NCBI RefSeq assembly: GCF_025244825.1
Contig: NZ_CP104263.1
Location: 2,542,001 to 2,606,000 of the forward strand
Direction: 5' to 3'
DNA: 64,000 nt
Source of the DNA: Arthrobacter jinronghuae
GTDB taxonomy: Bacteria > Actinomycetota > Actinomycetes > Actinomycetales > Micrococcaceae
In this document: positions 1-64,000 of the stretch, piece after piece
Layout of the letters: each line of letters begins with the position of its first letter
Position numbering within the stretch: position 1 is the first letter of the stretch
Notes under the pieces: model-generated
What the model was told of the DNA's origin: nothing
Seen by the model: only the letters and a program-made list of their open reading frames with translations
The model's database searches: none
Translations under genes and position numbers: made by a program

Positions 1-3000
1 GCCCGCCACCCGCCAGCTTCCGGTGGTGAAAGCCGAAACCACGGCACCCAATGCACCGAAGGCATCAGGCGAATCGCCCGCTGCAACGCAGCAGTCGGGT
101 AAGCCGCCGGTAGCCAAGGAACCGGCCAAGGCCGAGCCCGCGGCGAAGAGCGAGCCGAAGGCTGAGACCAAGGCTGCGCCGATTCCTGCGCAGCTGCCCA
201 AGACCCAGCCCAGCGATGCCGCTGCCGAAGAGGACAAGGTCACCGTGCTGCGCGGTCCGGCCAAGGCGATTGCCACCAACATGGACCTCAGCCTGAGCGT
301 CCCGACGGCAACCACCGTGCGCGCCATTCCGGCCAAGCTGCTGATTGACAATCGGATTGTCATCAACAGCCACCTGGAACGTGCACGCGGCGGAAAGATT
401 TCCTTCACCCACCTGCTGGGTTACGCCATCATCCGTGCTGCTGCCCAGTTCCCCTCCATGAACGTGTTCTACGACGAGGTGGACGGCAAGCCCGTTGCCG
501 TCCAGCCCGCACACGTTAACTTCGGCCTGGCCATCGACATGCCCAAGCCGGACGGAACCCGTCTGCTGGTGGTGCCGAACATCAAGAAGGCCGAAACACT
601 GAACTTCTCGGAGTTCTGGCACGCCTACGAAGACCTGGTCAAGCGTGCCCGCAGCGGCAAGCTCGGCGCCGATGACTACCGCGGCACCACCATCTCCCTG
701 ACCAACCCGGGCGGCATCGGCACCGTGCATTCGGTGCCCCGCCTCTCCAAGGGCCAGGCCGCCATCATTGGTGCCGGTGCCCTTGAGTACCCGGCCGAGT
801 TCCAGGGTGCCAACGAGAAGATCCTGGCCCGCAACGCGATCAGCAAGATCATCACCCTGACCTCCACCTATGACCACCGTGTCATCCAGGGTGCCGGCAG
901 CGGCGAGTTCCTGCGCATCATCCACCAGTTGCTGCTGGGTGAGCAGAACTTCTACGACGAGATCTTCGAATCCCTGCGGATCCCGTACGAGCCCGTCCGT
1001 TGGAGCCCGGATATCCAGGTCAACCCGGACGAGCAGATCAACAAGGTTGCCCGCATCCAGCAGCTGATCCACGCCTACCGGGTCCGCGGCCATCTGATGG
1101 CGGACACGAACCCGCTGGAGTACGTACAGCGCCGGCATGCCGACCTGGACATCCTGAACCACGGCCTGACGCTGTGGGACCTGGACCGGGAGTGGCCCAC
1201 GGGCGGCTTCGGCGGCAAGCCGATGCTGAAGCTCCGCAAGATCCTCGGTGTGCTCCGGGACGCTTACTGCCGCACTGCCGGGATCGAATACATGCACATC
1301 CAGGATCCCGAGGAGCGCCTCTGGTTCCAGGACCGCCTGGAAACCAAGTACACGAAGCCCACCCGCGAAGAGCAGCTGCGAATCCTCAGCAAGCTCAACG
1401 CTGCCGAGGCTTTCGAGACGTTCCTCCAGACGAAGTTCGTTGGACAGAAGCGCTTCTCCCTTGAGGGCGGCGAATCCCTGATTCCGCTGCTGGATGCCGT
1501 GATTTCCGGTGCCGCCGACGACGGCCTCGAGGAAGTCGGCATCGGCATGGCCCACCGCGGCCGCCTCAACGTCCTGACGAACATCGCGGGCAAGACCTAC
1601 GCACAGGTCTTCCGCGAATTCGAAGGCACCCAGGACCCCCGCAGCGTGCAGGGCTCCGGCGACGTGAAGTACCACCTCGGCACCGAGGGAACCTTCACAT
1701 CGGACAACGGGAAGCAGACCAAGGTCTACCTTGCAGCCAACCCGTCCCACCTCGAAGCCGGAGATTCCGTACTGGAGGGCATTGTCCGCGCCAAGCAGGA
1801 CCGGCTGGACAAGGGCGACGAGTTCCCCGTGCTGCCGATCCTCGTGCACGGCGACGCCGCCTTCGCAGGCCAGGGCGTGGTGGCGGAAACGCTCAACCTC
1901 TCCCAGCTGCGCGGCTACCGCACCGGCGGCACCATCCACGTGGTGGTCAACAACCAGGTGGGCTTCACGACGTCGCCCACGTCCTCGCGTTCCTCGGTCT
2001 ACTCCACAGATGTCGCGAAGATGGTCCAGGCACCGATCTTCCATGTCAACGGCGATGATCCCGAAGCAGTTGTACGGGTTGGCCAGCTCGCCTACGAGTA
2101 CCGTCAGCGCTTCCACAAGGATGTCGTCATCGACATGGTCTGCTACCGCCGCCGCGGCCACAACGAAGGCGATGACCCTTCGATGACCCAGCCGATGATG
2201 TACAGCCTGATCGAGGCCAAGCGCTCCGTGCGCAAGCTGTACACCGAGTCCCTGATCGGACGAGGGGACATCAGCCAGGACGAGGCCGAGCAGGCCCTGC
2301 GCGACTACCAGGGCCGTCTCGAGCGCGTCTTCGCGGAGACGCATGCCGCCCAGACCTCGCCCATCCCGGTGATCACCAAGGATTCCGAAGCGGTTTCCGA
2401 TCTGGAACGTCCTGCCGCCCAGCAGGAAGGCACCACGATCATCAAGCCGGCAAGCACTGCGGTCTCCGCAGAGGTCCTGGCGCACATCGGCAAGGCCCAC
2501 GTGGCCGTACCCGAGGGCTTCACTGTCCATCCGAAGCTGAAGTCCCTGCTGGAAAAGCGCGACCAGATGTCCCGTGAGGGCAACATCGACTGGGGCTTTG
2601 CCGAAATCGCAGCCTTCGGTTCGCTGCTGATGGAAGGCGTCCCCGTACGCCTCGCCGGGCAGGACTCCCGCCGCGGAACCTTCACGCAGCGCCACGCCGT
2701 CTTCCACGACCGCGCCACCGGCGAAGAGTGGGTGCCGCTGGCTGAGCTGGACCCGAACCAGGCCAAGCTGTGGATCTACGACTCCCTGCTCTCCGAATTC
2801 GCCGCCATGGGATTCGAATACGGCTATTCGGTGGAGCGCCCTGATGCCCTTGTGCTCTGGGAAGCCCAGTTCGGTGACTTCGTCAACGGCGCCCAGACCA
2901 TCATTGACGAGTTTATTTCTTCGGCCGAGCAGAAGTGGGGCCAGCGGTCCTCGCTGGTGCTGATGCTTCCGCACGGCTACGAGGGACAGGGACCGGACCA

Positions 3001-3607
3001 CTCCTCCGCACGGATCGAGCGTTTCCTGCAGATGTGTGCCGAGGACAACATGATTGTTGCCAACCCGACCACGGGCGCCTCGCACTTCCACCTGCTGCGC
3101 CGGCAGGCATACAGCCGTCCGCGGAAGCCGCTTGTGGTCTTCACCCCCAAGCAGCTGCTGCGCCTGAAGGCGGCCGCAACGTCGGTGGAGGAGTTCACGC
3201 ACGGCGAGTTCCAGCCGGTTATCGGCGAGCATGCCGAACTGGATGCGAACGCCGTCGACCGCGTACTGCTGGTGTCCGGCCGCCTGTACTACGACCTGCT
3301 GGCAAACCGCCAGAAGACCGGCGACGACAAGACGGCAATCGTCCGCGTTGAGCAGCTCTACCCGCTCCCCGTCGACGAGATCCGGGCCGCTGTGGGCAAG
3401 TACCCCAACGCGGACATCGTGTGGGCGCAGGACGAGCCGGCGAACCAGGGTCCGTGGCCCTTCATCGGCCTCAACCTGCCCCAGCACCTGGATAGCCGCC
3501 TGCGCCTGGTCTCACGCCCGGCGTCGGCCTCCACCGCTACCGGCTCTGCCAAGCGCCACGCAGTGGAGCAGGACATTCTTGTGAAGAAGGCCTTCGAACG
3601 TCAGTAG
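1..3607 (+). CDS. kgd: Multifunctional 2-oxoglutarate dehydrogenase, E2-like/E1 fusion (5' end outside window)
   Basis: Decarboxylates 2-oxoglutarate in the TCA cycle. The reading frame is open from base 2, so the true start lies upstream; about 1,200 residues are present and, compared with the roughly 1,230-residue mycobacterial Kgd, only the short N-terminal segment is missing. In order: a Pro/Ala/Lys-rich linker, an E2-type acyltransferase core ending in [11 protein letters not shown], then the E1o part with [11 protein letters not shown], the thiamine-diphosphate region GDAAFAGQG and [12 protein letters not shown]. The HRVIQG variant of the E2 motif (Gln where classical E2 has Asp) is, as far as I recall, typical of actinobacterial Kgd. 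A strong terminator follows, so it ends its transcription unit. Confidence 0.97.
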
Positions 3608-3617
3608 GCTAGGTTTG

Positions 3618-3652
3618 GGGTGGGGCGCTTCGGCGTCCCACCCTGTTTTTTT
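3618..3652 (+). terminator. Intrinsic terminator after kgd
   Basis: An 11-bp stem (3618-3628 with 3633-3643, one G-U pair) is closed by a TTCG tetraloop and followed by a T-rich tract (3644-3652). It starts 11 nt after the kgd stop codon. Confidence 0.9.
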
Positions 3653-3670
3653 GATTCGAGAAGGTGACTA

Positions 3671-4270
3671 GTGGAACAACGCAGAATTCGGCTTGCTGCT
3701 GTAGGTGATGAGCTGCTGGCCGGACACGGGGATCCGCGCGCACTCGGCTGGCTGGGACGTGTCCTGGCCCGAACATCGCCCGAGAACGTCAACCTCCAGG
3801 CATACAGCCTGGCTGCACCCAACGAGGGCACCGAGGCGCTGGCCAACAGATGGCTCGCGGAAGCCGGGAGACGATTCGAAGACGGGTGCGAAAACCGCCT
3901 CGTGATCGGCTTGTCTGACCGGGACCTGGACCTTCAGCTGACGACGGCGCGAAGCCGCCTGAACCTGGCGAACATCCTCGACGGCGCCGCACAGATGAGC
4001 ATCAAAGTCTTCGTGGTGGGCCCTCCCCCGGGCCTGGACCCGGAACGGAACCGGAAGCTCGCGGATCTCTCCGCGGCGTTCGGCGACGTGACCACGCGGC
4101 GGAAGCACGTGTACGTAGACACCCTCAACCCGCTGCTGAACCACGAGCAGTGGCGTACGGACCTTGCCGCCAACGGCGGAACGCCGGGCCAGGCAGGCTA
4201 CGGCCTTATGGCGTGGCTGGTGCTTCACCGAGGCTGGTACCAGTGGCTCGACCTGCCCGACATGAACTGA
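3671..4270 (+). CDS. GDSL/SGNH-like protein lacking canonical catalytic residues
   Basis: A 199-residue protein with an SGNH-hydrolase layout. GTG start, with a short AAGG-type ribosome-binding site a few bases upstream. The block I region reads VGDELLAG, so the usual nucleophile serine is glutamate. The block III position reads GLSD rather than GxND. The C-terminal region that would carry Asp-x-x-His reads GGTPGQAGYG, without histidine. The fold family is recognisable but the Ser/His pair is not present, so hydrolase activity is doubtful. It stands alone between two terminators. No signal peptide is visible. My recollection is that GDEL occurs in related Arthrobacter proteins, whereas the histidine is normally kept. 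Confidence 0.75.
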   Translation: MEQRRIRLAAVGDELLAGHGDPRALGWLGRVLARTSPENVNLQAYSLAAPNEGTEALANRWLAEAGRRFEDGCENRLVIGLSDRDLDLQLTTARSRLNLANILDGAAQMSIKVFVVGPPPGLDPERNRKLADLSAAFGDVTTRRKHVYVDTLNPLLNHEQWRTDLAANGGTPGQAGYGLMAWLVLHRGWYQWLDLPDMN

Positions 4271-4293
4271 AACCTCCGTCATAAACGGACGTC

Positions 4294-4329
4294 AAAAAAA
4301 CCCTCCCGGCAACAGCCGGGAGGGTTTTT
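4294..4329. terminator. Bidirectional intrinsic terminator
   Basis: A perfect 10-bp stem (4301-4310 with 4315-4324) with an AACA loop, an A-run upstream and a T-run (4325-4329) downstream. It separates the GDSL-like gene from the peptide transporter operon. Confidence 0.93.
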
Positions 4330-4520
4330 GCGTATTCCGGCGCGGTTTCGAGTACAAAAACCCCCGTGTCCGGGCATAACGATCGGTTAACAACATGTAA
4401 CTTGTCTCACAGTGGAAACAATATGTGGTTAGTGTTGCTCCACATGCGGCGGTCATCACGGCCGCTTTGGGGGGCCATCATTGGTGGTTCCTGACTCCTC
4501 ATCACCAGTTAGGACTACTT

Positions 4521-6281
4521 ATGCGTACTAAGCGCACGGCAGCTCTTGCCGCACTCTCCGTGGGGGCCCTGTTCCTGGGCGCCTGCGGCTCCGCCGGGGG
4601 CGGAACCGAAAGCGAAGGCGGCTCGGAGGAAACAGCCGAGAACATCGCCTCCACCATCAATATCGCCATCAGCCAGGCGCCCGACGCCTACAACTCGAGC
4701 ACCGCCAACACCAACAGCACGTACAACAGCTACGTCGACAACCTGGTGCACAGCAACTTTGTCGAGTACAGCCCTGACGGCGTCATCCACGATGAAGAGT
4801 TCGGCACCTTCGAAAAGACCAGCGACGATCCGCTGACGGTGCACTACAAGATCAATGAGGACGCCAAGTGGTCCGACGGCACCCCCATCGACTTCGATGA
4901 CGTGCTGCTGAACTGGGCTGCCTTCTCCGGACAGGTCGGTCCCGCCGAGGGCGAGAACATCTTCCAGCCGTCCTCCACCAACGGTTTCTCGCAGACCAAG
5001 ATGATCGAGGGCGAGGCCGGCGACAAAGAGTTCGACATGGTCTTCGAGACCCCGTACGCGGACTGGGAAGCGCTGATGATCGGCCCCATCATGCCCGCTC
5101 ATGTCGCGGCGGAAAAGGGCAACCTCTCCCCCGACAACGACGGTGAAGAACTGATCAAGGCCATCCAGGACAAGGACGTCGCGGCGCTGACCCCGCTGGC
5201 GGATTTCTGGAACACCGGGTGGAACTACGAAGCCGATCTCACCACGCTTCCGGACGCCGAAATGATCCCGTCCTCCGGCCCGTACATGCTGGACAACGCC
5301 ACCGACGGCACCCTGACCCTCAAGCGCAACGAGAACTACTGGGGCGAAGAGCGCAAGGGCAAGACCGAAACCATCGTCTTCAAGACCATCGCAGACACCG
5401 AAGCAGTCCAGGCCCTGGAGAACGGCGAGGTCGATATCATCGAACCCTCCGGCCCCACGGTTGACACGAAGACCGCCATCGAGAACATCGGCGAGACCGT
5501 CGAGATGCTCACCGGTCCCGAGCTGACCTTCAGCCACATCGACCTGGACCAGTCGGAAAACGGCGTATTCAAGGACCTGGCCGTACGCCAGGCATTCGCC
5601 AAGTGCGTACCGCGCGAGGACATTGTCGAGAAGTTCGCCAAGCCCATCGACGAGAACGCCACGGTGGACAACCTGCGCGAATACCAGCCCGGCCAGGAGG
5701 ACTACGAAGAGGTCCTCGAAGGCGCACCGTCCGCCAGCGATTACGACGAAGTGGACATCGAGGGCGCCAAGAAGCTGCTCGCCGATGCCGGTAAGACCGA
5801 ACCCGTATCGGTCCGCCTGATGTTCTCCTCCACGAGCCAGCTGCGCGCCGACATCGTCACCCTGATCAAGACGTCCTGCGACCAGGCCGGCTTCGACATT
5901 GTTCCCACCCCGGACCCCAAGTGGAGCGCCAAGCTCGCTGAGCCCGGAGCCTGGGACGCCATCCTGTTCGCCTGGGCCGGATCCGGTCTGGCCGCCAGCG
6001 CACAGTCGATCTACGTCTCCGACGGCGAGCAGAACTACGGCAAGTTCACCAACACCGAACTCGACAAGCTCTGGGACCAGATCGCCAGCTCCACTGACGA
6101 AGAAGAGGTCAAGGAACTGAAGACCAAGGCAGAGGAAATCCTCGCCGCCGAGGTCTACAACGTGGTCCTGTACGCCAACTCCGGTGTGGTTGCACACTCC
6201 TCCAAGCTGGAGAACGTGGAACTGAACCCGAGCCAGAACGGCATCACCTGGAATGCCTACAAGTGGACAAAGCAGGTCTAG
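4521..6281 (+). CDS. Oligopeptide ABC transporter substrate-binding lipoprotein
   Basis: A 586-residue extracellular solute-binding protein of the SBP family 5 (OppA/DppA) type. ATG at 4521 is chosen because it gives a lipoprotein signal: MRTKR, a hydrophobic stretch and the lipobox LGAC with Cys22, and because AGGACT precedes it. An acidic Gly/Ser/Glu spacer follows the cysteine. The family-typical segments DDVLLNWAAF and LTLKRNENYWGEE are present. It is the first gene of a four-gene importer operon and presumably delivers peptides to the two permeases downstream. A stable hairpin after the stop codon may protect this part of the mRNA. The exact substrate cannot be read from sequence. Confidence 0.92.
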   Translation: MRTKRTAALAALSVGALFLGACGSAGGGTESEGGSEETAENIASTINIAISQAPDAYNSSTANTNSTYNSYVDNLVHSNFVEYSPDGVIHDEEFGTFEKTSDDPLTVHYKINEDAKWSDGTPIDFDDVLLNWAAFSGQVGPAEGENIFQPSSTNGFSQTKMIEGEAGDKEFDMVFETPYADWEALMIGPIMPAHVAAEKGNLSPDNDGEELIKAIQDKDVAALTPLADFWNTGWNYEADLTTLPDAEMIPSSGPYMLDNATDGTLTLKRNENYWGEERKGKTETIVFKTIADTEAVQALENGEVDIIEPSGPTVDTKTAIENIGETVEMLTGPELTFSHIDLDQSENGVFKDLAVRQAFAKCVPREDIVEKFAKPIDENATVDNLREYQPGQEDYEEVLEGAPSASDYDEVDIEGAKKLLADAGKTEPVSVRLMFSSTSQLRADIVTLIKTSCDQAGFDIVPTPDPKWSAKLAEPGAWDAILFAWAGSGLAASAQSIYVSDGEQNYGKFTNTELDKLWDQIASSTDEEEVKELKTKAEEILAAEVYNVVLYANSGVVAHSSKLENVELNPSQNGITWNAYKWTKQV

Positions 6282-6308
6282 CAGCACCACGCTAGCCGCA
6301 GCCTAAGC

Positions 6309-6341
6309 GGGGATGGGCAGACGCAAAGTCTGCCCATCCCC
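6309..6341 (+). promoter_or_regulatory. Intra-operon hairpin between lipoprotein and permease genes
   Basis: A perfect 14-bp inverted repeat (6309-6322 with 6328-6341), loop GCAAA, no T-tract. Its position between a binding-protein gene and its membrane components fits a transcript-stabilising or partial-termination element that makes more lipoprotein than permease. The function is inferred. Confidence 0.65.
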
Positions 6342-6389
6342 CTGCTTATGTCCGCGGCGTTCTTTAGTCCCACCCCAAGGAGCCCCACG

Positions 6390-7922
6390 GTGTTCTACTT
6401 CATTCTCAAAAGAGCGGTCAGTTCGTTCTTTATCCTCCTGGCCGCCACGGCACTGATGTTTGTCCTGGCCGTCAACTCCGGCGATCCCCTCCATGACCTC
6501 GCCGAGCTGCGCAACGATGACCGGGAATCCCGCATAGCCGCCCGCACCGAAGCCATGCACCTGGATCAGCCGATCCACATCCGCTATCTGCTCTGGCTGC
6601 AGGAAATCGGCCGCTGCATCATCCCCGGCGGCGCACAGTGCACGCTGGGCCTGGACCGCGTGGGCAACCCCGTCATCGAGCAGCTGCAATCCGCGGCCGG
6701 TTCAACCTTCCGCCTGGTGGTCGTAGCAACGGTGCTCGCGATCATCCTGGGCGTGCTCATCGGTGTTGTGACCGCCCTGCGGCAGTACAGCGTGTTCGAC
6801 TACTCGATCACGTTCGTTGCCTTCCTCCTGTTCTCCATGCCGCTCTTCTGGCTTTCCACGCTCCTCAAGCAGTACCTCGCCATCGGCCTCAACACCTGGC
6901 TGGGGAATCCAACCATGTCCTACCTGGGCATAGTGCTGCTGGGATTGGTGGCCGGGTTGATCTGGATGGTAGTCATCGGCGGCGACCGCCGACGCCGGAT
7001 CCAGGTCTTCGCGGTGGCAGCCGTGGCAACGTCGGTGACCATGCTCGCGCTGCTGATGTCCGGTTGGTTCAAGACGCCGGGCTTCGGTCCCGTCGGCATC
7101 CTGGTGAGCGCCTTCGCCATCGCCCTCGGAACCACTGCCCTGTTCGCCGGGTTCCGGCGCCGGCGGATTGTCAACGCAGCCCTTGCTACGGCCGCAGCCG
7201 GTTTTGTCGGCTATCTGGCCACGATGGGCATCATGAAAGACCCCGACTGGCTGACCATTGCCGGCCTGGCACTGGTAACGCTCGCCGTCTCGGCTGCCAT
7301 CGGGCACTTCGTGGGCGGACCGTACGCCAAGCAGACCCGGCAGCTGACCGCCGTCGTCGGCCTGCTGATCGGTTCCGTCGTGTTCCTGGATTCGCTGCTG
7401 CACGCCTACCCGTCGCTCTCCCGCAAGACCGGCGGCCGGCCCATTCCCACCACCGGTTCCTCCACGCCCAACCTCGAGGGAACCTTCTGGGAAGTGAATC
7501 TCGATTACGCGCTGTACCTGGTACTGCCGACCATCGCGATCATGCTGATTTCGTTTGCCATGTACACCCGCTACACCCGGGCCAGCCAGCTGGACGTGAT
7601 GACCCAGGACTACATCCGCACTGCACGCGCCAAGGGGCTCAGCGAACGGACAGTCGTGGTCAAGCACGCCTTCCGCAACGCAATGATCCCGATCACCACC
7701 CTGATGGCCTTCGACTTCGCCGGTGTGCTCGGCGGCGCCGTGGTCACGGAAGCGGTGTTCGGCTGGAACGGCATGGGCAAGATGTTCACCGACGGACTCT
7801 CCAATGTGGACCCCAATGTCATCATGGCGTTCTTCCTCGTCACGGGCGTGGCCGCGGTGGCCTTCAACATGCTGGCTGACATCGCGTACGCGTTCCTCGA
7901 TCCGCGCATCAGCCTGAACTGA
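6390..7922 (+). CDS. Peptide ABC transporter permease, DppB/OppB type, enlarged
   Basis: A 510-residue integral membrane permease. GTG at 6390 follows CAAGGAG with 7-nt spacing and gives the typical N-terminus MFYFILKRAVSS. The BPD permease signature with its EAA-type loop is near the C-terminus (DYIRTARAKGLSERTVVVKH; VTEAVFGWNGMGKMF). DppB proteins usually have about 310-340 residues. The excess here is an additional membrane region at about residues 175-345, between the N-terminal permease half and the EAA region. It forms the translocation pore together with the next gene product. Confidence 0.92.
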   Translation: MFYFILKRAVSSFFILLAATALMFVLAVNSGDPLHDLAELRNDDRESRIAARTEAMHLDQPIHIRYLLWLQEIGRCIIPGGAQCTLGLDRVGNPVIEQLQSAAGSTFRLVVVATVLAIILGVLIGVVTALRQYSVFDYSITFVAFLLFSMPLFWLSTLLKQYLAIGLNTWLGNPTMSYLGIVLLGLVAGLIWMVVIGGDRRRRIQVFAVAAVATSVTMLALLMSGWFKTPGFGPVGILVSAFAIALGTTALFAGFRRRRIVNAALATAAAGFVGYLATMGIMKDPDWLTIAGLALVTLAVSAAIGHFVGGPYAKQTRQLTAVVGLLIGSVVFLDSLLHAYPSLSRKTGGRPIPTTGSSTPNLEGTFWEVNLDYALYLVLPTIAIMLISFAMYTRYTRASQLDVMTQDYIRTARAKGLSERTVVVKHAFRNAMIPITTLMAFDFAGVLGGAVVTEAVFGWNGMGKMFTDGLSNVDPNVIMAFFLVTGVAAVAFNMLADIAYAFLDPRISLN

Positions 7923-7933
7923 TTGGTAGACCA

Positions 7934-8977
7934 ATGACTGATAACAAAATTTCCGCGGACGGGCCAAAGGAAAGCAGCCCGGAGCTGACGGCCATGACGC
8001 TGGAAAGCCAGCGCACCGTCACGGCGGACTCCCCCGCAACCAGGGGCATCGTGGCTGAACCAAAAATCACGGAAGCCAAGAGCCAGTCCAAGCTGGTGCG
8101 CGAACGCTTCTTCCGGCACAAGGGCGCCATTGGCGGAATGATCGGCCTGCTCTTCATCGTGCTGCTGGCATTCTCGTCGATCGGCTTCAGCGTCGGCCCG
8201 CTGCACATCCCGGGCTGGTGGCAGCACACCTTCTACGAGGTGCAGGAAACCGCCGACGGTGGAAAGCCGACCCTGTCCTGGACCGGACTGGGCGACCATC
8301 CGTTCGGCCAGGACGCCCTGGGCCGGGACTACTTCGCAATGACCATGCGCGGGGCGCAGATCTCCCTGATCATTGCCTTCATCGTCGGCATTGTCGGCAC
8401 CGTCATCGGAACCGTCGTCGGTGCCCTGGCCGGATATTACCGCGGCCGGGTCGAAGCCGTCCTGATGCGCTTCACCGATGTCATCATCACCATCCCCCTG
8501 CTGGTGGTCGCAGCCGTGCTGGCCACGATCGTCGCAGACTTCGGAATCGTGGTCTTCGCGGCCTTCCTGGGCATGCTTACCTGGACCAACCTCGCCCGGA
8601 TTGTCCGCGGCGAGTTCCTTTCCCTCCGGGAAAAGGAGTTCGTGGAGGCGGCGAAGTCCGTGGGCGCCAGCTCGTCGCGGATCATCTTCAAACACATCCT
8701 GCCCAACACCGTGGGCGTCATCATCGTCTCGGCCACGCTGGCCATCTCCGGCGCCATCCTGCTGGAAACCGCGCTCGGCTTCCTGAACCTGGGCGTGCAG
8801 GAGCCGGACACCTCGCTGGGCAAGCTGATCAATGAAAACCGGTCGGCCATGACCGTGCGCCCCTGGGTCTTCCTCTGGCCCGGCGTGTTTATCGTGGCCA
8901 TTGCCCTCACCGTCAACTTCATCGGCGACGGGCTCCGGGATGCGTTTGATCCCCGACAGACAAGGAACAAGCAATGA
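7934..8977 (+). CDS. Peptide ABC transporter permease, DppC/OppC type
   Basis: A 347-residue permease, second half of the importer pore. ATG at 7934, 11 nt after the previous stop. The N-terminal 50 residues are hydrophilic and Ser/Thr-rich, then SKLVRERFFRHKGAIGG leads into the first membrane helix. The OppC-type loop HPFGQDALGRDYF and the EAA loop FVEAAKSVGASSSRIIFKH are visible. The stop codon overlaps the start of the ATPase gene by 4 nt (ATGA), implying translational coupling. Confidence 0.95.
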   Translation: MTDNKISADGPKESSPELTAMTLESQRTVTADSPATRGIVAEPKITEAKSQSKLVRERFFRHKGAIGGMIGLLFIVLLAFSSIGFSVGPLHIPGWWQHTFYEVQETADGGKPTLSWTGLGDHPFGQDALGRDYFAMTMRGAQISLIIAFIVGIVGTVIGTVVGALAGYYRGRVEAVLMRFTDVIITIPLLVVAAVLATIVADFGIVVFAAFLGMLTWTNLARIVRGEFLSLREKEFVEAAKSVGASSSRIIFKHILPNTVGVIIVSATLAISGAILLETALGFLNLGVQEPDTSLGKLINENRSAMTVRPWVFLWPGVFIVAIALTVNFIGDGLRDAFDPRQTRNKQ

Positions 8978-10758
8978 CCTCCACACCGGTATACAGCGAC
9001 ACCCCGGCAACGGGAACCGGCTCCCCCATCCTTGAGGTCACCGGACTCGGCGTCGATTTCAACGTCGACAACGAATGGGTCATGGCCGCCGAAGACGTGA
9101 ACTACAAGGTTTACCCCGGGGAGATCCTGGCAATCGTCGGCGAGTCCGGTTCCGGCAAGAGCATGTCCTCCATGGCGCTGCTCGGCCTGCTGCCCGGCAA
9201 CGGGCGGTCCACCGGCAGCGCCAAGCTGCACGGCAAGGAACTCATCGGCGCCCCGCAGTCCGCGCTGCGGAAGATCCGCGGCAATGACATTGCCATGATC
9301 TTCCAGGAACCCATGACGGCCCTCAACCCTGTCCTCACGGTGGGTGAACAGGTGAAGGAGATCATCGAACAGCATTCCGACGCCTCCCCTGCCGATGCCA
9401 AGGCACGCGCCATCGAGCTGCTGCGCATGGTGGAGATTCCGGATCCGGAAACCCGCTACGACAACTATCCGCACCAGTTCTCCGGCGGGCAGCGTCAGCG
9501 CGCCATGATTGCCATTGCCATTGCCAATGACCCGATCCTGCTGATCGCCGATGAACCCACGACCGCCCTGGACGTCACGGTTCAGGCGGAAGTACTGGAA
9601 CTTCTGCGCAAGCTCAACAAGCGCCTGAACAGCGCCATCCTGCTCATCACCCATGACATGGGCGTAGTGGCCGACCTTGCGGACAACGTGGTGGTAATGC
9701 AGAACGGGCGGATCGTGGAAGCCTCCGCCGTGGTGGATCTCTTCGCTGCACCGCAGCAGGACTACACCAAGGCCCTGCTCGACGCCGTGCCGCACCTCGG
9801 TTCCAAGGTGGGCGGTGTGCTGGCAGCAGTCGAGGTGGAGGATGACGGTTCCCTGCAGATCACCGATGCACCCCGGGCTGTTATGAAGGCCTCCGAGGAA
9901 GTGGCCGAACCGACGTCGTCGCAGACGCCCGCCTTGCAGCTGGAGAATGTGGCCATCGAGTATCCGGGACGGTTCCGTACCGCGGCCTTCCGTGCGGTAT
10001 CCGATGTTTCCTTCACGATCATGCCCGGCGAAGTCATGGGTCTGGTGGGCGAATCCGGTTCGGGGAAGTCCACCATCGGACGCGCCGTCACCGGCCTGCT
10101 GCCGGTGGCCGAGGGAAGTGTGCGGATCAACGGAACAGACATCGCCGGGCTGTCACCGAAAAAGATGCGGCCCCTGCGGCGGAAGTTCGCCATCGTCTTC
10201 CAGGACCCGGCGGCATCGCTGAATCCGCGGATGTCCATCGGTGAGAGCATCGGCGAGCCGCTGTTCCTGCACGAGAAGCTGTCCAAGGCCGAGCTGGATA
10301 AGCGGGTGGAGAACCTGCTCGATGACGTCCAGCTGCCCAAGAGCTTCCGCAACCGGTATCCGCACGAACTCTCCGGCGGCCAGCGCCAGCGTGTGGGCAT
10401 TGCCCGGGCGCTCTCGCTGCGGCCGTCCCTGCTCGTGGCGGACGAGCCGACGTCGGCGCTGGATGTGTCAGTGCAGGCACGGGTGCTGGCGCTGCTGCAG
10501 GACCTGCAGAAGGAGTACGGCTTTGCCTGCCTGTTCGTCAGCCACGACCTGGCGGTGGTCGAGATCCTGGCCAGCCATATCGCCGTGCTGAACAAGGGCA
10601 GGATGGTGGAGCAGGGTTCCACCGAACAGGTCCTGAAGTATCCGCAGGATCCGTACACGCGGCGCCTGCTGGCAGCGGCACCGGTGCCTGACCCGGCCGA
10701 GCAGGCCTACCGCCGCGAGCAGCGCTATGCGCTCCTCGCGGCCGGCAGCGAGGAATAG
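8974..10758 (+). CDS. Dipeptide ABC transporter ATPase, fused DppD-DppF
   Basis: A 594-residue protein with two complete ABC ATPase domains, energising the importer at the inner face of the membrane. First domain (about 20-270): Walker A GESGSGKSMS, signature FSGGQRQRAM, Walker B LLIADEPTTALD. Second domain (about 315-570): Walker A GESGSGKSTIG, signature LSGGQRQRVG, Walker B LLVADEPTSALD. Both carry the C-terminal oligopeptide-transporter extension. Both sites look intact, so this one gene replaces the separate DppD and DppF genes. It is the last gene of the operon. Confidence 0.96.
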   Translation: MTSTPVYSDTPATGTGSPILEVTGLGVDFNVDNEWVMAAEDVNYKVYPGEILAIVGESGSGKSMSSMALLGLLPGNGRSTGSAKLHGKELIGAPQSALRKIRGNDIAMIFQEPMTALNPVLTVGEQVKEIIEQHSDASPADAKARAIELLRMVEIPDPETRYDNYPHQFSGGQRQRAMIAIAIANDPILLIADEPTTALDVTVQAEVLELLRKLNKRLNSAILLITHDMGVVADLADNVVVMQNGRIVEASAVVDLFAAPQQDYTKALLDAVPHLGSKVGGVLAAVEVEDDGSLQITDAPRAVMKASEEVAEPTSSQTPALQLENVAIEYPGRFRTAAFRAVSDVSFTIMPGEVMGLVGESGSGKSTIGRAVTGLLPVAEGSVRINGTDIAGLSPKKMRPLRRKFAIVFQDPAASLNPRMSIGESIGEPLFLHEKLSKAELDKRVENLLDDVQLPKSFRNRYPHELSGGQRQRVGIARALSLRPSLLVADEPTSALDVSVQARVLALLQDLQKEYGFACLFVSHDLAVVEILASHIAVLNKGRMVEQGSTEQVLKYPQDPYTRRLLAAAPVPDPAEQAYRREQRYALLAAGSEE

Positions 10759-10781
10759 GTAAACACAGCAGAACGAAACCG

Positions 10782-10829
10782 CGGCGGCGGCGTCAGTGGC
10801 GGAAGACCAGCTTCCCCACGGCGCCGCCG
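10782..10829 (+). terminator. GC-rich hairpin after peptide transporter operon (no T-tract)
   Basis: An outer stem CGGCGGCG/CGCCGCCG (10782-10789 with 10822-10829) encloses an inner GGAAG/CTTCC stem (10801-10805 with 10811-10815). It begins 24 nt after the ATPase stop codon. It lacks a T-run, so termination is plausible but not certain. Confidence 0.4.
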
Positions 10830-10885
10830 TCGTCGTTGCCAGGGAGCAGCCGGCCCGGCGGTACGCGCCCCGGCCGTATGGAATT

Positions 10886-10903
10886 TAGTTGGAAGTCCGA
10901 CTA
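10886..10903. promoter_or_regulatory. Candidate operator upstream of the valine-degradation operon
   Basis: An 18-bp imperfect palindrome, TAGTTGGAAGTCCGACTA. Its core GGAAGTCC resembles GGACGTCC upstream of the acyl-CoA dehydrogenase gene at 16052-16059. It lies about 80 nt before mmsA. The regulator is unknown; a TetR-type or the local MarR-family protein could be considered. Confidence 0.4.
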
Positions 10904-10984
10904 TGTTGGGGTGGGAAGACAGTGTTGCGGCTCACACCCGGCCAGGATGCAGCTTCGAAATTCCACGGTGCAAAGGAGCATTCC

Positions 10985-12487
10985 ATGATGGTTCGCGAGC
11001 TATCGCATTACGTTGACGGACAGCATGTTGGAGGCACCTCCGGGCGCTTCAGCGATGTCTACGATCCCTGCACGGGCGAGGTCTCCGCCAGGGTGCCCCT
11101 GGCCAGCACCGAGGAAGTCCGCAACGTTGTTTCCAACGCGGAGAAGGGCCAGCTGGAATGGGCAGCCATGAACCCGCAGCGGCGCGGCCGGATCCTGCTT
11201 CGGTTCGTCGATCTGGTGAACCGGAACATGAATGAACTGGCCACCCTGTTGTCCTCGGAACACGGCAAGACCCTCCTCGACGCGAAGGGCGACATCCAGC
11301 GGGGCATCGAGGTGGTGGAATTCGCCGCCGGCGCCCCGCATCTGCTCAAGGGCGAGTTCTCCGACAACACAGGGGCCGGCGTCGACGTCCATTCGATGCG
11401 CCAGCCGCTCGGCGTCGTAGCCGGAATCACGCCGTTCAACTTTCCGGCCATGATTCCGCTGTGGAAGTCCGGTCCGGCACTTGCTGCAGGCAATTCCTTC
11501 ATCCTCAAGCCCTCCGAGCGGGACCCTTCCGTTCCCCTGCGCCTCGCCGAGCTCTTTACGGAGGCAGGCCTTCCGGCCGGTGTCTTCAACGTCGTCAACG
11601 GCGACAAGGAAGCGGTCGATGCGTTGCTGGAGGATCCGCGGGTGCAGGCCATCGGCTTTGTCGGCTCCACGCCGATTGCGCAGTACATCTATGCCACTGC
11701 CGCTGCACACGGAAAGCGCGCCCAGTGTTTCGGCGGCGCGAAAAACCACATGGTGATCATGCCGGACGCCGATCTGGACATGGCAGCCGATGCCCTGATC
11801 GGTGCCGGCTTCGGCTCCGCCGGTGAACGCTGCATGGCGATCTCCGTGGCCGTACCTGTCGGCAAGGACACCGGCGACGCGCTCGTGGCGAAACTCGAGG
11901 AGCGGATCGCCGCACTCAAGGTCGGGCACAGCCTCGCCGAGGATTCGGATTTCGGCCCGGTGGTCGCGGCTTCCGCGAAGGAACGGATCGAGGGCTACAT
12001 CCAGGCCGGCGTGGATGAGGGGGCAACCCTGCTGGCCGACGGGCGCGGCCTCGCGGTAGAGGGCTACGAGGGTGGCTTCTGGGTGGGGCCCACTCTCTTC
12101 GACAACGTCACCAAGGATATGACGATTTACAAGGAAGAGATTTTCGGGCCCGTGCTCAGCGTGCTGCGTGCAGAGGACTACGACGAAGCCCTGCGCCTGT
12201 GCAGCGAGCACGAGTTCGGCAACGGAGTGGCGATCTTCACCCGGGACGGTGACTCCGCCCGTGATTTCGCGAGCCGGGTCCAGGTCGGCATGGTGGGCAT
12301 CAACGTCCCCATCCCGGTCCCTATCGCCTACTACACCTTCGGCGGCTGGAAGGCTTCCGGGTTCGGCGACCTCAACCAACACGGTGCGGATGCCTTCCGC
12401 TTCTATACCAAGACCAAGACGGTCACCACGCGCTGGCCGTCGGGAATCCGCACCGGCGCCAGCTTCGTTATGCCGGAAGGCAGCTGA
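10985..12487 (+). CDS. mmsA: Methylmalonate-semialdehyde dehydrogenase (CoA-acylating)
   Basis: A 500-residue aldehyde dehydrogenase superfamily enzyme. It oxidises methylmalonate semialdehyde to propionyl-CoA at the end of valine breakdown. ATG at 10985, with AAGGAG six bases upstream; a second ATG follows directly. Recognisable features: ITPFNFPAMIPLW, FILKPSERDPS for NAD binding, FVGSTPIAQYIY, and the catalytic cysteine in GSAGERCMAIS, a sequence typical of MmsA. The stop overlaps the start of the next gene by one base (TGATG). It heads an operon that also encodes HIBCH and MmsB, which supports the valine-pathway assignment. Confidence 0.95.
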   Translation: MMVRELSHYVDGQHVGGTSGRFSDVYDPCTGEVSARVPLASTEEVRNVVSNAEKGQLEWAAMNPQRRGRILLRFVDLVNRNMNELATLLSSEHGKTLLDAKGDIQRGIEVVEFAAGAPHLLKGEFSDNTGAGVDVHSMRQPLGVVAGITPFNFPAMIPLWKSGPALAAGNSFILKPSERDPSVPLRLAELFTEAGLPAGVFNVVNGDKEAVDALLEDPRVQAIGFVGSTPIAQYIYATAAAHGKRAQCFGGAKNHMVIMPDADLDMAADALIGAGFGSAGERCMAISVAVPVGKDTGDALVAKLEERIAALKVGHSLAEDSDFGPVVAASAKERIEGYIQAGVDEGATLLADGRGLAVEGYEGGFWVGPTLFDNVTKDMTIYKEEIFGPVLSVLRAEDYDEALRLCSEHEFGNGVAIFTRDGDSARDFASRVQVGMVGINVPIPVPIAYYTFGGWKASGFGDLNQHGADAFRFYTKTKTVTTRWPSGIRTGASFVMPEGS

Positions 12488-13569
12488 TGGCAGCCATGGG
12501 CTCCGGGAAGCCTGATACGGACGAGGTGCTGTTCGAATGCCGCGGCCGGCTGGGCGTCATAACGCTCAACCGCCCTCGGGCCGTCAATGCGCTTACGGCC
12601 GGCATGGCATCGGCCATGCTGGAGCAGCTCAGGCTCTGGGCCGGCGACGACACCGTGGAGGCTGTGCTGGTACGCGGCTCCGGCGAACGGGGATTGTGTG
12701 CGGGCGGCGACATCGTGGCCATCTACCGCGACATGCTCGACGGCGGCAACGCCACAGCCGCCTTCTGGGCGGAGGAATACACGCTCAACTCGCTTATTTC
12801 GAACTACCCCAAGCCGTACGTGGCCTTTATGGACGGTCTGGTGCTCGGCGGCGGAGTGGGAATCTCCGCCCACGGCTCCGTCCGGATCGTCACCGAGCGG
12901 ACCCGGCTGGGCATGCCGGAAACCACCATCGGCTTCGTGCCCGACGTCGGCGGAACCCTGCTGCTCTCCCGCGCACCCGGGGAGGCCGGCACCCATGCAG
13001 CCCTCACCGGCGCCCACCTGAACGCCGCCGATGCGGTGTTCCTGGGGTTCGCGGACTCCTTCGTTCCGTCGGCAAAGCTTGCGGACCTCGCCAAGGCGCT
13101 TGAAAGCGAACCGGTGGACTCCGCCGTCGCACGCTTTGCAGAGGAGGCCCCGCCGTCCGGACTCGCAGGGCAGGCATGGATAGACGCGTGCTACGCCGGG
13201 ACCGACGCCGAGGAAATCGTGCGCCGGCTGCGGGCTTTCGATGGGCAGGCCCAGGAGGAAGCAGCCAAGGCTGCCGAGGCAATAGCGGCCAAGTCCCCCA
13301 CCGCGGTGAAAGTGACGCTGGAATCGCTGCGCCGGGTGAAGGGGCTGAGCCTGGAGAAAGCCCTGGAGCAGGAGTACCGGGTGGGCCTGCGGTTCGTCGC
13401 CGGACCCGATTTCCGGGAGGGCATCCGTGCCCAGGTGGTGGATAAGGACTTTGCCCCGGACTGGCAGCCCGCCACGCTGGCAGAGGTCAGCGACGAGGAC
13501 GTCGAATCCTATTTCGCTCCGCTGGGGAACCGTGAACTGATACTTTCCAAGGAGCACAACAATGTCTGA
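12487..13569 (+). CDS. 3-hydroxyisobutyryl-CoA hydrolase (crotonase family)
   Basis: A 360-residue crotonase-fold protein. The long form and the motifs GERGLCAGGDIVAIY, VLGGGVGISAH and MPETTIGFVPDVGGT match 3-hydroxyisobutyryl-CoA hydrolases rather than hydratases. It would release 3-hydroxyisobutyrate from its CoA ester for oxidation by the next gene product. The start overlaps mmsA by one base and the end overlaps mmsB by 8 bases, so the three are co-translated. The C-terminal part (about 260-350) is the HIBCH-specific helical region. Confidence 0.92.
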   Translation: MAAMGSGKPDTDEVLFECRGRLGVITLNRPRAVNALTAGMASAMLEQLRLWAGDDTVEAVLVRGSGERGLCAGGDIVAIYRDMLDGGNATAAFWAEEYTLNSLISNYPKPYVAFMDGLVLGGGVGISAHGSVRIVTERTRLGMPETTIGFVPDVGGTLLLSRAPGEAGTHAALTGAHLNAADAVFLGFADSFVPSAKLADLAKALESEPVDSAVARFAEEAPPSGLAGQAWIDACYAGTDAEEIVRRLRAFDGQAQEEAAKAAEAIAAKSPTAVKVTLESLRRVKGLSLEKALEQEYRVGLRFVAGPDFREGIRAQVVDKDFAPDWQPATLAEVSDEDVESYFAPLGNRELILSKEHNNV

Positions 13570-14509
13570 ACCATTCCCTTCAGAGCTGAGCCGTGGGGAG
13601 CAGGCCGCTCCGGTTGCCTTCCTCGGACTGGGCCACATGGGCGGCCCGATGGCCGTGAATCTCGTGAACGCCGGCTACGCCGTCACCGGCTTCGACGTAA
13701 TGCCCGCCGCTCTTGAAACTGCTGAGGCAAACGGCATCGCCACAGCCGCCAGTGCCGCCGCTGCGGTGTCCGGCGCCGGTGTAGTGCTCACCATGCTGCC
13801 CAGCGGCAAACATCTGCTGGACGCCTATCGGGGCACCGGAGACCAGCCGGGGCTGCTCGCCGCTGCCGCACCCAACACCCTGTTCCTGGATTGCTCCACC
13901 ATCAACGTGGAGGAGGCCCGGGAGGCAGCAGAACTCGCGGTTGCGGCCGGCCACCGGGCCGTAGACGCGCCGGTCTCCGGCGGCGTCGTAGGCGCCGAGG
14001 CAGGCACTTTGACCTTCATGGTGGGAGCGTTGCCGGAAGATTTCAAAGCAGTCAGCCCGATGCTCGAGGTGATGGGCCGGCGCGTAGTGCACTGCGGAGA
14101 GCACGGTGCAGGCCAGGCCGCCAAGATCTGCAACAACATGATCCTCGGAATCTCGATGATCGCGGTCAGCGAAGCCTTTGTCCTGGGCGAAAAGCTGGGC
14201 CTGACCCACCAGGCCCTTTTCGATGTTGCTTCGGCGGCCTCCGGCCAGTGCTGGGCGCTGACCACAAACTGCCCCGTGCCGGGCCCGGTGCCCACCAGCC
14301 CCGCCAACCGCGACTATCAGCCCGGGTTCGCGGGAGCCCTGATGGCCAAGGACCTGAAGCTGGCCCTCAACGCCCTCGAAAGCACGGGGGTCGCCGCGCA
14401 GTTAGGACCGCTCGCTTCGGCAATCTACGATGACTTTGCCGCGGAAGGCGGCGCGGGCCGGGATTTCTCCGGCATCATCACCGATATCCGGGATAAGTCA
14501 GCGCGCTAG
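13562..14509 (+). CDS. mmsB: 3-hydroxyisobutyrate dehydrogenase
   Basis: A 315-residue member of the beta-hydroxyacid dehydrogenase family that oxidises 3-hydroxyisobutyrate to methylmalonate semialdehyde, the MmsA substrate. ATG at 13562 has AAGGAG upstream inside the previous gene. The N-terminal Rossmann motif reads FLGLGHMGGPMA; the substrate motif is DAPVSGGVVGAEAGT; the catalytic lysine sits in GAGQAAKICNNM. The length is normal apart from about 18 extra N-terminal residues before the Rossmann strand. Confidence 0.95.
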   Translation: MSEPFPSELSRGEQAAPVAFLGLGHMGGPMAVNLVNAGYAVTGFDVMPAALETAEANGIATAASAAAAVSGAGVVLTMLPSGKHLLDAYRGTGDQPGLLAAAAPNTLFLDCSTINVEEAREAAELAVAAGHRAVDAPVSGGVVGAEAGTLTFMVGALPEDFKAVSPMLEVMGRRVVHCGEHGAGQAAKICNNMILGISMIAVSEAFVLGEKLGLTHQALFDVASAASGQCWALTTNCPVPGPVPTSPANRDYQPGFAGALMAKDLKLALNALESTGVAAQLGPLASAIYDDFAAEGGAGRDFSGIITDIRDKSAR

Positions 14510-14563
14510 GTTTTGCGCACCGGACAATCCCGAACACTTGAAACAGCACCTGAGGGGCCAGAC

Positions 14564-15343
14564 ATGACGGAGCAGTACACGAACATTCTCGTAGAGCAGC
14601 GCGGCCGGGTGGGGCTCGTGACGCTCAACCGGCCCGAGGCGCTGAACGCGCTGAACAAGACCACCATGGACGAACTCGTGCGCGCCGTGTCCGCAATGGA
14701 CGCCGATCCCGCGATCGGAGCTGTTGTGCTGACCGGATCCGGCAAGGCCTTCGCCGCCGGGGCGGACATCAAGGAAATGCAGTCCAAGGGCTACATGGAC
14801 ATGTACGCCGCGGACTGGTTCCGCGGCTGGGAAGATTTGACCCGCCTGCGTATCCCGGTGATAGCTGCAGTGTCCGGCTTCGCCCTGGGCGGCGGCTGCG
14901 AGCTCGCGATGATGTGCGACTTCATCATTGCCGGCGACAATGCCAAATTCGGCCAGCCGGAAATCAATCTCGGAGTGCTCCCCGGCATGGGCGGCTCCCA
15001 GCGGCTCACCCGCGCCGTGGGGAAGTCCAAAGCGATGGACATGATCCTGACCGGGCGCTTCATGGGTGCCGAGGAAGCCGAACGCGCCGGCCTCGTTTCG
15101 CGCGTGGTCCCGGCCGCGGACGTGGTCGAGGAGGCCATGGAGGCCGCCGCGGTCATCGCCTCCAAATCCAAACCGGTGGCGATGGTTGCCAAGGAAGCCG
15201 TCAACGCAGCGTTTGAGACGGGCCTGGCCCAGGGAGTCCTCTTCGAACGGCGCGTCTTCCACTCGCTGTTTGCCACCGAGGACCAGAAGGAAGGCATGGC
15301 GGCCTTCGTCGAGAAGCGCAAGCCGGACTTCACCCACCGCTGA
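14564..15343 (+). CDS. Enoyl-CoA hydratase
   Basis: A 259-residue crotonase-family enzyme that hydrates 2-enoyl-CoA esters. ATG at 14564 follows GAGGGG at a suitable distance; the frame is open for 17 codons upstream but without a good start. The two catalytic glutamates are in [11 protein letters not shown] and [11 protein letters not shown], the pattern of true hydratases. It follows mmsB by 54 nt and is probably in the same operon, acting on methacrylyl-CoA or fatty acyl intermediates; the preferred substrate cannot be told. Confidence 0.92.
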
Positions 15344-15366
15344 GGCGGTGCGTCCGGCCGCGCCGT

Positions 15367-15396
15367 TCAGTCGCTGAAGTCTCAGTCGCTGAAGTC
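15367..15396. repeat. Perfect 15-bp tandem duplication at the 3' end of the marR gene
   Basis: TCAGTCGCTGAAGTC occurs twice in direct succession (15367-15381 and 15382-15396). The second copy encodes the last four codons plus stop of the MarR protein (DFSD-stop); the first copy repeats them just beyond the stop. Confidence 0.85.
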
Positions 15397-15882
15397 GCCG
15401 GCGTTCCTGCGGAAGCTGCCGAGGATCCGGATCAGCTGGTCCACATCCTGCTCTTCGAATCCGGATTGCGCGAATACCCCCGAGTTCAGGGCCTGGGTTG
15501 CCTCCTTGGCCAGCGTCCGCCCTTGGGGAGTGAGCTCAATCAAGGTGGTGCGCCCGTCTGTGGGATGCGGTGAGCGGATCACCAGTTCCGCGTCCTGCAG
15601 ACGGTCGACGGCGTTCGTCACCGAGGTGGGGTGCACCTGGAGAAGCGCGCTGGCCTTGTTCATAGGCAGCGCCCCGCTGCGGGCAAAACTCAGGAGGGCG
15701 AGGAGTTCGTAGCGGGCAAACGTCAGCCCGAACGGCTTCAAAACCGCCTCAATCCGGGCCAGCAGGATCTGTTGGGTCCGCATGATGGCTGTGATGGCAG
15801 CCATGGGTGCGGCGACGTCGGACCAGCCGTGCCGTTCCCAGTTTCCTCTGGCGTCCGCAATGGGATCACGCGGCAGCGGCAT
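15382..15882 (-). CDS. MarR-family transcriptional regulator
   Basis: A 166-residue winged-helix repressor. The core LTFARYELLALLSF, then the recognition helix region LQVHPTSVTNAVDRLQDAEL and the wing SPHPTDGRTTLIELT match MarR. ATG at 15882 lies 10 nt after GGAGG; a GTG at 15888, 4 nt from GGAGG, is a possible alternative start. It is transcribed divergently from the acyl-CoA dehydrogenase gene and convergently with the enoyl-CoA hydratase gene, so control of acyl-CoA catabolism is likely but not shown. Confidence 0.88.
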   Translation of the reverse strand: MPLPRDPIADARGNWERHGWSDVAAPMAAITAIMRTQQILLARIEAVLKPFGLTFARYELLALLSFARSGALPMNKASALLQVHPTSVTNAVDRLQDAELVIRSPHPTDGRTTLIELTPQGRTLAKEATQALNSGVFAQSGFEEQDVDQLIRILGSFRRNAGDFSD

Positions 15883-16044
15883 TGCCACGGCACCTCCGGC
15901 TTCCCGTTCTGGATTTCATAGGCCCCAGCCTAGCTTTTCAGTGCCGGAAAGTCGGTTCCGGTGGCTTGCGGGCCCGCCGCCGTTATCCCGGTTCCGGAAC
16001 CCCGGCCGACGACCGGCACAATGGTGATCTCCGTCACTCTGCAA

Positions 16045-16060
16045 TATACTAGGACGTCCA
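16045..16060 (+). promoter_or_regulatory. Candidate promoter -10 element with adjoining GGACGTCC palindrome
   Basis: TATACT at 16045-16050 is a good -10 element; a poor -35 (TGGTGA) sits 17 bp upstream. The perfect palindrome GGACGTCC at 16052-16059 follows immediately, where a bound repressor would block initiation. The core is shared with the site upstream of mmsA. Confidence 0.45.
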
Positions 16061-16116
16061 AGGGTTAGGAAGAGCCGGACCATCCATGCCGGATCGCTAC
16101 GAAGGGATGCTCGCCC

Positions 16117-17334
16117 GTGCAGCCACAAAGCCGTGCCACCGGACAGAACCTCACAGAGACGGACGACGCCTTCGTCCCGCCTTTCCCGGACGTTGACCTC
16201 ATGTACATCGTTGACCTGCTTCCTCCGGAGGAACAGTCCCGCTACCGGGAGGTCCGCAGCTTCCTCCAGTCCCGGATCCGGGCGGCTTCGATCGACTACT
16301 GGAACAGGGAGGAATTCCCCTTCGAACTGGTCGGGGAGCTGGGCAAGTACGGCCTCGGCGGTCTGCAGACAGACGGAAGCTCCAAGCTGTTCAAGGGACT
16401 TATGTACACGGAGGTGGCGCGCGCCGATGTGTCCCTCTCCGCACTGGTGGGGATCCACAACGAGCTGATCGTCGGCATGGTGGACCAGCTCGGCTCCGAG
16501 GAGCAGAAGGCACGCTGGCTGCCGGGCCTCACCGCCCTCACGCAGATCGGTGCCTTTGCCCTGACCGAACCTGACCACGGATCGGACATAGCCGGCGGGC
16601 TGTCCACTACGGCGCGCCGCGACGGGGACGAGTGGGTGATCAACGGCGCCAAGCGCTGGATCGGGGCCGGCACCATCGCCGACTTTGCCCTGGTCTGGGC
16701 GAGGGACGTCGCCGACCAGCAGATAAAGTGTTTCCTCGTCGAAACGGACCGCCCCGGCTACATGGCCGCAAAGATCGCAAACAAGATCGGGCTTCGGATC
16801 ATGCAGAACGCGGATATCGCGCTCGACGACGTCCGCATCCCGGCAGCCAACCTCCTGCCGGGTGCCACCGACTTTTCCAAAGCCAACGAGCTGCTGCGCG
16901 ATTCGCGTGCCTGGGTGGGCTGGCAGGCCGCCGGCATACAGCTGGCCGCGTTCGACGTCGCACGTTCCTACGCCTTGAACCGGAAGCAGTTCGGCAAGGA
17001 GCTCGCCCGGTTCCAGCTGATCCAGCAGCAGCTGGCCGAAATCCTGGGCAACGCCTCCGTCTCGCTCGCACTGATGGCACAGCTTGCCGGGATCCAGCAG
17101 GACGGCAAGCTCGAAATGGTCCAGGCGGCGATGGCCAAGTCCACCACCACCCGGCTGGCCCGGGCATCGGTGGCCATGGGGCGGTCCCTGCTGGGCGGTA
17201 ACGGCATCAGCACGGACTATGAGATGGGCAAGCTCTTCGGAGATGCCGAAATCCTCTACACCTACGAGGGCAGCTACGAGATCAATTCACTGATCGTCGC
17301 GCGGGCAGTGACCGGGAAGTCGGCATTCGTCTAG
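16117..17334 (+). CDS. Acyl-CoA dehydrogenase, glutaryl-CoA dehydrogenase-like
   Basis: A 405-residue FAD-dependent acyl-CoA dehydrogenase. GTG at 16117 with GAAGGGA 9 nt upstream. The FAD-binding segment FALTEPDHGSDIAG is present, and the C-terminal segment ILYTYEGSYEINSL carries the catalytic glutamate in the TYEG context seen in glutaryl-CoA dehydrogenases and some short-branched-chain enzymes. Proximity to valine-degradation genes and the shared upstream palindrome suggest isobutyryl-CoA or a related branched substrate, but glutaryl-CoA is possible on sequence grounds. Confidence 0.88.
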   Translation: MQPQSRATGQNLTETDDAFVPPFPDVDLMYIVDLLPPEEQSRYREVRSFLQSRIRAASIDYWNREEFPFELVGELGKYGLGGLQTDGSSKLFKGLMYTEVARADVSLSALVGIHNELIVGMVDQLGSEEQKARWLPGLTALTQIGAFALTEPDHGSDIAGGLSTTARRDGDEWVINGAKRWIGAGTIADFALVWARDVADQQIKCFLVETDRPGYMAAKIANKIGLRIMQNADIALDDVRIPAANLLPGATDFSKANELLRDSRAWVGWQAAGIQLAAFDVARSYALNRKQFGKELARFQLIQQQLAEILGNASVSLALMAQLAGIQQDGKLEMVQAAMAKSTTTRLARASVAMGRSLLGGNGISTDYEMGKLFGDAEILYTYEGSYEINSLIVARAVTGKSAFV

Positions 17335-17415
17335 GCAGCCGGGCACGCGTTAGGCGTGCGCATGAGGCATGTGGGACACTGGAGGGCAGAACTTTTCGAA
17401 TCAAAGGAGGCAGCT

Positions 17416-17490
17416 ATGAGCAAGCGTGCACGCAAGCGTCGTGACCGTAAGCGCGGCGGCGCTAACCACGGTAAGCGTCCCAACACCTAA
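17416..17490 (+). CDS. 50S ribosomal protein bL37
   Basis: A 24-codon gene, missed by ordinary length cut-offs. The product begins MSKRARKRRDRKRGG and ends ANHGKRPNT: very basic and closely matching the small actinobacterial large-subunit protein bL37 first seen in mycobacterial ribosome structures. An excellent ribosome-binding site, AAAGGAGG, precedes the ATG by 5 nt, and a strong terminator lies 40 nt downstream. It stands as its own short transcription unit next to sigR/rsrA. Confidence 0.9.
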   Translation: MSKRARKRRDRKRGGANHGKRPNT

Positions 17491-17529
17491 GCAAAGCTTT
17501 GGTAGCCGCGTGGCCGGACGGCCAGGCAA

Positions 17530-17567
17530 AAAGAACCCCCGGAACCTTTTGGTACCGGGGGTTCTTT
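17530..17567. terminator. Bidirectional terminator between bL37 and rsrA
   Basis: A 17-bp stem with one mismatch (17530-17546 with 17551-17567) and a TTTT loop. It has A residues on its left and T residues on its right, so it can serve both converging units. Confidence 0.9.
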
Positions 17568-17592
17568 GTGTCTGCGACGGTGCGCTACGGAA

Positions 17593-17853
17593 TCAGTGGT
17601 CCGCAGTCTGGATCTGGCTGATGCGGGTGAGGATGCTGGCCTTCAGCGTCTCGGGCGCTGCCTCTGTGCAGGACCGCTTCACCACCGAACGGATGACGCA
17701 CTCAAGGTCATGTTCCTGGGCGCATTCGGGACATCCGTCGAGGTGTTCCTTGATTTCCACAAGGTCCTCGTGGGACAGGGCGCCGTCCAGGTATTCGTAC
17801 AGCCGTTCAATACGGGCGTCGTCGCAATCGCCCAGGCTCTGGCAATCGCTCAT
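17593..17853 (-). CDS. rsrA: Mycothiol-system anti-sigma factor RsrA
   Basis: An 86-residue zinc anti-sigma factor of the ZAS type. The zinc/redox motif HxxxCxxC reads HLDGCPEC (about residues 37-44), with additional cysteines at the N-terminus and further on. In the reduced state it binds SigR; disulfide stress releases the sigma factor. Its start overlaps the sigR stop by 4 nt, ensuring balanced synthesis. Length and motif spacing are normal for RsrA. Confidence 0.95.
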
Positions 17854-18533
17854 AGCTCATTCCCCTGTTTCTTGGTTGATGCGCCGGCGGCTTCGGCTGC
17901 GGGCACTTTGCCCTTGATACCGCGCTCGTGTGCATACTCCGCCAGGAGCTCGCGGAGCATCTTGCGTCCACGGTGCAGCCGGGACATCACGGTGCCGATC
18001 GGCGTATTCATGATTTCTGAAATTTCCTTGTACGCGAAGCCCTCCACATCGGAGAAGTACACGGCAAGCCGGAACTCCTCCGGGATGGACTGCAGGGCAT
18101 CCTTGACATCGGAATCCGGCAGGTGGTCCAAAGCAACCGCTTCAGCGGACCGGAGCCCGGTTGAGCTGTGTTCGGCTGCACGGGCCAGCTGCCAGTCCTC
18201 AACGCCGTCGGAGTTGGCCTGCAGGGGTTCCCGCTGCCGCTTCCGATAGAGGTTGATGTACGTGTTGGTCAGGATGCGGTACAGCCAGGCCTTGAGGTTG
18301 GTCCCCGGCCGGTACTGGTGGAAAGCGGAGAAAGCCTTGGTGTAGGCCTCCTGAACGAGGTCCTCCGCGTCCGAGGGATTGCGAGCCATGCGCATGGCCG
18401 CTGAATAGAGCTGGTCCACATACTGCATGGCGTCCTGCTCAAAACGAAGCTTGCGTGCCTCGTCCGATTCGGTGGCAACGTCGAGTTCGAAGTTTTCCAC
18501 GTGGGGGCTGCCTTCCGGCGCATCAGTTCTCAT
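17850..18533 (-). CDS. sigR: RNA polymerase ECF sigma factor SigR/SigH (thiol-oxidative stress)
   Basis: A 227-residue ECF sigma factor. ATG at 18533 has GGGAGG just upstream and is the likely main start. Region 2 shows [17 protein letters not shown] and [16 protein letters not shown]; region 4 shows [17 protein letters not shown] and [16 protein letters not shown]. It is coupled to rsrA by an ATGA overlap. The same frame extends 40 codons upstream to a GTG at 18653, just downstream of a SigR-type promoter (18671-18697). This arrangement matches the longer, unstable SigR' isoform known from Streptomyces, so two products are likely. Confidence 0.95.
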
Positions 18534-18670
18534 CACCTCCCAGTCTACGGTGCGGGCGGAAACCCGTACGCGTAGCTTCGGCCCGCGGGTAGTCCGCGCT
18601 GTGGTCAGCGTGGCGGCTGGCACGATGCTTTCTCCTGACTGTCGGCAAAGCACATCCTGATACTCGTGCC

Positions 18671-18697
18671 AACGACGACGCCGGGCCCGCTATTCCC
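18671..18697 (-). promoter_or_regulatory. SigR-dependent autoregulatory promoter
   Basis: On the minus strand, GGGAAT (18697-18692), an 18-bp spacer and GTT (18673-18671) match the SigR/SigH consensus GGGAAT-N18-GTT. Transcription would start near 18664, about 10 nt before the upstream GTG start at 18653. Confidence 0.8.
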
Positions 18698-18844
18698 GCA
18701 CCCTTCCCGGCGGACGGCGGGAAGGGTGCGATGAGGGACCGCGGGACGAAACGTGTGCCGCAGGCCGCAAAATGCCAGACTAAGGTGGAAGCAGCACCAA
18801 ATGTTGTTTTTTTCGCGTAAGTGATGGATTTCCCAGGAGGCACT

Positions 18845-19393
18845 ATGTCGATAGTCCGTTTGATTGCACGTCCTTTGCTCGCAACCGGCTTCGTGGCCGT
18901 AGGCGTGGAGCGCCTTCGCAACGCTGACCAGACCGCCGAACAGCTCACCCCCACGCTGAAGATGATCGGCAGCACCGTTCCTGCCGCCGCAGCATTCACG
19001 TCCAACCCGGCGCTCGTAGCCAAGGTTGTCGGCTACACGCAGGTTGGCGCTGCCTCGATGCTCGGCACGGGCAAGTTTGCCCGTCTGGCGTCCCTCCTGC
19101 TCGCCGGAACGGCCGCGCTGAACTCCGTGGTGGAATACCGCAACGCCGAGGCTTCCACCGCGGCCGAGCGCAAGGAACGCCGCAACCAGCTGCTCAAGAA
19201 CCTCTCCCTGATCGGCGGCGTCCTGCTCGCTGCCGTCGACACCAACGGCCGTCCGGGACTTGCCTGGCGCGCCGGGCACCTTGCCTCCGGCACGAGCCGC
19301 AAGACCCGCGCCGTCTCCAAGTCGGTTTCGAAGAGCACGCGCAAGCAGCTCAAGGCAGTGTCCAACGCCGCTTCGGACATCGTCGGTTCCTAG
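18845..19393 (+). CDS. DoxX family membrane protein
   Basis: A 182-residue membrane protein of the DoxX/DoxD-like family. ATG at 18845 has AGGAGG 5 nt upstream. It starts [16 protein letters not shown], with a family-typical first helix, followed by three further hydrophobic segments and a basic, Ser/Lys-rich cytoplasmic tail (about 145-182). It is divergent from sigR and in mycobacteria members of the family are linked to thiol/redox defence; such a role here is inferred. aroA follows 6 nt after its stop. Confidence 0.85.
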
Positions 19394-19398
19394 CAGCA

Positions 19399-20715
19399 AT
19401 GAGTGCTCCGAATGCCGGGGTGCCGGCTACCTGGCCGGCACCCTTCGTCACTTCGCCCGTAGACGCAACAGTCGCGGTACCGGGTTCGAAGTCGCTGACC
19501 AACCGATACCTGGTCCTCGCCGCCCTTGCAGACGGCAGGTCCCGGCTGCGGGCACCCCTGCATTCGCGGGATTCGGAGCTTATGGTCTCCGCCCTGCGCT
19601 CCCTCGGAGCAACAATCACGGAAATCCCCGGCGACGGCCCCTTCGGACCGGACCTGCTGATAGATCCGGTCCCGGCAGCCGCCCGCGGGACCCGGCAGAT
19701 TGACTGCGGCCTGGCCGGGACGGTCATGCGCTTTGTCCCGCCGCTGGCAGGACTCGTCCCCGGGACCACGGGATTCGACGGCGACCCGCATGCCCGCAGC
19801 CGGCCCATGTCCGCCATCATTGACGCCCTGCGCTCCCTCGGGGTGCAGGTGGACGACGACGGCGCCGGCTCCCTGCCCTTCAGCGTCACCGGCTCCGGGC
19901 GCATCGCCGGCGGCCGCCTGGAGATCGACGCCGCCGCCTCCTCACAGTTTGTTTCGGCCCTGCTGCTGGCAGCACCACGTTTCGACAAGGGCCTGCACCT
20001 TGTCCACCGCGGCAGCACGCTGCCGAGCCCGGAGCACATTGCCATGACGGTCTCCGTCCTGCGCGGCGTCGGAGTGGACGTTGATGATTCCGTTCCCAGG
20101 GAATGGCGGGTGGCACCCGGCCCCATTGCCGCCTTCGACACCGTGATTGAACCGGACCTGTCCAATGCCGGCCCCTTCCTCGCCGCGGCGCTGGTGGCCG
20201 GCGGGACCGTACGCGTGGCCGGCTGGCCCGCCTCGACCACCCAGGTGGGCGATAAGTGGCGGAGCATCCTCCCGGCCCTGGGCGCGTCCGTGGACCTGGC
20301 CGGCGGCACCCTCACCGTCACCGGCACCGGCCGCATCCGCGGCGCCGATCTGGCAGACACCAGCGAGCTGGCCCCCACGGTGGCCGCTCTCTGTGCCCTC
20401 GGAAGTTCGCCGTCCCGCCTTACCGGGATAGCGCACCTCCGCGGCCACGAGACGGACCGGCTGGCCGCCCTCGTCGCTGAGATTAACCGGCTCGGCGGCG
20501 ACGCGGAAGAAACCACAGACGGTTTGATCATCCGGCCGGCGACGCTGCACGGAGGCACCTGGGAAACCTACGCCGACCACCGGATGGCCACCGCCGGCGC
20601 CCTGATCGGCCTGGCCGTGCCCGGCGTCGTCGTGCGCGACATCTCCACAACAGCCAAGACGCTGCCGCAGTTCCCCGAACTCTGGCAGCAGCTCACCCGA
20701 TCGGCGGAAGCATGA
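19399..20715 (+). CDS. aroA: 3-phosphoshikimate 1-carboxyvinyltransferase (EPSP synthase)
   Basis: A 438-residue cytosolic enzyme of the shikimate pathway that joins phosphoenolpyruvate to shikimate 3-phosphate. N-terminal motif [16 protein letters not shown] carries the substrate-binding lysine; [18 protein letters not shown] and [14 protein letters not shown] follow, and the C-terminal motif [14 protein letters not shown] is intact. The aroA-rsgA-hisN order is known from other actinobacteria. It overlaps rsgA by 4 nt. Confidence 0.97.
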
Positions 20716-21827
20716 CACGCAGTACCAGCGGCTGGGACGAGTCCGATGTCCGCGTCCGGCCCAATAAAAAAGGCTCGCGGCCCCGTACCAAGGACCGCCC
20801 CGCCCACGACGACGCCGTCATCGGGCGGATCATCACCGTGGACCGCGGCCGGTACACCGCCGTGGTGGATGAAGACACCGCCAACGAGCGCACCGTCATT
20901 GCCGCCCGTGCCAGGGAGCTGAGGCGCACCCCTGTAGTGGCCGGGGACCTGGTGGCGCTGGTCGGCGACGTAAGCGGCGCCCCGGACACCCTGGCCCGGC
21001 TGGTCCGTGTCGAAGAACGCCGAACCCTGCTGCGGCGCAGCGCCGACGACACGGACCCGGTGGAACGCGTGGTGGTGGCCAACGCCGACCAGCTGGTGAT
21101 TGTGGTGGCTGCCGCCAACCCCGAGCCCCGCACCGGCTTCATCGACCGTGCCCTCGTTGCCGCGTACGACGCCGGGATCTCCCCCGTCCTGTGCATCACC
21201 AAGGCGGACATCAAGGACCCGGCCGATCTGCTGGCCAATTACGAACACCTCGACATGGACGTCATCATCAGCCGCACCGCGGCAGCTGACGCCTCGGGCA
21301 TCGATGCCCGCTCCGACGACGGCCTTTCCGCGCGCCTTCAGGGCACCGCCGTCGAGGCCCTCCACGAGGTGCTGAAGAACAACGTCAGCGTCCTGGTGGG
21401 ACCCTCCGGCGTCGGCAAATCCACCCTGGTCAATGCCCTGACGGGTTCGGCCCGGGCCACCGGCGGAGTGAACGCCGTCACCGGGCGCGGCAGGCATACG
21501 TCCTCCTCCGCCCTGGCCCTGCGGCTGAGCGATTCCCCCGCCGGAAGCTGGATCATCGACACCCCGGGCATCCGATCCTTCGGCCTGGCCCATGTGGACC
21601 CGGACCGGATCCTGCAGGCCTTCCCCGACCTTGAGCCCGGCACCGCCGACTGTGAGCGCGGCTGCCGGCACGATTCGCTCGCCGTCGGCTGCGGGCTGGA
21701 CCCGTGGGTGGAAGGCGGCCATGCCGGGCCCGCAGGCCCCGCGCGCCTGGCGTCGCTGCGGCGGTTGCTGGGCACCGGAACCCGCACGGAGAATAAGTCC
21801 TCCGCGAAGGAGCTCGGCGAGCAATAG
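20712..21827 (+). CDS. rsgA: Ribosome small-subunit-dependent GTPase A
   Basis: A 371-residue circularly permuted GTPase that assists late 30S maturation. An N-terminal OB-type domain (about 35-110) precedes the GTPase domain in permuted order: CITKAD (G4), then the P-loop [10 protein letters not shown] (G1), then [10 protein letters not shown] (G3). A C-terminal zinc-binding region with Cys/His pattern [15 protein letters not shown] completes it. ATG overlaps the aroA stop (ATGA). Confidence 0.95.
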
Positions 21828-21932
21828 CCCTCCTTGGCGCCGGGTTCGGCGTCGCGGAGATTTGCCAGGACACCGCCCGCTAACGGGCCTAATGCGGGGC
21901 TGTGCCCGCCGAATAAGGATAAGTTGAAGAGT

Positions 21933-22742
21933 ATGCCCTTCGTTCAGAACTACAACGATGACCTGCGCTTGGCCCATGTGATGGCTGATTCCGTGGATGA
22001 CCAGACCATGTCGCGCTTCCGGGCCCTGGACTTGAAGATCGAGACCAAGCCGGACTTCACACCTGTCACCGACGCCGACAAAGCCGCCGAAGATGCCATC
22101 CGGGGACAGCTCTCCCGCGCCCGGCCCCGCGATGCGGTACTGGGCGAGGAATTCGGTTCCAGCGGCTCCGGCCCGCGGCGGTGGATCATCGACCCGATCG
22201 ACGGCACCAAGAACTTCATCCGCGGCGTCCCCGTGTGGGCCACCCTGATTGCCCTGGTGGACGACGGCGTTCCCGTGGTCGGCCTCGTCAGCGCGCCTGC
22301 GCTGGGCAAGCGCTGGTGGGCCGCCACCGGCACGGGGGCCTACATGGGCCGGTCCCTGGCTGCGGCCACCCGCCTGCACGTCTCCAACGTTTCCCGGCTG
22401 TCCGACGCCTCGCTGTCCTACTCCAGCCTCGGCGGCTGGAAGGACCGCGGCAACCTCGAAGAGTTCCTGGACCTGACCGAGTCCGTTTGGCGTACCCGCG
22501 CCTACGGCGATTTCTGGTCCTACTGCATGGTGGCCGAGGGTGCCGTGGACATTGCCTGCGAACCCGAACTGAACCTTTATGACATGGCGGCCCTCGTTCC
22601 GATCGTGACCGAGGCCGGCGGCCGCTTTTCCTCGCTGGACGGCGAAGACGGCCCCTTCGGCGGAAACGCGCTGGCGACCAACGGGACGCTGCACAGCGAA
22701 GTGCTGCAGCGCCTGAATCCCGATCTGGACGACCTCCTGTAA
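21933..22742 (+). CDS. hisN: Histidinol-phosphatase, inositol-monophosphatase type
   Basis: A 269-residue Mg-dependent phosphatase. Metal-binding motifs are present: VLGEEFGSSG, then WIIDPIDGTKNFIRGVPVWA, and the late aspartate in ELNLYDMAALVPIVTEAGG. In actinobacteria this clade next to aroA/rsgA acts as histidinol-phosphatase. ATG at 21933 is used here, but an in-frame TTG at 21924 lies closer to AAGGAT at 21915-21920 and may be the real start (three residues more). The 105-bp gap upstream holds two small GC hairpins. Confidence 0.9.
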   Translation: MPFVQNYNDDLRLAHVMADSVDDQTMSRFRALDLKIETKPDFTPVTDADKAAEDAIRGQLSRARPRDAVLGEEFGSSGSGPRRWIIDPIDGTKNFIRGVPVWATLIALVDDGVPVVGLVSAPALGKRWWAATGTGAYMGRSLAAATRLHVSNVSRLSDASLSYSSLGGWKDRGNLEEFLDLTESVWRTRAYGDFWSYCMVAEGAVDIACEPELNLYDMAALVPIVTEAGGRFSSLDGEDGPFGGNALATNGTLHSEVLQRLNPDLDDLL

Positions 22743-22744
22743 CT

Positions 22745-23527
22745 GTGGGCACCTCCGGACCACGGCTCGAGGCACTGCGCCGCCGGCAGCTGGCGGACAG
22801 CTACCAGGCCGGCGGCGAACACTACGACCGCATCCGCCCCGGCTACCCCGCCGAGGCCGTGCACTGGCTCTTCGCCCGGCCCGGCCTCCCCGGTGTTCCC
22901 GCAGTCCGGGACGTGGCCGACGTCGGCGCCGGCACCGGAAAGTACACCCGGGAACTGCACGCAGCCGGGCTGAATGTCTGCGCCGTCGACCCGTCCCGCG
23001 ACATGCTCGACCAGCTTTCCCGGCTGCTGCCTGACGTTCCGGTGCGGGTCGGCACTGCGGAGCAGACGGGCCTGCCCGCCTCCTCGCTGGACGCCGTGAC
23101 AGTGGCCCAGGCCTGGCACTGGTGCGATCCTGCCGCAGCGAGCCGGGAGTTCGCCCGCATCCTGCGGCCGCACGGGATCCTTGGCCTGGTCTGGAACCAG
23201 CTCGACGTAAGCGTCCCGTGGGTCCACCGCTACTCGCGCATCATCCACGCCGGAGATGTCCTGCGGCCGGGCTTCCGGCCTGAGCTGGGGCCGGAGTTCG
23301 CGCTGGAAGAGTCCTCCACCGTCGCCTGGACGCAGCCGATGACCCCGGAAGACCTGTTTGAACTGGCCCGGTCGCGGGCGTTCTACCTGTCGGCCGGCAC
23401 CGCCGCGCGGGAGAAACTGCACTCAAATCTGTCCTGGTACCTCTACGAACACCTCGGACACGCGCCGGGGGACATCCTGGAGCTTCCATACCTGACGTTG
23501 ACGTGGCGGGCAGTCCGGGCGGCATGA
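22745..23527 (+). CDS. Class I SAM-dependent methyltransferase
   Basis: A 260-residue methyltransferase starting with GTG two bases after the hisN stop. Motif I reads VADVGAGTGKYTRELH; post-I DPSRDMLDQL and the aromatic AQAWHWCDP segment follow, typical of the UbiE/COQ5-like methyltransferase_11 group. Substrate unknown. It appears co-transcribed with aroA-rsgA-hisN. Alternative functions within the methyltransferase superfamily cannot be excluded. Confidence 0.85.
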   Translation: MGTSGPRLEALRRRQLADSYQAGGEHYDRIRPGYPAEAVHWLFARPGLPGVPAVRDVADVGAGTGKYTRELHAAGLNVCAVDPSRDMLDQLSRLLPDVPVRVGTAEQTGLPASSLDAVTVAQAWHWCDPAAASREFARILRPHGILGLVWNQLDVSVPWVHRYSRIIHAGDVLRPGFRPELGPEFALEESSTVAWTQPMTPEDLFELARSRAFYLSAGTAAREKLHSNLSWYLYEHLGHAPGDILELPYLTLTWRAVRAA

Positions 23528-23613
23528 TGCTTCCTTGACCCTGGTGCGCCGCCTCCCCCGCCTACCTACAATTGTCCAAGTCCGGCATGGTTGGTGCTTA
23601 GGGAGAAATGCGT

Positions 23614-24702
23614 ATGGTCTTTACCTTCGGCATCGAAGAAGAGTTCCTCCTCTTGGATGCCTCCACCGGGTTCCCCACCGGAGCGCAGGAACTGACACGC
23701 GCCCTGATCCCCCCCGGGCAGGGCGCCTTCACCAGTTCCGCCGAGCTGCTGGATGCACAGGTGGAGAGCTCCACCCGGGTCTGCACCACCCGGGAGGAGG
23801 CACTGGACGCCCTATTGGGGTTCCGCTCCCGGCTTGCCGAGGCGGCAGCGTCAGTGGGCGTACGGGTTGCCGCCACCGGAGCGGCGCCCCGGATCGCGGA
23901 GGGTCCGCCGGTGCTCAATTCCTCGGACCGGTACCGGCGGATGGGGCTCCTGACCGGAGCCGTTGCACACGAACAATATGTCAACGGCACCCACATCCAC
24001 GTGGGCATCCCCTCCCGCGACACAGGGGTACGCGTGTTGAACGGGATCCGGCCCTGGCTCGCGCTGCTCGGTGCCGTTGCCGCGAATTCCCCTTATTGGC
24101 GGGGACAGGACAGCAGCTTCGCCAGCTGGCGCATGGTCCATTACCGGCGCTGGTCCGTGCAGGGCTGCCCTCCGGTCTTCGCCGATGCGCAGGACTACGC
24201 CCGAAGGCTGGAAAGCCTGCTCGCCACCGACGTGGTGCTCGACGCCGGCCACGTGGGCTGGGCGGCACGGCTCTCCGAGAGCTTTCCCACGGTGGAGGTT
24301 CGAATTGCGGACGCCCAGCTCCAGGCCCGGGACTCCCTGCTGCTGGCAACCCTGGTGCGGGCCCTGGTCAGCACGCTGGCATCCGCCGTCCCCGCGCTTC
24401 CGGCAGCCGTCCCCGATCCGGAACTGCTCGACGTCGGCCTCTGGCAGGCTGCGCGCTTCGGCATGAACGGGAACCTGGTTTCCCATCCGGGCGGCAGCGT
24501 GCCCGCGGCAGATCATCTCACTGCCCTGCTGGAGTTTGTTGCACCCGCGCTGGAGGAAGCCGGAGACCGGGAATACGCGGCTGCCGGCGTCGCCCGGGTC
24601 CTTGCCGGCGGTACCGGCGCGGAACGGCAGCGCACGGCCTTCCGGTCCGGCGGTTACGCAGAACTCACGGACCTGTACACCCGCAGCCTCAGCGCCGAAT
24701 AG
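23614..24702 (+). CDS. Glutamate--cysteine ligase, YbdK type
   Basis: A 362-residue carboxylate-amine ligase of the GCS2/YbdK family. ATG at 23614 has GGGAGA 7 nt upstream; an ATG two codons earlier is too close to that site. Diagnostic segments: FGIEEEFLLLD at the N-terminus, INGTHIHVGI-like NGTHIHVGIPS, and a late VEVRIADAQLQARDS. These enzymes show weak gamma-glutamylcysteine ligase activity; mycothiol producers do not need glutathione, so the physiological substrate is open. It is convergent with, and only 7 nt from, the glucosidase gene. Confidence 0.88.
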   Translation: MVFTFGIEEEFLLLDASTGFPTGAQELTRALIPPGQGAFTSSAELLDAQVESSTRVCTTREEALDALLGFRSRLAEAAASVGVRVAATGAAPRIAEGPPVLNSSDRYRRMGLLTGAVAHEQYVNGTHIHVGIPSRDTGVRVLNGIRPWLALLGAVAANSPYWRGQDSSFASWRMVHYRRWSVQGCPPVFADAQDYARRLESLLATDVVLDAGHVGWAARLSESFPTVEVRIADAQLQARDSLLLATLVRALVSTLASAVPALPAAVPDPELLDVGLWQAARFGMNGNLVSHPGGSVPAADHLTALLEFVAPALEEAGDREYAAAGVARVLAGGTGAERQRTAFRSGGYAELTDLYTRSLSAE

Positions 24703-24709
24703 CCGGGGC

Positions 24710-26416
24710 TTAGCCCCCTGCATAGGTGGAGATGTCCAGGATCCGGGCCTCCCAAGGGCGCAAGAGGTGACGGTCGCCGGCGTCGGGGTAGTTGCCCAGG
24801 ACGAGGCTTCCGGCCTCCAGGTCGGACGGCACCCCCAGCTCAGCGCCGGACACGTTGCCCAGGACCAGCAGCGCCTGGTCCCCGAGGGTGCGCTTATAGG
24901 CAAACAGTGTTGGATGCCCCGGGTCCAGCAGGTGGAAATCCCCGAGCGATACCAGGTCCGATTCGTGCCGGAGCCGAACCAGCTCGCGGTAGTAGCCGAA
25001 AACGGACTGCTCCGCGGCCCGGTCCGTCTCCACATTGACGGCGGGGTAGTTCGCAGCCACCGGAATCCACGGTTCCACCTCGGAAAAACCGGCATGCTCA
25101 CCGGCTGTCCACTGCATAGGCGTGCGTGCGTTATCCCTGCTCATCCGGCGCAGCCCTTCCAGGACCCGTTCCCTGTCCATCCCCTGTTCGAGCGCCTCCG
25201 CAAAGTAGTTCAGTGATTCCACGTCCCGGTATTGGTCTATCGAGGTGAAACCGGCGTTCGTCATGCCGATCTCCTCGCCCTGGTAGATGTAGGGGGTCCC
25301 CCGCTGCAGGTGCAGCAGGGTGGCCCACAGGGTGGCCGATTCGTACCGGTACTGCTGGTCATCACCGAAGCGGGACACGACGCGCGGCTGGTCATGGTTG
25401 TTCAGGTACAGGCTGTTCCAGCCCTTTTCGGCGAGTCCGCGCTGCCAGCGGTTCCAGCTCGTTTTCAGGTCCGGCAGGGACAGCGGCCGGTGATCGAATT
25501 TGCCGGCGCCCTGGTCGAGGCTGACGTGTTCGAACTGGAACACCATGTCCAGTTCCCGCCGCTGCGCATCGGTGAACAGCAGCGCCTGTTCGACCGTGGC
25601 TCCGGGGGTCTCCCCCACCGTCAGGTACTGGCCGCTGCGCCCGCCGAAGACCTCCCGGTGCATTTCCTGCAGGAATTCATGGATCCGCGGCCCCGAGACG
25701 AAGTACGGCGATCCGTCACCCCAGATCCCTGACGAGTCCACCACTCCGTCCGGCAATGCGGGGTCCTTCGAAATGAAGTTGATGACGTCCATCCGGAACC
25801 CGTCCACGCCGCGGTCCAGCCACCAGTTCATCATCGCGTAAACCTTCGCCCGCACCCGCGGGTTCTCCCAGTTCAGGTCCGGCTGCTGCGGGGTGAACAG
25901 GTGCAGGTAGTACTGGCTGGTAAGCGGTTCGAAGGTCCATGCCGAGCCGCCGAAAAAGGAGCGCCAGTTGTTGGGCTCGGCGCCGGGTTCCCCGGGTTCG
26001 AAACCCGGGCGGGCGTCCCGCCACCAGTAGCGGTCCCGCTTCGGTGACGTCCTGGAGGACCTGGAGGACTGGAATCCCGGGTATTCGTTGGAGGTGTGGT
26101 TGACCACAAGGTCCATGATCAGGCGGATGCCGCGTTCATGCAGGCCCTGAAGCAGGAGGTCGAACTGTTCCTCCGTGCCGAACATTTCATCGATCCGGCG
26201 GTAATCACTGATGTCATAGCCGTTATCGAACTGGGGCGACTGCTGGATCGGCGACAACCACACCACGTCCACGCCCAGCTCGGCCAGATGGTCCAGGTGC
26301 TCGATGATGCCGCCGATATCGCCGACCCCGTCACCGGTCGAGTCGGCAAAGCTGCGGGGATAGATCTGGTAGACGACAGCGTTCGTCCACCAGGCGGGAT
26401 CATTGGGAGGCGCCAT
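24710..26416 (-). CDS. Alpha-glucosidase / oligo-1,6-glucosidase, GH13
   Basis: A 568-residue cytoplasmic glycoside hydrolase. ATG at 26416 is preceded by AAGGA at 9 nt; the frame stays open to a GTG at 26434. The (beta/alpha)8 motifs run in order: WWTNAVVYQIYPRSFAD, LVVNHTSNE, GFRMDVINFISKD (nucleophile Asp), TVGETPG (acid/base Glu) and LNNHDQPRVVSRFG. The GMDVVWLSPI-like VDVVWLSPIQQSP is typical of oligo-1,6-glucosidase and trehalose/sucrose-related members. No signal peptide, so it acts on imported sugars. Subfamily specificity is not determined. Confidence 0.93.
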   Translation of the reverse strand: MAPPNDPAWWTNAVVYQIYPRSFADSTGDGVGDIGGIIEHLDHLAELGVDVVWLSPIQQSPQFDNGYDISDYRRIDEMFGTEEQFDLLLQGLHERGIRLIMDLVVNHTSNEYPGFQSSRSSRTSPKRDRYWWRDARPGFEPGEPGAEPNNWRSFFGGSAWTFEPLTSQYYLHLFTPQQPDLNWENPRVRAKVYAMMNWWLDRGVDGFRMDVINFISKDPALPDGVVDSSGIWGDGSPYFVSGPRIHEFLQEMHREVFGGRSGQYLTVGETPGATVEQALLFTDAQRRELDMVFQFEHVSLDQGAGKFDHRPLSLPDLKTSWNRWQRGLAEKGWNSLYLNNHDQPRVVSRFGDDQQYRYESATLWATLLHLQRGTPYIYQGEEIGMTNAGFTSIDQYRDVESLNYFAEALEQGMDRERVLEGLRRMSRDNARTPMQWTAGEHAGFSEVEPWIPVAANYPAVNVETDRAAEQSVFGYYRELVRLRHESDLVSLGDFHLLDPGHPTLFAYKRTLGDQALLVLGNVSGAELGVPSDLEAGSLVLGNYPDAGDRHLLRPWEARILDISTYAGG

Positions 26417-26616
26417 GGACACCCGTCCTTTCACCGTGTCCTGTGCATAATACGTCCGAGCCGTCAGCCCGCACAGGGCTGCCGGGAGTTACGGTGCAGG
26501 CTCTGCCCGGGACGGCAGTTTTCCTTGTACGCGTCCAAGCGCGGCACTAGCGTTGGCGCTGCCGACAGGTTCCGTGTACGGACTTGTCCTGAACTCTAAC
26601 GTTTGGAGTAACTGCC

Positions 26617-27117
26617 ATGGCAACACTGACCGTTTGGAAATTCTCGGATGCGGACGCTGCGGAACGCGCCACGCAAACCCTCGCCAGCCTCCAGTCCCAG
26701 GGCCTCATCACCGTCCAGGACGAAGCGATCGTTACCTGGCCTGAAGGGCGCAAGAAGCCCAAGACCATTCAGGAACACAACATGGTTGGGGCCGGTGCCC
26801 TGGGCGGCGGCTTCTGGGGGCTTCTGTTTGGGCTCATTTTCTTTGTCCCGCTCATCGGCGCTGCGGTGGGCGCCGCCATCGGCGCGATGTCGGGTTCCAT
26901 GGTGGACGTCGGAATCAACGACGATTTCATTGCGCAGGTGCGCCAGGAGGTCACCCCGGGCTCCTCGGCGTTGTTCGTCCTGTCCTCCAATGCGGTCGAG
27001 GACCGGGTAGCCGAGGCGTTCAAAGACTATTCGGGGGCGAAGCTGATCTACACGAACCTCTCGAAGGACGAGGAAGCCAACCTGCGGGAAGCCTTCTTTG
27101 AGTCCACACCCGCCTAA
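26617..27117 (+). CDS. DUF1269 family membrane protein
   Basis: A 166-residue protein with the DUF1269 pattern: an N-terminal soluble alpha/beta part with EAIVTWPEGRKKPK, a Gly-rich double membrane segment (GALGGGFWGLLFGLIFFVPLIG would be the first, about 55-80) and a C-terminal SSALFVLSSNAVEDRV segment. ATG at 26617 follows TTGGAG. Function unknown; in other actinobacteria such proteins are often stress-induced. It is a single-gene unit, followed by a GC-rich hairpin. Confidence 0.85.
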   Translation: MATLTVWKFSDADAAERATQTLASLQSQGLITVQDEAIVTWPEGRKKPKTIQEHNMVGAGALGGGFWGLLFGLIFFVPLIGAAVGAAIGAMSGSMVDVGINDDFIAQVRQEVTPGSSALFVLSSNAVEDRVAEAFKDYSGAKLIYTNLSKDEEANLREAFFESTPA

Positions 27118-27138
27118 GGCTATTTACCCTGCACGACG

Positions 27139-27170
27139 GCGGGGCGGCGGCCAGGCGGCCGCCGCCCCGC
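27139..27170. terminator. GC-only hairpin (no T-tract)
   Basis: A perfect 14-bp stem (27139-27152 with 27157-27170) with an AGGC loop, all G/C in the stem. There is no T-run; it resembles the U-less terminators common in actinobacteria. Confidence 0.7.
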
Positions 27171-27209
27171 GGTGCATGCGCCGATGCTTCAACGCGTATC
27201 GTTTAACTG

Positions 27210-27584
27210 ATGACTACTCGACGCCAGGCCGCCCAGATCCTTGATATTCCGCTTGAAATGGCCATCCGCCACGGTATTCCCGCGCACATGGATGACGCCG
27301 AGCTTGCACGGATGCAGGCTGACCCTCCCGGATGGCTGATCCAGTCCAGGGCCAACCGGACCGGAAAGCGGCCGGTATGGGTGCAGTTGACCTGCACCGT
27401 CTGCGGATACACGGAAGCTGCCCGCCCCAAGAAGTGGTGGCCGGAGTTCACGTTCATAGCGTGCGAAGACCACCGGGTTCGGGAGCTCCCCGAGCTGCCA
27501 GCCGGAGCAGTCCGCACTGAGTACCCGGGAGTGGGCTCCCGCTTCATCGGGGTTGTGGACGCCCCGGCCGAGCCTGCCGGCTAG
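27210..27584 (+). CDS. Hypothetical protein with Cys/His cluster
   Basis: A 124-residue protein I do not recognise. It begins MTTRRQAAQILDIPLEMA, which resembles a small DNA-binding or chaperone-like helix-turn-helix start. A DPPGWL segment follows. The middle holds a possible zinc site: CTVCGY, then about 18 residues on ACEDH. No signal peptide or membrane helix. It is convergent with the downstream gene, 4 nt apart, without room for a terminator. Confidence 0.75.
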   Translation: MTTRRQAAQILDIPLEMAIRHGIPAHMDDAELARMQADPPGWLIQSRANRTGKRPVWVQLTCTVCGYTEAARPKKWWPEFTFIACEDHRVRELPELPAGAVRTEYPGVGSRFIGVVDAPAEPAG

Positions 27585-27588
27585 GCGC

Positions 27589-28221
27589 CTAGCGCGCTGC
27601 GGTCAGCCCGGTGCGGGCCATAGCATCGGTGTAGGCAGCGCGCATATCGTCCAGCGCCTCCTGCTGACGTTCCGCGGTGGCGCCGAAGGAACGCCCGGAA
27701 AGCGAGCGTGCCTTGTAGACCTTGATGCTGCGGCGGTAGATCATCCGGTTCTCGGTCTTGAGGAACAGCGCGGCGAGGCGCTGGGCCTCGGTGCCGTGGG
27801 CCACGATGACGGAGGCGCGGGGCACCAGGGCAAGGAAGCGCAGCAGCGGCCGCAGCCCTTCCTGGACCTGTTCCTTGCTCAGCTTGCCGTTGGGTTCGCC
27901 CGGCACATGCCAGGGGTAGGCGTTCCACGGCATAACGAACTCCGGCCGCAGTCCGGCCTGCCAGTGAACGCCCAGCAGCCGTGCCACCGCCTCATTGTCA
28001 CCGGCCGTGATGAATCCCGACTCATGCGCAGTGCCTATGTTGGAGAACAGGCTGACGATCCGGCATTCCCCGATATCGTGCATGGGATCGATGTAGGGCA
28101 CCTGGCTTCCCGGTTTCATTTCAGCCAGGGAGTCGCAAAGCTGGTTCACCTCAGCGACATTGGGCTCATAGCGTCGGTTCCAAAGGTCGTCATGCTGGGA
28201 TTCGAGTGCCGGGCTTTGCAT
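27589..28221 (-). CDS. Uracil-DNA glycosylase family protein
   Basis: A 210-residue protein that looks like the uracil-DNA glycosylase superfamily: VPYIDPMHDIGECRIVSLF would hold the first strand and catalytic region, FVMPWNAYPWHVPG the following loop, and VIVAHGTEAQRLAALF a late strand with His in the position used by family members. The canonical GxDPY motif is not exact, so activity on uracil is inferred only. It lies downstream of the tmRNA gene on the same strand, separated by a hairpin. Confidence 0.65.
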   Translation of the reverse strand: MQSPALESQHDDLWNRRYEPNVAEVNQLCDSLAEMKPGSQVPYIDPMHDIGECRIVSLFSNIGTAHESGFITAGDNEAVARLLGVHWQAGLRPEFVMPWNAYPWHVPGEPNGKLSKEQVQEGLRPLLRFLALVPRASVIVAHGTEAQRLAALFLKTENRMIYRRSIKVYKARSLSGRSFGATAERQQEALDDMRAAYTDAMARTGLTAAR

Positions 28222-28412
28222 AAAGTGGTGCGTCTCCTACAAGGTCTTCCGACCGGTTATATCGCCCGCTCCGGGTCCTGCCGGCGCGGGTACTGCCTAT
28301 GACAAAGTTTACCAATGCACCTTGCCCCGCCGGACGGGAAGAGGCCCCGCAACCGCGTAAACCGCGCGGGTGTGAGAAACAACTCTCCGGCGTGCGTCCT
28401 GGGTTAAACCAG

Positions 28413-28448
28413 CAAAGCGGGGAACGCACCAGGGCGCTCCCCGCTTTG
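28413..28448 (-). terminator. Hairpin downstream of tmRNA
   Basis: A perfect 11-bp stem (28413-28423 with 28438-28448), loop 14 nt, starting 17 nt after the tmRNA 3' end. In the minus-strand direction a short TTT run follows after a few bases. Confidence 0.7.
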
Positions 28449-28464
28449 GGTGGAGATTTCTCAG

Positions 28465-28833
28465 TGGAGATGGGGGGAATCGAACCCCCGTCCGATGTCG
28501 CTTTGTCAGGGCTTCTCCGGGCGCAGTCTGCAGCGGATTTTCTCGGTCCCAGCCATCACGCAGACAAGTGGCTGATCCGGACCCAGCCGTCTAAAAGTCC
28601 CGAACACCCCAACGGCGAAGGTGTTCAGCAGTGGCCCTCTAAATGACGCCAGGCACCGGGGCGAGAGCGTCCCCGGGCTGACGGACTATGCCTTACTGCT
28701 TAGGCAGCAAGAGCGAAGTCAGTGCGCTTTGATTCGGCACTTATTGGTTTACAGAGATCGTTTACGAGATAACCCTGTATCCTCGGCCCGCTTCCCCTGT
28801 CTCAACAAAACATCGTCGAAACCGGTCATCCCC
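28465..28833 (-). ncRNA. ssrA: Transfer-messenger RNA
   Basis: A 369-nt gene for trans-translation. The 5' end GGGGATG (28833-28827) pairs with CATCTCC before the encoded 3' CCA (CCA end at 28465), and a T-arm with GGTTCGATTCC precedes it. The conserved 5' segment GACCGGTTTCGACGATG follows the acceptor strand. The tag reading frame runs from 28738 to 28700 and encodes AESKRTDFALAA before TAA. A TACAAT box (28876-28871) could be a -10 element for a precursor with a 5' leader. smpB lies 420 nt upstream on the same strand. Confidence 0.96.
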
Positions 28834-28897
28834 TTATTGAGTTACCAATCCGACCGAAGCCGGAACATTCATTGTACCGCAGGTTTTCAGGAACGGC

Positions 28898-29257
28898 TTA
28901 GAACCGGATGCCGAAGACCACTACGGGGGAACCCCAGACCGTCAGGAGGATCCACGAGACGAGCACGAAGAGGACCGAGAGGATGCTCAGCGCGGTCATG
29001 CCCGGTGCCTTGCTCCGGAAGGCCCAGGCAAACAACGCGATGTTCGCCAGGACCAGCACCGGAGCGAGCCATACCAGCACCTGTGCAAGGTAGAGGTAGT
29101 ACGCCGCAAAGAACGGAACCACTACCAGAATGACTACCGGCAGCACCGCCAGGACAATCAGCAGGTCGACAGCTGTAACGATCCATGTCCAGACCGGCTT
29201 GCGGGCGGCGGCTTCCTCATCCGCGTCTGCCTGCGGTTCCCAGAACGTTCCGCTCAT
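28898..29257 (-). CDS. Small membrane protein of unknown function
   Basis: A 119-residue protein with a charged N-terminus (about 1-20) and three hydrophobic segments, starting at [16 protein letters not shown], then [16 protein letters not shown] and [16 protein letters not shown]. No family recognised. The start overlaps the smpB stop by 4 nt (ATGA), so it is translated together with smpB; it ends 65 nt before the tmRNA gene. The location suggests only co-expression, not a role in trans-translation. Confidence 0.78.
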
Positions 29258-29727
29258 GCGCCGCGGTTCTTGTCGCGCATCGCGCGGAGTGCTTCACGGT
29301 TGTCCTGCTTCTCGCGCAGGGTTTGGCGCTTGTCGTACTCCCGCTTACCGCGGGCGACGGCGATCTCCACCTTGGCCCGTCCGTCCAGGAAGTACAGCTG
29401 CAGCGGCACGATGGTAAAACCCGATTCACTGGTCTTGCGCATAATCTTTTCCAGCTGCTCGCGGTGCAGGAGCAGCTTGCGCCGGCGCCGCGCGGAGTGG
29501 TTGGTCCAGCTGCCGTTGAGGTACTCCGGAATATAGGCGGCTTCGAGCCAGAGCTCGTTGTTGTAGAACGTGGCAAACCCGTCCACCAATGAGGCCCTGC
29601 CCTCACGCAGCGACTTCACCTCGGTCCCCATCAAAACCATGCCGGCCTCGTAGGTGTCGAGGATTTCGTAATCGTGCCGGGCCTTGCGATTGGTGGCCAC
29701 TACCTTACGGCCACTTTCCTTAGGCAC
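29254..29727 (-). CDS. smpB: SsrA-binding protein SmpB
   Basis: A 157-residue tmRNA partner that carries it to stalled ribosomes. N-terminal [21 protein letters not shown] would be cut short here: key parts are [20 protein letters not shown] and the basic C-terminal tail [18 protein letters not shown]. Normal length. Upstream on the same strand are an M23 peptidase gene, ftsX and ftsE, an arrangement known in many actinobacteria. Confidence 0.97.
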
Positions 29728-29771
29728 GGGGCAACTCCTTAGTAGGTTTTAGCGAAAGCTCCATTGTAGGC

Positions 29772-31175
29772 CTAGAGCAGGCCCATCGGGTCCACGAGAT
29801 TGCCGTTCAGCACGGTCTCGAAGTGCAGGTGGCACCCCTGCGAGTTTCCGGTGTTCCCCACGTATCCGATCAGCTGGCCCTGCTCCACCCACTGATTGAC
29901 GGACACCGTGAAGCCGCTGAGGTGGTAGTAGTTGGTGGCCAAGGCGTTGCCCTTCACCACACCGTGATTGAGGACAATCCGGTTGCCTGTCCCGATCATT
30001 TCGCCCTGGCCTTGGTCGGCCCGCCAGACATGGCCGGCGGCCGGAGCATAGACCGGGGTTCCGCAGTTCGCGGCAAAATCGATGCCTGAGTGCAGGTAAC
30101 CGCCGTTGCCGAAGAAATCAATTGTCCCCTCCGGGGTGCCGCGCCAGCCAAAGCCGGACGAAACCGGAGAACCGATTACCGGATGGCGGAGCCCAAAGGA
30201 GGACGGGCTTCCCGGCTGCGGCACGGTCTGGGCCGGCGGGGCGGGGCGGTTGTTCCGGGCTGCTTCTTCGGCCGCTGCGCGGTTGGCTTCGTCAATGCGG
30301 GCCTGTTCGCGTTTCCGGTGTTCCTCGAGCTGGATCCGCTGCTTCTCCGCGATGTCCGCGGTTACCTGGGCGCTTTCCTTTTCCAGGCTGGCCATCTGGG
30401 ACTGGAGCTTGGGTTTCTGCGCCTCAAGTTCCTGGTTCATTGCCGTGGTCTGGGCAACCAGGTCGTCCACCTTCTGCTTTTCCGCGGCTGCCGCGTCACG
30501 CGCCGACTGCTCGGCCTTGAGCGCTTCTTCCGCCTGGGCCTTGAGCTTGCTGATCTCTTCGGCCACGGCTGACAGCCTGGCCTCGGAGTTCACGTTGTTG
30601 GCGTTCTGCTGGGACAGCTTTTCCACTGCGGCGTTCTGGCCCTTGAGCGCCTGTTCCGCCATGCCGAGCGAATCGGTGAGGCTGTCCGCACCCTTGGCGC
30701 CGAACATCAGTGAGAGCGTGGAGGGAACACCGCCGTTTTTGTAGGCCTGGGACGCAATCTGTCCGATGGCCTTTTCGGTGGCCGCAATGTCCTCACGGTC
30801 CTTCTCGATCTGCGCCGTGATGGTTTCGTGGGTGTTCTGGGCGAGGGCAACGCGTTCGTTCAGGGCGCTCACCTTGCCGGCGGCGCTGTCGACGCGTCCC
30901 TCGGCATCCGCGAGCTGCTGCTGCGCGGCGGGGAGCTGGCCCTTGTAGATATTGAGCTTGGCCACCGTCTCGGCAATATCTTCGCCGAGGTACTCATAGT
31001 CCTGCTGGACTTTCTGCTTTTCGGCTTCGATGGCGGCCTTGCGGTCCTCGAGGTCGTCTGCATTTGCCGCACTGCTGAAGGCAACGGAGAGCGTCAGCGT
31101 CAGGAAGGCGACAACCGCCGCCAGGGCCCGTGACGCGGGCGCACGTCCGATCCGTTTAGGCACAGCATTATCCAT
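29772..31175 (-). CDS. Secreted M23 peptidase with coiled coil (FtsEX partner candidate)
   Basis: A 467-residue exported protein. ATG at 31175 follows GGAG and gives a signal peptide ending about ANA39. Residues 40-270 are a long coiled coil rich in Glu, Ala, Lys and Gln; a Pro-rich linker (about 290-320) leads to a LytM/M23 domain with zinc ligands in HSGIDFAANCG, and the later HLSG and CHLHFE. Such proteins cut peptidoglycan cross-links, and EnvC/PcsB/RipC-like relatives are activated by FtsEX. The immediate linkage to ftsX and ftsE strongly suggests this partnership here. Confidence 0.93.
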   Translation of the reverse strand: MDNAVPKRIGRAPASRALAAVVAFLTLTLSVAFSSAANADDLEDRKAAIEAEKQKVQQDYEYLGEDIAETVAKLNIYKGQLPAAQQQLADAEGRVDSAAGKVSALNERVALAQNTHETITAQIEKDREDIAATEKAIGQIASQAYKNGGVPSTLSLMFGAKGADSLTDSLGMAEQALKGQNAAVEKLSQQNANNVNSEARLSAVAEEISKLKAQAEEALKAEQSARDAAAAEKQKVDDLVAQTTAMNQELEAQKPKLQSQMASLEKESAQVTADIAEKQRIQLEEHRKREQARIDEANRAAAEEAARNNRPAPPAQTVPQPGSPSSFGLRHPVIGSPVSSGFGWRGTPEGTIDFFGNGGYLHSGIDFAANCGTPVYAPAAGHVWRADQGQGEMIGTGNRIVLNHGVVKGNALATNYYHLSGFTVSVNQWVEQGQLIGYVGNTGNSQGCHLHFETVLNGNLVDPMGLL

Positions 31176-31225
31176 TAGCGAGACTCTCCATGATCTTCCA
31201 CATTCCATTCCCAGTGCTCATGACT

Positions 31226-32128
31226 CTAGACCTTCAGGTACCGGCGGAGTGTCAACAGCGAGGATACTCCCGCCAACAGCGCCCCGAGAACAAGTAGGAC
31301 AGGTGTCAGGTACAGGACCTGTTCCGAGGAAATAAAGGCCGTGGTTGGGTACTGCCGGGCAAGGTTTCCGATGAAGAAGTGCGCGGTGGCCAAGAGTGCC
31401 GCTGAAGCCAGAACCGCGCCGATGACGGCGGCGATCACGCCTTCCAGCACGAACGGCAGCTGGATGACGGCCTTGGATGCGCCGACCAGGCGCATGATGC
31501 CCGTCTCCCGTCGTCGGCTGAACGCCGAAAGCCGGATGGTGGTGGCAATCAGCAGGATGGCGCAGACCAGCATGACGCCGGCAATGGCCAGTGCGGCAAC
31601 CGACGCAAGGTTCAGGTACGTAAACATCTTTTCGAACAGTTCACGCTGGTCACTGACCGACTCGACTCCCGGCTTGGAAGAGAACGCCTCGTTGATGACC
31701 TCGTACTTTTCCGGATCCACCAGGCTCACGCGGAAGGACTCGGGCAGCATCTCGGCGGTGATGCTGTCCACGATCGGCGAGTTGGCGAACTGCTCGCGGA
31801 AGTGCGTCAGCGCGGTCTCCTGGTCTTCATACTCGACCGTCTCCACGTAGCGGTCCGACTGCAGGTCCGCCTCGATGGCCTCCCGCTGTTCGTCGGTGAC
31901 GGCGCCGGAGGCACAGGATGCGGACGTGTCATTCTCGGTGCACAGGTAGACGGCAACCTGGACGCGGTCGTACCAGTAGCCCTTCATCTGGCCGATCTGC
32001 AGCTGCAGCAGCCCTGCCGCCCCCACAAACGTCAGCGACACGAAGGTCACGAGGACTACGGAGACAACCATGGACAGGTTCCGGCGCAGACCTGAACCGA
32101 TCTCGCCCAGGACAAATGCGAGCCTCAT
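31226..32128 (-). CDS. ftsX: Cell division protein FtsX
   Basis: A 300-residue membrane subunit of the FtsEX complex. It has an N-terminal helix ([20 protein letters not shown], about 20-40), a large extracytoplasmic domain (about 45-165) with cysteines in [10 protein letters not shown], and three C-terminal helices with the conserved [18 protein letters not shown] loop. The extracellular domain is the expected contact for the adjacent M23 peptidase. Starts in an ATGA overlap with ftsE. Confidence 0.96.
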
Positions 32129-32889
32129 TCAGCCACCCCGCTCCCGCTGCGGCCCGGCACATCCGGCACGGCTGATCCGCCGTCCGGTTCCCGTGCCGCT
32201 TCGGGTTCGCCCAGGTAGATGCCCTCATGCTCGTCGCGGATGATCTTGCCGTTGCGCAGTTCCACCACGCGCTTGCGCATCGCGTTGACGATGTCGTCGT
32301 CGTGCGTAGCCATCACCACCGTGGTGCCGTTCTGGTTCACCCGGTCCAACACCTTCATAATGCCCAGCGACGTGGTGGGGTCCAGGTTTCCGGTGGGTTC
32401 GTCGGCGAGCAAAATGCCCGGCTTGTTGACGATGGCCCTCGCGATAGCGACGCGCTGCTGCTCGCCGCCTGAGAGTTCGTGGGGCATGCGGTTGTCCTTG
32501 CCCTCCAGCCCTACGGTCTTGAGGACTTCGGGCACCGAGTCACGGATAACGGCACGGCTGCGGCCGATCACCTGCATGGCAAAGGCAACGTTCGCAAAGA
32601 CCGTCTTGTTGGGCAGCAGGCGGAAATCCTGGAAGACCACGCCTATCCCCCGGCGCAGCCGGGGCACCCGCCAGCTCGGGATCTTTGCCACGTTGGCGCC
32701 GGCCACGTAGACCGTGCCCTTGGTGGCGTGCTCCTCTTTCATGATCAGCCGGATAAACGTCGATTTGCCGGAGCCGGAAGCGCCCACGAGGAACACGAAC
32801 TCGCCGCGGTCCACGTCGAGGCTGACCGAGTTGAGCGCAGGCCGGGAGTTCCGGTCATACAGCTTGGTGACATTGTCGAAAGTGATCAT
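32125..32889 (-). CDS. ftsE: Cell division ATP-binding protein FtsE
   Basis: A 254-residue ABC ATPase: Walker [13 protein letters not shown], signature [13 protein letters not shown], Walker [16 protein letters not shown]-loop MATHDDDIV. The C-terminal 28 residues ([12 protein letters not shown] onward) form a Pro/Gly/Ser-rich tail that typical FtsE lacks. It drives conformational change of FtsX. It heads the ftsE-ftsX-M23-smpB unit. Confidence 0.96.
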
Positions 32890-33036
32890 CGCTACTTAGT
32901 GCCCATGAAGCGGCCGGAGACACGGGCCTTGGTTCGGGGTATGGGCACCGGCCTCTCGACTATAGCCAGCTTCCGACGCAGTGAGCCACAACCTAACAGC
33001 GCGTGTCGGACTGCACACCGCGTCCACAGGGTGAAG

Positions 33037-35238
33037 ATGCGGTACAGTCCTGCGGTGCCCACAGATTCCGCCGGACTGTCCCCCGATGCCGTCGCCCTTG
33101 CGGATATTCGGCGTTCCCCGCGTACATCGACGGATACCCGCGCGTCCCGCCGCGGACGCCGGGTCCTTCGCAGCAGCGGCACCCACCCCGGTTTCCGCCG
33201 CGACGTCCAAGGGCTGCGGGCCCTCGCCGTCGTACTGGTGCTTCTTTACCATGTCTGGCCTGAGGCACTGCCGGGGGGCTTTATCGGCGTGGACGTTTTC
33301 TTTGTTATTTCCGGCTACCTGATTGTCGGTTCCCTGGTGCGGGAACTGCGCTCCACGTCCACTATCGCGTTGGCGCCCTTTTACGCCCGGCGGATCCGCC
33401 GGCTACTTCCCGCAGCTGCAACGGTTGTGCTCTCGACCCTGGGCGCAACAGTGCTGCTCTTCCCGGAGGGGCGCTGGCAGGGCGTTGGCCGGGATGCCGC
33501 GGCCGCCAGCTTGAATGTCCAAAACTGGAACCAGGCCTTCAGCACCACCAGCTACGCGGGTGCGACAGCCGCTGTATCTCCGCTGCAGCATTACTGGTCC
33601 CTCTCTGTGGAGGAACAGTTCTATCTTGTGGTTCCCGTGCTCCTGCTCGGCGCTGCTGCCGCGGTCCGTGCCATGGGGCTCCGCGCCGGCATACCTGCTG
33701 CCGCACTGGCAGTCATCTGCGGTATCTCCGTGTTGTCCTTCATCCACTCGGTCCAGTTCTCGATGTCGGCCCCCGATCTTGCCTATTTCTTTACCACTAC
33801 CCGAATCTGGGAACTCGGTCTGGGCGGGATCCTGGCCCTCGCGACCGCGGGACGAAGCGTGCAGCTGCGCCTATCCATCGCCAGCGGGTGGGCCGGGATT
33901 GTACTGATCAGCGCGGGAGCCATCGGTCTCTCCACCGCGATGCCTTTTCCCGGCTGGGTGGCACTCGTTCCCACGGCTGGAGCTGCGCTGTGCATCCTTG
34001 CAGGCAGGGCCGCTGATGCTGCCGTACCGTGGATTTCGTCCGTCTGGTGGCAGTCCCTTCGCCCGGTCACCTATCTAGGCGACATCTCCTACTCCCTGTA
34101 TCTGTGGCATTGGCCGGTCACCGTCTTCACCGTCCATATTCTCGGGCACGGCCCTGACCTGGTTGCCGGTGCCGCCATCATCTCCACAAGCGTTCTTCTG
34201 GCCGCACTGTCCACCCGGTTTATCGAGAAGCCGTTCCGCCGGTTCCAGGGGAAAGCCGGCTCCGTGGGCCGCCACGGCGCTGAGAGGGTGACGCACCGGC
34301 CCGTGTATGCACTGGCAGCGGTCCTGATCGCAGTTCCGGTAGCAGTTGCCGCCGTCCCGTATGGGGTTGTCCAGCAGAAAATCAACAACCTGACCAAAGA
34401 GTACGATTCCGGTTCCTACCCAGGCGCCACAGCGTTCGATTCCAGCAACCCCGCAGCAGTGCCGGAAGGCCAGCCGCTGCGCCCGGCACCTGCGGCGGCC
34501 ATGGCCGACATGCCATCGCTGGATGAGGCCTGCACTGTCTACGATCCGGCGGAAACACCCTACGCCGAGTGTATGTTCGGTGACCCCGGCGGAGCCAAAG
34601 CAATAGTCCTGGTAGGGGATTCCCATGCTGCCCAATTCATGGCTCCCCTCGACGCCATTGCCCGGGACGGCGGGTACCGGCTTTACGTCCTCACCCGCAA
34701 CGGATGCCCGTTCAATGCCGAGCCGTTGCACAGCGACACCTATACCTACGCTCTCTGCCCTTCCCAGAACCTTGAGACCGTGAAGGACATCCTCGAGATC
34801 GAACCCGAACTCGTAGTCACGTCGGCCATGCGGCCGGCCAGCTACGATCATGCGCTTGGCTGGACCTGGGATTCCCCGCGCAGTGCCGTGGACGGTTATC
34901 TGGAGGTGTTGGAGCCGCTGGAGCAGGCCGGCATCCACATCGGCGTCATCGCAGACATCCCCTATCCGACGTTTAGCGTCCCCGACTGTGTGCTGGAAAA
35001 AGACAGCATCGACGACTGCAATGTTCAGCGCCCCGACGCAATCGGAGCGACCGACCCCCTGGTCGAGGCAGCCATGCGGCTGAACAACAGCCGGCAGGTG
35101 GACCTGACGGACTATTTCTGCGATGACCAGCGATGCCCTGCCGTAGTCGGCAATGTCCTGGCCTACCGGGACAACCACATCACCAATACCTTCGCCCGGA
35201 CCCTGGTCCTGCCGCTGCGGAAAGGGCTCGGCTTCTAG
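33037..35238 (+). CDS. Acyltransferase 3 / SGNH-domain O-acetyltransferase
   Basis: A 733-residue envelope acetyltransferase. ATG at 33037 is preceded by AGGGTG; GTG codons at 33031 and 33055 are alternatives. After a basic cytoplasmic N-terminus comes the acyltransferase-3 domain (FRRDVQGLRALAVVLVLLYH, GFIGVDVFFVISGY, WSLSVEEQFYLVVP) with about ten membrane helices, then an extracytoplasmic SGNH domain (about 480-733) with VLVGDSHAAQFM and the late DxxH-like region near DNHITN. Such proteins transfer acetyl groups to wall polysaccharide. It lies in opposite orientation between ftsE and prfB. Confidence 0.92.
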   Translation: MRYSPAVPTDSAGLSPDAVALADIRRSPRTSTDTRASRRGRRVLRSSGTHPGFRRDVQGLRALAVVLVLLYHVWPEALPGGFIGVDVFFVISGYLIVGSLVRELRSTSTIALAPFYARRIRRLLPAAATVVLSTLGATVLLFPEGRWQGVGRDAAAASLNVQNWNQAFSTTSYAGATAAVSPLQHYWSLSVEEQFYLVVPVLLLGAAAAVRAMGLRAGIPAAALAVICGISVLSFIHSVQFSMSAPDLAYFFTTTRIWELGLGGILALATAGRSVQLRLSIASGWAGIVLISAGAIGLSTAMPFPGWVALVPTAGAALCILAGRAADAAVPWISSVWWQSLRPVTYLGDISYSLYLWHWPVTVFTVHILGHGPDLVAGAAIISTSVLLAALSTRFIEKPFRRFQGKAGSVGRHGAERVTHRPVYALAAVLIAVPVAVAAVPYGVVQQKINNLTKEYDSGSYPGATAFDSSNPAAVPEGQPLRPAPAAAMADMPSLDEACTVYDPAETPYAECMFGDPGGAKAIVLVGDSHAAQFMAPLDAIARDGGYRLYVLTRNGCPFNAEPLHSDTYTYALCPSQNLETVKDILEIEPELVVTSAMRPASYDHALGWTWDSPRSAVDGYLEVLEPLEQAGIHIGVIADIPYPTFSVPDCVLEKDSIDDCNVQRPDAIGATDPLVEAAMRLNNSRQVDLTDYFCDDQRCPAVVGNVLAYRDNHITNTFARTLVLPLRKGLGF

Positions 35239-35277
35239 CCGAACCACCTGCCTGCAGGCAGCGACCGCAGGAGCGGC

Positions 35278-36396
35278 CTATTTGCGGGCGGAAACGCTGC
35301 CGTTCGCACGCCAGCGGATGCCAGCGTCGATGAAGTCGTCAATTTCGCCGTCGAACACCGCGGAGGTGTTGCCTACCTCGTGCTCTGTACGGAGGTCCTT
35401 GACCATCTGGTACGGGTTGAGCACGTAGGAGCGCATCTGGTCGCCCCAGGAAGCCTTGACGTCGCCGGCAAAGGCCTTCTTCTCGGCGTCCTCCTGCTCC
35501 TTTTTCAACAGCAGCAGGCGGGACTGGAGCACGCGCATGGCGGCGGCGCGGTTCTGCAGCTGCGACTTTTCGTTCTGCATGGAGACGACCGTGCCGGTGG
35601 GAAGGTGCGTGAGCCGGACGGCGGAGTCGGTGGTGTTCACGGACTGGCCGCCCGGACCGGAGGAGCGGAAGACGTCCACGCGGATTTCGTTGTCCGGAAT
35701 GTCGATGTGGTCCGTGGGCGCGATCAGCGGAATGACCTCGACCGCGGCAAACGAGGTCTGCCGGCGGCCCTGGTTGTCGAACGGGCTGATGCGGACCAGA
35801 CGGTGCGTGCCGGCCTCCACTACCAGGGTGCCGTAGGCGTAGGGCGCCTTGACCTCGAAGGTGGCGGATTTCAGGCCGGCCTCTTCGGCGTAGGAGGTAT
35901 CCAGGACGGTGGTGGGGTATCCGTGCCGTTCGGCCCAGCGCAGGTACATACGCAGCAGCATCTCGGCGAAGTCGGCTGCATCCACTCCCCCGGCACCGGA
36001 ACGGATGGTCACCACGGCTTCACGTTCGTCGTATTCACCGGAAAGCAGGGTGACGACTTCCAGCTGGGACAGGGACCTGCGGAGGGACTCCAGTTCCGTC
36101 ACGGCCTCTGCCTTGGAATCCGCGTCGGCCTCGTCCTGGGCCAGTTCCACCAGGACCTCGAGATCATCGATGCGGGATTCGATGGTCTGAAGGCGTTCCA
36201 GCTCCGACTGGCGGTGCGAGAGCTTGGAGGTGATCTTCTGCGCCTCGGAGGGGTCGTCCCAAAGATCGGGGACGCCGGCCATCTCGCTCAGCTCTTCGAT
36301 GTCCTCTTTGATCTTTGCCACGTCCGAGACCTCTTCAATGGAGGCGAAAGTGGAGCGGAGGGCGCGGATTTCTGCGGGAAAATCTATTTCTGCCAT
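35278..36396 (-). CDS. prfB: Peptide chain release factor 2
   Basis: A 372-residue RF2 that reads UGA and UAA stop codons. The anticodon-like tripeptide SPF is present in [12 protein letters not shown] and the peptidyl-hydrolysis motif GGQ in [14 protein letters not shown]. The gene is a single uninterrupted frame; the programmed +1 frameshift of enteric prfB is absent, as usual in actinobacteria. It lies upstream of ftsE but separated from it by the opposite-strand acyltransferase gene. Confidence 0.97.
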
Positions 36397-36447
36397 GGTG
36401 CTTACAGACTACGCCATGTCCCTGCGCCGCCGCCCGCCGCCGTCGTG

Positions 36448-36487
36448 CCGGGACGCGCCGGCTCCGGGACGCGCCGGGACGCGCCGG
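36448..36487. repeat. Three copies of a 14-bp GC-rich repeat upstream of prfB
   Basis: CCGGGACGCGCCGG occurs at 36448-36461, 36464-36477 and 36474-36487; the last two overlap by 4 bp. It lies in the region between prfB and the divergent hypothetical gene. Confidence 0.75.
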
Positions 36488-36571
36488 GGCGGATGCGCAC
36501 GGCGGTGTCCGTGGGCGGCGTTAGATTAAGGGAACGGATATGGAATGTACGCCCTTTCGAAGGAGCCTCTC

Positions 36572-36856
36572 TTGACCCATCCCGAGCGCGGACGCATGTA
36601 CACCCTGGACGAACTCAACGACCTTGCCGAGCAGGGCGACCCCTGGGCCATGGGGAAAGTGGACGAGTGGGAGCAGCACTTCTCCAACGAGTACGTGGGC
36701 AACATGAAAGACAGGTGCCCCGACGGCGACTGCGAACAGTTCGGCGAGCCGGTGACCATTTGCTACGGCGAGGACGGCCGGATCCTGGACGTGGACCACG
36801 GCGGCTGGGGCCACGGTCCGGTCCGTGAGGCGCAGGAGCAGCGGAAGGCTTCGTAG
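36572..36856 (+). CDS. Hypothetical protein, acidic, Trp/Gly-rich C-terminus
   Basis: A 94-residue soluble acidic protein of unknown function. TTG at 36572 is chosen because AAGGAG precedes it by 8 nt; ATG at 36545 would add nine residues but lies upstream of that site. Segments: RGRMYTLDELNDLAEQGDPW, then CPDGDCEQFGEP with two cysteines, and DVDHGGWGHGP. The 3' end of this gene is duplicated 1.57 kb downstream (38389-38426), where the body of the gene is missing. Confidence 0.75.
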   Translation: MTHPERGRMYTLDELNDLAEQGDPWAMGKVDEWEQHFSNEYVGNMKDRCPDGDCEQFGEPVTICYGEDGRILDVDHGGWGHGPVREAQEQRKAS

Positions 36857-36886
36857 GATTTCACTGCAGCAGCCGGGCCCGCACCT
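36818..36886. repeat. 69-bp duplicated segment, copy 1
   Basis: Matches 38389-38457 without gaps at 64 of 69 positions by hand comparison. It spans the last 13 codons of the hypothetical gene and, reading the minus strand, the 3' end of a TadG-like gene. Confidence 0.9.
36861..36886 (-). pseudogene. Remnant of the last Tad-locus gene (C-terminal codons only)
   Basis: On the minus strand these bases read RARLLQ-stop, the same C-terminus as the TadG-like gene at 38432-38905. Similarity ends abruptly at about 36886, next to the end of the small LAATG gene. This is what remains of a second copy. Confidence 0.7.
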
Positions 36887-37040
36887 AGGGCCGGTTGGAC
36901 GAGTTCCTCTTCAGCAGCGTGAACAGACCTACTGCAACGAATATCCCGCCTAGGACAAACAGGACCATCGATCCTATCTCCAACCCGGTTGCGGCGAGCC
37001 CGGCAACGAGACCGGAAGCCAGACTTACTCCCAGCATCAT
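36885..37040 (-). CDS. 51-residue membrane protein with LAATG sorting-signal-like sequence
   Basis: A short protein starting in an ATGA overlap with the glycosyltransferase stop codon. After MMLGVSLASGLVAG comes LAATG, then a hydrophobic stretch (about 21-42) and a basic end LLKRNSSNRP. That order (LAxTG, hydrophobic segment, positive tail) is the layout of class E sortase signals of high-GC Gram-positive bacteria, but nothing precedes it that could be a surface domain or a classical signal peptide. It could be the captured tail of a surface protein, or a coupled membrane micropeptide. Function unknown. Confidence 0.6.
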   Translation of the reverse strand: MMLGVSLASGLVAGLAATGLEIGSMVLFVLGGIFVAVGLFTLLKRNSSNRP

Positions 37041-38161
37041 CCCACCCCCTCTGCTTTGTACTGCGCAGCCCACAAGTCACGATCTTTGCGGGTGATCTTT
37101 TTGCGGATGATCTCTCCCCAGGAAGCGAGAATCCATCCGCCGCGTACGCAGGCCAGGAGCTCAATAGGGACTATAAAAACGACGAGAAGGATGTCCCACT
37201 TGTCCTTATACGGGACGCGAACGGCAGTCTTGAGGTTGATGGCTACGAACAGTAAGGGCACCAGCAGTCCCCACCAAGCTAATGTCAAGGAATCCAGGTA
37301 TAGCGCCAGGGAAATTACCATCACCCAGAGCGCCCGGATTGTGGGTCCGAGCAGATTGAGCATCTGGCTAAGCCAGTCCCTTATGGTCAGGCGGTTGACT
37401 CCGAAGCGAAGCAGATCCTGAAGGGTACCTGCCTGCCACTTCATGCGCTGCCCCCACAGGGACTTCAGGTTCTTCATCCCGTCCGTATATGCCCTGATGG
37501 TGGTGGATACATAGGTCTTGTATCCCGCTTCCCGAAGTCGGTAGGTCAGCTCGTAGTCCTCCACAGCACTTTCGTACGACCACGGCCCTTCCCTGTCGTC
37601 CCTGGCGGCAATCTCCCTCAGGGCCGTACCGGAGAACGCAGACCCGGCGCCTGCCAGGACATTGGTCCACCCCTGGTTCAGCCCCTGTTGGATGTTGTAG
37701 GCGTATTCGGATTTCTGCAGTCTGCACCACAAACCGGGCTGCCGGATGGTGAATTTGGAAGTCGATCCCCCGAAGAGACGCTTCCATGATTCCTTCTCCC
37801 AGTCTTCAATGGCATTGGGGACAAGCACAGTGTCTGCGTCCATGGACACCACAAGATCGGAGTCACGGCCATACAAATTCCACCCCCTGTTCATGGCCTC
37901 GGACTTGCGGTGTTTTAGGCGGGGCAGGTCCATGACGATTACGGGGTACTTCTTTGCTACGTCCACCGTGTGATCAGTGCATCCATTGGCGATGATGACG
38001 ATCCGGTCCGGCAGCCGGGTCTGCGCGAGAAGAGACTCAATGGTTTGCCCTATGGTTTCCTCCTCGTTGTGTGCCGGTACTAGTACTGTGATATCGATTT
38101 TCTCCCCGCGCACGCGGATCAGCTCCCGGGCCTCGCCCTCGACTACCCCTACTGCATCCAC
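37037..38161 (-). CDS. Processive-type family 2 glycosyltransferase with TadA-derived N-terminus
   Basis: A 374-residue membrane glycosyltransferase. The GT-A domain shows ITVLVPAHNEEETIG, MDADTVL (metal site), AVEDYELTYRLREAG (general base region) and GQRMKWQAG, equivalent to the QxxRW motif of processive synthases such as those making PNAG or hyaluronan. Three to four C-terminal membrane segments follow. GTG start at 38161. The first 19 residues (MDAVGVVEGEARELIRVRG) match the start of the TadA ATPase at 14 of 19 positions and do not belong to the glycosyltransferase fold. Two sampled lines (37201-37320) have 63 of 120 G+C, clearly lower than the surroundings, suggesting transfer. Confidence 0.88.
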   Translation of the reverse strand: MDAVGVVEGEARELIRVRGEKIDITVLVPAHNEEETIGQTIESLLAQTRLPDRIVIIANGCTDHTVDVAKKYPVIVMDLPRLKHRKSEAMNRGWNLYGRDSDLVVSMDADTVLVPNAIEDWEKESWKRLFGGSTSKFTIRQPGLWCRLQKSEYAYNIQQGLNQGWTNVLAGAGSAFSGTALREIAARDDREGPWSYESAVEDYELTYRLREAGYKTYVSTTIRAYTDGMKNLKSLWGQRMKWQAGTLQDLLRFGVNRLTIRDWLSQMLNLLGPTIRALWVMVISLALYLDSLTLAWWGLLVPLLFVAINLKTAVRVPYKDKWDILLVVFIVPIELLACVRGGWILASWGEIIRKKITRKDRDLWAAQYKAEGVG

Positions 38162-38165
38162 CGGC
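38105..38165. repeat. 61-bp segment shared with the start of tadA, copy at the glycosyltransferase
   Basis: Ungapped match to 43085-43145 at 49 of 61 positions by hand comparison. It covers the start codon and first codons of both genes. Confidence 0.85.
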
Positions 38166-38388
38166 GGTCCTTCGTGTAGGCACGGGACTGACCGGACATG
38201 TCGTCTCCCCCGCGCGAATGGTGCAGTCGGTTTATGGCTGCCGCGTCAGATTAGGGTCGCGGGAGGGTGTTGACGAGAGTAAATACGCGCGCCAGTGGAA
38301 AGTCGGGTAGCGCTCCCGCGGTGCCGGATGCGGGGACTCAGTAGTCAGCGGCGCCCGCCCGGGTAAGGGAACGGACTGGAGGCACTGG

Positions 38389-38426
38389 CCGGTCCGCGAG
38401 GCGCAGGAGCAGCGGAAGGCTTCGTA
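38389..38426 (+). pseudogene. Remnant of a second copy of the hypothetical gene (3' end only)
   Basis: Encodes the C-terminus PVREAQEQRKAS-stop, as in the gene at 36572-36856. Just before it, TAAGGGAACGGA (38364-38375) repeats the leader found upstream of the intact gene (near 36527), so the body of the gene is deleted between the two. Confidence 0.7.
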
Positions 38427-38457
38427 GCTTTTTACTGCAGCAGCCGGGCCCGCGCCT
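38389..38457. repeat. 69-bp duplicated segment, copy 2
   Basis: Partner of 36818-36886 (64 of 69 identical). Here the minus-strand part is inside the intact TadG-like gene. Confidence 0.9.
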
Positions 38458-38905
38458 CACTCACCGCGGTGACGGGGATTCCGTCCGGCACCAGGAAATT
38501 CACGATCGGCGGATGGACCCGCGCCGCCAGCACCACACGTGCCGTCCGGCCGTCCGCCGTGCCGGTCTCTTCCGTTACCGCAAGCTCCGTGAACCGTTCC
38601 TCCGCACCCGTTTCGGCAAGATAACTGCGGGCGGCGCGGCGGACGGCGTCGGCTTCCAGCACCGCCGCCGGACCCGCCCCTGCGGCGGCCTCACCCAGCG
38701 AGAACGTGTCGGCCGCGGCCACCGCTGCACCGTCAGCGGCTGAGAGCAGCTTCTTCTGCCCGAGATAGACGGACGACGCCGCCATCACCACTGTGACGGT
38801 CAGCAGCGCCAGCACGCAGTACCCGATGATGAGTACCCCGACCTGCCCCCGCTCCCCGTCATCCCGCTGCCCGACCGGCGGTCCTTTCCGTAACCCCCGG
38901 CTCAT
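38432..38905 (-). CDS. TadE/TadG-like pseudopilin, last gene of the Tad operon
   Basis: A 157-residue protein: hydrophilic N-terminus ending ERGQVGVLIIGY, one long membrane helix (about 22-42), then an extracytoplasmic part with QKKLLSAADGAAVAAADTF, typical of TadG-like proteins with an N-terminal helix. ATG at 38905 overlaps the previous stop by 4 nt. It probably acts as minor pilin-like component of the Flp pilus. Its 3' end is duplicated at 36861-36886. Confidence 0.8.
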   Translation of the reverse strand: MSRGLRKGPPVGQRDDGERGQVGVLIIGYCVLALLTVTVVMAASSVYLGQKKLLSAADGAAVAAADTFSLGEAAAGAGPAAVLEADAVRRAARSYLAETGAEERFTELAVTEETGTADGRTARVVLAARVHPPIVNFLVPDGIPVTAVSEARARLLQ

Positions 38906-39357
38906 CCGAAGCGCTCCACAACCTGCGTGGACTGGGAATCCACCACTACCGGGGACCCGTCGGTCCACGGAAGCCCGGGAAGCGGCACGGCAAACCGGAC
39001 GCTGACAGTGACGGTCGACCCGGGCGCCAGACATACCTCGGAGCAGCTGATGTCCATCAGCATGCCGTCGGCCTGCAGCCCGAAGTCGCTCAGCGCGAGT
39101 TCCGCCGCATCCGCCGCCTGCTGTTCACCAACCACAGTGTCGGGTGCTGCGGCATAGACCTTGGCGGCGGCGTCGGCCGCACCGACCACCGCGAAGGACG
39201 CCCCCTGGATCTGGCCAACGGTAACCACCAGATACACCACAGGCACCAGCAGGATCAGACCCAGGAAAATGAACTCGACGACGGCGCTGCCGCCTTCATC
39301 CGGTACCTGCCGGGGCTTCCCCGCTTGCCGGGTTCCTCCCTCACCGCCTCGCCGCAT
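38902..39357 (-). CDS. TadE-family pilus protein
   Basis: A 151-residue TadE-like protein with the conserved start of the membrane segment, GGSAVVEFIFLGLILLVPVV, including the Glu typical of pseudopilins processed with Flp. An extracytoplasmic domain with two cysteines (DISCSEVCLAPG) follows. ATG at 39357 has GAGG upstream; the frame continues to a GTG at 39381. It overlaps the upstream TadE gene by 17 nt and the next gene by 4 nt. Confidence 0.82.
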   Translation of the reverse strand: MRRGGEGGTRQAGKPRQVPDEGGSAVVEFIFLGLILLVPVVYLVVTVGQIQGASFAVVGAADAAAKVYAAAPDTVVGEQQAADAAELALSDFGLQADGMLMDISCSEVCLAPGSTVTVSVRFAVPLPGLPWTDGSPVVVDSQSTQVVERFG

Positions 39358-39673
39358 GCCCCTTGACCTCGATTCCGTCACCGGGCCCGATGAAACCGAT
39401 GACCGGCAGCGGCGCCCGCACCGTGATCTCCAACAGGCGTGCGCCGTCCACGGTCTGCTCTGAGTAGCTCACGTCCCCGGCATATTCCTCGCCGAGTGAG
39501 TTGCCGATTACGGCGGCCGTGCGCGCCACGCCGTCCGCCGGGGTGCGGTCTGCCAGGGTGCCGTAGCGCGCGCCCGTGGCTGCGGCGTCGATCAGGGTGT
39601 TGCGAACGTGCAGCACCAGCGCCAACTGCACCACAGCCATAAACACCAGGCTCACCAGCGCTCCCACCATCAC
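39341..39673 (-). CDS. TadE-family pilus protein, probably frameshifted at its 5' end
   Basis: 110 residues from the only available in-frame start (GTG at 39673), beginning MMVGALVSLVFMAVVQLALV. The conserved TadE lead ERERGSAVVDF is encoded just upstream in the same frame, but no ATG, GTG, TTG or CTG exists between it and the preceding in-frame stop. An ATG at 39749 with AGGG upstream is one base out of frame. Removing one base from the GGG run at 39707-39709 would join them. So this is either a frameshifted gene, a sequence error, or an unusual start. Confidence 0.7.
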   Translation of the reverse strand: MMVGALVSLVFMAVVQLALVLHVRNTLIDAAATGARYGTLADRTPADGVARTAAVIGNSLGEEYAGDVSYSEQTVDGARLLEITVRAPLPVIGFIGPGDGIEVKGHAARR

Positions 39674-39771
39674 GAAGTCGACGACGGCGGACCCCCGTTC
39701 CCGTTCGGGACCGCGGCCGGCAGCACCGGACCGGCACGTCCGGCCGCATCCCCGGCGACCCTGCCACCGGT

Positions 39772-40044
39772 TTATGGCTGCACCTGTTCTATTGCGGATT
39801 CAAACAGCCGCTCGAGGGCCGGCTGCACCAGGAGCAGCAGTCCGGCCACGAGGATCGCGGACATGAGGGTAATCATCACCCACCCGGGTACATCTCCACG
39901 CTCCGGATCCCTTGGGTGCGCTGCCGCCTGGAACTGCCGCACCAGCCGAAAGCACCATCCCGCCACCACGGCGAGCGCTGCTTTCCATCTTCGGCCCGCG
40001 GTCCGTGTGCCGTCCCCGCGCCTGTTCGCCTTACTACTGGTCAT
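39772..40044 (-). CDS. Small membrane protein, candidate Flp-type pilin
   Basis: A 90-residue protein with a basic N-terminus and one membrane segment after ERGDVPGWVMITLMSAILVA. Position between tadC and tadE genes, size and single helix fit the Flp prepilin, with possible cleavage after ERG. However, the Glu at +5 and the Tyr normally found in Flp pilins are absent, so the assignment is tentative. No terminator separates it from its neighbours. Confidence 0.6.
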   Translation of the reverse strand: MTSSKANRRGDGTRTAGRRWKAALAVVAGWCFRLVRQFQAAAHPRDPERGDVPGWVMITLMSAILVAGLLLLVQPALERLFESAIEQVQP

Positions 40045-40125
40045 CTCATCTCCATCCCCTCGACATGCTTCCCCTTTGCTTTGCTCCCGGTTTCACTGGT
40101 ACTCCTCCTGGTTCCTTCTCCTGCC

Positions 40126-41064
40126 TCACAGCCCCAACCGCAGCAGTGCCAGGCCCGGGAACACCGCAAACAGCACGGTCAACGGGAGGATTCCAAAAAC
40201 CACGGGCACCATCATGGCTATTTCCTTTTTGCCTGCGGTCTCCATCAGGTCCCGCTTCGCACCGTCCCGTACGTCCTGCGCCTGTGCACGCATAACATCC
40301 GCCAGTGGTGTTCCGCGGTCGACGGCAACGGTGACTCCGTCGACGAACCGGGTCAACGGCGCCAGGCGGATCCGGTCGGAGAACTCCTGCAGGGCTGTGG
40401 TGAGCGGGTGTCCTGAGCGGGTCAGGGCAAGGACACGGTTGAACTCGTCCGCCAATTCACCCTGCGCAGCGGCGGAAACGCGTTCCAGCGCTCCGACGGC
40501 GCTTTCCCCGGCGCTGACGGCTAGCGCCATCATTTCCGCCAGGCTGGGGAATTCCGCCAGGATGCGGCTGTTGCGCCGTTCAATCTGCCGGGTCAGCAGG
40601 TAATCCCGCAGCAGGAATCCCGTAACGGCACAGGCACACGTACCCAAGGCCACCGAGACAAGTCCCATGCGACCGCTGCCGATGAGAAGGGCGCCCACTG
40701 CTCCCCCGGCCAGGAACCCGGAACCGGCAAACAAGACCTGCTCTGCCCGGTAATCCGAAACGGACTTGTTCCCGCCGGCCTGCTGCAGCCGCAGCCCGAG
40801 GGCCCGGTTGGCCGGAGAGAACCGGGCCATCCGGCGTACGGCGTCGTGGAGCAACGGACGCAGGATCCGCTCCAGCGGGCCGAAAGGCGTGATGTCCGGG
40901 GCGGATAGCAGGAGCCCCGACGCGGGGCGCACCGAACGCAGCTGTGGTTCCACCCGAGCAGCGAATGTACTCTGCCGCAGCAGCGGCAGCCGGTGCAGGA
41001 CCAGCAGCAGTCCAGTGCCCATCAGGGCTCCAGCCAGTACCGCTGCGGCTATCCCGGGCGTCAC
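40126..41064 (-). CDS. tadC: Tad secretion membrane protein TadC (type II secretion F domain)
   Basis: A 312-residue inner-membrane platform protein. GTG at 41064 overlaps the tadB stop (GTGA). The T2SSF domain spans about 170-300: FPSLAEMMALAVSAGESAVG, then GVTVAVDRGTPLADVMRAQ and the terminal helices with MMVPVVFGILPLTVLFAVF. Membrane helices flank the domain on both sides. It works with TadB and the TadA ATPase to assemble Flp pili. Confidence 0.88.
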   Translation of the reverse strand: MTPGIAAAVLAGALMGTGLLLVLHRLPLLRQSTFAARVEPQLRSVRPASGLLLSAPDITPFGPLERILRPLLHDAVRRMARFSPANRALGLRLQQAGGNKSVSDYRAEQVLFAGSGFLAGGAVGALLIGSGRMGLVSVALGTCACAVTGFLLRDYLLTRQIERRNSRILAEFPSLAEMMALAVSAGESAVGALERVSAAAQGELADEFNRVLALTRSGHPLTTALQEFSDRIRLAPLTRFVDGVTVAVDRGTPLADVMRAQAQDVRDGAKRDLMETAGKKEIAMMVPVVFGILPLTVLFAVFPGLALLRLGL

Positions 41065-41918
41065 CGCAGTACCCGCACATCTTCGGGCAGGGCGCCTATC
41101 CGCAGCATCAGCCGGTAGCAAAGGACGGAGATGCCGATTCCCGCGACCAGGACCGTCGCGCCGGCAGCGGAGTTGTAGGCTGCAGCTGTCTCCGGGCGCG
41201 CCGCCAGCAGCAGCAACACCGCCCAGGGAGCGGCCACGGCCAGCCTCGCCGCGTTGACGGTCCAGGACTGCCGGGCCAGCAGCTCGCTCCGGGTCCGCGC
41301 ATTCTCGCGCAGAAAACCGGCCAGCGTGCCGAGGAGCCGGCCCAGATCGGTGCCGCCCACCTGGCGGGTTATCCGCAGGGCTTCAATGATGCGGTCCGCC
41401 ACCGGATCCGCCAGGTTGTCCTTGAGCCGGGTCAGCGAATCCTCGAAGTTGCCGCCGGACCGATAGTCGGCGGCAAATGTCCGGAAGTATCCCCGCAGCT
41501 CCTCCGGGCCGTTCCCGGCCAATTGGATGAGTGCCTCCGGAAGCGACAGGCCAGCACGGATTGCGGAGCGCAGGTGGTCGACGACGTCGGGCCACAGTTC
41601 CGCCAGCGAGGCCCTCCTGCGGCGTGCCTGCATCCGCACCAACGCGTAAGGCAGCCCCGCCCCGAAAAGCGCGAAGCAGGCTGCGATGGGTAACGACAGC
41701 GTCAGGATGAAAAACAGGAGAAGGACAAAAACGCCCGTGACAGCACAAGCCGCGAGGAGTCCGGCAGCCCTGACCCGTTCGATGCCGGCCTGCCGCAGCA
41801 GATCGTCCAGGTATCCGGTTCGACGGCGCCGGGACGGGGTATGGGCTGCCGGGATCCAGCAGGACTGCCACAGCAGCAACAATCCCATGCCCAAGGTCAA
41901 CCCCGCTGCGGCGCTCAT
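41061..41918 (-). CDS. tadB: Tad secretion membrane protein TadB (type II secretion F domain)
   Basis: A 285-residue T2SSF-domain membrane protein. ATG at 41918 overlaps the tadA stop by 4 nt. Helices near the N-terminus (GLTLGMGLLLLWQS; AACAVTGVFVLLLFFILTL) precede the conserved WPDVVDHLRSAIRAGLSLPE, and further helices end the protein. Partner of TadC. Confidence 0.88.
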   Translation of the reverse strand: MSAAAGLTLGMGLLLLWQSCWIPAAHTPSRRRRTGYLDDLLRQAGIERVRAAGLLAACAVTGVFVLLLFFILTLSLPIAACFALFGAGLPYALVRMQARRRRASLAELWPDVVDHLRSAIRAGLSLPEALIQLAGNGPEELRGYFRTFAADYRSGGNFEDSLTRLKDNLADPVADRIIEALRITRQVGGTDLGRLLGTLAGFLRENARTRSELLARQSWTVNAARLAVAAPWAVLLLLAARPETAAAYNSAAGATVLVAGIGISVLCYRLMLRIGALPEDVRVLR

Positions 41919-43141
41919 GCTGCCGCCCCGAGCAAGGCGGCGATGTTCACGCCGGCAGAGGCGAACTTGTCGGCCGACGGCATGGCCGAAGCCGTCACGG
42001 CCAGCTTGCCGTCCACCGGACCGAATACCGGGGACGACTCGATGATCCCGCCTTCCACCCGCCGTCCCAGGGCCAGGATTTCGGTGACCTCGCGTCGTCC
42101 TGTACCGGTTCTGGAGCAGTGAACCACCAGGTCGATACAGGAGGCCACCGTTGGAACCACGAAGGCACTGGAAATATTGTTTCCCGCCAGCAGGGGCAGC
42201 GTGCACAGCTTGGTTACCGCGTCCCGTGCACTGTTCGCGTGGATGGTGCACATGCCGGGCAAACCCGCGTTAAGCGCAATCAGCATGTCCAGGCTCTCCG
42301 CTTCACGGACCTCCCCCACGATCAGCCGGTCGGGGCGCATCCGCAATGCTTCCTTCACGAGCCTGCGCAGCGGGATTTCGCCCTGTCCCTCCAGGTTCGG
42401 CTGACGGCACTGCAGCCCCACCACATCCCGCAGTGGGAGCTGGAGTTCGAAGATTTCCTCGACCGTAACCACCCGTTCCCTCGGTCCGATAGACGCAGCG
42501 AGACAGTTGAGCATGGTGGTTTTCCCCGCCTGCGTGGCGCCGGAGACGAGGATGTTCAACCCGGCAGCCACGGCGGCGCCGAGAAAGCGGGCGGCTGCCG
42601 GAGTCAGCGTGCCCAGCTCCACAAGGTGATCAAGGCGGCGGGCACGGGCCACGAACTTGCGGATATTCACTGCCCAGTGCCGCCTGGTCACGTCGGGGAT
42701 GGCAACGTGCAGACGGGACCCGTCCGGTAAGGCCGCGTCTACGAACGGGGAGGAAAGATCAAGCCGCCGGCCGGAGGACTTCAGCATCCGTTCCACCAGA
42801 AGCCGCACCTGCTCGGAAGTCAGCGTCAGGGAAGTCAGCTCGGACCGGCCGTCCCGTGCGAGATAAACCTCGGAGGGCGAGTTGATCCACACTTCTTCGA
42901 CCGTGGGATCATCCAGCAGCGGCTGGAGCGCACCGAAGCCTGCTACGGCGTCGAACACCTGCCGGCGAACGGATTCCGGCCGGCCCAGCGGCGGCAGGGT
43001 CCCCAGCAGGGAGCGCTCGTCGTAGTCGGAGACGGCAGCATCCACGAGCCGCCGAACCTCCGCGGACTGTTCCTGCGGATCCAGCCCGCGCACACGGATG
43101 AGCTCGCGTACCTCGTCTTCGACTATCCGCGCTGCATCCAT
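41915..43141 (-). CDS. tadA: Tad/CpaF-type pilus assembly ATPase
   Basis: A 408-residue secretion ATPase of the VirB11/CpaF group that powers Flp pilus assembly. ATG at 43141 has GGGGGA 6 nt upstream; an ATG two codons earlier abuts that site. Motifs: GALQPLLDDPTVEEVWINSP, Walker A SGATQAGKTTMLN, Asp box VVTVEEIFELQL, Walker B MRPDRLIVGEVREAE and the His box CTIHANSA. First gene of the operon; no tadZ/ssd gene precedes it. Its first 61 bp recur at the start of the glycosyltransferase gene. Confidence 0.94.
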   Translation of the reverse strand: MDAARIVEDEVRELIRVRGLDPQEQSAEVRRLVDAAVSDYDERSLLGTLPPLGRPESVRRQVFDAVAGFGALQPLLDDPTVEEVWINSPSEVYLARDGRSELTSLTLTSEQVRLLVERMLKSSGRRLDLSSPFVDAALPDGSRLHVAIPDVTRRHWAVNIRKFVARARRLDHLVELGTLTPAAARFLGAAVAAGLNILVSGATQAGKTTMLNCLAASIGPRERVVTVEEIFELQLPLRDVVGLQCRQPNLEGQGEIPLRRLVKEALRMRPDRLIVGEVREAESLDMLIALNAGLPGMCTIHANSARDAVTKLCTLPLLAGNNISSAFVVPTVASCIDLVVHCSRTGTGRREVTEILALGRRVEGGIIESSPVFGPVDGKLAVTASAMPSADKFASAGVNIAALLGAAA

Positions 43142-43145
43142 CGGC
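43085..43145. repeat. 61-bp segment shared with the glycosyltransferase start, copy at tadA
   Basis: Partner of 38105-38165 (49 of 61 identical). This is presumably the parental copy because it is in its natural gene. Confidence 0.85.
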
Positions 43146-43470
43146 ATCCCCCGCGATCACCGGGCCATGGCCCGGTACGAGACTGGTTGCGGCCCTCCTC
43201 GGGGCCTACGGGCCACACAGTAAGGGCACGGATGCCAGGGCGCGAGCGTAGTTTCGCTGCCTTGTGGATAACCCGCCCAGGCACGGTTTGGGCACTGCTG
43301 ACCACCCTCTGGGCTACCTGTTCGGCGCCGCTGCGGGGGTATTCGCCCAAAACAGGTACCCGCCGCGGCATGCAGTTTGCGGCGTTGCTCACAGTGGGTG
43401 CTATGGCGGTCGGATAGTCTTCATTCTGACCCGGCACCGTTCGCTGGGCGCGAAACACCCTGGAGATATC
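43142..43470. other. Divergent intergenic region (329 bp) between tadA and the muramidase gene
   Basis: Contains a perfect 18-bp palindrome, ACCGGGCCATGGCCCGGT, at 43159-43176, 18 bp before the tadA start, a position suited to an operator. The plus-strand frame of the muramidase is open through the right part, but its good start is at 43471. I see no RNA gene and no convincing promoter hexamers. Confidence 0.6.
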
Positions 43471-46284
43471 GTGAACAGACAATCACTCTTCCGCTGGCTG
43501 GGGGGTGCGGTTCTGGGCGGTGCTCTGGTGTGCGGTAGCCTGCCGGCTGCCGCCCTGACCACCACGCCCGACCCCGACGGACCGCCTACACCCGCAGCCC
43601 CCGAGATCCCCGCATCCCCCGCAACAGCGGAAGAAACCGGCCCCGCTCCCGTTGAGGCAGACCCTGGCGCTCAGGAAGCCGATCATGAGCAGCCCGGCGC
43701 CGAGGACACCGCTCCGGCCCCCCAGCCGGCCGCGACGGCGGAGAAGAAGGCTGCCGATCCGGCTCAGGATAGGGCCGAGGAATCCGCAGATCCCCCGGCT
43801 GATGCCGTAGGACCACTCGGCGCCCGGATGGGTCAGGGCCTTGAACGCCTGATGGCCACCGGCGATCCGCAGGTGCCCACGGACGAAGAAATCCGCGAGC
43901 GCCGGGACGCGGAAGCCGACCCGGAGACACCGGCGGACGTACCTGATCTGGGTACCCCTGCCAAGCTCGACGAAGCGGAGGCGTCCACCGCCACCCCCGC
44001 GGAAACGCCGCAGGCCTCCCCCGGCAGTTCCAACGGCGCAGCTTCCCTTTCCCCGGCAGCTACGTGGATGCCGGCGGGAATCCAAGGTCTGGACGTCAGC
44101 AGCCACCAGGGCAACGTTGACTGGCAGCGTGCCTGGAACCAGGGCGGCCGTTTCGCCTATGTCAAGGCCACCGAAGGGACGTATTACAAGAATCCGTTCT
44201 ACGGCCAGCAGTACAACGGTTCCAAGAACACCGGCATGCTACGCGGTGCCTACCACTTCGCTATCCCCACCCCCGGGTCCGCCCGGGCGGAGGCCAACTT
44301 CTTCGTGGACAACGGCGGCGGCTGGTCCGCTGACGGCAACACCCTGCCTCCGCTGCTGGATATTGAGTACAACCCCTATCCTGAGCTCGGCAACACCTGC
44401 TACAACATGTCAGCCGGGCAGATGGTTTCCTGGATCCGGGAATTCTCCAACACCATCCAGGCCCGCACCGGCCGTCTCCCGATGATCTACACCACCACCG
44501 ACTGGTGGAGTACCTGCACGGGGAACACTTCAGCGTTTGCGGACCATCCGCTCCACATAGCCAACTACAGCACCACAGGCGCCGGCCCTATGCCGGCAGG
44601 CTGGGGCACTTACAACGTCTGGCAGTACAGCAGCACCGGCCCCTTTGTGGGCGATTCCAATGTCTGGAACGGTTCGACTGCGGACCTGGCCCGGTTCGCG
44701 ATGAGCGGACCGGCACCGGACCGGACCCGCCGGGTTATCAGTCCCGGGGACTTCAACGGTGACCGCAGGCCTGACCTGCTGACCCGGCGCGCGGACGGCA
44801 CCTTGTGGTTCCATGCCGGCACCGGCAACGGATCCTTTGGCGCCCCGCGGCAGATCGGCTCCGGCTGGGAGGTCTACAACAGCCTTGTTGCCGTGGGCGA
44901 CTACGACGGCGACGGCCGCAACGACATCGTCGCGCGCCACGTCAACGGCAGCCTCTACCGCTACTCCGGCACCGGTGTCGTGGATAGCCGGAACGAGGGC
45001 TACCGTCCCGCCGTCCAGATCGGCAACGGCGGATGGGGAGACTTCAACCGCCTGATCGGGGTCGGCGATGCCAACAGTGACGGGCGCACCGATCTGCTGG
45101 CCACCCGCGCGGACGGTTCCTCCCTGCTCTATCAGGGCACCGGCACCGGACAGCATGGCCCGGCCTTTGGAGCAGGCTCCGATTGGTGGCGTTTCTCCGA
45201 ACTGGTGGGAGCACGGGACTTCAACGGTGACGGCCGGGTGGATGTGGTGGCCCGCAGCTCCGACGGCAACCTTTGGCTCCGTGCGGGCAACGGCGGCGGT
45301 TCCTTCGCCCCGGGCTTCTCCATCGGTACCGGTTGGGACATTTACTCCACGGTCCTTGGAGGCAGCGATTTCAACGGCGACGGCAAGGCGGACCTTATCG
45401 GCCAGCGTCAGGACTCCAGCATCTGGTTCTATCCCGGCACAGGTTCCACGCAGGAAGGATATGGTCCGGCCGCACGGGTCGGCACGGTGAACTGGGCTGC
45501 AGACCGGTTGGTGGTCCCCACGGCGGACTTCAACTCCGACGGCACACCGGATCTGTTGACCGTGGCCCGTGACGGATTCTTGTGGTTCCACCCGGGCAAG
45601 TCCTCCGGAGGCTACGGTTCGGCCCGCAACATCGGCTCCGGCTGGCAGATTTACGAGGAAATCACCGCCGTAGGCGATTTCAACGGCGACCGCCGCAATG
45701 ACCTCCTGGCCCGCAAACCGGACGGCAGCCTCTGGTTCTACGCCGGTACCGGCAAGGTCACCTCCGCTGATGAGGGCTATGACAGGGCGGTTAAGGTCGG
45801 CAGCGGCTGGAACACTTATCGGCAGGTGCTCGGGGCCGGTGATCTCAATTCCGACGGCAAACCTGACCTGCTGGCACGCGACGGTGCCGGCGATCTGTGG
45901 CGCTACTACGGGACCGGTTCGGTCTCAGGACGCAACGAGGGCTACAGCAGCGGTACCCGGATCGGCTCAGGCGGGTGGGATGGTTTCACCACCCTCCTCG
46001 GTCCCGGTGATTATGACGGCGACGGCCGTTCAGACGTCCTCGCCACTACAGCGGACGGCCGGTTGCTGCTGTACCGCGGCAGCGGGACCGGCTTGCTCGG
46101 CGTTATGGAAACAGTCGGCACCGGCTGGAACGCGTATTCCCCGCTGCTCGTCACTTCGCCGTCGGCGTCAGGCGCGTTCCGTCTGGGCGGCGTCGCAAAC
46201 GGAGTGCTGTGGGAGTACCGCGGCACCGGGATGGCCGCACAGGGTTACCGGACAGCAACCCCGACCGGTAGCCTTCCGGGCTAG
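43471..46284 (+). CDS. Secreted GH25 muramidase with FG-GAP repeat domain
   Basis: A 937-residue exported protein. GTG at 43471 has GGAG 5 nt upstream and gives a signal peptide ending about LPAAA27. A Pro/Ala/Glu-rich linker (about 30-200) leads to a GH25 lysozyme domain (about 205-410): GLDVSSHQGNVDW, FAYVKATEGTYY and LLDIEYNPY with the catalytic acids. From about 425 to the end, nine clear FG-GAP units carry Ca-binding loops such as GDFNGDRRPD and GDYDGDGRND, interspersed with W-rich strands (LWFHAGTGNG), followed by one degenerate unit. The blade-like repeats probably bind wall or other glycans. Divergent from the Tad operon. Confidence 0.93.
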   Translation: MNRQSLFRWLGGAVLGGALVCGSLPAAALTTTPDPDGPPTPAAPEIPASPATAEETGPAPVEADPGAQEADHEQPGAEDTAPAPQPAATAEKKAADPAQDRAEESADPPADAVGPLGARMGQGLERLMATGDPQVPTDEEIRERRDAEADPETPADVPDLGTPAKLDEAEASTATPAETPQASPGSSNGAASLSPAATWMPAGIQGLDVSSHQGNVDWQRAWNQGGRFAYVKATEGTYYKNPFYGQQYNGSKNTGMLRGAYHFAIPTPGSARAEANFFVDNGGGWSADGNTLPPLLDIEYNPYPELGNTCYNMSAGQMVSWIREFSNTIQARTGRLPMIYTTTDWWSTCTGNTSAFADHPLHIANYSTTGAGPMPAGWGTYNVWQYSSTGPFVGDSNVWNGSTADLARFAMSGPAPDRTRRVISPGDFNGDRRPDLLTRRADGTLWFHAGTGNGSFGAPRQIGSGWEVYNSLVAVGDYDGDGRNDIVARHVNGSLYRYSGTGVVDSRNEGYRPAVQIGNGGWGDFNRLIGVGDANSDGRTDLLATRADGSSLLYQGTGTGQHGPAFGAGSDWWRFSELVGARDFNGDGRVDVVARSSDGNLWLRAGNGGGSFAPGFSIGTGWDIYSTVLGGSDFNGDGKADLIGQRQDSSIWFYPGTGSTQEGYGPAARVGTVNWAADRLVVPTADFNSDGTPDLLTVARDGFLWFHPGKSSGGYGSARNIGSGWQIYEEITAVGDFNGDRRNDLLARKPDGSLWFYAGTGKVTSADEGYDRAVKVGSGWNTYRQVLGAGDLNSDGKPDLLARDGAGDLWRYYGTGSVSGRNEGYSSGTRIGSGGWDGFTTLLGPGDYDGDGRSDVLATTADGRLLLYRGSGTGLLGVMETVGTGWNAYSPLLVTSPSASGAFRLGGVANGVLWEYRGTGMAAQGYRTATPTGSLPG

Positions 46285-46312
46285 CTAACACCGCGAGCGT
46301 CCCAAAAGCACG

Positions 46313-46355
46313 AGACCTCCCGGCCCTGCGGCAAGTCCGCCGGACCGGGAGGTCT
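46313..46355. terminator. Bidirectional terminator between muramidase and gtrA
   Basis: An 11-bp stem AGACCTCCCGG/CCGGGAGGTCT (46313-46323 with 46345-46355) with a 21-nt loop; T-rich sequence follows on the plus strand. Confidence 0.8.
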
Positions 46356-46375
46356 TCTGCTTTATTTCCTCGGAT

Positions 46376-46867
46376 TCAGGCGACGCGGGGGGCCTTGTTC
46401 TGTGCGAACACAAAGTGTTTGTAAAGAAAGTAATTCCAGACGGTCATCATGGCCGTCGATGCGACTTTGCCAAGCATGTAGCTGCTGCCTACCGCCTCAA
46501 ATCCGGAAACTATCAGGCTGGCGGCAACTGTATTGAAGAGCACCAGGGCCACGTATTTGACGAAGCTGGTTCCACGGGCGCCGGACCCGGCAAAAGTGAA
46601 GAAACGCGACAGGAAATAGTTGGCCGCAAAACTGGTGAGGAAGGCGATGGGCGTGGCCAGCCAGAGCTCCACACCAAAGTATTCGTGCAGGAGGACCAGC
46701 AGGAAAAAGTCCACGGCGAAGGAAACCCCGCCGACCAACAGGTACCTGCCGGCCGGGCCGAGGATGAGGTTCCGTAGCCGGGAAGCGGGCGAGGTTATCC
46801 TGCCGCGGTACGGCTCCGGATGCGGTGAGACGGGCGGGCGTAGCCCAAGATCCTTGTCATTGGACAT
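46376..46867 (-). CDS. GtrA family membrane protein
   Basis: A 163-residue four-helix protein of the GtrA/DPMS accessory family, which is thought to help flip lipid-linked sugars. The core starts RYLLVGGVSFAVDFFLLVL, continues LATPIAFLTSFAANYFLSRF and ends with TVWNYFLYKHFVF. A hydrophilic N-terminus of about 35 residues is extra. Divergent from the DUF2142 gene; with the GT2 and DUF2304 genes it makes a Gtr-type set. Confidence 0.9.
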   Translation of the reverse strand: MSNDKDLGLRPPVSPHPEPYRGRITSPASRLRNLILGPAGRYLLVGGVSFAVDFFLLVLLHEYFGVELWLATPIAFLTSFAANYFLSRFFTFAGSGARGTSFVKYVALVLFNTVAASLIVSGFEAVGSSYMLGKVASTAMMTVWNYFLYKHFVFAQNKAPRVA

Positions 46868-47004
46868 ATACGGACTCAGCTCCTGGGGCTAACGGCGGGA
46901 CCTGCCGGCGGGGAATGAGTTCCTCGTTCCGAACGATCAGTAGCGGACCCGAACGCCCAATGCTCCTATAGCGCACGGGCAGGGTCGGATACGATGTTAG
47001 CACC

Positions 47005-48585
47005 ATGGCCATAACTGACGTACGACGAACCCCCATTACCAAGCTCCAAAACCGCTGGTCTTTTCGCGGGTTTGCCGCAGCCTTCGGGTTGTTTTTCGCC
47101 CTAGGGTCAATCTGGTCCTTCGCTTCTCCTGTGTCCTCGTATCCCGATGAGCTGGCACATGTCATCAAAGCGGCTGCAGTCGTCAACGGTCAGTGGCACG
47201 GCCAGGATAGCGGCGGGCAGGGCGAAGAAGCAGTGGTTGACGTACCCGCGTACCTGCAGGACTACCCCAAGCCGCCTTGCTTTGCTTTCACCCCCAAGGT
47301 AACCGCTGACTGCACTCCGGAAATCGGTACTGCGACCAACGATGTTCAGTTAACAACATCAGCGGGAAATTACAACCCCCTTTACTACTCGATTGTCGGG
47401 CTGCCCTCTTTGGTCCTTGCCGGAGACACAGCGTGGTATGCCATGCGGCTCATCAGTGTCGCCCTGACATCGCTCTTCGCCGCGGCATCGGTGTCCTCGA
47501 TCCTGTCCCTTCGGCGTTTCAGGACCACTCTGGCCGCGTTTGCCGTGTCCTGCACGCCGATGGTGCTCTACCTGACCGGCGGCCTGAATCCGCAGTCGCT
47601 TGAGATTGCGGCCACCACGGCGGTCTTTACCGCAACGTTGGCAGTCATGGAGCGAAGTAGGAACCGGGAAAATATCCGCCCCTACCTGGTGCTGCTGACC
47701 GTTTCTGCCGTAGTTCTTGCCAACACCCGTGCCGTATCCCTGGTCTGGCTGGCCCTGGCTGTCATCGCCGCAGTGCTGCTGGGCGGTGCCGGCAACCTCA
47801 AGATGCTGCTCGCAGACCGCGGGGTACGCATGGCCGGGTACATCTGTGCCGCCGGCTCCGCCGTTGGACTTTTGTGGCTCCTGACCGCCCAGACCTTTCA
47901 AAGCCTGACCGGAAGCGGCGAACAGATCAGCAAGGGCCAGGCGTTCCTCACTATGCTTGACCGCACGTTCGACTACGCCACGGCCTACATAGGCATGTTC
48001 GGTTGGCTGGACACGCCTGCCCCGAACGGTGTCTACGCTTTCTGGGGCTTCCTGATGGTGGGCCTCGCGGTGGCTGCTGCCTGTGTCCGTCCGGCTTCCC
48101 GCCTCGCCGGCCCCGCACTGCTTCTGGCGGCAATAGTGCTTCTGCCCCCGGTCATGCAGTCCGCGGTGATCGGGGACGTGGGCTATATCTGGCAGGGACG
48201 CTACATTCTGCCGCTCGTGGTGCCGTTCCTCCTGGCCTGCGGCTACGCCCTTCGTGACGTTGAACTGTCCCGTACGCCCTTCTTTGCACGACTGAGGGCA
48301 CTGCTCTTCTGGCTCGCCGCCGGTGCGCAGGTGTATGCGTTCGTGTATGTGCTCCGGCGCTACACCGTGGGGCTCGCCAGAGACGCAAACTGGCTGCCGA
48401 TGCTCCAGGGGCCGCTTTGGCAACCGCCCGCCGGGTGGATAACATGGGCTGTTGCTTATGCTGCGGCCCTCGCCGTTGCAGTGGTGCTGCTCCTCCGGAC
48501 TCTCCGCGCACAGTCCTCCGGGCACCCGCAGGACCCAGAAGCCGCTAACAAAGATAAGGAATCAGAGACACTTCCATGTTCATGA
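47005..48585 (+). CDS. DUF2142 family multi-pass membrane protein
   Basis: A 526-residue protein with about 11 hydrophobic segments. The conserved SYPDELAHVIKAAAVV near residues 44-59 matches the DUF2142 family, relatives of GT-C type glycosyltransferases with an acidic pair in the first extracytoplasmic loop. No good ribosome-binding site precedes the ATG; a TACGAT box at 46990-46995 would place the transcript start close to the ATG, so the message may be leaderless. The end overlaps the following GT2 gene by 10 nt. Confidence 0.85.
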   Translation: MAITDVRRTPITKLQNRWSFRGFAAAFGLFFALGSIWSFASPVSSYPDELAHVIKAAAVVNGQWHGQDSGGQGEEAVVDVPAYLQDYPKPPCFAFTPKVTADCTPEIGTATNDVQLTTSAGNYNPLYYSIVGLPSLVLAGDTAWYAMRLISVALTSLFAAASVSSILSLRRFRTTLAAFAVSCTPMVLYLTGGLNPQSLEIAATTAVFTATLAVMERSRNRENIRPYLVLLTVSAVVLANTRAVSLVWLALAVIAAVLLGGAGNLKMLLADRGVRMAGYICAAGSAVGLLWLLTAQTFQSLTGSGEQISKGQAFLTMLDRTFDYATAYIGMFGWLDTPAPNGVYAFWGFLMVGLAVAAACVRPASRLAGPALLLAAIVLLPPVMQSAVIGDVGYIWQGRYILPLVVPFLLACGYALRDVELSRTPFFARLRALLFWLAAGAQVYAFVYVLRRYTVGLARDANWLPMLQGPLWQPPAGWITWAVAYAAALAVAVVLLLRTLRAQSSGHPQDPEAANKDKESETLPCS

Positions 48586-49310
48586 CGGAACCACCCCGAG
48601 TACTCGTGATCATGCCGGCCTGGAACGAGGGTGAGACCGTCGGGGACACCGTCCGGGAAGTCCTCGCCCAGGGCAAAGGCTACGACGTATTGGTGGTCGA
48701 CGACGGCTCGTCCGACGACACCGCACGTCTGGCAGGTGAAGCCGGGGCCACTGTGTTGAAGCTTCCGTTCAATCTCGGCGTCGGCGGCGCCATGCGCGCC
48801 GGCTTCAAGTATGCCAAGACCCACGGCTACCAGACTGTCATCCAGGTCGACTCCGACGGCCAGCACGACCCGCGAGACATCGAACGTGTTGTCCAGGGAC
48901 TGCAGCACGCCGATATTTCCATCGGCGCACGTTTTGCCGAGGAGGGCGACTACAAGGTTACGGGCCCGCGCAAATGGGCCATGTCCTTTCTGGCTGCCGT
49001 GATTTCCCGACTCGCCAAGACCAAGCTGACGGACGTGACCTCCGGTTTCCGGGCGGGAAACGTCCGGGCCATCAACCAGTACATTGACCATTATCCGGCA
49101 GAGTACCTCGGGGACACCATCGATTCCCTGGTGGTGGCCATCCGGTCAGGATGCGCCGTCGCCCAGGTGCCCGTGACCATGAGGGTTCGACAGGGCGGCG
49201 TCCCGAGCCACAACCCGGCAAAATCCGCTGTATACCTGCTTCGTTCCGTATTTGCCCTGTTCCTTGCGCTTACCCGCCGCAAGTCCCAGGTTCCGTCAGA
49301 TAAGGCATAA
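48576..49310 (+). CDS. Family 2 glycosyltransferase (polyprenyl-phosphate type)
   Basis: A 244-residue cytosolic GT2 enzyme without C-terminal helices: VLVIMPAWNEGETVGDTV, VVDDGSSDDTA, metal site QVDSDGQHDPRD and TSGFRAGNVRAIN. It looks like DPM1-type synthases that load sugar on a lipid carrier. ATG at 48576 lies within the previous gene; a second ATG at 48582 is possible. Followed 2 nt later by a DUF2304 gene, a frequent partner. Confidence 0.9.
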   Translation: MFMTEPPRVLVIMPAWNEGETVGDTVREVLAQGKGYDVLVVDDGSSDDTARLAGEAGATVLKLPFNLGVGGAMRAGFKYAKTHGYQTVIQVDSDGQHDPRDIERVVQGLQHADISIGARFAEEGDYKVTGPRKWAMSFLAAVISRLAKTKLTDVTSGFRAGNVRAINQYIDHYPAEYLGDTIDSLVVAIRSGCAVAQVPVTMRVRQGGVPSHNPAKSAVYLLRSVFALFLALTRRKSQVPSDKA

Positions 49311-49312
49311 TT

Positions 49313-49732
49313 ATGGCTGTTTTCGCTGCGTTTGTTTTCTCCCTTGTCATGTTTGTGCTGGTGCTGGAAATGCTCCGGCGCAAAAAGCTGCGGGAAAAGT
49401 ATGCGGTTCTGTGGCTCCTGGTCGGAGGCGGGTCGCTGATTCTTGCAGGGTGGCCGCAGCTACTGGCACTCGTGGCCGGCTGGCTCGGCGTCCAGGTTCC
49501 CTCCAACCTGCTGTTTGCCATGAGCATCGTGCTGTTGATAGGAGTGGCCCTCCACCTGTCGTGGGAGCTTTCCGTCGTCGAAGACGAGACGCGTATCCTT
49601 GCCGAAGAAGTAGCCATTCTGAACACGGCGCTCAAACAGCTCCAGGGAGAAGTCCGTTCCCCGAAAGACCCAGGACAAAGCGGCACCGGTACCGGGCACC
49701 CGGTCCCTCCCGCAGCCGGAGACCGGCTCTGA
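49313..49732 (+). CDS. DUF2304 family membrane protein
   Basis: A 139-residue protein with three hydrophobic segments and the family core LRRKKLREKYAVLWLLVGG, then a helix and a soluble tail with a short coiled coil (EDETRILAEEVAILNTALKQ). DUF2304 proteins often sit beside GT2 glycosyltransferase genes, as here. Function unknown. Confidence 0.88.
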   Translation: MAVFAAFVFSLVMFVLVLEMLRRKKLREKYAVLWLLVGGGSLILAGWPQLLALVAGWLGVQVPSNLLFAMSIVLLIGVALHLSWELSVVEDETRILAEEVAILNTALKQLQGEVRSPKDPGQSGTGTGHPVPPAAGDRL

Positions 49733-49735
49733 TCA

Positions 49736-49790
49736 GGCAGTAAACAGGAAGGGCCCGGATCGACGATCCGGGCCCTTCCTGTTTACTGCC
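49736..49790. terminator. Very long palindromic bidirectional terminator
   Basis: Two 27-nt arms (49736-49762 and 49764-49790) are perfectly complementary around one central base. It starts 4 nt after the DUF2304 stop and ends 37 nt before rmlA, serving both. Confidence 0.92.
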
Positions 49791-49826
49791 TGGCGAAGCG
49801 TCACGCTCAGAGCTGCGCTGGGCCTC

Positions 49827-50696
49827 TTAGCGACCCTGGTCGAGTATGTTCAGCAGATACTGCCCGTAGCCGCTCTTGACGAGGGCCTCAGCACGGACAC
49901 GCAGTCCTTCATCAGAGAGGAAACCCATCCGCCAGGCGGTCTCCTCGGGTGCTCCGATTTTTAGGCCCTGTCGGCTCTCGACCGTGCGGACAAAGTTGGA
50001 GGCGTCATTGAGCGAATCGAAGGTGCCGGTATCCAGCCACGCGGTGCCCCGCGGCAGGACTTCCACGTGCAGGCGCTGCTGTTCCAGGTACACCCTGTTG
50101 ATGTCGGTAATCTCCAGCTCACCGCGCGGAGACGGCTTCAGCTCCCTGGCTATATCGACGACGTCGTTACCGTAAAAGTAAAGCCCCGGAACGGCGTAGC
50201 TGCTCTTCGGCTGCTCCGGCTTCTCCTCCAGGGACACCGCACGGCCGTCGGCGTCGAACTCCACAACACCGTAGGCCCGCGGATCGCCCACCCAGTAGCC
50301 GAAGATGGAGCCGCCGTCGACGTCGGCAAACCGCCGCAGCTGCGTGCCCATTCCCTGGCCGTAGAATATGTTGTCGCCCAGCACGAGGGCCACGCTGTCG
50401 TCGCCAATGTGCTCCGCCCCGATAATGAAGGCCTGCGCCAGACCGTCCGGTTCCGGCTGCCGGGCGTAGGTCAGGTTCACGCCGAACTGGGATCCGTCGC
50501 CGAGCAGGCGCTGGAACTGCTCGGCGTCATGCGGAGTGGTGATAATCAGGATGTCGCGGATTCCGGCCAGGATCAGCGTGGACAGCGGATAGTAAATCAT
50601 CGGCTTGTCGTAGACCGGCACCAGCTGCTTGCTGATGCCTAGGGTGATGGGGTGAAGCCTGGATCCGGTCCCGCCGGCGAGTATGATTCCGCGCAT
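49827..50696 (-). CDS. rmlA: Glucose-1-phosphate thymidylyltransferase
   Basis: A 289-residue nucleotidyltransferase for the first step of dTDP-L-rhamnose synthesis. ATG at 50696 gives the standard start [18 protein letters not shown] with the nucleotide-binding loop; [28 protein letters not shown] and the late [12 protein letters not shown] are conserved. Length normal. Divergent from rmlB with a 56-bp shared control region. Confidence 0.97.
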
Positions 50697-50716
50697 ACGG
50701 CTATCTTCGCCGGTGA

Positions 50717-53181
<2,465 letters not shown>

Positions 53182-53197
53182 CTGGGACGAACTGATA

Positions 53198-53243
53198 GAA
53201 ACAGGGATGCCCCGCCGCTGCAGCGGCGGGGCATCCCTGTTTC
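53198..53243. terminator. 46-bp perfect palindrome, bidirectional terminator
   Basis: The two 23-nt halves (53198-53220 and 53221-53243) are exact reverse complements, with A-rich left and T-rich right ends. Lies between the converging rmlCD and membrane protein genes. Confidence 0.92.
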
Positions 53244-53258
53244 CGTAGCGCGTCCGGC

Positions 53259-55226
53259 TCAGTCCTGGAGTACCCGGTAGGTGTATACCGGACTGCCCGA
53301 CCACTGCAGGGTGCGCTCGGCTTGGAGACAGTCAACCTGCAGTTCTGTGGTCGAGGCAATATGCCCCAGCTCCGGCATGGCGTCCGCAAGGACACAGGGG
53401 TCAACCTGGACAAAGGTCACGTCAAACCCGTTGGTAGTGATGTTCGTTTCCGCTCCCGGCGCCCAGTTGAAGGGAACATAGCCCCCGCCGCGGTTCCAGG
53501 CTTCTTCGAACTCATTGTCCGGATCCAGGCGTTGCCACATCTCCATGTCAGGCCCTGAGCGCTGCAGCCCGGACAGGGTAGGCACGCCGTTTGCCAGGCT
53601 CACGGTGTCGAAGGAACCCAGGTTTGACGCCCAGAAGGTGCCGTTGTCCCGCGCTTCGGTCCCTGCTTCATAAAGGACTTTCGCTGTTTCCGATTCGCGC
53701 AGGTCCCCGAGACCGAACACCAGCGGGTTGGCCCGGTAAACCGGAAGCGCCGCAAGCACCACCGCGAGGGCCACGGGCCAGCTGCGGTGCGGATACCGCG
53801 TCACGCAGAGAACCACCACGGCGACGGCAGCCCCGGCAACAGGAATGACGAGAAAGCGCATGTCCGGCAGATACTGTGCCTGCATCTGGGACGCTGCATA
53901 CGCCGTTACGGCTCCGGAGATGAGGGCAGCCACAACGGCGGTTTTCCAGCGCCGGCCGTCCACCATGGAAAGGAGCAGGCAGACGGCAATGACTCCAAGC
54001 ACGCCCACCACCTGGGCGGACCGCACCGAAGGCACCAGGTTCAACAGGGGAATTTTCTCGCCCAGGCTTCCCAGGTCCACCAGGCACCAGCCCAGCCACA
54101 CCAAACCGAACGCCAGGACAGTCCATGCCGCTATGCCGCGGCGCACGGAAGGAACAAGCCTGCTGCCGGCCAGCAGCACCGCAATCCAGATGAAGGCTAC
54201 GGCGAAAGAGGTCGACAGTTCGCTGGCGTTGGCCTGCACGGGCACGGAACCGTTTTGCAGCGGCGACAGTGCCGGAGCACCGAACAGCAGGGCGAAAGGC
54301 TGTGCCTCGGCGGAGGATCGGCGGGAACCCGGGTAAACCGTGCTGAACAGGGCGTTGAGTCCCTCCGAGTTCTCCACCAGGATGCCGATTCCGAAGATGA
54401 CCGCCGTGACTCCAGTGAGCAGGACCGGACGGATACGGGTCCACAACGAGCCGGCACGGGTCAGGATCCATAGGGTGGAAGCCACCAGCACCGGCAATCC
54501 GAGCACCAGCGACCACGGTGTGTAAAAGGATGGCATCCCCGCGATGAGTATTCCGCCGGCCAATCCTGCCAGTGCGGCCACAAGGCGCTGGCCGCGGTTG
54601 AAGCGGTGGTACGCCGTGATCATCAGGCTCGACCCAGTCAGGGTATAGGCGATCAGGGCCACTGGCATCATGGACCACCAGGCGACACACGGCGAGAGTG
54701 CGATTAATCCGGCAGCCAGCCATCCCATCCGCCTCGTGCCGCCTACCTGCTCGAACCACTTCGGCATCATCAGCAACAGGAGGAGGACAGGAAGCCACCA
54801 GTGAGCAGCAAAGACGTTCGCGTCCGGCAGGAATCCAGCCAACTTGAGCAGCCCTGAATCAAAGAACACGAAGGATTCGAAGAAACCGCCAGAGGTAAAC
54901 CGGTGGACAAGGTCTGCCCTTGCACCCATGGCGCTCAGCGTGGGGGCACCGCCCGTGGCCATGACTGACAAGGCGATCGGCGAATAGGCGTTGTACTCAT
55001 CCGAGCGGATCCCGCTGGAGAGCCCTAGCTGTGTACCGAGGGGATTCTCCGGATCCTGCCGCAGGTGCCCCATCCCGATGGAGGACGTCGTGGCGCCCAA
55101 AAGCACCATAACGGCGTAGGCGGCCACCACGGCAACCCGGAGGGCGTTGTCACCGGTTCGGAGCCATTGGAGGACAGGCTGCAGCACAGCACCGGCCCGA
55201 TCGGCGGCACGTGTTGTCTTCAACAT
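53259..55226 (-). CDS. Large multi-pass membrane protein of the polysaccharide locus
   Basis: A 655-residue protein with more than ten hydrophobic segments and a C-terminal extracytoplasmic domain of about 150 residues (from ANPLVFGLGD, with GTFWASNLGSFDTVSLANG). The loop after the first helix, LGLSSGIRSDEYNAYSP, resembles the acidic-motif loop of GT-C glycosyltransferases. I do not recognise the family exactly. It precedes no gene on its strand other than itself and follows a GT2 and a GtrA gene, consistent with a role in transferring sugars outside the membrane. Confidence 0.8.
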   Translation of the reverse strand: MLKTTRAADRAGAVLQPVLQWLRTGDNALRVAVVAAYAVMVLLGATTSSIGMGHLRQDPENPLGTQLGLSSGIRSDEYNAYSPIALSVMATGGAPTLSAMGARADLVHRFTSGGFFESFVFFDSGLLKLAGFLPDANVFAAHWWLPVLLLLLMMPKWFEQVGGTRRMGWLAAGLIALSPCVAWWSMMPVALIAYTLTGSSLMITAYHRFNRGQRLVAALAGLAGGILIAGMPSFYTPWSLVLGLPVLVASTLWILTRAGSLWTRIRPVLLTGVTAVIFGIGILVENSEGLNALFSTVYPGSRRSSAEAQPFALLFGAPALSPLQNGSVPVQANASELSTSFAVAFIWIAVLLAGSRLVPSVRRGIAAWTVLAFGLVWLGWCLVDLGSLGEKIPLLNLVPSVRSAQVVGVLGVIAVCLLLSMVDGRRWKTAVVAALISGAVTAYAASQMQAQYLPDMRFLVIPVAGAAVAVVVLCVTRYPHRSWPVALAVVLAALPVYRANPLVFGLGDLRESETAKVLYEAGTEARDNGTFWASNLGSFDTVSLANGVPTLSGLQRSGPDMEMWQRLDPDNEFEEAWNRGGGYVPFNWAPGAETNITTNGFDVTFVQVDPCVLADAMPELGHIASTTELQVDCLQAERTLQWSGSPVYTYRVLQD

Positions 55227-55267
55227 TGGTTATGTGACCATTCCGCGGGCACGGCCCGCTGTGTGAC

Positions 55268-56125
55268 TTAGGTAGTGCTGGCTACGACGTTTTCCTTGCC
55301 CATACGGCGACGCAGCCCCAGGTAAACCAGCCGGCGGGCGTAGGCGTTGGCAAGTGCGAGGGCATTGCCCCGGCGAACGTCGGCTGGTGAGACAGCCTCG
55401 GGATGCGCGGCCAGGATCGCCCGGTGCAGGCCGGCAGCCTGTTCAGCCTGTGCCTTGGCCAGCCGGACGCTCCACTGGCTCGCGCTGATCCTGAAGCTGG
55501 CGAGTGTCTGGGGAACGGCCACACAGTCACCGGAGCGCAGCACGCGCACGTACGCGGTCTCATCGATCATGTAAGGGAAGGTGTCGTCCCACCAGCCGTC
55601 GGCCAGGACATCGCGCCGAAGCAGGACTGCGGCGGGTTCACCGAAGATATTGGTGCCGCTGCGTACGGTCGCGCGAACGGCGTCCCGTCCGCTGACCAGG
55701 CCCTCGAGGCCGGCCAGTCCACGTGAGGCGATGACCGGTGCTCCGTGCGCGTCAACCACCGCACGCTTGCTCGCCACCATCACTGCGCTGGGATGTTCCT
55801 GCGCAGCCGCCATCTGGATTTCGAGGGCTTCGGGTGCAATGAGGTCATCGCCGCAGACCAGCTTGATCCACTCGCCCTCGGCATGCTGGCTCACACGGTT
55901 CCAGTTCGCTTTGGCGCCCCCGCCGTGCGGCGTGGGGCTGAGCACCCGGATCCGGGGGTCACCGGCGAAGGACTGGATGATTTCCGACGTACCGTCAATT
56001 GAGCTGTGGTCAGCGATGACGACTTCGAAGTCCGGGTAAGTCTGTGCCGTCACGGACTCCAGTGTCGCGGCCAGATAGGCGGCGTTGTTGTAGGCCGGAA
56101 TGACGATGGAAACGCGGGGACTCAT
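55268..56125 (-). CDS. Family 2 glycosyltransferase
   Basis: A 285-residue soluble GT2 enzyme: VSIVIPAYNNAAYLAATLES, DFEVVIADHSSIDGTSEI and WIKLVCGDDLIAPEALE with the metal-binding acidic pair. No membrane helix. ATG at 56125 overlaps the gtrA stop by 4 nt (ATGA). It probably adds a sugar in the cell-wall polymer pathway; donor unknown. Confidence 0.9.
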   Translation of the reverse strand: MSPRVSIVIPAYNNAAYLAATLESVTAQTYPDFEVVIADHSSIDGTSEIIQSFAGDPRIRVLSPTPHGGGAKANWNRVSQHAEGEWIKLVCGDDLIAPEALEIQMAAAQEHPSAVMVASKRAVVDAHGAPVIASRGLAGLEGLVSGRDAVRATVRSGTNIFGEPAAVLLRRDVLADGWWDDTFPYMIDETAYVRVLRSGDCVAVPQTLASFRISASQWSVRLAKAQAEQAAGLHRAILAAHPEAVSPADVRRGNALALANAYARRLVYLGLRRRMGKENVVASTT

Positions 56126-56640
56126 GCTTCGTCCTCTTTCTTGGAACCGGCACTTGGCACGGGTCCGGGTTCCGGGGATGGTTTGCGCCTAAACGAAAAG
56201 TACTTATGGCCGAAGTAGTTGATGAAGACCGTGGCGCAGGTGATGACAATCTGGGCCGGGATGCGGGGCGCGCCCAGCATGTCCGAGGCGACGAAAAGCA
56301 GCACCATGTTCACCAGCAAAGCGGTGAGGTTTACCGTCGCAAACCGCCCCAGGTCCGCCAGGACGTGGCCTGACACCCGGAACACCAGCTTCCGGTAGAC
56401 AAAGAAGACCGCCACGAGGGATATCAGCCAGGCGGTTCCCAGCACAACAAAGGACGGAACATGCCTCCCGAAGAGCAGGTCCAGCCCGATGAAGAGAAGG
56501 GTGCTGAAGACGGTATTCGCGCCGCCGACCAGCAGGAAGGCGACCTTTTCCGTCTTCAGGAGCCGCATCAACGGGCCCGGCGGGCCGGAAAACACCCCGT
56601 GTGGGCCCTCGGGAAACGGTGTCTCGTCCTCGGCTTTCAC
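56122..56640 (-). CDS. GtrA family membrane protein
   Basis: A 172-residue GtrA protein, the second in this window. GTG at 56640 overlaps the preceding stop (GTGA). Four helices: VAFLLVGGANTVFSTLLFIG, VVLGTAWLISLVAVFFVY, then two more ending VFINYFGHKYFSFRRK. Likely assists translocation of the lipid-linked sugar made by the nearby GT2 enzymes. Confidence 0.9.
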   Translation of the reverse strand: MKAEDETPFPEGPHGVFSGPPGPLMRLLKTEKVAFLLVGGANTVFSTLLFIGLDLLFGRHVPSFVVLGTAWLISLVAVFFVYRKLVFRVSGHVLADLGRFATVNLTALLVNMVLLFVASDMLGAPRIPAQIVITCATVFINYFGHKYFSFRRKPSPEPGPVPSAGSKKEDEA

Positions 56641-58937
56641 AACACCACCGGCCCGTCCGCGTTTGGTTCCACGGCCCGGTTCCTTCGGCGCAGGGACTGC
56701 ATCAGGTGCAGCACCGACCAAAGCACTCCCAGCCCGATGGCGGACCAGATAAGTACCACCAGGACGGGCCATGCCGGCGGTTCGAAAGTAATGCGGATAT
56801 CCTGTCCTTCGCTTCCGGCAGGAACATCCACAGTCAGCAGGTAACCCCGCAGCGGATCCGCGATGCTGGCACCCTCCGCGTCGTAGCCGGGCCAGGCCAA
56901 TCGGCTGGTGACTACTTCAGCGCCGCCGTCGGGCACTTCGTCCACGTGCAGAACCAGCTCCTGGCTGGTGTCCGAAACAGTTGATACCCGTGTTCCCGGA
57001 GTGGCCCAGACAGCCTCGCCGTTGTTCTCCAGGGGCTCGGCACGGACCCAGGTCACGAAGTCGCCGGTGCGCTCCACCTCGTTCCAACCTTCGGGAACCA
57101 TGCGCGCCTTCAACGCTTCCCCGGAGGTGTCCGCCGGGTCACGCAGGATTTGGACAGTGTCGATGGAGAGCAGGTCCACCAGCAGTTCACCGGTTTCCTC
57201 ATCCACTGTGAAGAGGCTGTCCGCGGCGTTCTGGCAGGTCCAGCCGTGGCTGGTCATGCAAAGGTCTTCGGAGTACTTGGCGAACATGATGGGGCTGTAC
57301 AGATTGTGTGTGGGGATATCGCTCAGGTACCAGGCATTCGATGCGAGGGTATCGGCCCAAATGGCGGGACCAAGCCGGTCCGGCTCGCCCACCACGAATG
57401 TCATGCCTTCGGCCTCGGCAAGGGGTTCGTCGTAGGCTTCGGGCGACTCCGGGAAATGGAAATCAGGCAGCGGAGTTGAGGGGAAGTAATGCTTCTGGCC
57501 TACAGCCGCCACCAGGGATACAAGAATGATTCCTGCGGCGGCAGCACGTACTCCCCACGTCCGTACCAGCGGATGCGGAGCGTAGAGCACGACGACGGCG
57601 CAGATCAGTCCTACCGCTGCAACCGCCCCGAGGACGAAGTGGATCCTGCTGATATTCGGGTTCTGGCTCCAGGCGAGGTACATCCCTGCTGCATATAGGA
57701 CCGACACGGCCGCGATACGGCCGCCGGTCAGCTGGCGGACGCGGAAGCGCGAAAGCAGGACCGCCAGCAGGACCAGGGCGGTGAGGGAAACGTACGGGAC
57801 GAGCCGGATGGGGAAACGCAGCGGTCCGAGGTCGCTCGGAGCCAGCGTGAGCATCAGTGAGATGACACCTACCGTGACCAGTCCTGCCAAGGCCGGCCAG
57901 GACCCGCGGATCCGGCGACCACTGACCAGGCCCACCAACGGAAGGAACCAGGCTATGTACAGGACGGGCACCGGGGCGAACGCTCCCCACCAGCCGCTGA
58001 CCTGCGGCAGGGCGCTGCCGACAGCGGCACTTGCCAGGCCCGTAAGGTCCGTTCCCAGGAATCCGCTGTTGCCGATGTCCGAAGCCCGGGCAGTCACGCC
58101 CGCGGTGAGGACGCCGGGTAGGTAGACCGTCAGGGCCACCATGCCAAGGATCACGCCTGAAACGACGAGCGGGACGGCACGGGCCGGGGTGCGCCGGACA
58201 AACACTTCGATCAGCAGCGCCAGGAAGACAATCACCAGCATGATGGTGCCGTGGACGTAGCCCACGGTGATCAGCAGGTAGGAGAAGATCAGTGCGGGTG
58301 CGGGGTTGCGGCTTTCCGTTATGAGGCGCCGCAGTCCCCACCAGGCCCAGGGAAGAAGTGCGAAGACCATCAGGCCCGTAACCCAGGAGGATCCGTCAAA
58401 GTATGTGGTGAATCCCGTGAGGGTCACGGCGACGCCGGCGACGGCGGCCCAAGGCGCCGTGGACCGGTAGCTGCGCGCCAGGAGGAATGTGCCCAGCGCC
58501 AGGACCAGCATCAGCGCGATCTTCAGGATGGTTGAGAAGAGAACGGCGTCCGTAATCACAGTGGACATCAACCCGATGAGCATGATCAGCGGGTTCCAGA
58601 GCCCCCACTGCCCTTCGGCAGCGTAGTTGCCGGCAGCCCAGGCCTCATCGCTGAACAGCCACCATTCACCGCGGCGGAGGCTTTCCCCGATCTCCACCCA
58701 GATTCCGTAGGCACCGGCCTGCGTGTCATCGTAGAAGTAGAAGCGTGGATTCGGGATCAGCGGGATCAGGGAGCCGATAAACGTGGCTGCGACAGTGACC
58801 AGGCCCCACAGGAGCGTTTCTTTGCGCCCTTCCTGCGACGGCCCGTCCGGCGTCTGCGTGTCACTGGGTTCGAGGAGCGTACCGCTCTCTCGCCGTTGGC
58901 TCACTGTCGTCATAAAATTGCGGTCCGTTCTACGCAT
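56637..58937 (-). CDS. Large multi-pass membrane protein, GT-C-like
   Basis: A 766-residue protein: an N-terminal cytoplasmic stretch (about 1-40), more than ten membrane segments and an extracytoplasmic domain (about 510-725) before a last helix. The first outside loop, RFYFYDDTQAGAYGIWVEIG, holds an acidic pair like that of YfhO/GT-C glycosyltransferases. ATG at 58937 has GAGG 5 nt upstream; ATG at 58913 is an alternative. Co-translated with gtrA. The exact family is not certain. Confidence 0.82.
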   Translation of the reverse strand: MRRTDRNFMTTVSQRRESGTLLEPSDTQTPDGPSQEGRKETLLWGLVTVAATFIGSLIPLIPNPRFYFYDDTQAGAYGIWVEIGESLRRGEWWLFSDEAWAAGNYAAEGQWGLWNPLIMLIGLMSTVITDAVLFSTILKIALMLVLALGTFLLARSYRSTAPWAAVAGVAVTLTGFTTYFDGSSWVTGLMVFALLPWAWWGLRRLITESRNPAPALIFSYLLITVGYVHGTIMLVIVFLALLIEVFVRRTPARAVPLVVSGVILGMVALTVYLPGVLTAGVTARASDIGNSGFLGTDLTGLASAAVGSALPQVSGWWGAFAPVPVLYIAWFLPLVGLVSGRRIRGSWPALAGLVTVGVISLMLTLAPSDLGPLRFPIRLVPYVSLTALVLLAVLLSRFRVRQLTGGRIAAVSVLYAAGMYLAWSQNPNISRIHFVLGAVAAVGLICAVVVLYAPHPLVRTWGVRAAAAGIILVSLVAAVGQKHYFPSTPLPDFHFPESPEAYDEPLAEAEGMTFVVGEPDRLGPAIWADTLASNAWYLSDIPTHNLYSPIMFAKYSEDLCMTSHGWTCQNAADSLFTVDEETGELLVDLLSIDTVQILRDPADTSGEALKARMVPEGWNEVERTGDFVTWVRAEPLENNGEAVWATPGTRVSTVSDTSQELVLHVDEVPDGGAEVVTSRLAWPGYDAEGASIADPLRGYLLTVDVPAGSEGQDIRITFEPPAWPVLVVLIWSAIGLGVLWSVLHLMQSLRRRNRAVEPNADGPVVL

Positions 58938-59080
58938 ACGTGCCTCATCAGAGGTAGCCCTCAGGAAGGCCTTGGCAATTGTAGCCCATGCGGCTGCGGA
59001 GCCCGGGTTGGGTGAAGCAGGCTATCGCAGTGAACGTTGGTATGCTCGCTAGGTGTTTATAGCCTACTAGGAGTCCTGTC

Positions 59081-60121
59081 TTGAGCCATAAAGTGCTGTC
59101 TGTAGTTGTACCTATGTACGACGAGGAGGCCGTCCTGCATCAGCTGGTTGCACGGTTGCGTCCCGTGTTGGACGGACTGGACGTCCCCTACGAAGTGGTA
59201 GCTGTTGATGACGGCAGCAAGGACGCCACGGCACAACTGGTGCAGCAGATCCGGGCTGAATGGCCGGAGCTCCGGCTGGTCCGCCTGATGCGCAACAGCG
59301 GCCACCAGGCAGCTATCACTGCGGGAATGGCCGGCGCCGTGGGTGACTATGTAGTCACCATCGATGCCGATCTGCAGGATCCTCCCGAGGCCATCGAGGA
59401 AATGCTCAAGAAGGCCCGGACCGAGAATGTGGACGTGGTCTACGGCGTCCGTAGCGACCGTTCCACCGATTCTGTTTTCAAACGGCAGACCGCCGCAATG
59501 TACTACTGGCTGATGCGGCGGGTCGCGGGTCCGCACGTACCGTCCAATGCGGGTGACTTCAGGCTCGTGAGCCGCAGGGTCCTGGACGCTATCAACAAAC
59601 TGCCCGAAGAGGGCCGGGTTTACCGGCTGATCATCCCCTGGTTCGGTTTCCCGAGCACCAACGTCTACTACGAGCGGGACAAGCGCGCGGCTGGAACGTC
59701 CAAGTATCCTCTGGGCAAGATGATCCTGCTGACCACGGAGAGCATCGTAACCTTCTCCGGCGGTCCCCTCCGCTTTGCCACTTGGCTCGGCGTCCTCAGC
59801 GCCATGCTGTGTGTCTTGGTGGGCATTTTTGTCGTAGTCGGCGTGTTCACGGGACAGACAGTACCGGGCTGGGCGTCCACCGTCCTGGTGGTAGGCGGCA
59901 TCGGGGCCATCCAACTGTTCTGCCTGGGCATTCTCGGTGAATATATCGGCCGGATCTTCGCGGGCACGCTCCGCCGCCCGCTTTACCTGGTGGGCTATGA
60001 CAGCATGCTGGACACCGATACCGTTCCCGGTGCTTCCACTCCTGACACGGGCGGTACATCAGGCACGGCCGGCGGCACCGGTGTCATCGGCAGTGATGCG
60101 TCCGGAAAGACGGCACAGTAA
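59081..60121 (+). CDS. GtrB-type polyprenyl-phosphate glycosyltransferase
   Basis: A 346-residue GT2 enzyme with two C-terminal helices. TTG start at 59081, with AGGAG 7 nt upstream. Motifs: LSVVVPMYDEEAVLHQLV, VVAVDDGSKDATA, TIDADLQDPPEAI and AGTSKYPLGKM, characteristic of GtrB/DPMS-like enzymes that make undecaprenyl-phosphate sugars. The helices lie near 235-260 and 270-295. An extra Gly/Thr/Ser-rich tail (about 315-346) follows. It may supply the donor for the GT-C-like proteins encoded upstream on the other strand. Confidence 0.92.
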   Translation: MSHKVLSVVVPMYDEEAVLHQLVARLRPVLDGLDVPYEVVAVDDGSKDATAQLVQQIRAEWPELRLVRLMRNSGHQAAITAGMAGAVGDYVVTIDADLQDPPEAIEEMLKKARTENVDVVYGVRSDRSTDSVFKRQTAAMYYWLMRRVAGPHVPSNAGDFRLVSRRVLDAINKLPEEGRVYRLIIPWFGFPSTNVYYERDKRAAGTSKYPLGKMILLTTESIVTFSGGPLRFATWLGVLSAMLCVLVGIFVVVGVFTGQTVPGWASTVLVVGGIGAIQLFCLGILGEYIGRIFAGTLRRPLYLVGYDSMLDTDTVPGASTPDTGGTSGTAGGTGVIGSDASGKTAQ

Positions 60122-60134
60122 CCGCCGACACGGC

Positions 60135-60173
60135 AAAAAGGGGATCCGCCGTTTTGCGGCGGATCCCCTTTTT
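60135..60173. terminator. Bidirectional terminator
   Basis: A perfect 17-bp stem (60135-60151 with 60157-60173) beginning with five A and ending with five T, loop TTTTG. Lies between the GtrB-type gene and the converging ABC exporter ATPase gene. Confidence 0.95.
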
Positions 60174-60196
60174 ACTGCCTGTTTCCGGTCGACAGG

Positions 60197-60922
60197 TTAC
60201 TCACGCAGACGGGCAACGGCGTCGTCCACGGGGCCATCCATAACGACCTGCCCGTGTTCAAGCACGACGCCGCGTTTGCAGATTCTTGAGACCAGGTCCA
60301 GGTCGTGGCTGACAACAACCAGTGTCTTACCCTCCCCGGCCAGTTCCTTAATCTTGTCGATGCACTTTTTCTGAAACGGTTCATCGCCGACGGCGAGGAT
60401 CTCGTCCACGAGGAAAATGTCAGGGTCGGTATGGACCGCCACGGAAAACGCCAACCGGAGATACATGCCGGAGGAATAGAACTTCACCTCGGTGTCGATG
60501 AACTGGCCGATTTCCGAGAATGCGACGATGGAGTCGAACTTTTCGTCGATCTCCGCCTCCGTCATGCCCAGAATCGCACCATTCAGGTAGACATTGTCCC
60601 GTCCGCTGAGGTCATGGTGGAATCCTGCCCCAACCTCGATCAGGCCGGCCACCCGGCCCCGGGTGCCCACAGTGCCCGTATCGGGACGCATAACCCCCGA
60701 GATGTGCTTGAGCAGCGTGGACTTGCCGGACCCGTTCAGGCCCAGCAGGGCAACTGTCTCGCCCTGTTCGACCTCGAGCGAGACACCCTTGAGCGCGTGG
60801 AATTTCTCGGAGAGGTCGCCCTTGCGGCCCTTGACCAGCCAGACAAACGCTTCCTTCATGGAGCGGGTGTGCCGCAGGACGAACTGCTTGTTTACATTGC
60901 GTACTTCAATGGCATTTGCCAC
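60197..60922 (-). CDS. Polysaccharide ABC exporter ATPase (Wzt/TagH/RfbE type)
   Basis: A 241-residue ABC ATPase: Walker A GLNGSGKSTLLKHI, signature FYSSGMYLRLAFSVAVH, Walker B DIFLVDEILAVGD, H-loop VVVSHDL. The YSSGM signature is typical of polysaccharide and teichoic-acid exporters. It is short, without the C-terminal carbohydrate-binding domain found in some Wzt proteins. It follows the permease gene by 3 nt. Confidence 0.94.
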   Translation of the reverse strand: MANAIEVRNVNKQFVLRHTRSMKEAFVWLVKGRKGDLSEKFHALKGVSLEVEQGETVALLGLNGSGKSTLLKHISGVMRPDTGTVGTRGRVAGLIEVGAGFHHDLSGRDNVYLNGAILGMTEAEIDEKFDSIVAFSEIGQFIDTEVKFYSSGMYLRLAFSVAVHTDPDIFLVDEILAVGDEPFQKKCIDKIKELAGEGKTLVVVSHDLDLVSRICKRGVVLEHGQVVMDGPVDDAVARLRE

Positions 60923-60925
60923 GGT

Positions 60926-61798
60926 TCACAGCTCCTGTGCGAAACGGCCTTCAAGGCGACGGAAGACGAGTTGGCCGACCAGCAGGACCGCTGCCGAAAT
61001 AACCAGGGCGATGGGTATCCACAGGGACAACAGGTGAGGCGGGATCGCCTCGGCACCGTCCGTTGTGGGAAGCCAGAAGGCGAAGTGGAACGCTTCCACG
61101 CCAACGGTGATCGGGTTCAGCTGGTAGAGGTTGAAAAACGTCTCCCCCAGCTTTTCCCGCACCATGATCCACGAATACAACACCGGCGACGCCCAGGTTG
61201 CGATCATCAGCAGCATGTCTACCAGGTTCTCCGCATCACGGAAGTAGACGTTCACCGCACCGAACAACAGCCCCAGCCCCGTGGCCAGCAAAGCCACGAT
61301 GACGAACCCGGCCACTGCGGACGCCAGCTGCAGCAGCGACGGATTCCATCCGTTGAACAGGCACGCCACGATCAGGATCAGCATCTGGGGTAAAAAGTGC
61401 ACACCCGAGACCCATACGGAGGCCACCGGAAATAGCTGCCGCGGCAGGTATATCTTTTTGATCAGCCCGCCGTTGCCCACAATGGAGCGCGACGCATTGC
61501 CCAGGGCTTCCGTGAAGAAGTTGATGAGGACTATGCCGGAGAAGAGATAGATGGCGTAGTTCGGCAGGCCGCCCGTGTTGCTTGGGCTTTGCTCAAGATT
61601 GAGGAAGATGCCGAGCGCGATGTAGAAGACGACGAACTGCACGCCGGGCTTCACATAGGACCAGAGCAGTCCCAGGATGGAGCCGCGGTAACGGACCTTC
61701 AGTTCCTTGGAGACGAGCAGCTTGAGCAGGAAGCGGGACCGGAGGATATCCGCCAATCCCGCTCCCCGCCCGGGAGTTTCGAGTGCGCCGGTGGACAA
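60926..61798 (-). CDS. Polysaccharide ABC exporter permease (Wzm/TagG type)
   Basis: A 290-residue ABC-2 type permease with six hydrophobic segments. TTG start at 61798, three bases after the previous stop. Typical parts: LLVSKELKVRYRGSILGLLW (interfacial helix), LINFFTEALGNASRSIVGNG and YLPRQLFPVASV. It forms the export channel for the galactofuranose-containing polymer with the ATPase encoded next. Confidence 0.94.
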   Translation of the reverse strand: MSTGALETPGRGAGLADILRSRFLLKLLVSKELKVRYRGSILGLLWSYVKPGVQFVVFYIALGIFLNLEQSPSNTGGLPNYAIYLFSGIVLINFFTEALGNASRSIVGNGGLIKKIYLPRQLFPVASVWVSGVHFLPQMLILIVACLFNGWNPSLLQLASAVAGFVIVALLATGLGLLFGAVNVYFRDAENLVDMLLMIATWASPVLYSWIMVREKLGETFFNLYQLNPITVGVEAFHFAFWLPTTDGAEAIPPHLLSLWIPIALVISAAVLLVGQLVFRRLEGRFAQEL

Positions 61799-61800
61799 GC

Positions 61801-64000
<2,200 letters not shown>

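Follow-up and report, generated by a model that had tools for sequence, protein, structure and literature searches.

In the 64-kb stretch of DNA of a soil Arthrobacter analysed here (the window), part of a genome assembled as one contig of 3.64 Mb, a GT2-family membrane glycosyltransferase (GT) is encoded as an in-frame fusion to about 18-19 codons of a second tadA (tadA'), next to a native Tad pilus operon. Read from the sequence, the locus and its relatives present this fusion, remnants of a second Tad unit, a graded series of arrangements, a GT that is less diverged than its neighbours, and the mark of purifying selection. We consider it probable, with considerable doubt left, that the GT and the gene for a small membrane protein behind it (smp) entered a Tad operon as a module, were transferred between species, persisted while the pilus genes eroded, and finally captured the start of tadA'. 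Beyond this, we infer the direction from phage to chromosome, the order of the events, the use of the promoter and the nature of the product.

Architecture of the locus

The native Tad operon comprises tadA, two T2SSF-type genes, a flp-like gene, TadE-like genes and a tadG-like gene (Table 1). All features of a Tad pilus operon are present, namely a TadA ATPase, two TadB/C-type membrane proteins and TadE-like pilins; against the TadA model TIGR03819 the score is 268.6 bits, under the cut-off of 373. The first-pass annotation had described a lower-GC cassette, which agrees with a GC content of 57.1%; the window has 64.1% and tadA 65.6%. No recombinase or transposase gene, as an autonomous mobile element would carry, was found among the ten scanned proteins of 36545-43147, nor any mobile-element gene in the cassette.

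Table 1. Features of the GT locus and the native Tad operon, in positions of the window
Feature	Position	Strand	Basis or remark
Hypothetical gene, first (complete) copy	36545..36856	+	ORF, no family
D1 left copy: 3' end of hypothetical gene and last codons of tadG remnant	36805..36886	.	82 nt, 89% to 38376-38457
tadG remnant, last codons	36861-36886	-	within D1 left copy
smp, 50-aa single-span partner of GT	36885..37037	-	LAATG ahead of span, NRP at end
GT2 membrane glycosyltransferase (GT) fused to tadA' leader	37037..38161	-	PF13641, PF00535
GT start codon, GTG	38161	-	
tadA' leader codons of GT	38105..38161	-	80% to 43085-43145 (D3)
tadA' upstream region, presumed expression signals	38162..38346	-	similarity to G008, tree
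Second hypothetical gene, 3' end, rest deleted	38376..38427	+	90% over 52 nt to 36805-36856
Native Tad operon	38432..43147	-	PF00437, two PF00482, PF07811, PF13400
tadA of native Tad operon	41915-43147	-	
tadG-like gene of native Tad operon	38432-39034	-	

Two repeats connect the cassette to the operon. The reported match between the starts of the GT gene and of tadA (D3, 38105-38165 against 43085-43145) was recounted at 49 of 61 bases, 80.3% over 61 nt. The 69-bp block said to be 64/69 identical (D1, 36818-36886 against 38389-38457) likewise gave the same count, and it sits inside a block of 82 nt at 89% (36805-36886 against 38376-38457). In searches of the 64-kb window, the sole significant match of each block was its partner, with 108 bits and E 2e-26 for D1 and 57.2 bits and E 2e-11 for D3; the next-best matches had E 0.03 or weaker. 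Both blocks exceeded all order-1 Markov surrogates (200 per block), which scored at most 32.8 bits for D1 and 38.3 bits for D3, whereas one of 200 random 61-mers searched against the rest of the window came near D3 at 55.4 bits, followed by 37.4. From these surrogate and random 61-mer scores, chance similarity was rejected as the source of the repeats; both are genuine and score far higher than most of the background.

The reading frames agree across D3, where the GT N-terminus MDAVGVVEGEARELIRVRG corresponds to the tadA N-terminus MDAARIVEDEVRELIRVRG. GT residues 1-19 represent the tadA start, with the catalytic domain next. The gene begins where tadA' had its start and is preceded by the upstream region of tadA'. 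Positions 38106-38346 match the tadA start of the relative G008, together with its upstream region, at 77% over 243 nt. In the AlphaFold model (mean pLDDT 92), GT residues 1-14 are disordered; the leader is therefore probably tolerated rather than structural. A scan for sigma-70-type promoters, the only type within its scope, detected none upstream of GT, and none was expected in shuffles. GT now appears to be served by the start signals of the dead second operon.

A graded series in Arthrobacter relatives

The Tad-operon region was mapped in 28 genus relatives (29 stretches). All 28 have the hypothetical gene with Tad genes on one side, and 24 of them have prfB on its other side; in G003, G011, G023 and G024, prfB was not found within the fetched stretch. 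GT and smp are carried by five relatives (G008, G018, G026, G027 and G009), with a GT identity of 84-99%. In G008, the pair is located between tad4 and tad5 of a single, otherwise complete Tad operon; it has its own ribosome site and is flanked on either side by a direct repeat of 76 nt at 88%. G018 has a complete Tad operon, followed by smp and a GT that has kept a ribosome site of its own; the open frame before this GT matches the tadA N-terminus, tadA 165-209 and tadC 256-280, and was read as a second Tad operon with its inside deleted. About 25 tadA' codons stand ahead of the GT of G026, which also has its own ribosome site. There, the first hypothetical gene is a 3' end only, the second is complete, and a further tadG end lies in between. 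In the window, G009 and G027, tadA' is fused to GT and the ribosome site of GT itself is lost; the first copy of the hypothetical gene is complete and the second is only a 3' end. The same-species relative G009 retains about 20 codons of the second tadG, which the window has lost. G021 and G028, the nearest relatives of the window and of G027, respectively, have the hypothetical gene and Tad genes without the cassette. The claim that a second unit of hypothetical gene plus Tad operon left remains is thus borne out by relatives that retain more of it (tadA'/tadC' in G018, tadG in G009, the hypothetical gene in G026); no intact second Tad operon was found in the mapped stretches of the 28 relatives. 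A fused form with 98% identity represents 16 sequences of the protein collection.

Apart from the GT carriers, other DNA is present within or next to the Tad operon of six of the 28 relatives, and recognised surface-glycan families occur in two of these six. The inserts encode DUF2142 and GtrA proteins in G015, a polysaccharide pyruvyl transferase in G013, and a polytopic-looking protein without family in G011; G006 has an insert within tadA that contains, by eye, a large serine recombinase-like gene, and those of G004 and G023 are larger. Large inserts split the Tad genes in G004, G006 and G023. A direct-repeat pair of 36 nt at 72% was found in G013. The rule that insertion always leaves flanking repeats was rejected, as direct repeats of at least 35 nt are absent from the stretches of G006, G023, G026 and G015.

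Divergence, spread and origin of the second Tad copy

Between the window and G027, fourfold sites differ at 25/182 in GT (0.14), 6/37 in the hypothetical gene (0.16) and 50/207 in prfB (0.24), compared to 0.41-0.46 in the Tad genes (tad4 28/65, tadC 88/190, tadB 71/174, tadA 110/242). Between the window and G026, the values are 34/169 (0.20) for GT, 131/236 (0.56) for tadA and 82/205 (0.40) for prfB. Given the values of the hypothetical gene and prfB, the contrast between GT and Tad genes may be partly due to fast Tad genes, and the low divergence of the hypothetical gene, which is counted on 37 sites, might reflect a transfer of this gene as well. The dN/dS of GT is 0.12-0.17 in four pairs, indicating, at the level of sequence, purifying selection. 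The cassette probably moves between species by recombination in shared flanks. Of 395 family genomes, 20 contain GT (E <= 1e-50), and in six of these the gene is at the Tad locus; a viral query recovered it in 4 of 396 order genomes (E <= 1e-60), that of the window included. Among plasmids, 125 records match, every one below 60% identity.

In the GT tree, six metagenomic proteins group with the five Arthrobacter copies in a clade supported at 100/100. Within this clade, first G018, then G026 and then the window with G027 split off (98/96, 100/97, 100/91), and G008 sits with the metagenomic proteins outside them, so that the branching order equals that of the graded series. The clade belongs to a 33-row, 100/99 group with AWGoat, a viral contig and metagenomic proteins; the Pseudarthrobacter copies fall elsewhere, in a separate clade.

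A 32-row tree was built from the start of tadA and the sequence upstream of it (57 coding and 230 upstream bases). In it, all five copies of tadA' group first with G008 (92/79) and next with G016 (90/81), and the own tadA of the window lies on the other side of the central branch (90/89). Only 16% of bootstrap trees unite the five rows, because G008 sits among them; the G018 tadA' joins G008 at 80/69. The G018 remnant is 80% identical over 506 nt to G008, compared to 76% over 298 nt to the tadA of G018 itself. A local origin of tadA' is therefore disfavoured, with moderate support. By contrast, the D1 copies look like the lineage of the window: the left copy is 95% identical to G021 over 76 nt and the right copy 89% over 89 nt, a longer stretch of the right copy being just 81% identical to both G021 and the left copy. 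A single crossover in the hypothetical-gene/tadG junction would import a foreign unit and could account for this pattern of D1 and tadA'. Altogether, the graded series, the order of the GT tree, the grouping of tadA' and the low divergence of GT suggest that the second Tad copy is probably of foreign origin and decayed around the retained GT after its acquisition.

Fold and product of the glycosyltransferase

The predicted fold of GT is nearest to the Chlorella virus hyaluronan synthase (PDB 7sp7), with a TM of 0.69 by query, followed by chitin and cellulose synthases and the archaeal mannosyltransferase PcManGT. At the sequence level, GT matches solved structures weakly, with a best E of 2e-10. 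PF13641 and PF00535 are above cut-off, and residues D108, D110, E201 and D202 (the DxD and the acidic ED pair) are invariant in 65 sequences. Helices are predicted at 232-253, 260-288, 296-314 and 330-357, in which an interface helix precedes the C-terminal membrane helices. Processive GT2 membrane polysaccharide synthases share a QxxRW motif. It is missing in the window GT, which has QRMKW in its place, with Q238 and W242 invariant and K241 nearly so in the 65 sequences; because of this departure, GT is not filed in the synthase class. The Chlorella virus synthase and the GT kind are both virus-encoded; however, the two proteins share 15% identity, and GT has QRMKW and lacks N-terminal membrane helices.

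The best NCBIfam model for GT is TIGR03937 (PgaC/IcaA poly-GlcNAc synthase), at 69 bits far under the equivalog cut-off of 422.3. PgaC/IcaA works with a small membrane partner, PgaD/IcaD, and GT with smp likewise combines a glycosyltransferase with a small membrane protein. The product is most likely a cell-surface glycan; our best guess is a surface polysaccharide, sugar unspecified.

The small partner smp

A small single-span gene stands behind GT in 36 of 37 loci examined by script, and also in G018. The smp of the window matches no family at 1e-3. A profile search, in which the 7995 best-matching candidates were scored, yielded at least 111 homologues. All 111 listed end in RP or KP, an end that the profile itself favours, and 90 start with M(N)YG. 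L[AP]xTG occurs in 89 of the 111 and [LIVM][AP]x[TS]G in 96, the other 15 being without even this looser form; the LAATG of the window has no counterpart in G026 and at least four other Arthrobacter-type homologues, which have lost the motif. smp resembles LPXTG/LAXTG sorting signals, with what may be a sorting motif, a hydrophobic span and a positive tail, but here the putative signal would be the entire protein. NCBI names several homologues 'LPXTG cell wall anchor domain-containing protein'; the Pfam model Gram_pos_anchor gives 10.9 and 10 bits for two of three homologues, against a cut-off of 20, and nothing for the third. We favour smp as a membrane subunit of the synthase, and its fixed end speaks for a contact with GT.

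Phage and chromosomal homologues

The nearest GT homologues of known setting outside the Tad locus are viral (62-66% identity), with the same small gene behind; the nearest non-Arthrobacter rows of the tree are metagenomic proteins of unknown setting. The actinobacteriophage pairs AWGoat gp77/gp76, SilentRX gp79/gp78, Cantare gp95/gp96 and Sparcetus gp65/gp66 consist of the same genes in the same order as in the window, with GT identities of 47-62% and a small protein that has an MYG start and an RP or KP end. Unlike the window GT, these enzymes have no tadA leader, and the four annotated stretches read contain no Tad genes near the pair. AWGoat and SilentRX have a GC content of 67%, compared to 57% for the window cassette. 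Across Arthrobacter cassettes (55-57%), the viral contig (44.5%) and AWGoat, GC content indicates no donor. The pair may have moved from phage to chromosome.

Pseudarthrobacter and relatives have a chromosomal locus with the small partner and a GT 52-56% identical to that of the window. A secreted GH26 gene adjoins the pair in 20 of 26 such loci; a search for this partner, run without a positive control, returned an empty answer for the 29 genus genomes (0/29). The first-pass annotation had named a cassette without flanking Tad homology as grounds for refutation; the GT-smp pair does occur in this way in phages and Pseudarthrobacter, but the fused form was found only with Tad flanks. In the literature searched, the opening parts of abstracts describe neither the tadA'-GT arrangement nor the GT-smp pair.

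A proposed history and its alternatives

We propose that a GT-smp module akin to those of actinobacteriophages would have entered the Tad operon of one Arthrobacter lineage, of the G008 type. This operon, or a stretch of it, may then have passed to other species, beside their own hypothetical-gene/Tad locus, where the pilus genes of the second copy would have been deleted stepwise and GT-smp retained. In the lineage of the window, a deletion would have taken the ribosome site and start codon of GT itself, so that its translation would now begin at the tadA' start and add a short, unstructured leader; transcription presumably comes from the promoter of tadA'.

The first-pass annotation had instead assumed a local tandem duplication of the hypothetical gene and Tad operon, after which an incoming GT cassette took the place of one interior. 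The second unit left remnants of its two outer ends, the D1 copies are closest to the window's own lineage, and the hypothetical genes are reciprocally lost in G026 and the window; all this would fit a duplication, yet tadA' belongs, with its upstream region, to the G008/G016 type, as is seen also in the G018 remnant, which makes a purely local event unlikely. Replacement of an interior likewise accords poorly with G008, whose pair lies within a complete operon; a better fit is that GT-smp entered a functional operon whose other genes were deleted afterwards, which would be the order of events.

The function of the pair allows other readings. GT-smp might modify the pilus, for instance by pilin glycosylation that hides it from pilus-binding phages, rather than make a free polysaccharide. 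The position of the pair, which the window and five relatives have within or next to a Tad operon, and the high rank of PcManGT in the fold list, are in keeping with this, as is carriage by phages that would alter the surface, AWGoat being called lytic and without integrase in the consulted part of its description (PMC11783173). We nevertheless regard it as doubtful, since the top folds are polymer synthases, the chromosomal pairs mostly adjoin a secreted hydrolase, and the phage stretches lack Tad genes. Alternatively, smp could be a stand-alone sortase signal whose short outer peptide serves as a glycan acceptor or anchor that sortase attaches to the cell wall. The prevalent L[AP]xTG, the NCBI anchor names and three sortase-family matches in the genome agree with such a role, which has a low probability in our judgement, because the Pfam anchor model stays below cut-off, smp is too short for a signal peptide, the motif is lost in several Arthrobacter-type homologues, and the fixed end, profile-favoured as it is, points to GT contact.

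The Chlorella virus enzyme coats algae. A bolder and quite improbable extension is a mobile surface-glycan machine of lytic phages and their hosts, in which an smp peptide of ~15 residues would be the primer or acceptor of GT and, anchored by sortase, coat the infected cell against additional phages; Arthrobacter would have wired it to a dead pilus promoter as standing protection. Returning to the entry of a phage-like module into a Tad operon, the locus would provide a readable cross-species series in which a mobile pair of genes becomes established in a host operon, persists after the operon is lost, and takes over its start and upstream region. It would also represent a surface-glycan module shared by phage and host, with an unusual LPXTG-like mini-protein, and it makes testable the idea that lytic actinobacteriophages may remodel the host surface via a hyaluronan-synthase-like enzyme.

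Other cargo and insertions around the Tad operon

Three genus relatives carry different cargo at the same junction between the hypothetical gene and tadG. The Tad operon is split by larger inserts in three relatives, G006, G004 and G023; the interruption in G006 falls in tadA itself, next to a putative large serine recombinase gene (judged by eye). In the relative G016 (stretch L060), the operon appears mosaic, with tadA-tadC resembling the group of G008, which has GT-smp inside its Tad operon, and tad4-tadG resembling the group of the window.

Near the locus, the relatives of the putative GH25 gene adjoining tadA differ widely in identity, and they are absent from some of the mapped stretches. 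The acyltransferase-3 and SGNH protein represents a further surface-modifying gene type close to the Tad/GT locus.

Features at and near the Tad operon (G, relative; L, its sequence stretch, with coordinates counted within it)
Feature	Location	Position
DUF2142 + GtrA (G015)	L059:3068-5337	hypothetical-gene/tadG junction
Polysaccharide pyruvyl transferase (G013)	L066:2379-3569	hypothetical-gene/tadG junction
Membrane-like protein without family (G011)	L075:704-2038	hypothetical-gene/tadG junction
Insert (G006)	L076:5960-12590	splits Tad operon
Insert (G004)	L073	splits Tad operon
Insert (G023)	L065:4510-12060	splits Tad operon
Long gene, putative GH25 with repeats (label by eye)	window 43264-46284	divergent from adjoining tadA
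Acyltransferase-3 + SGNH protein	window 32479-35238	far side of prfB
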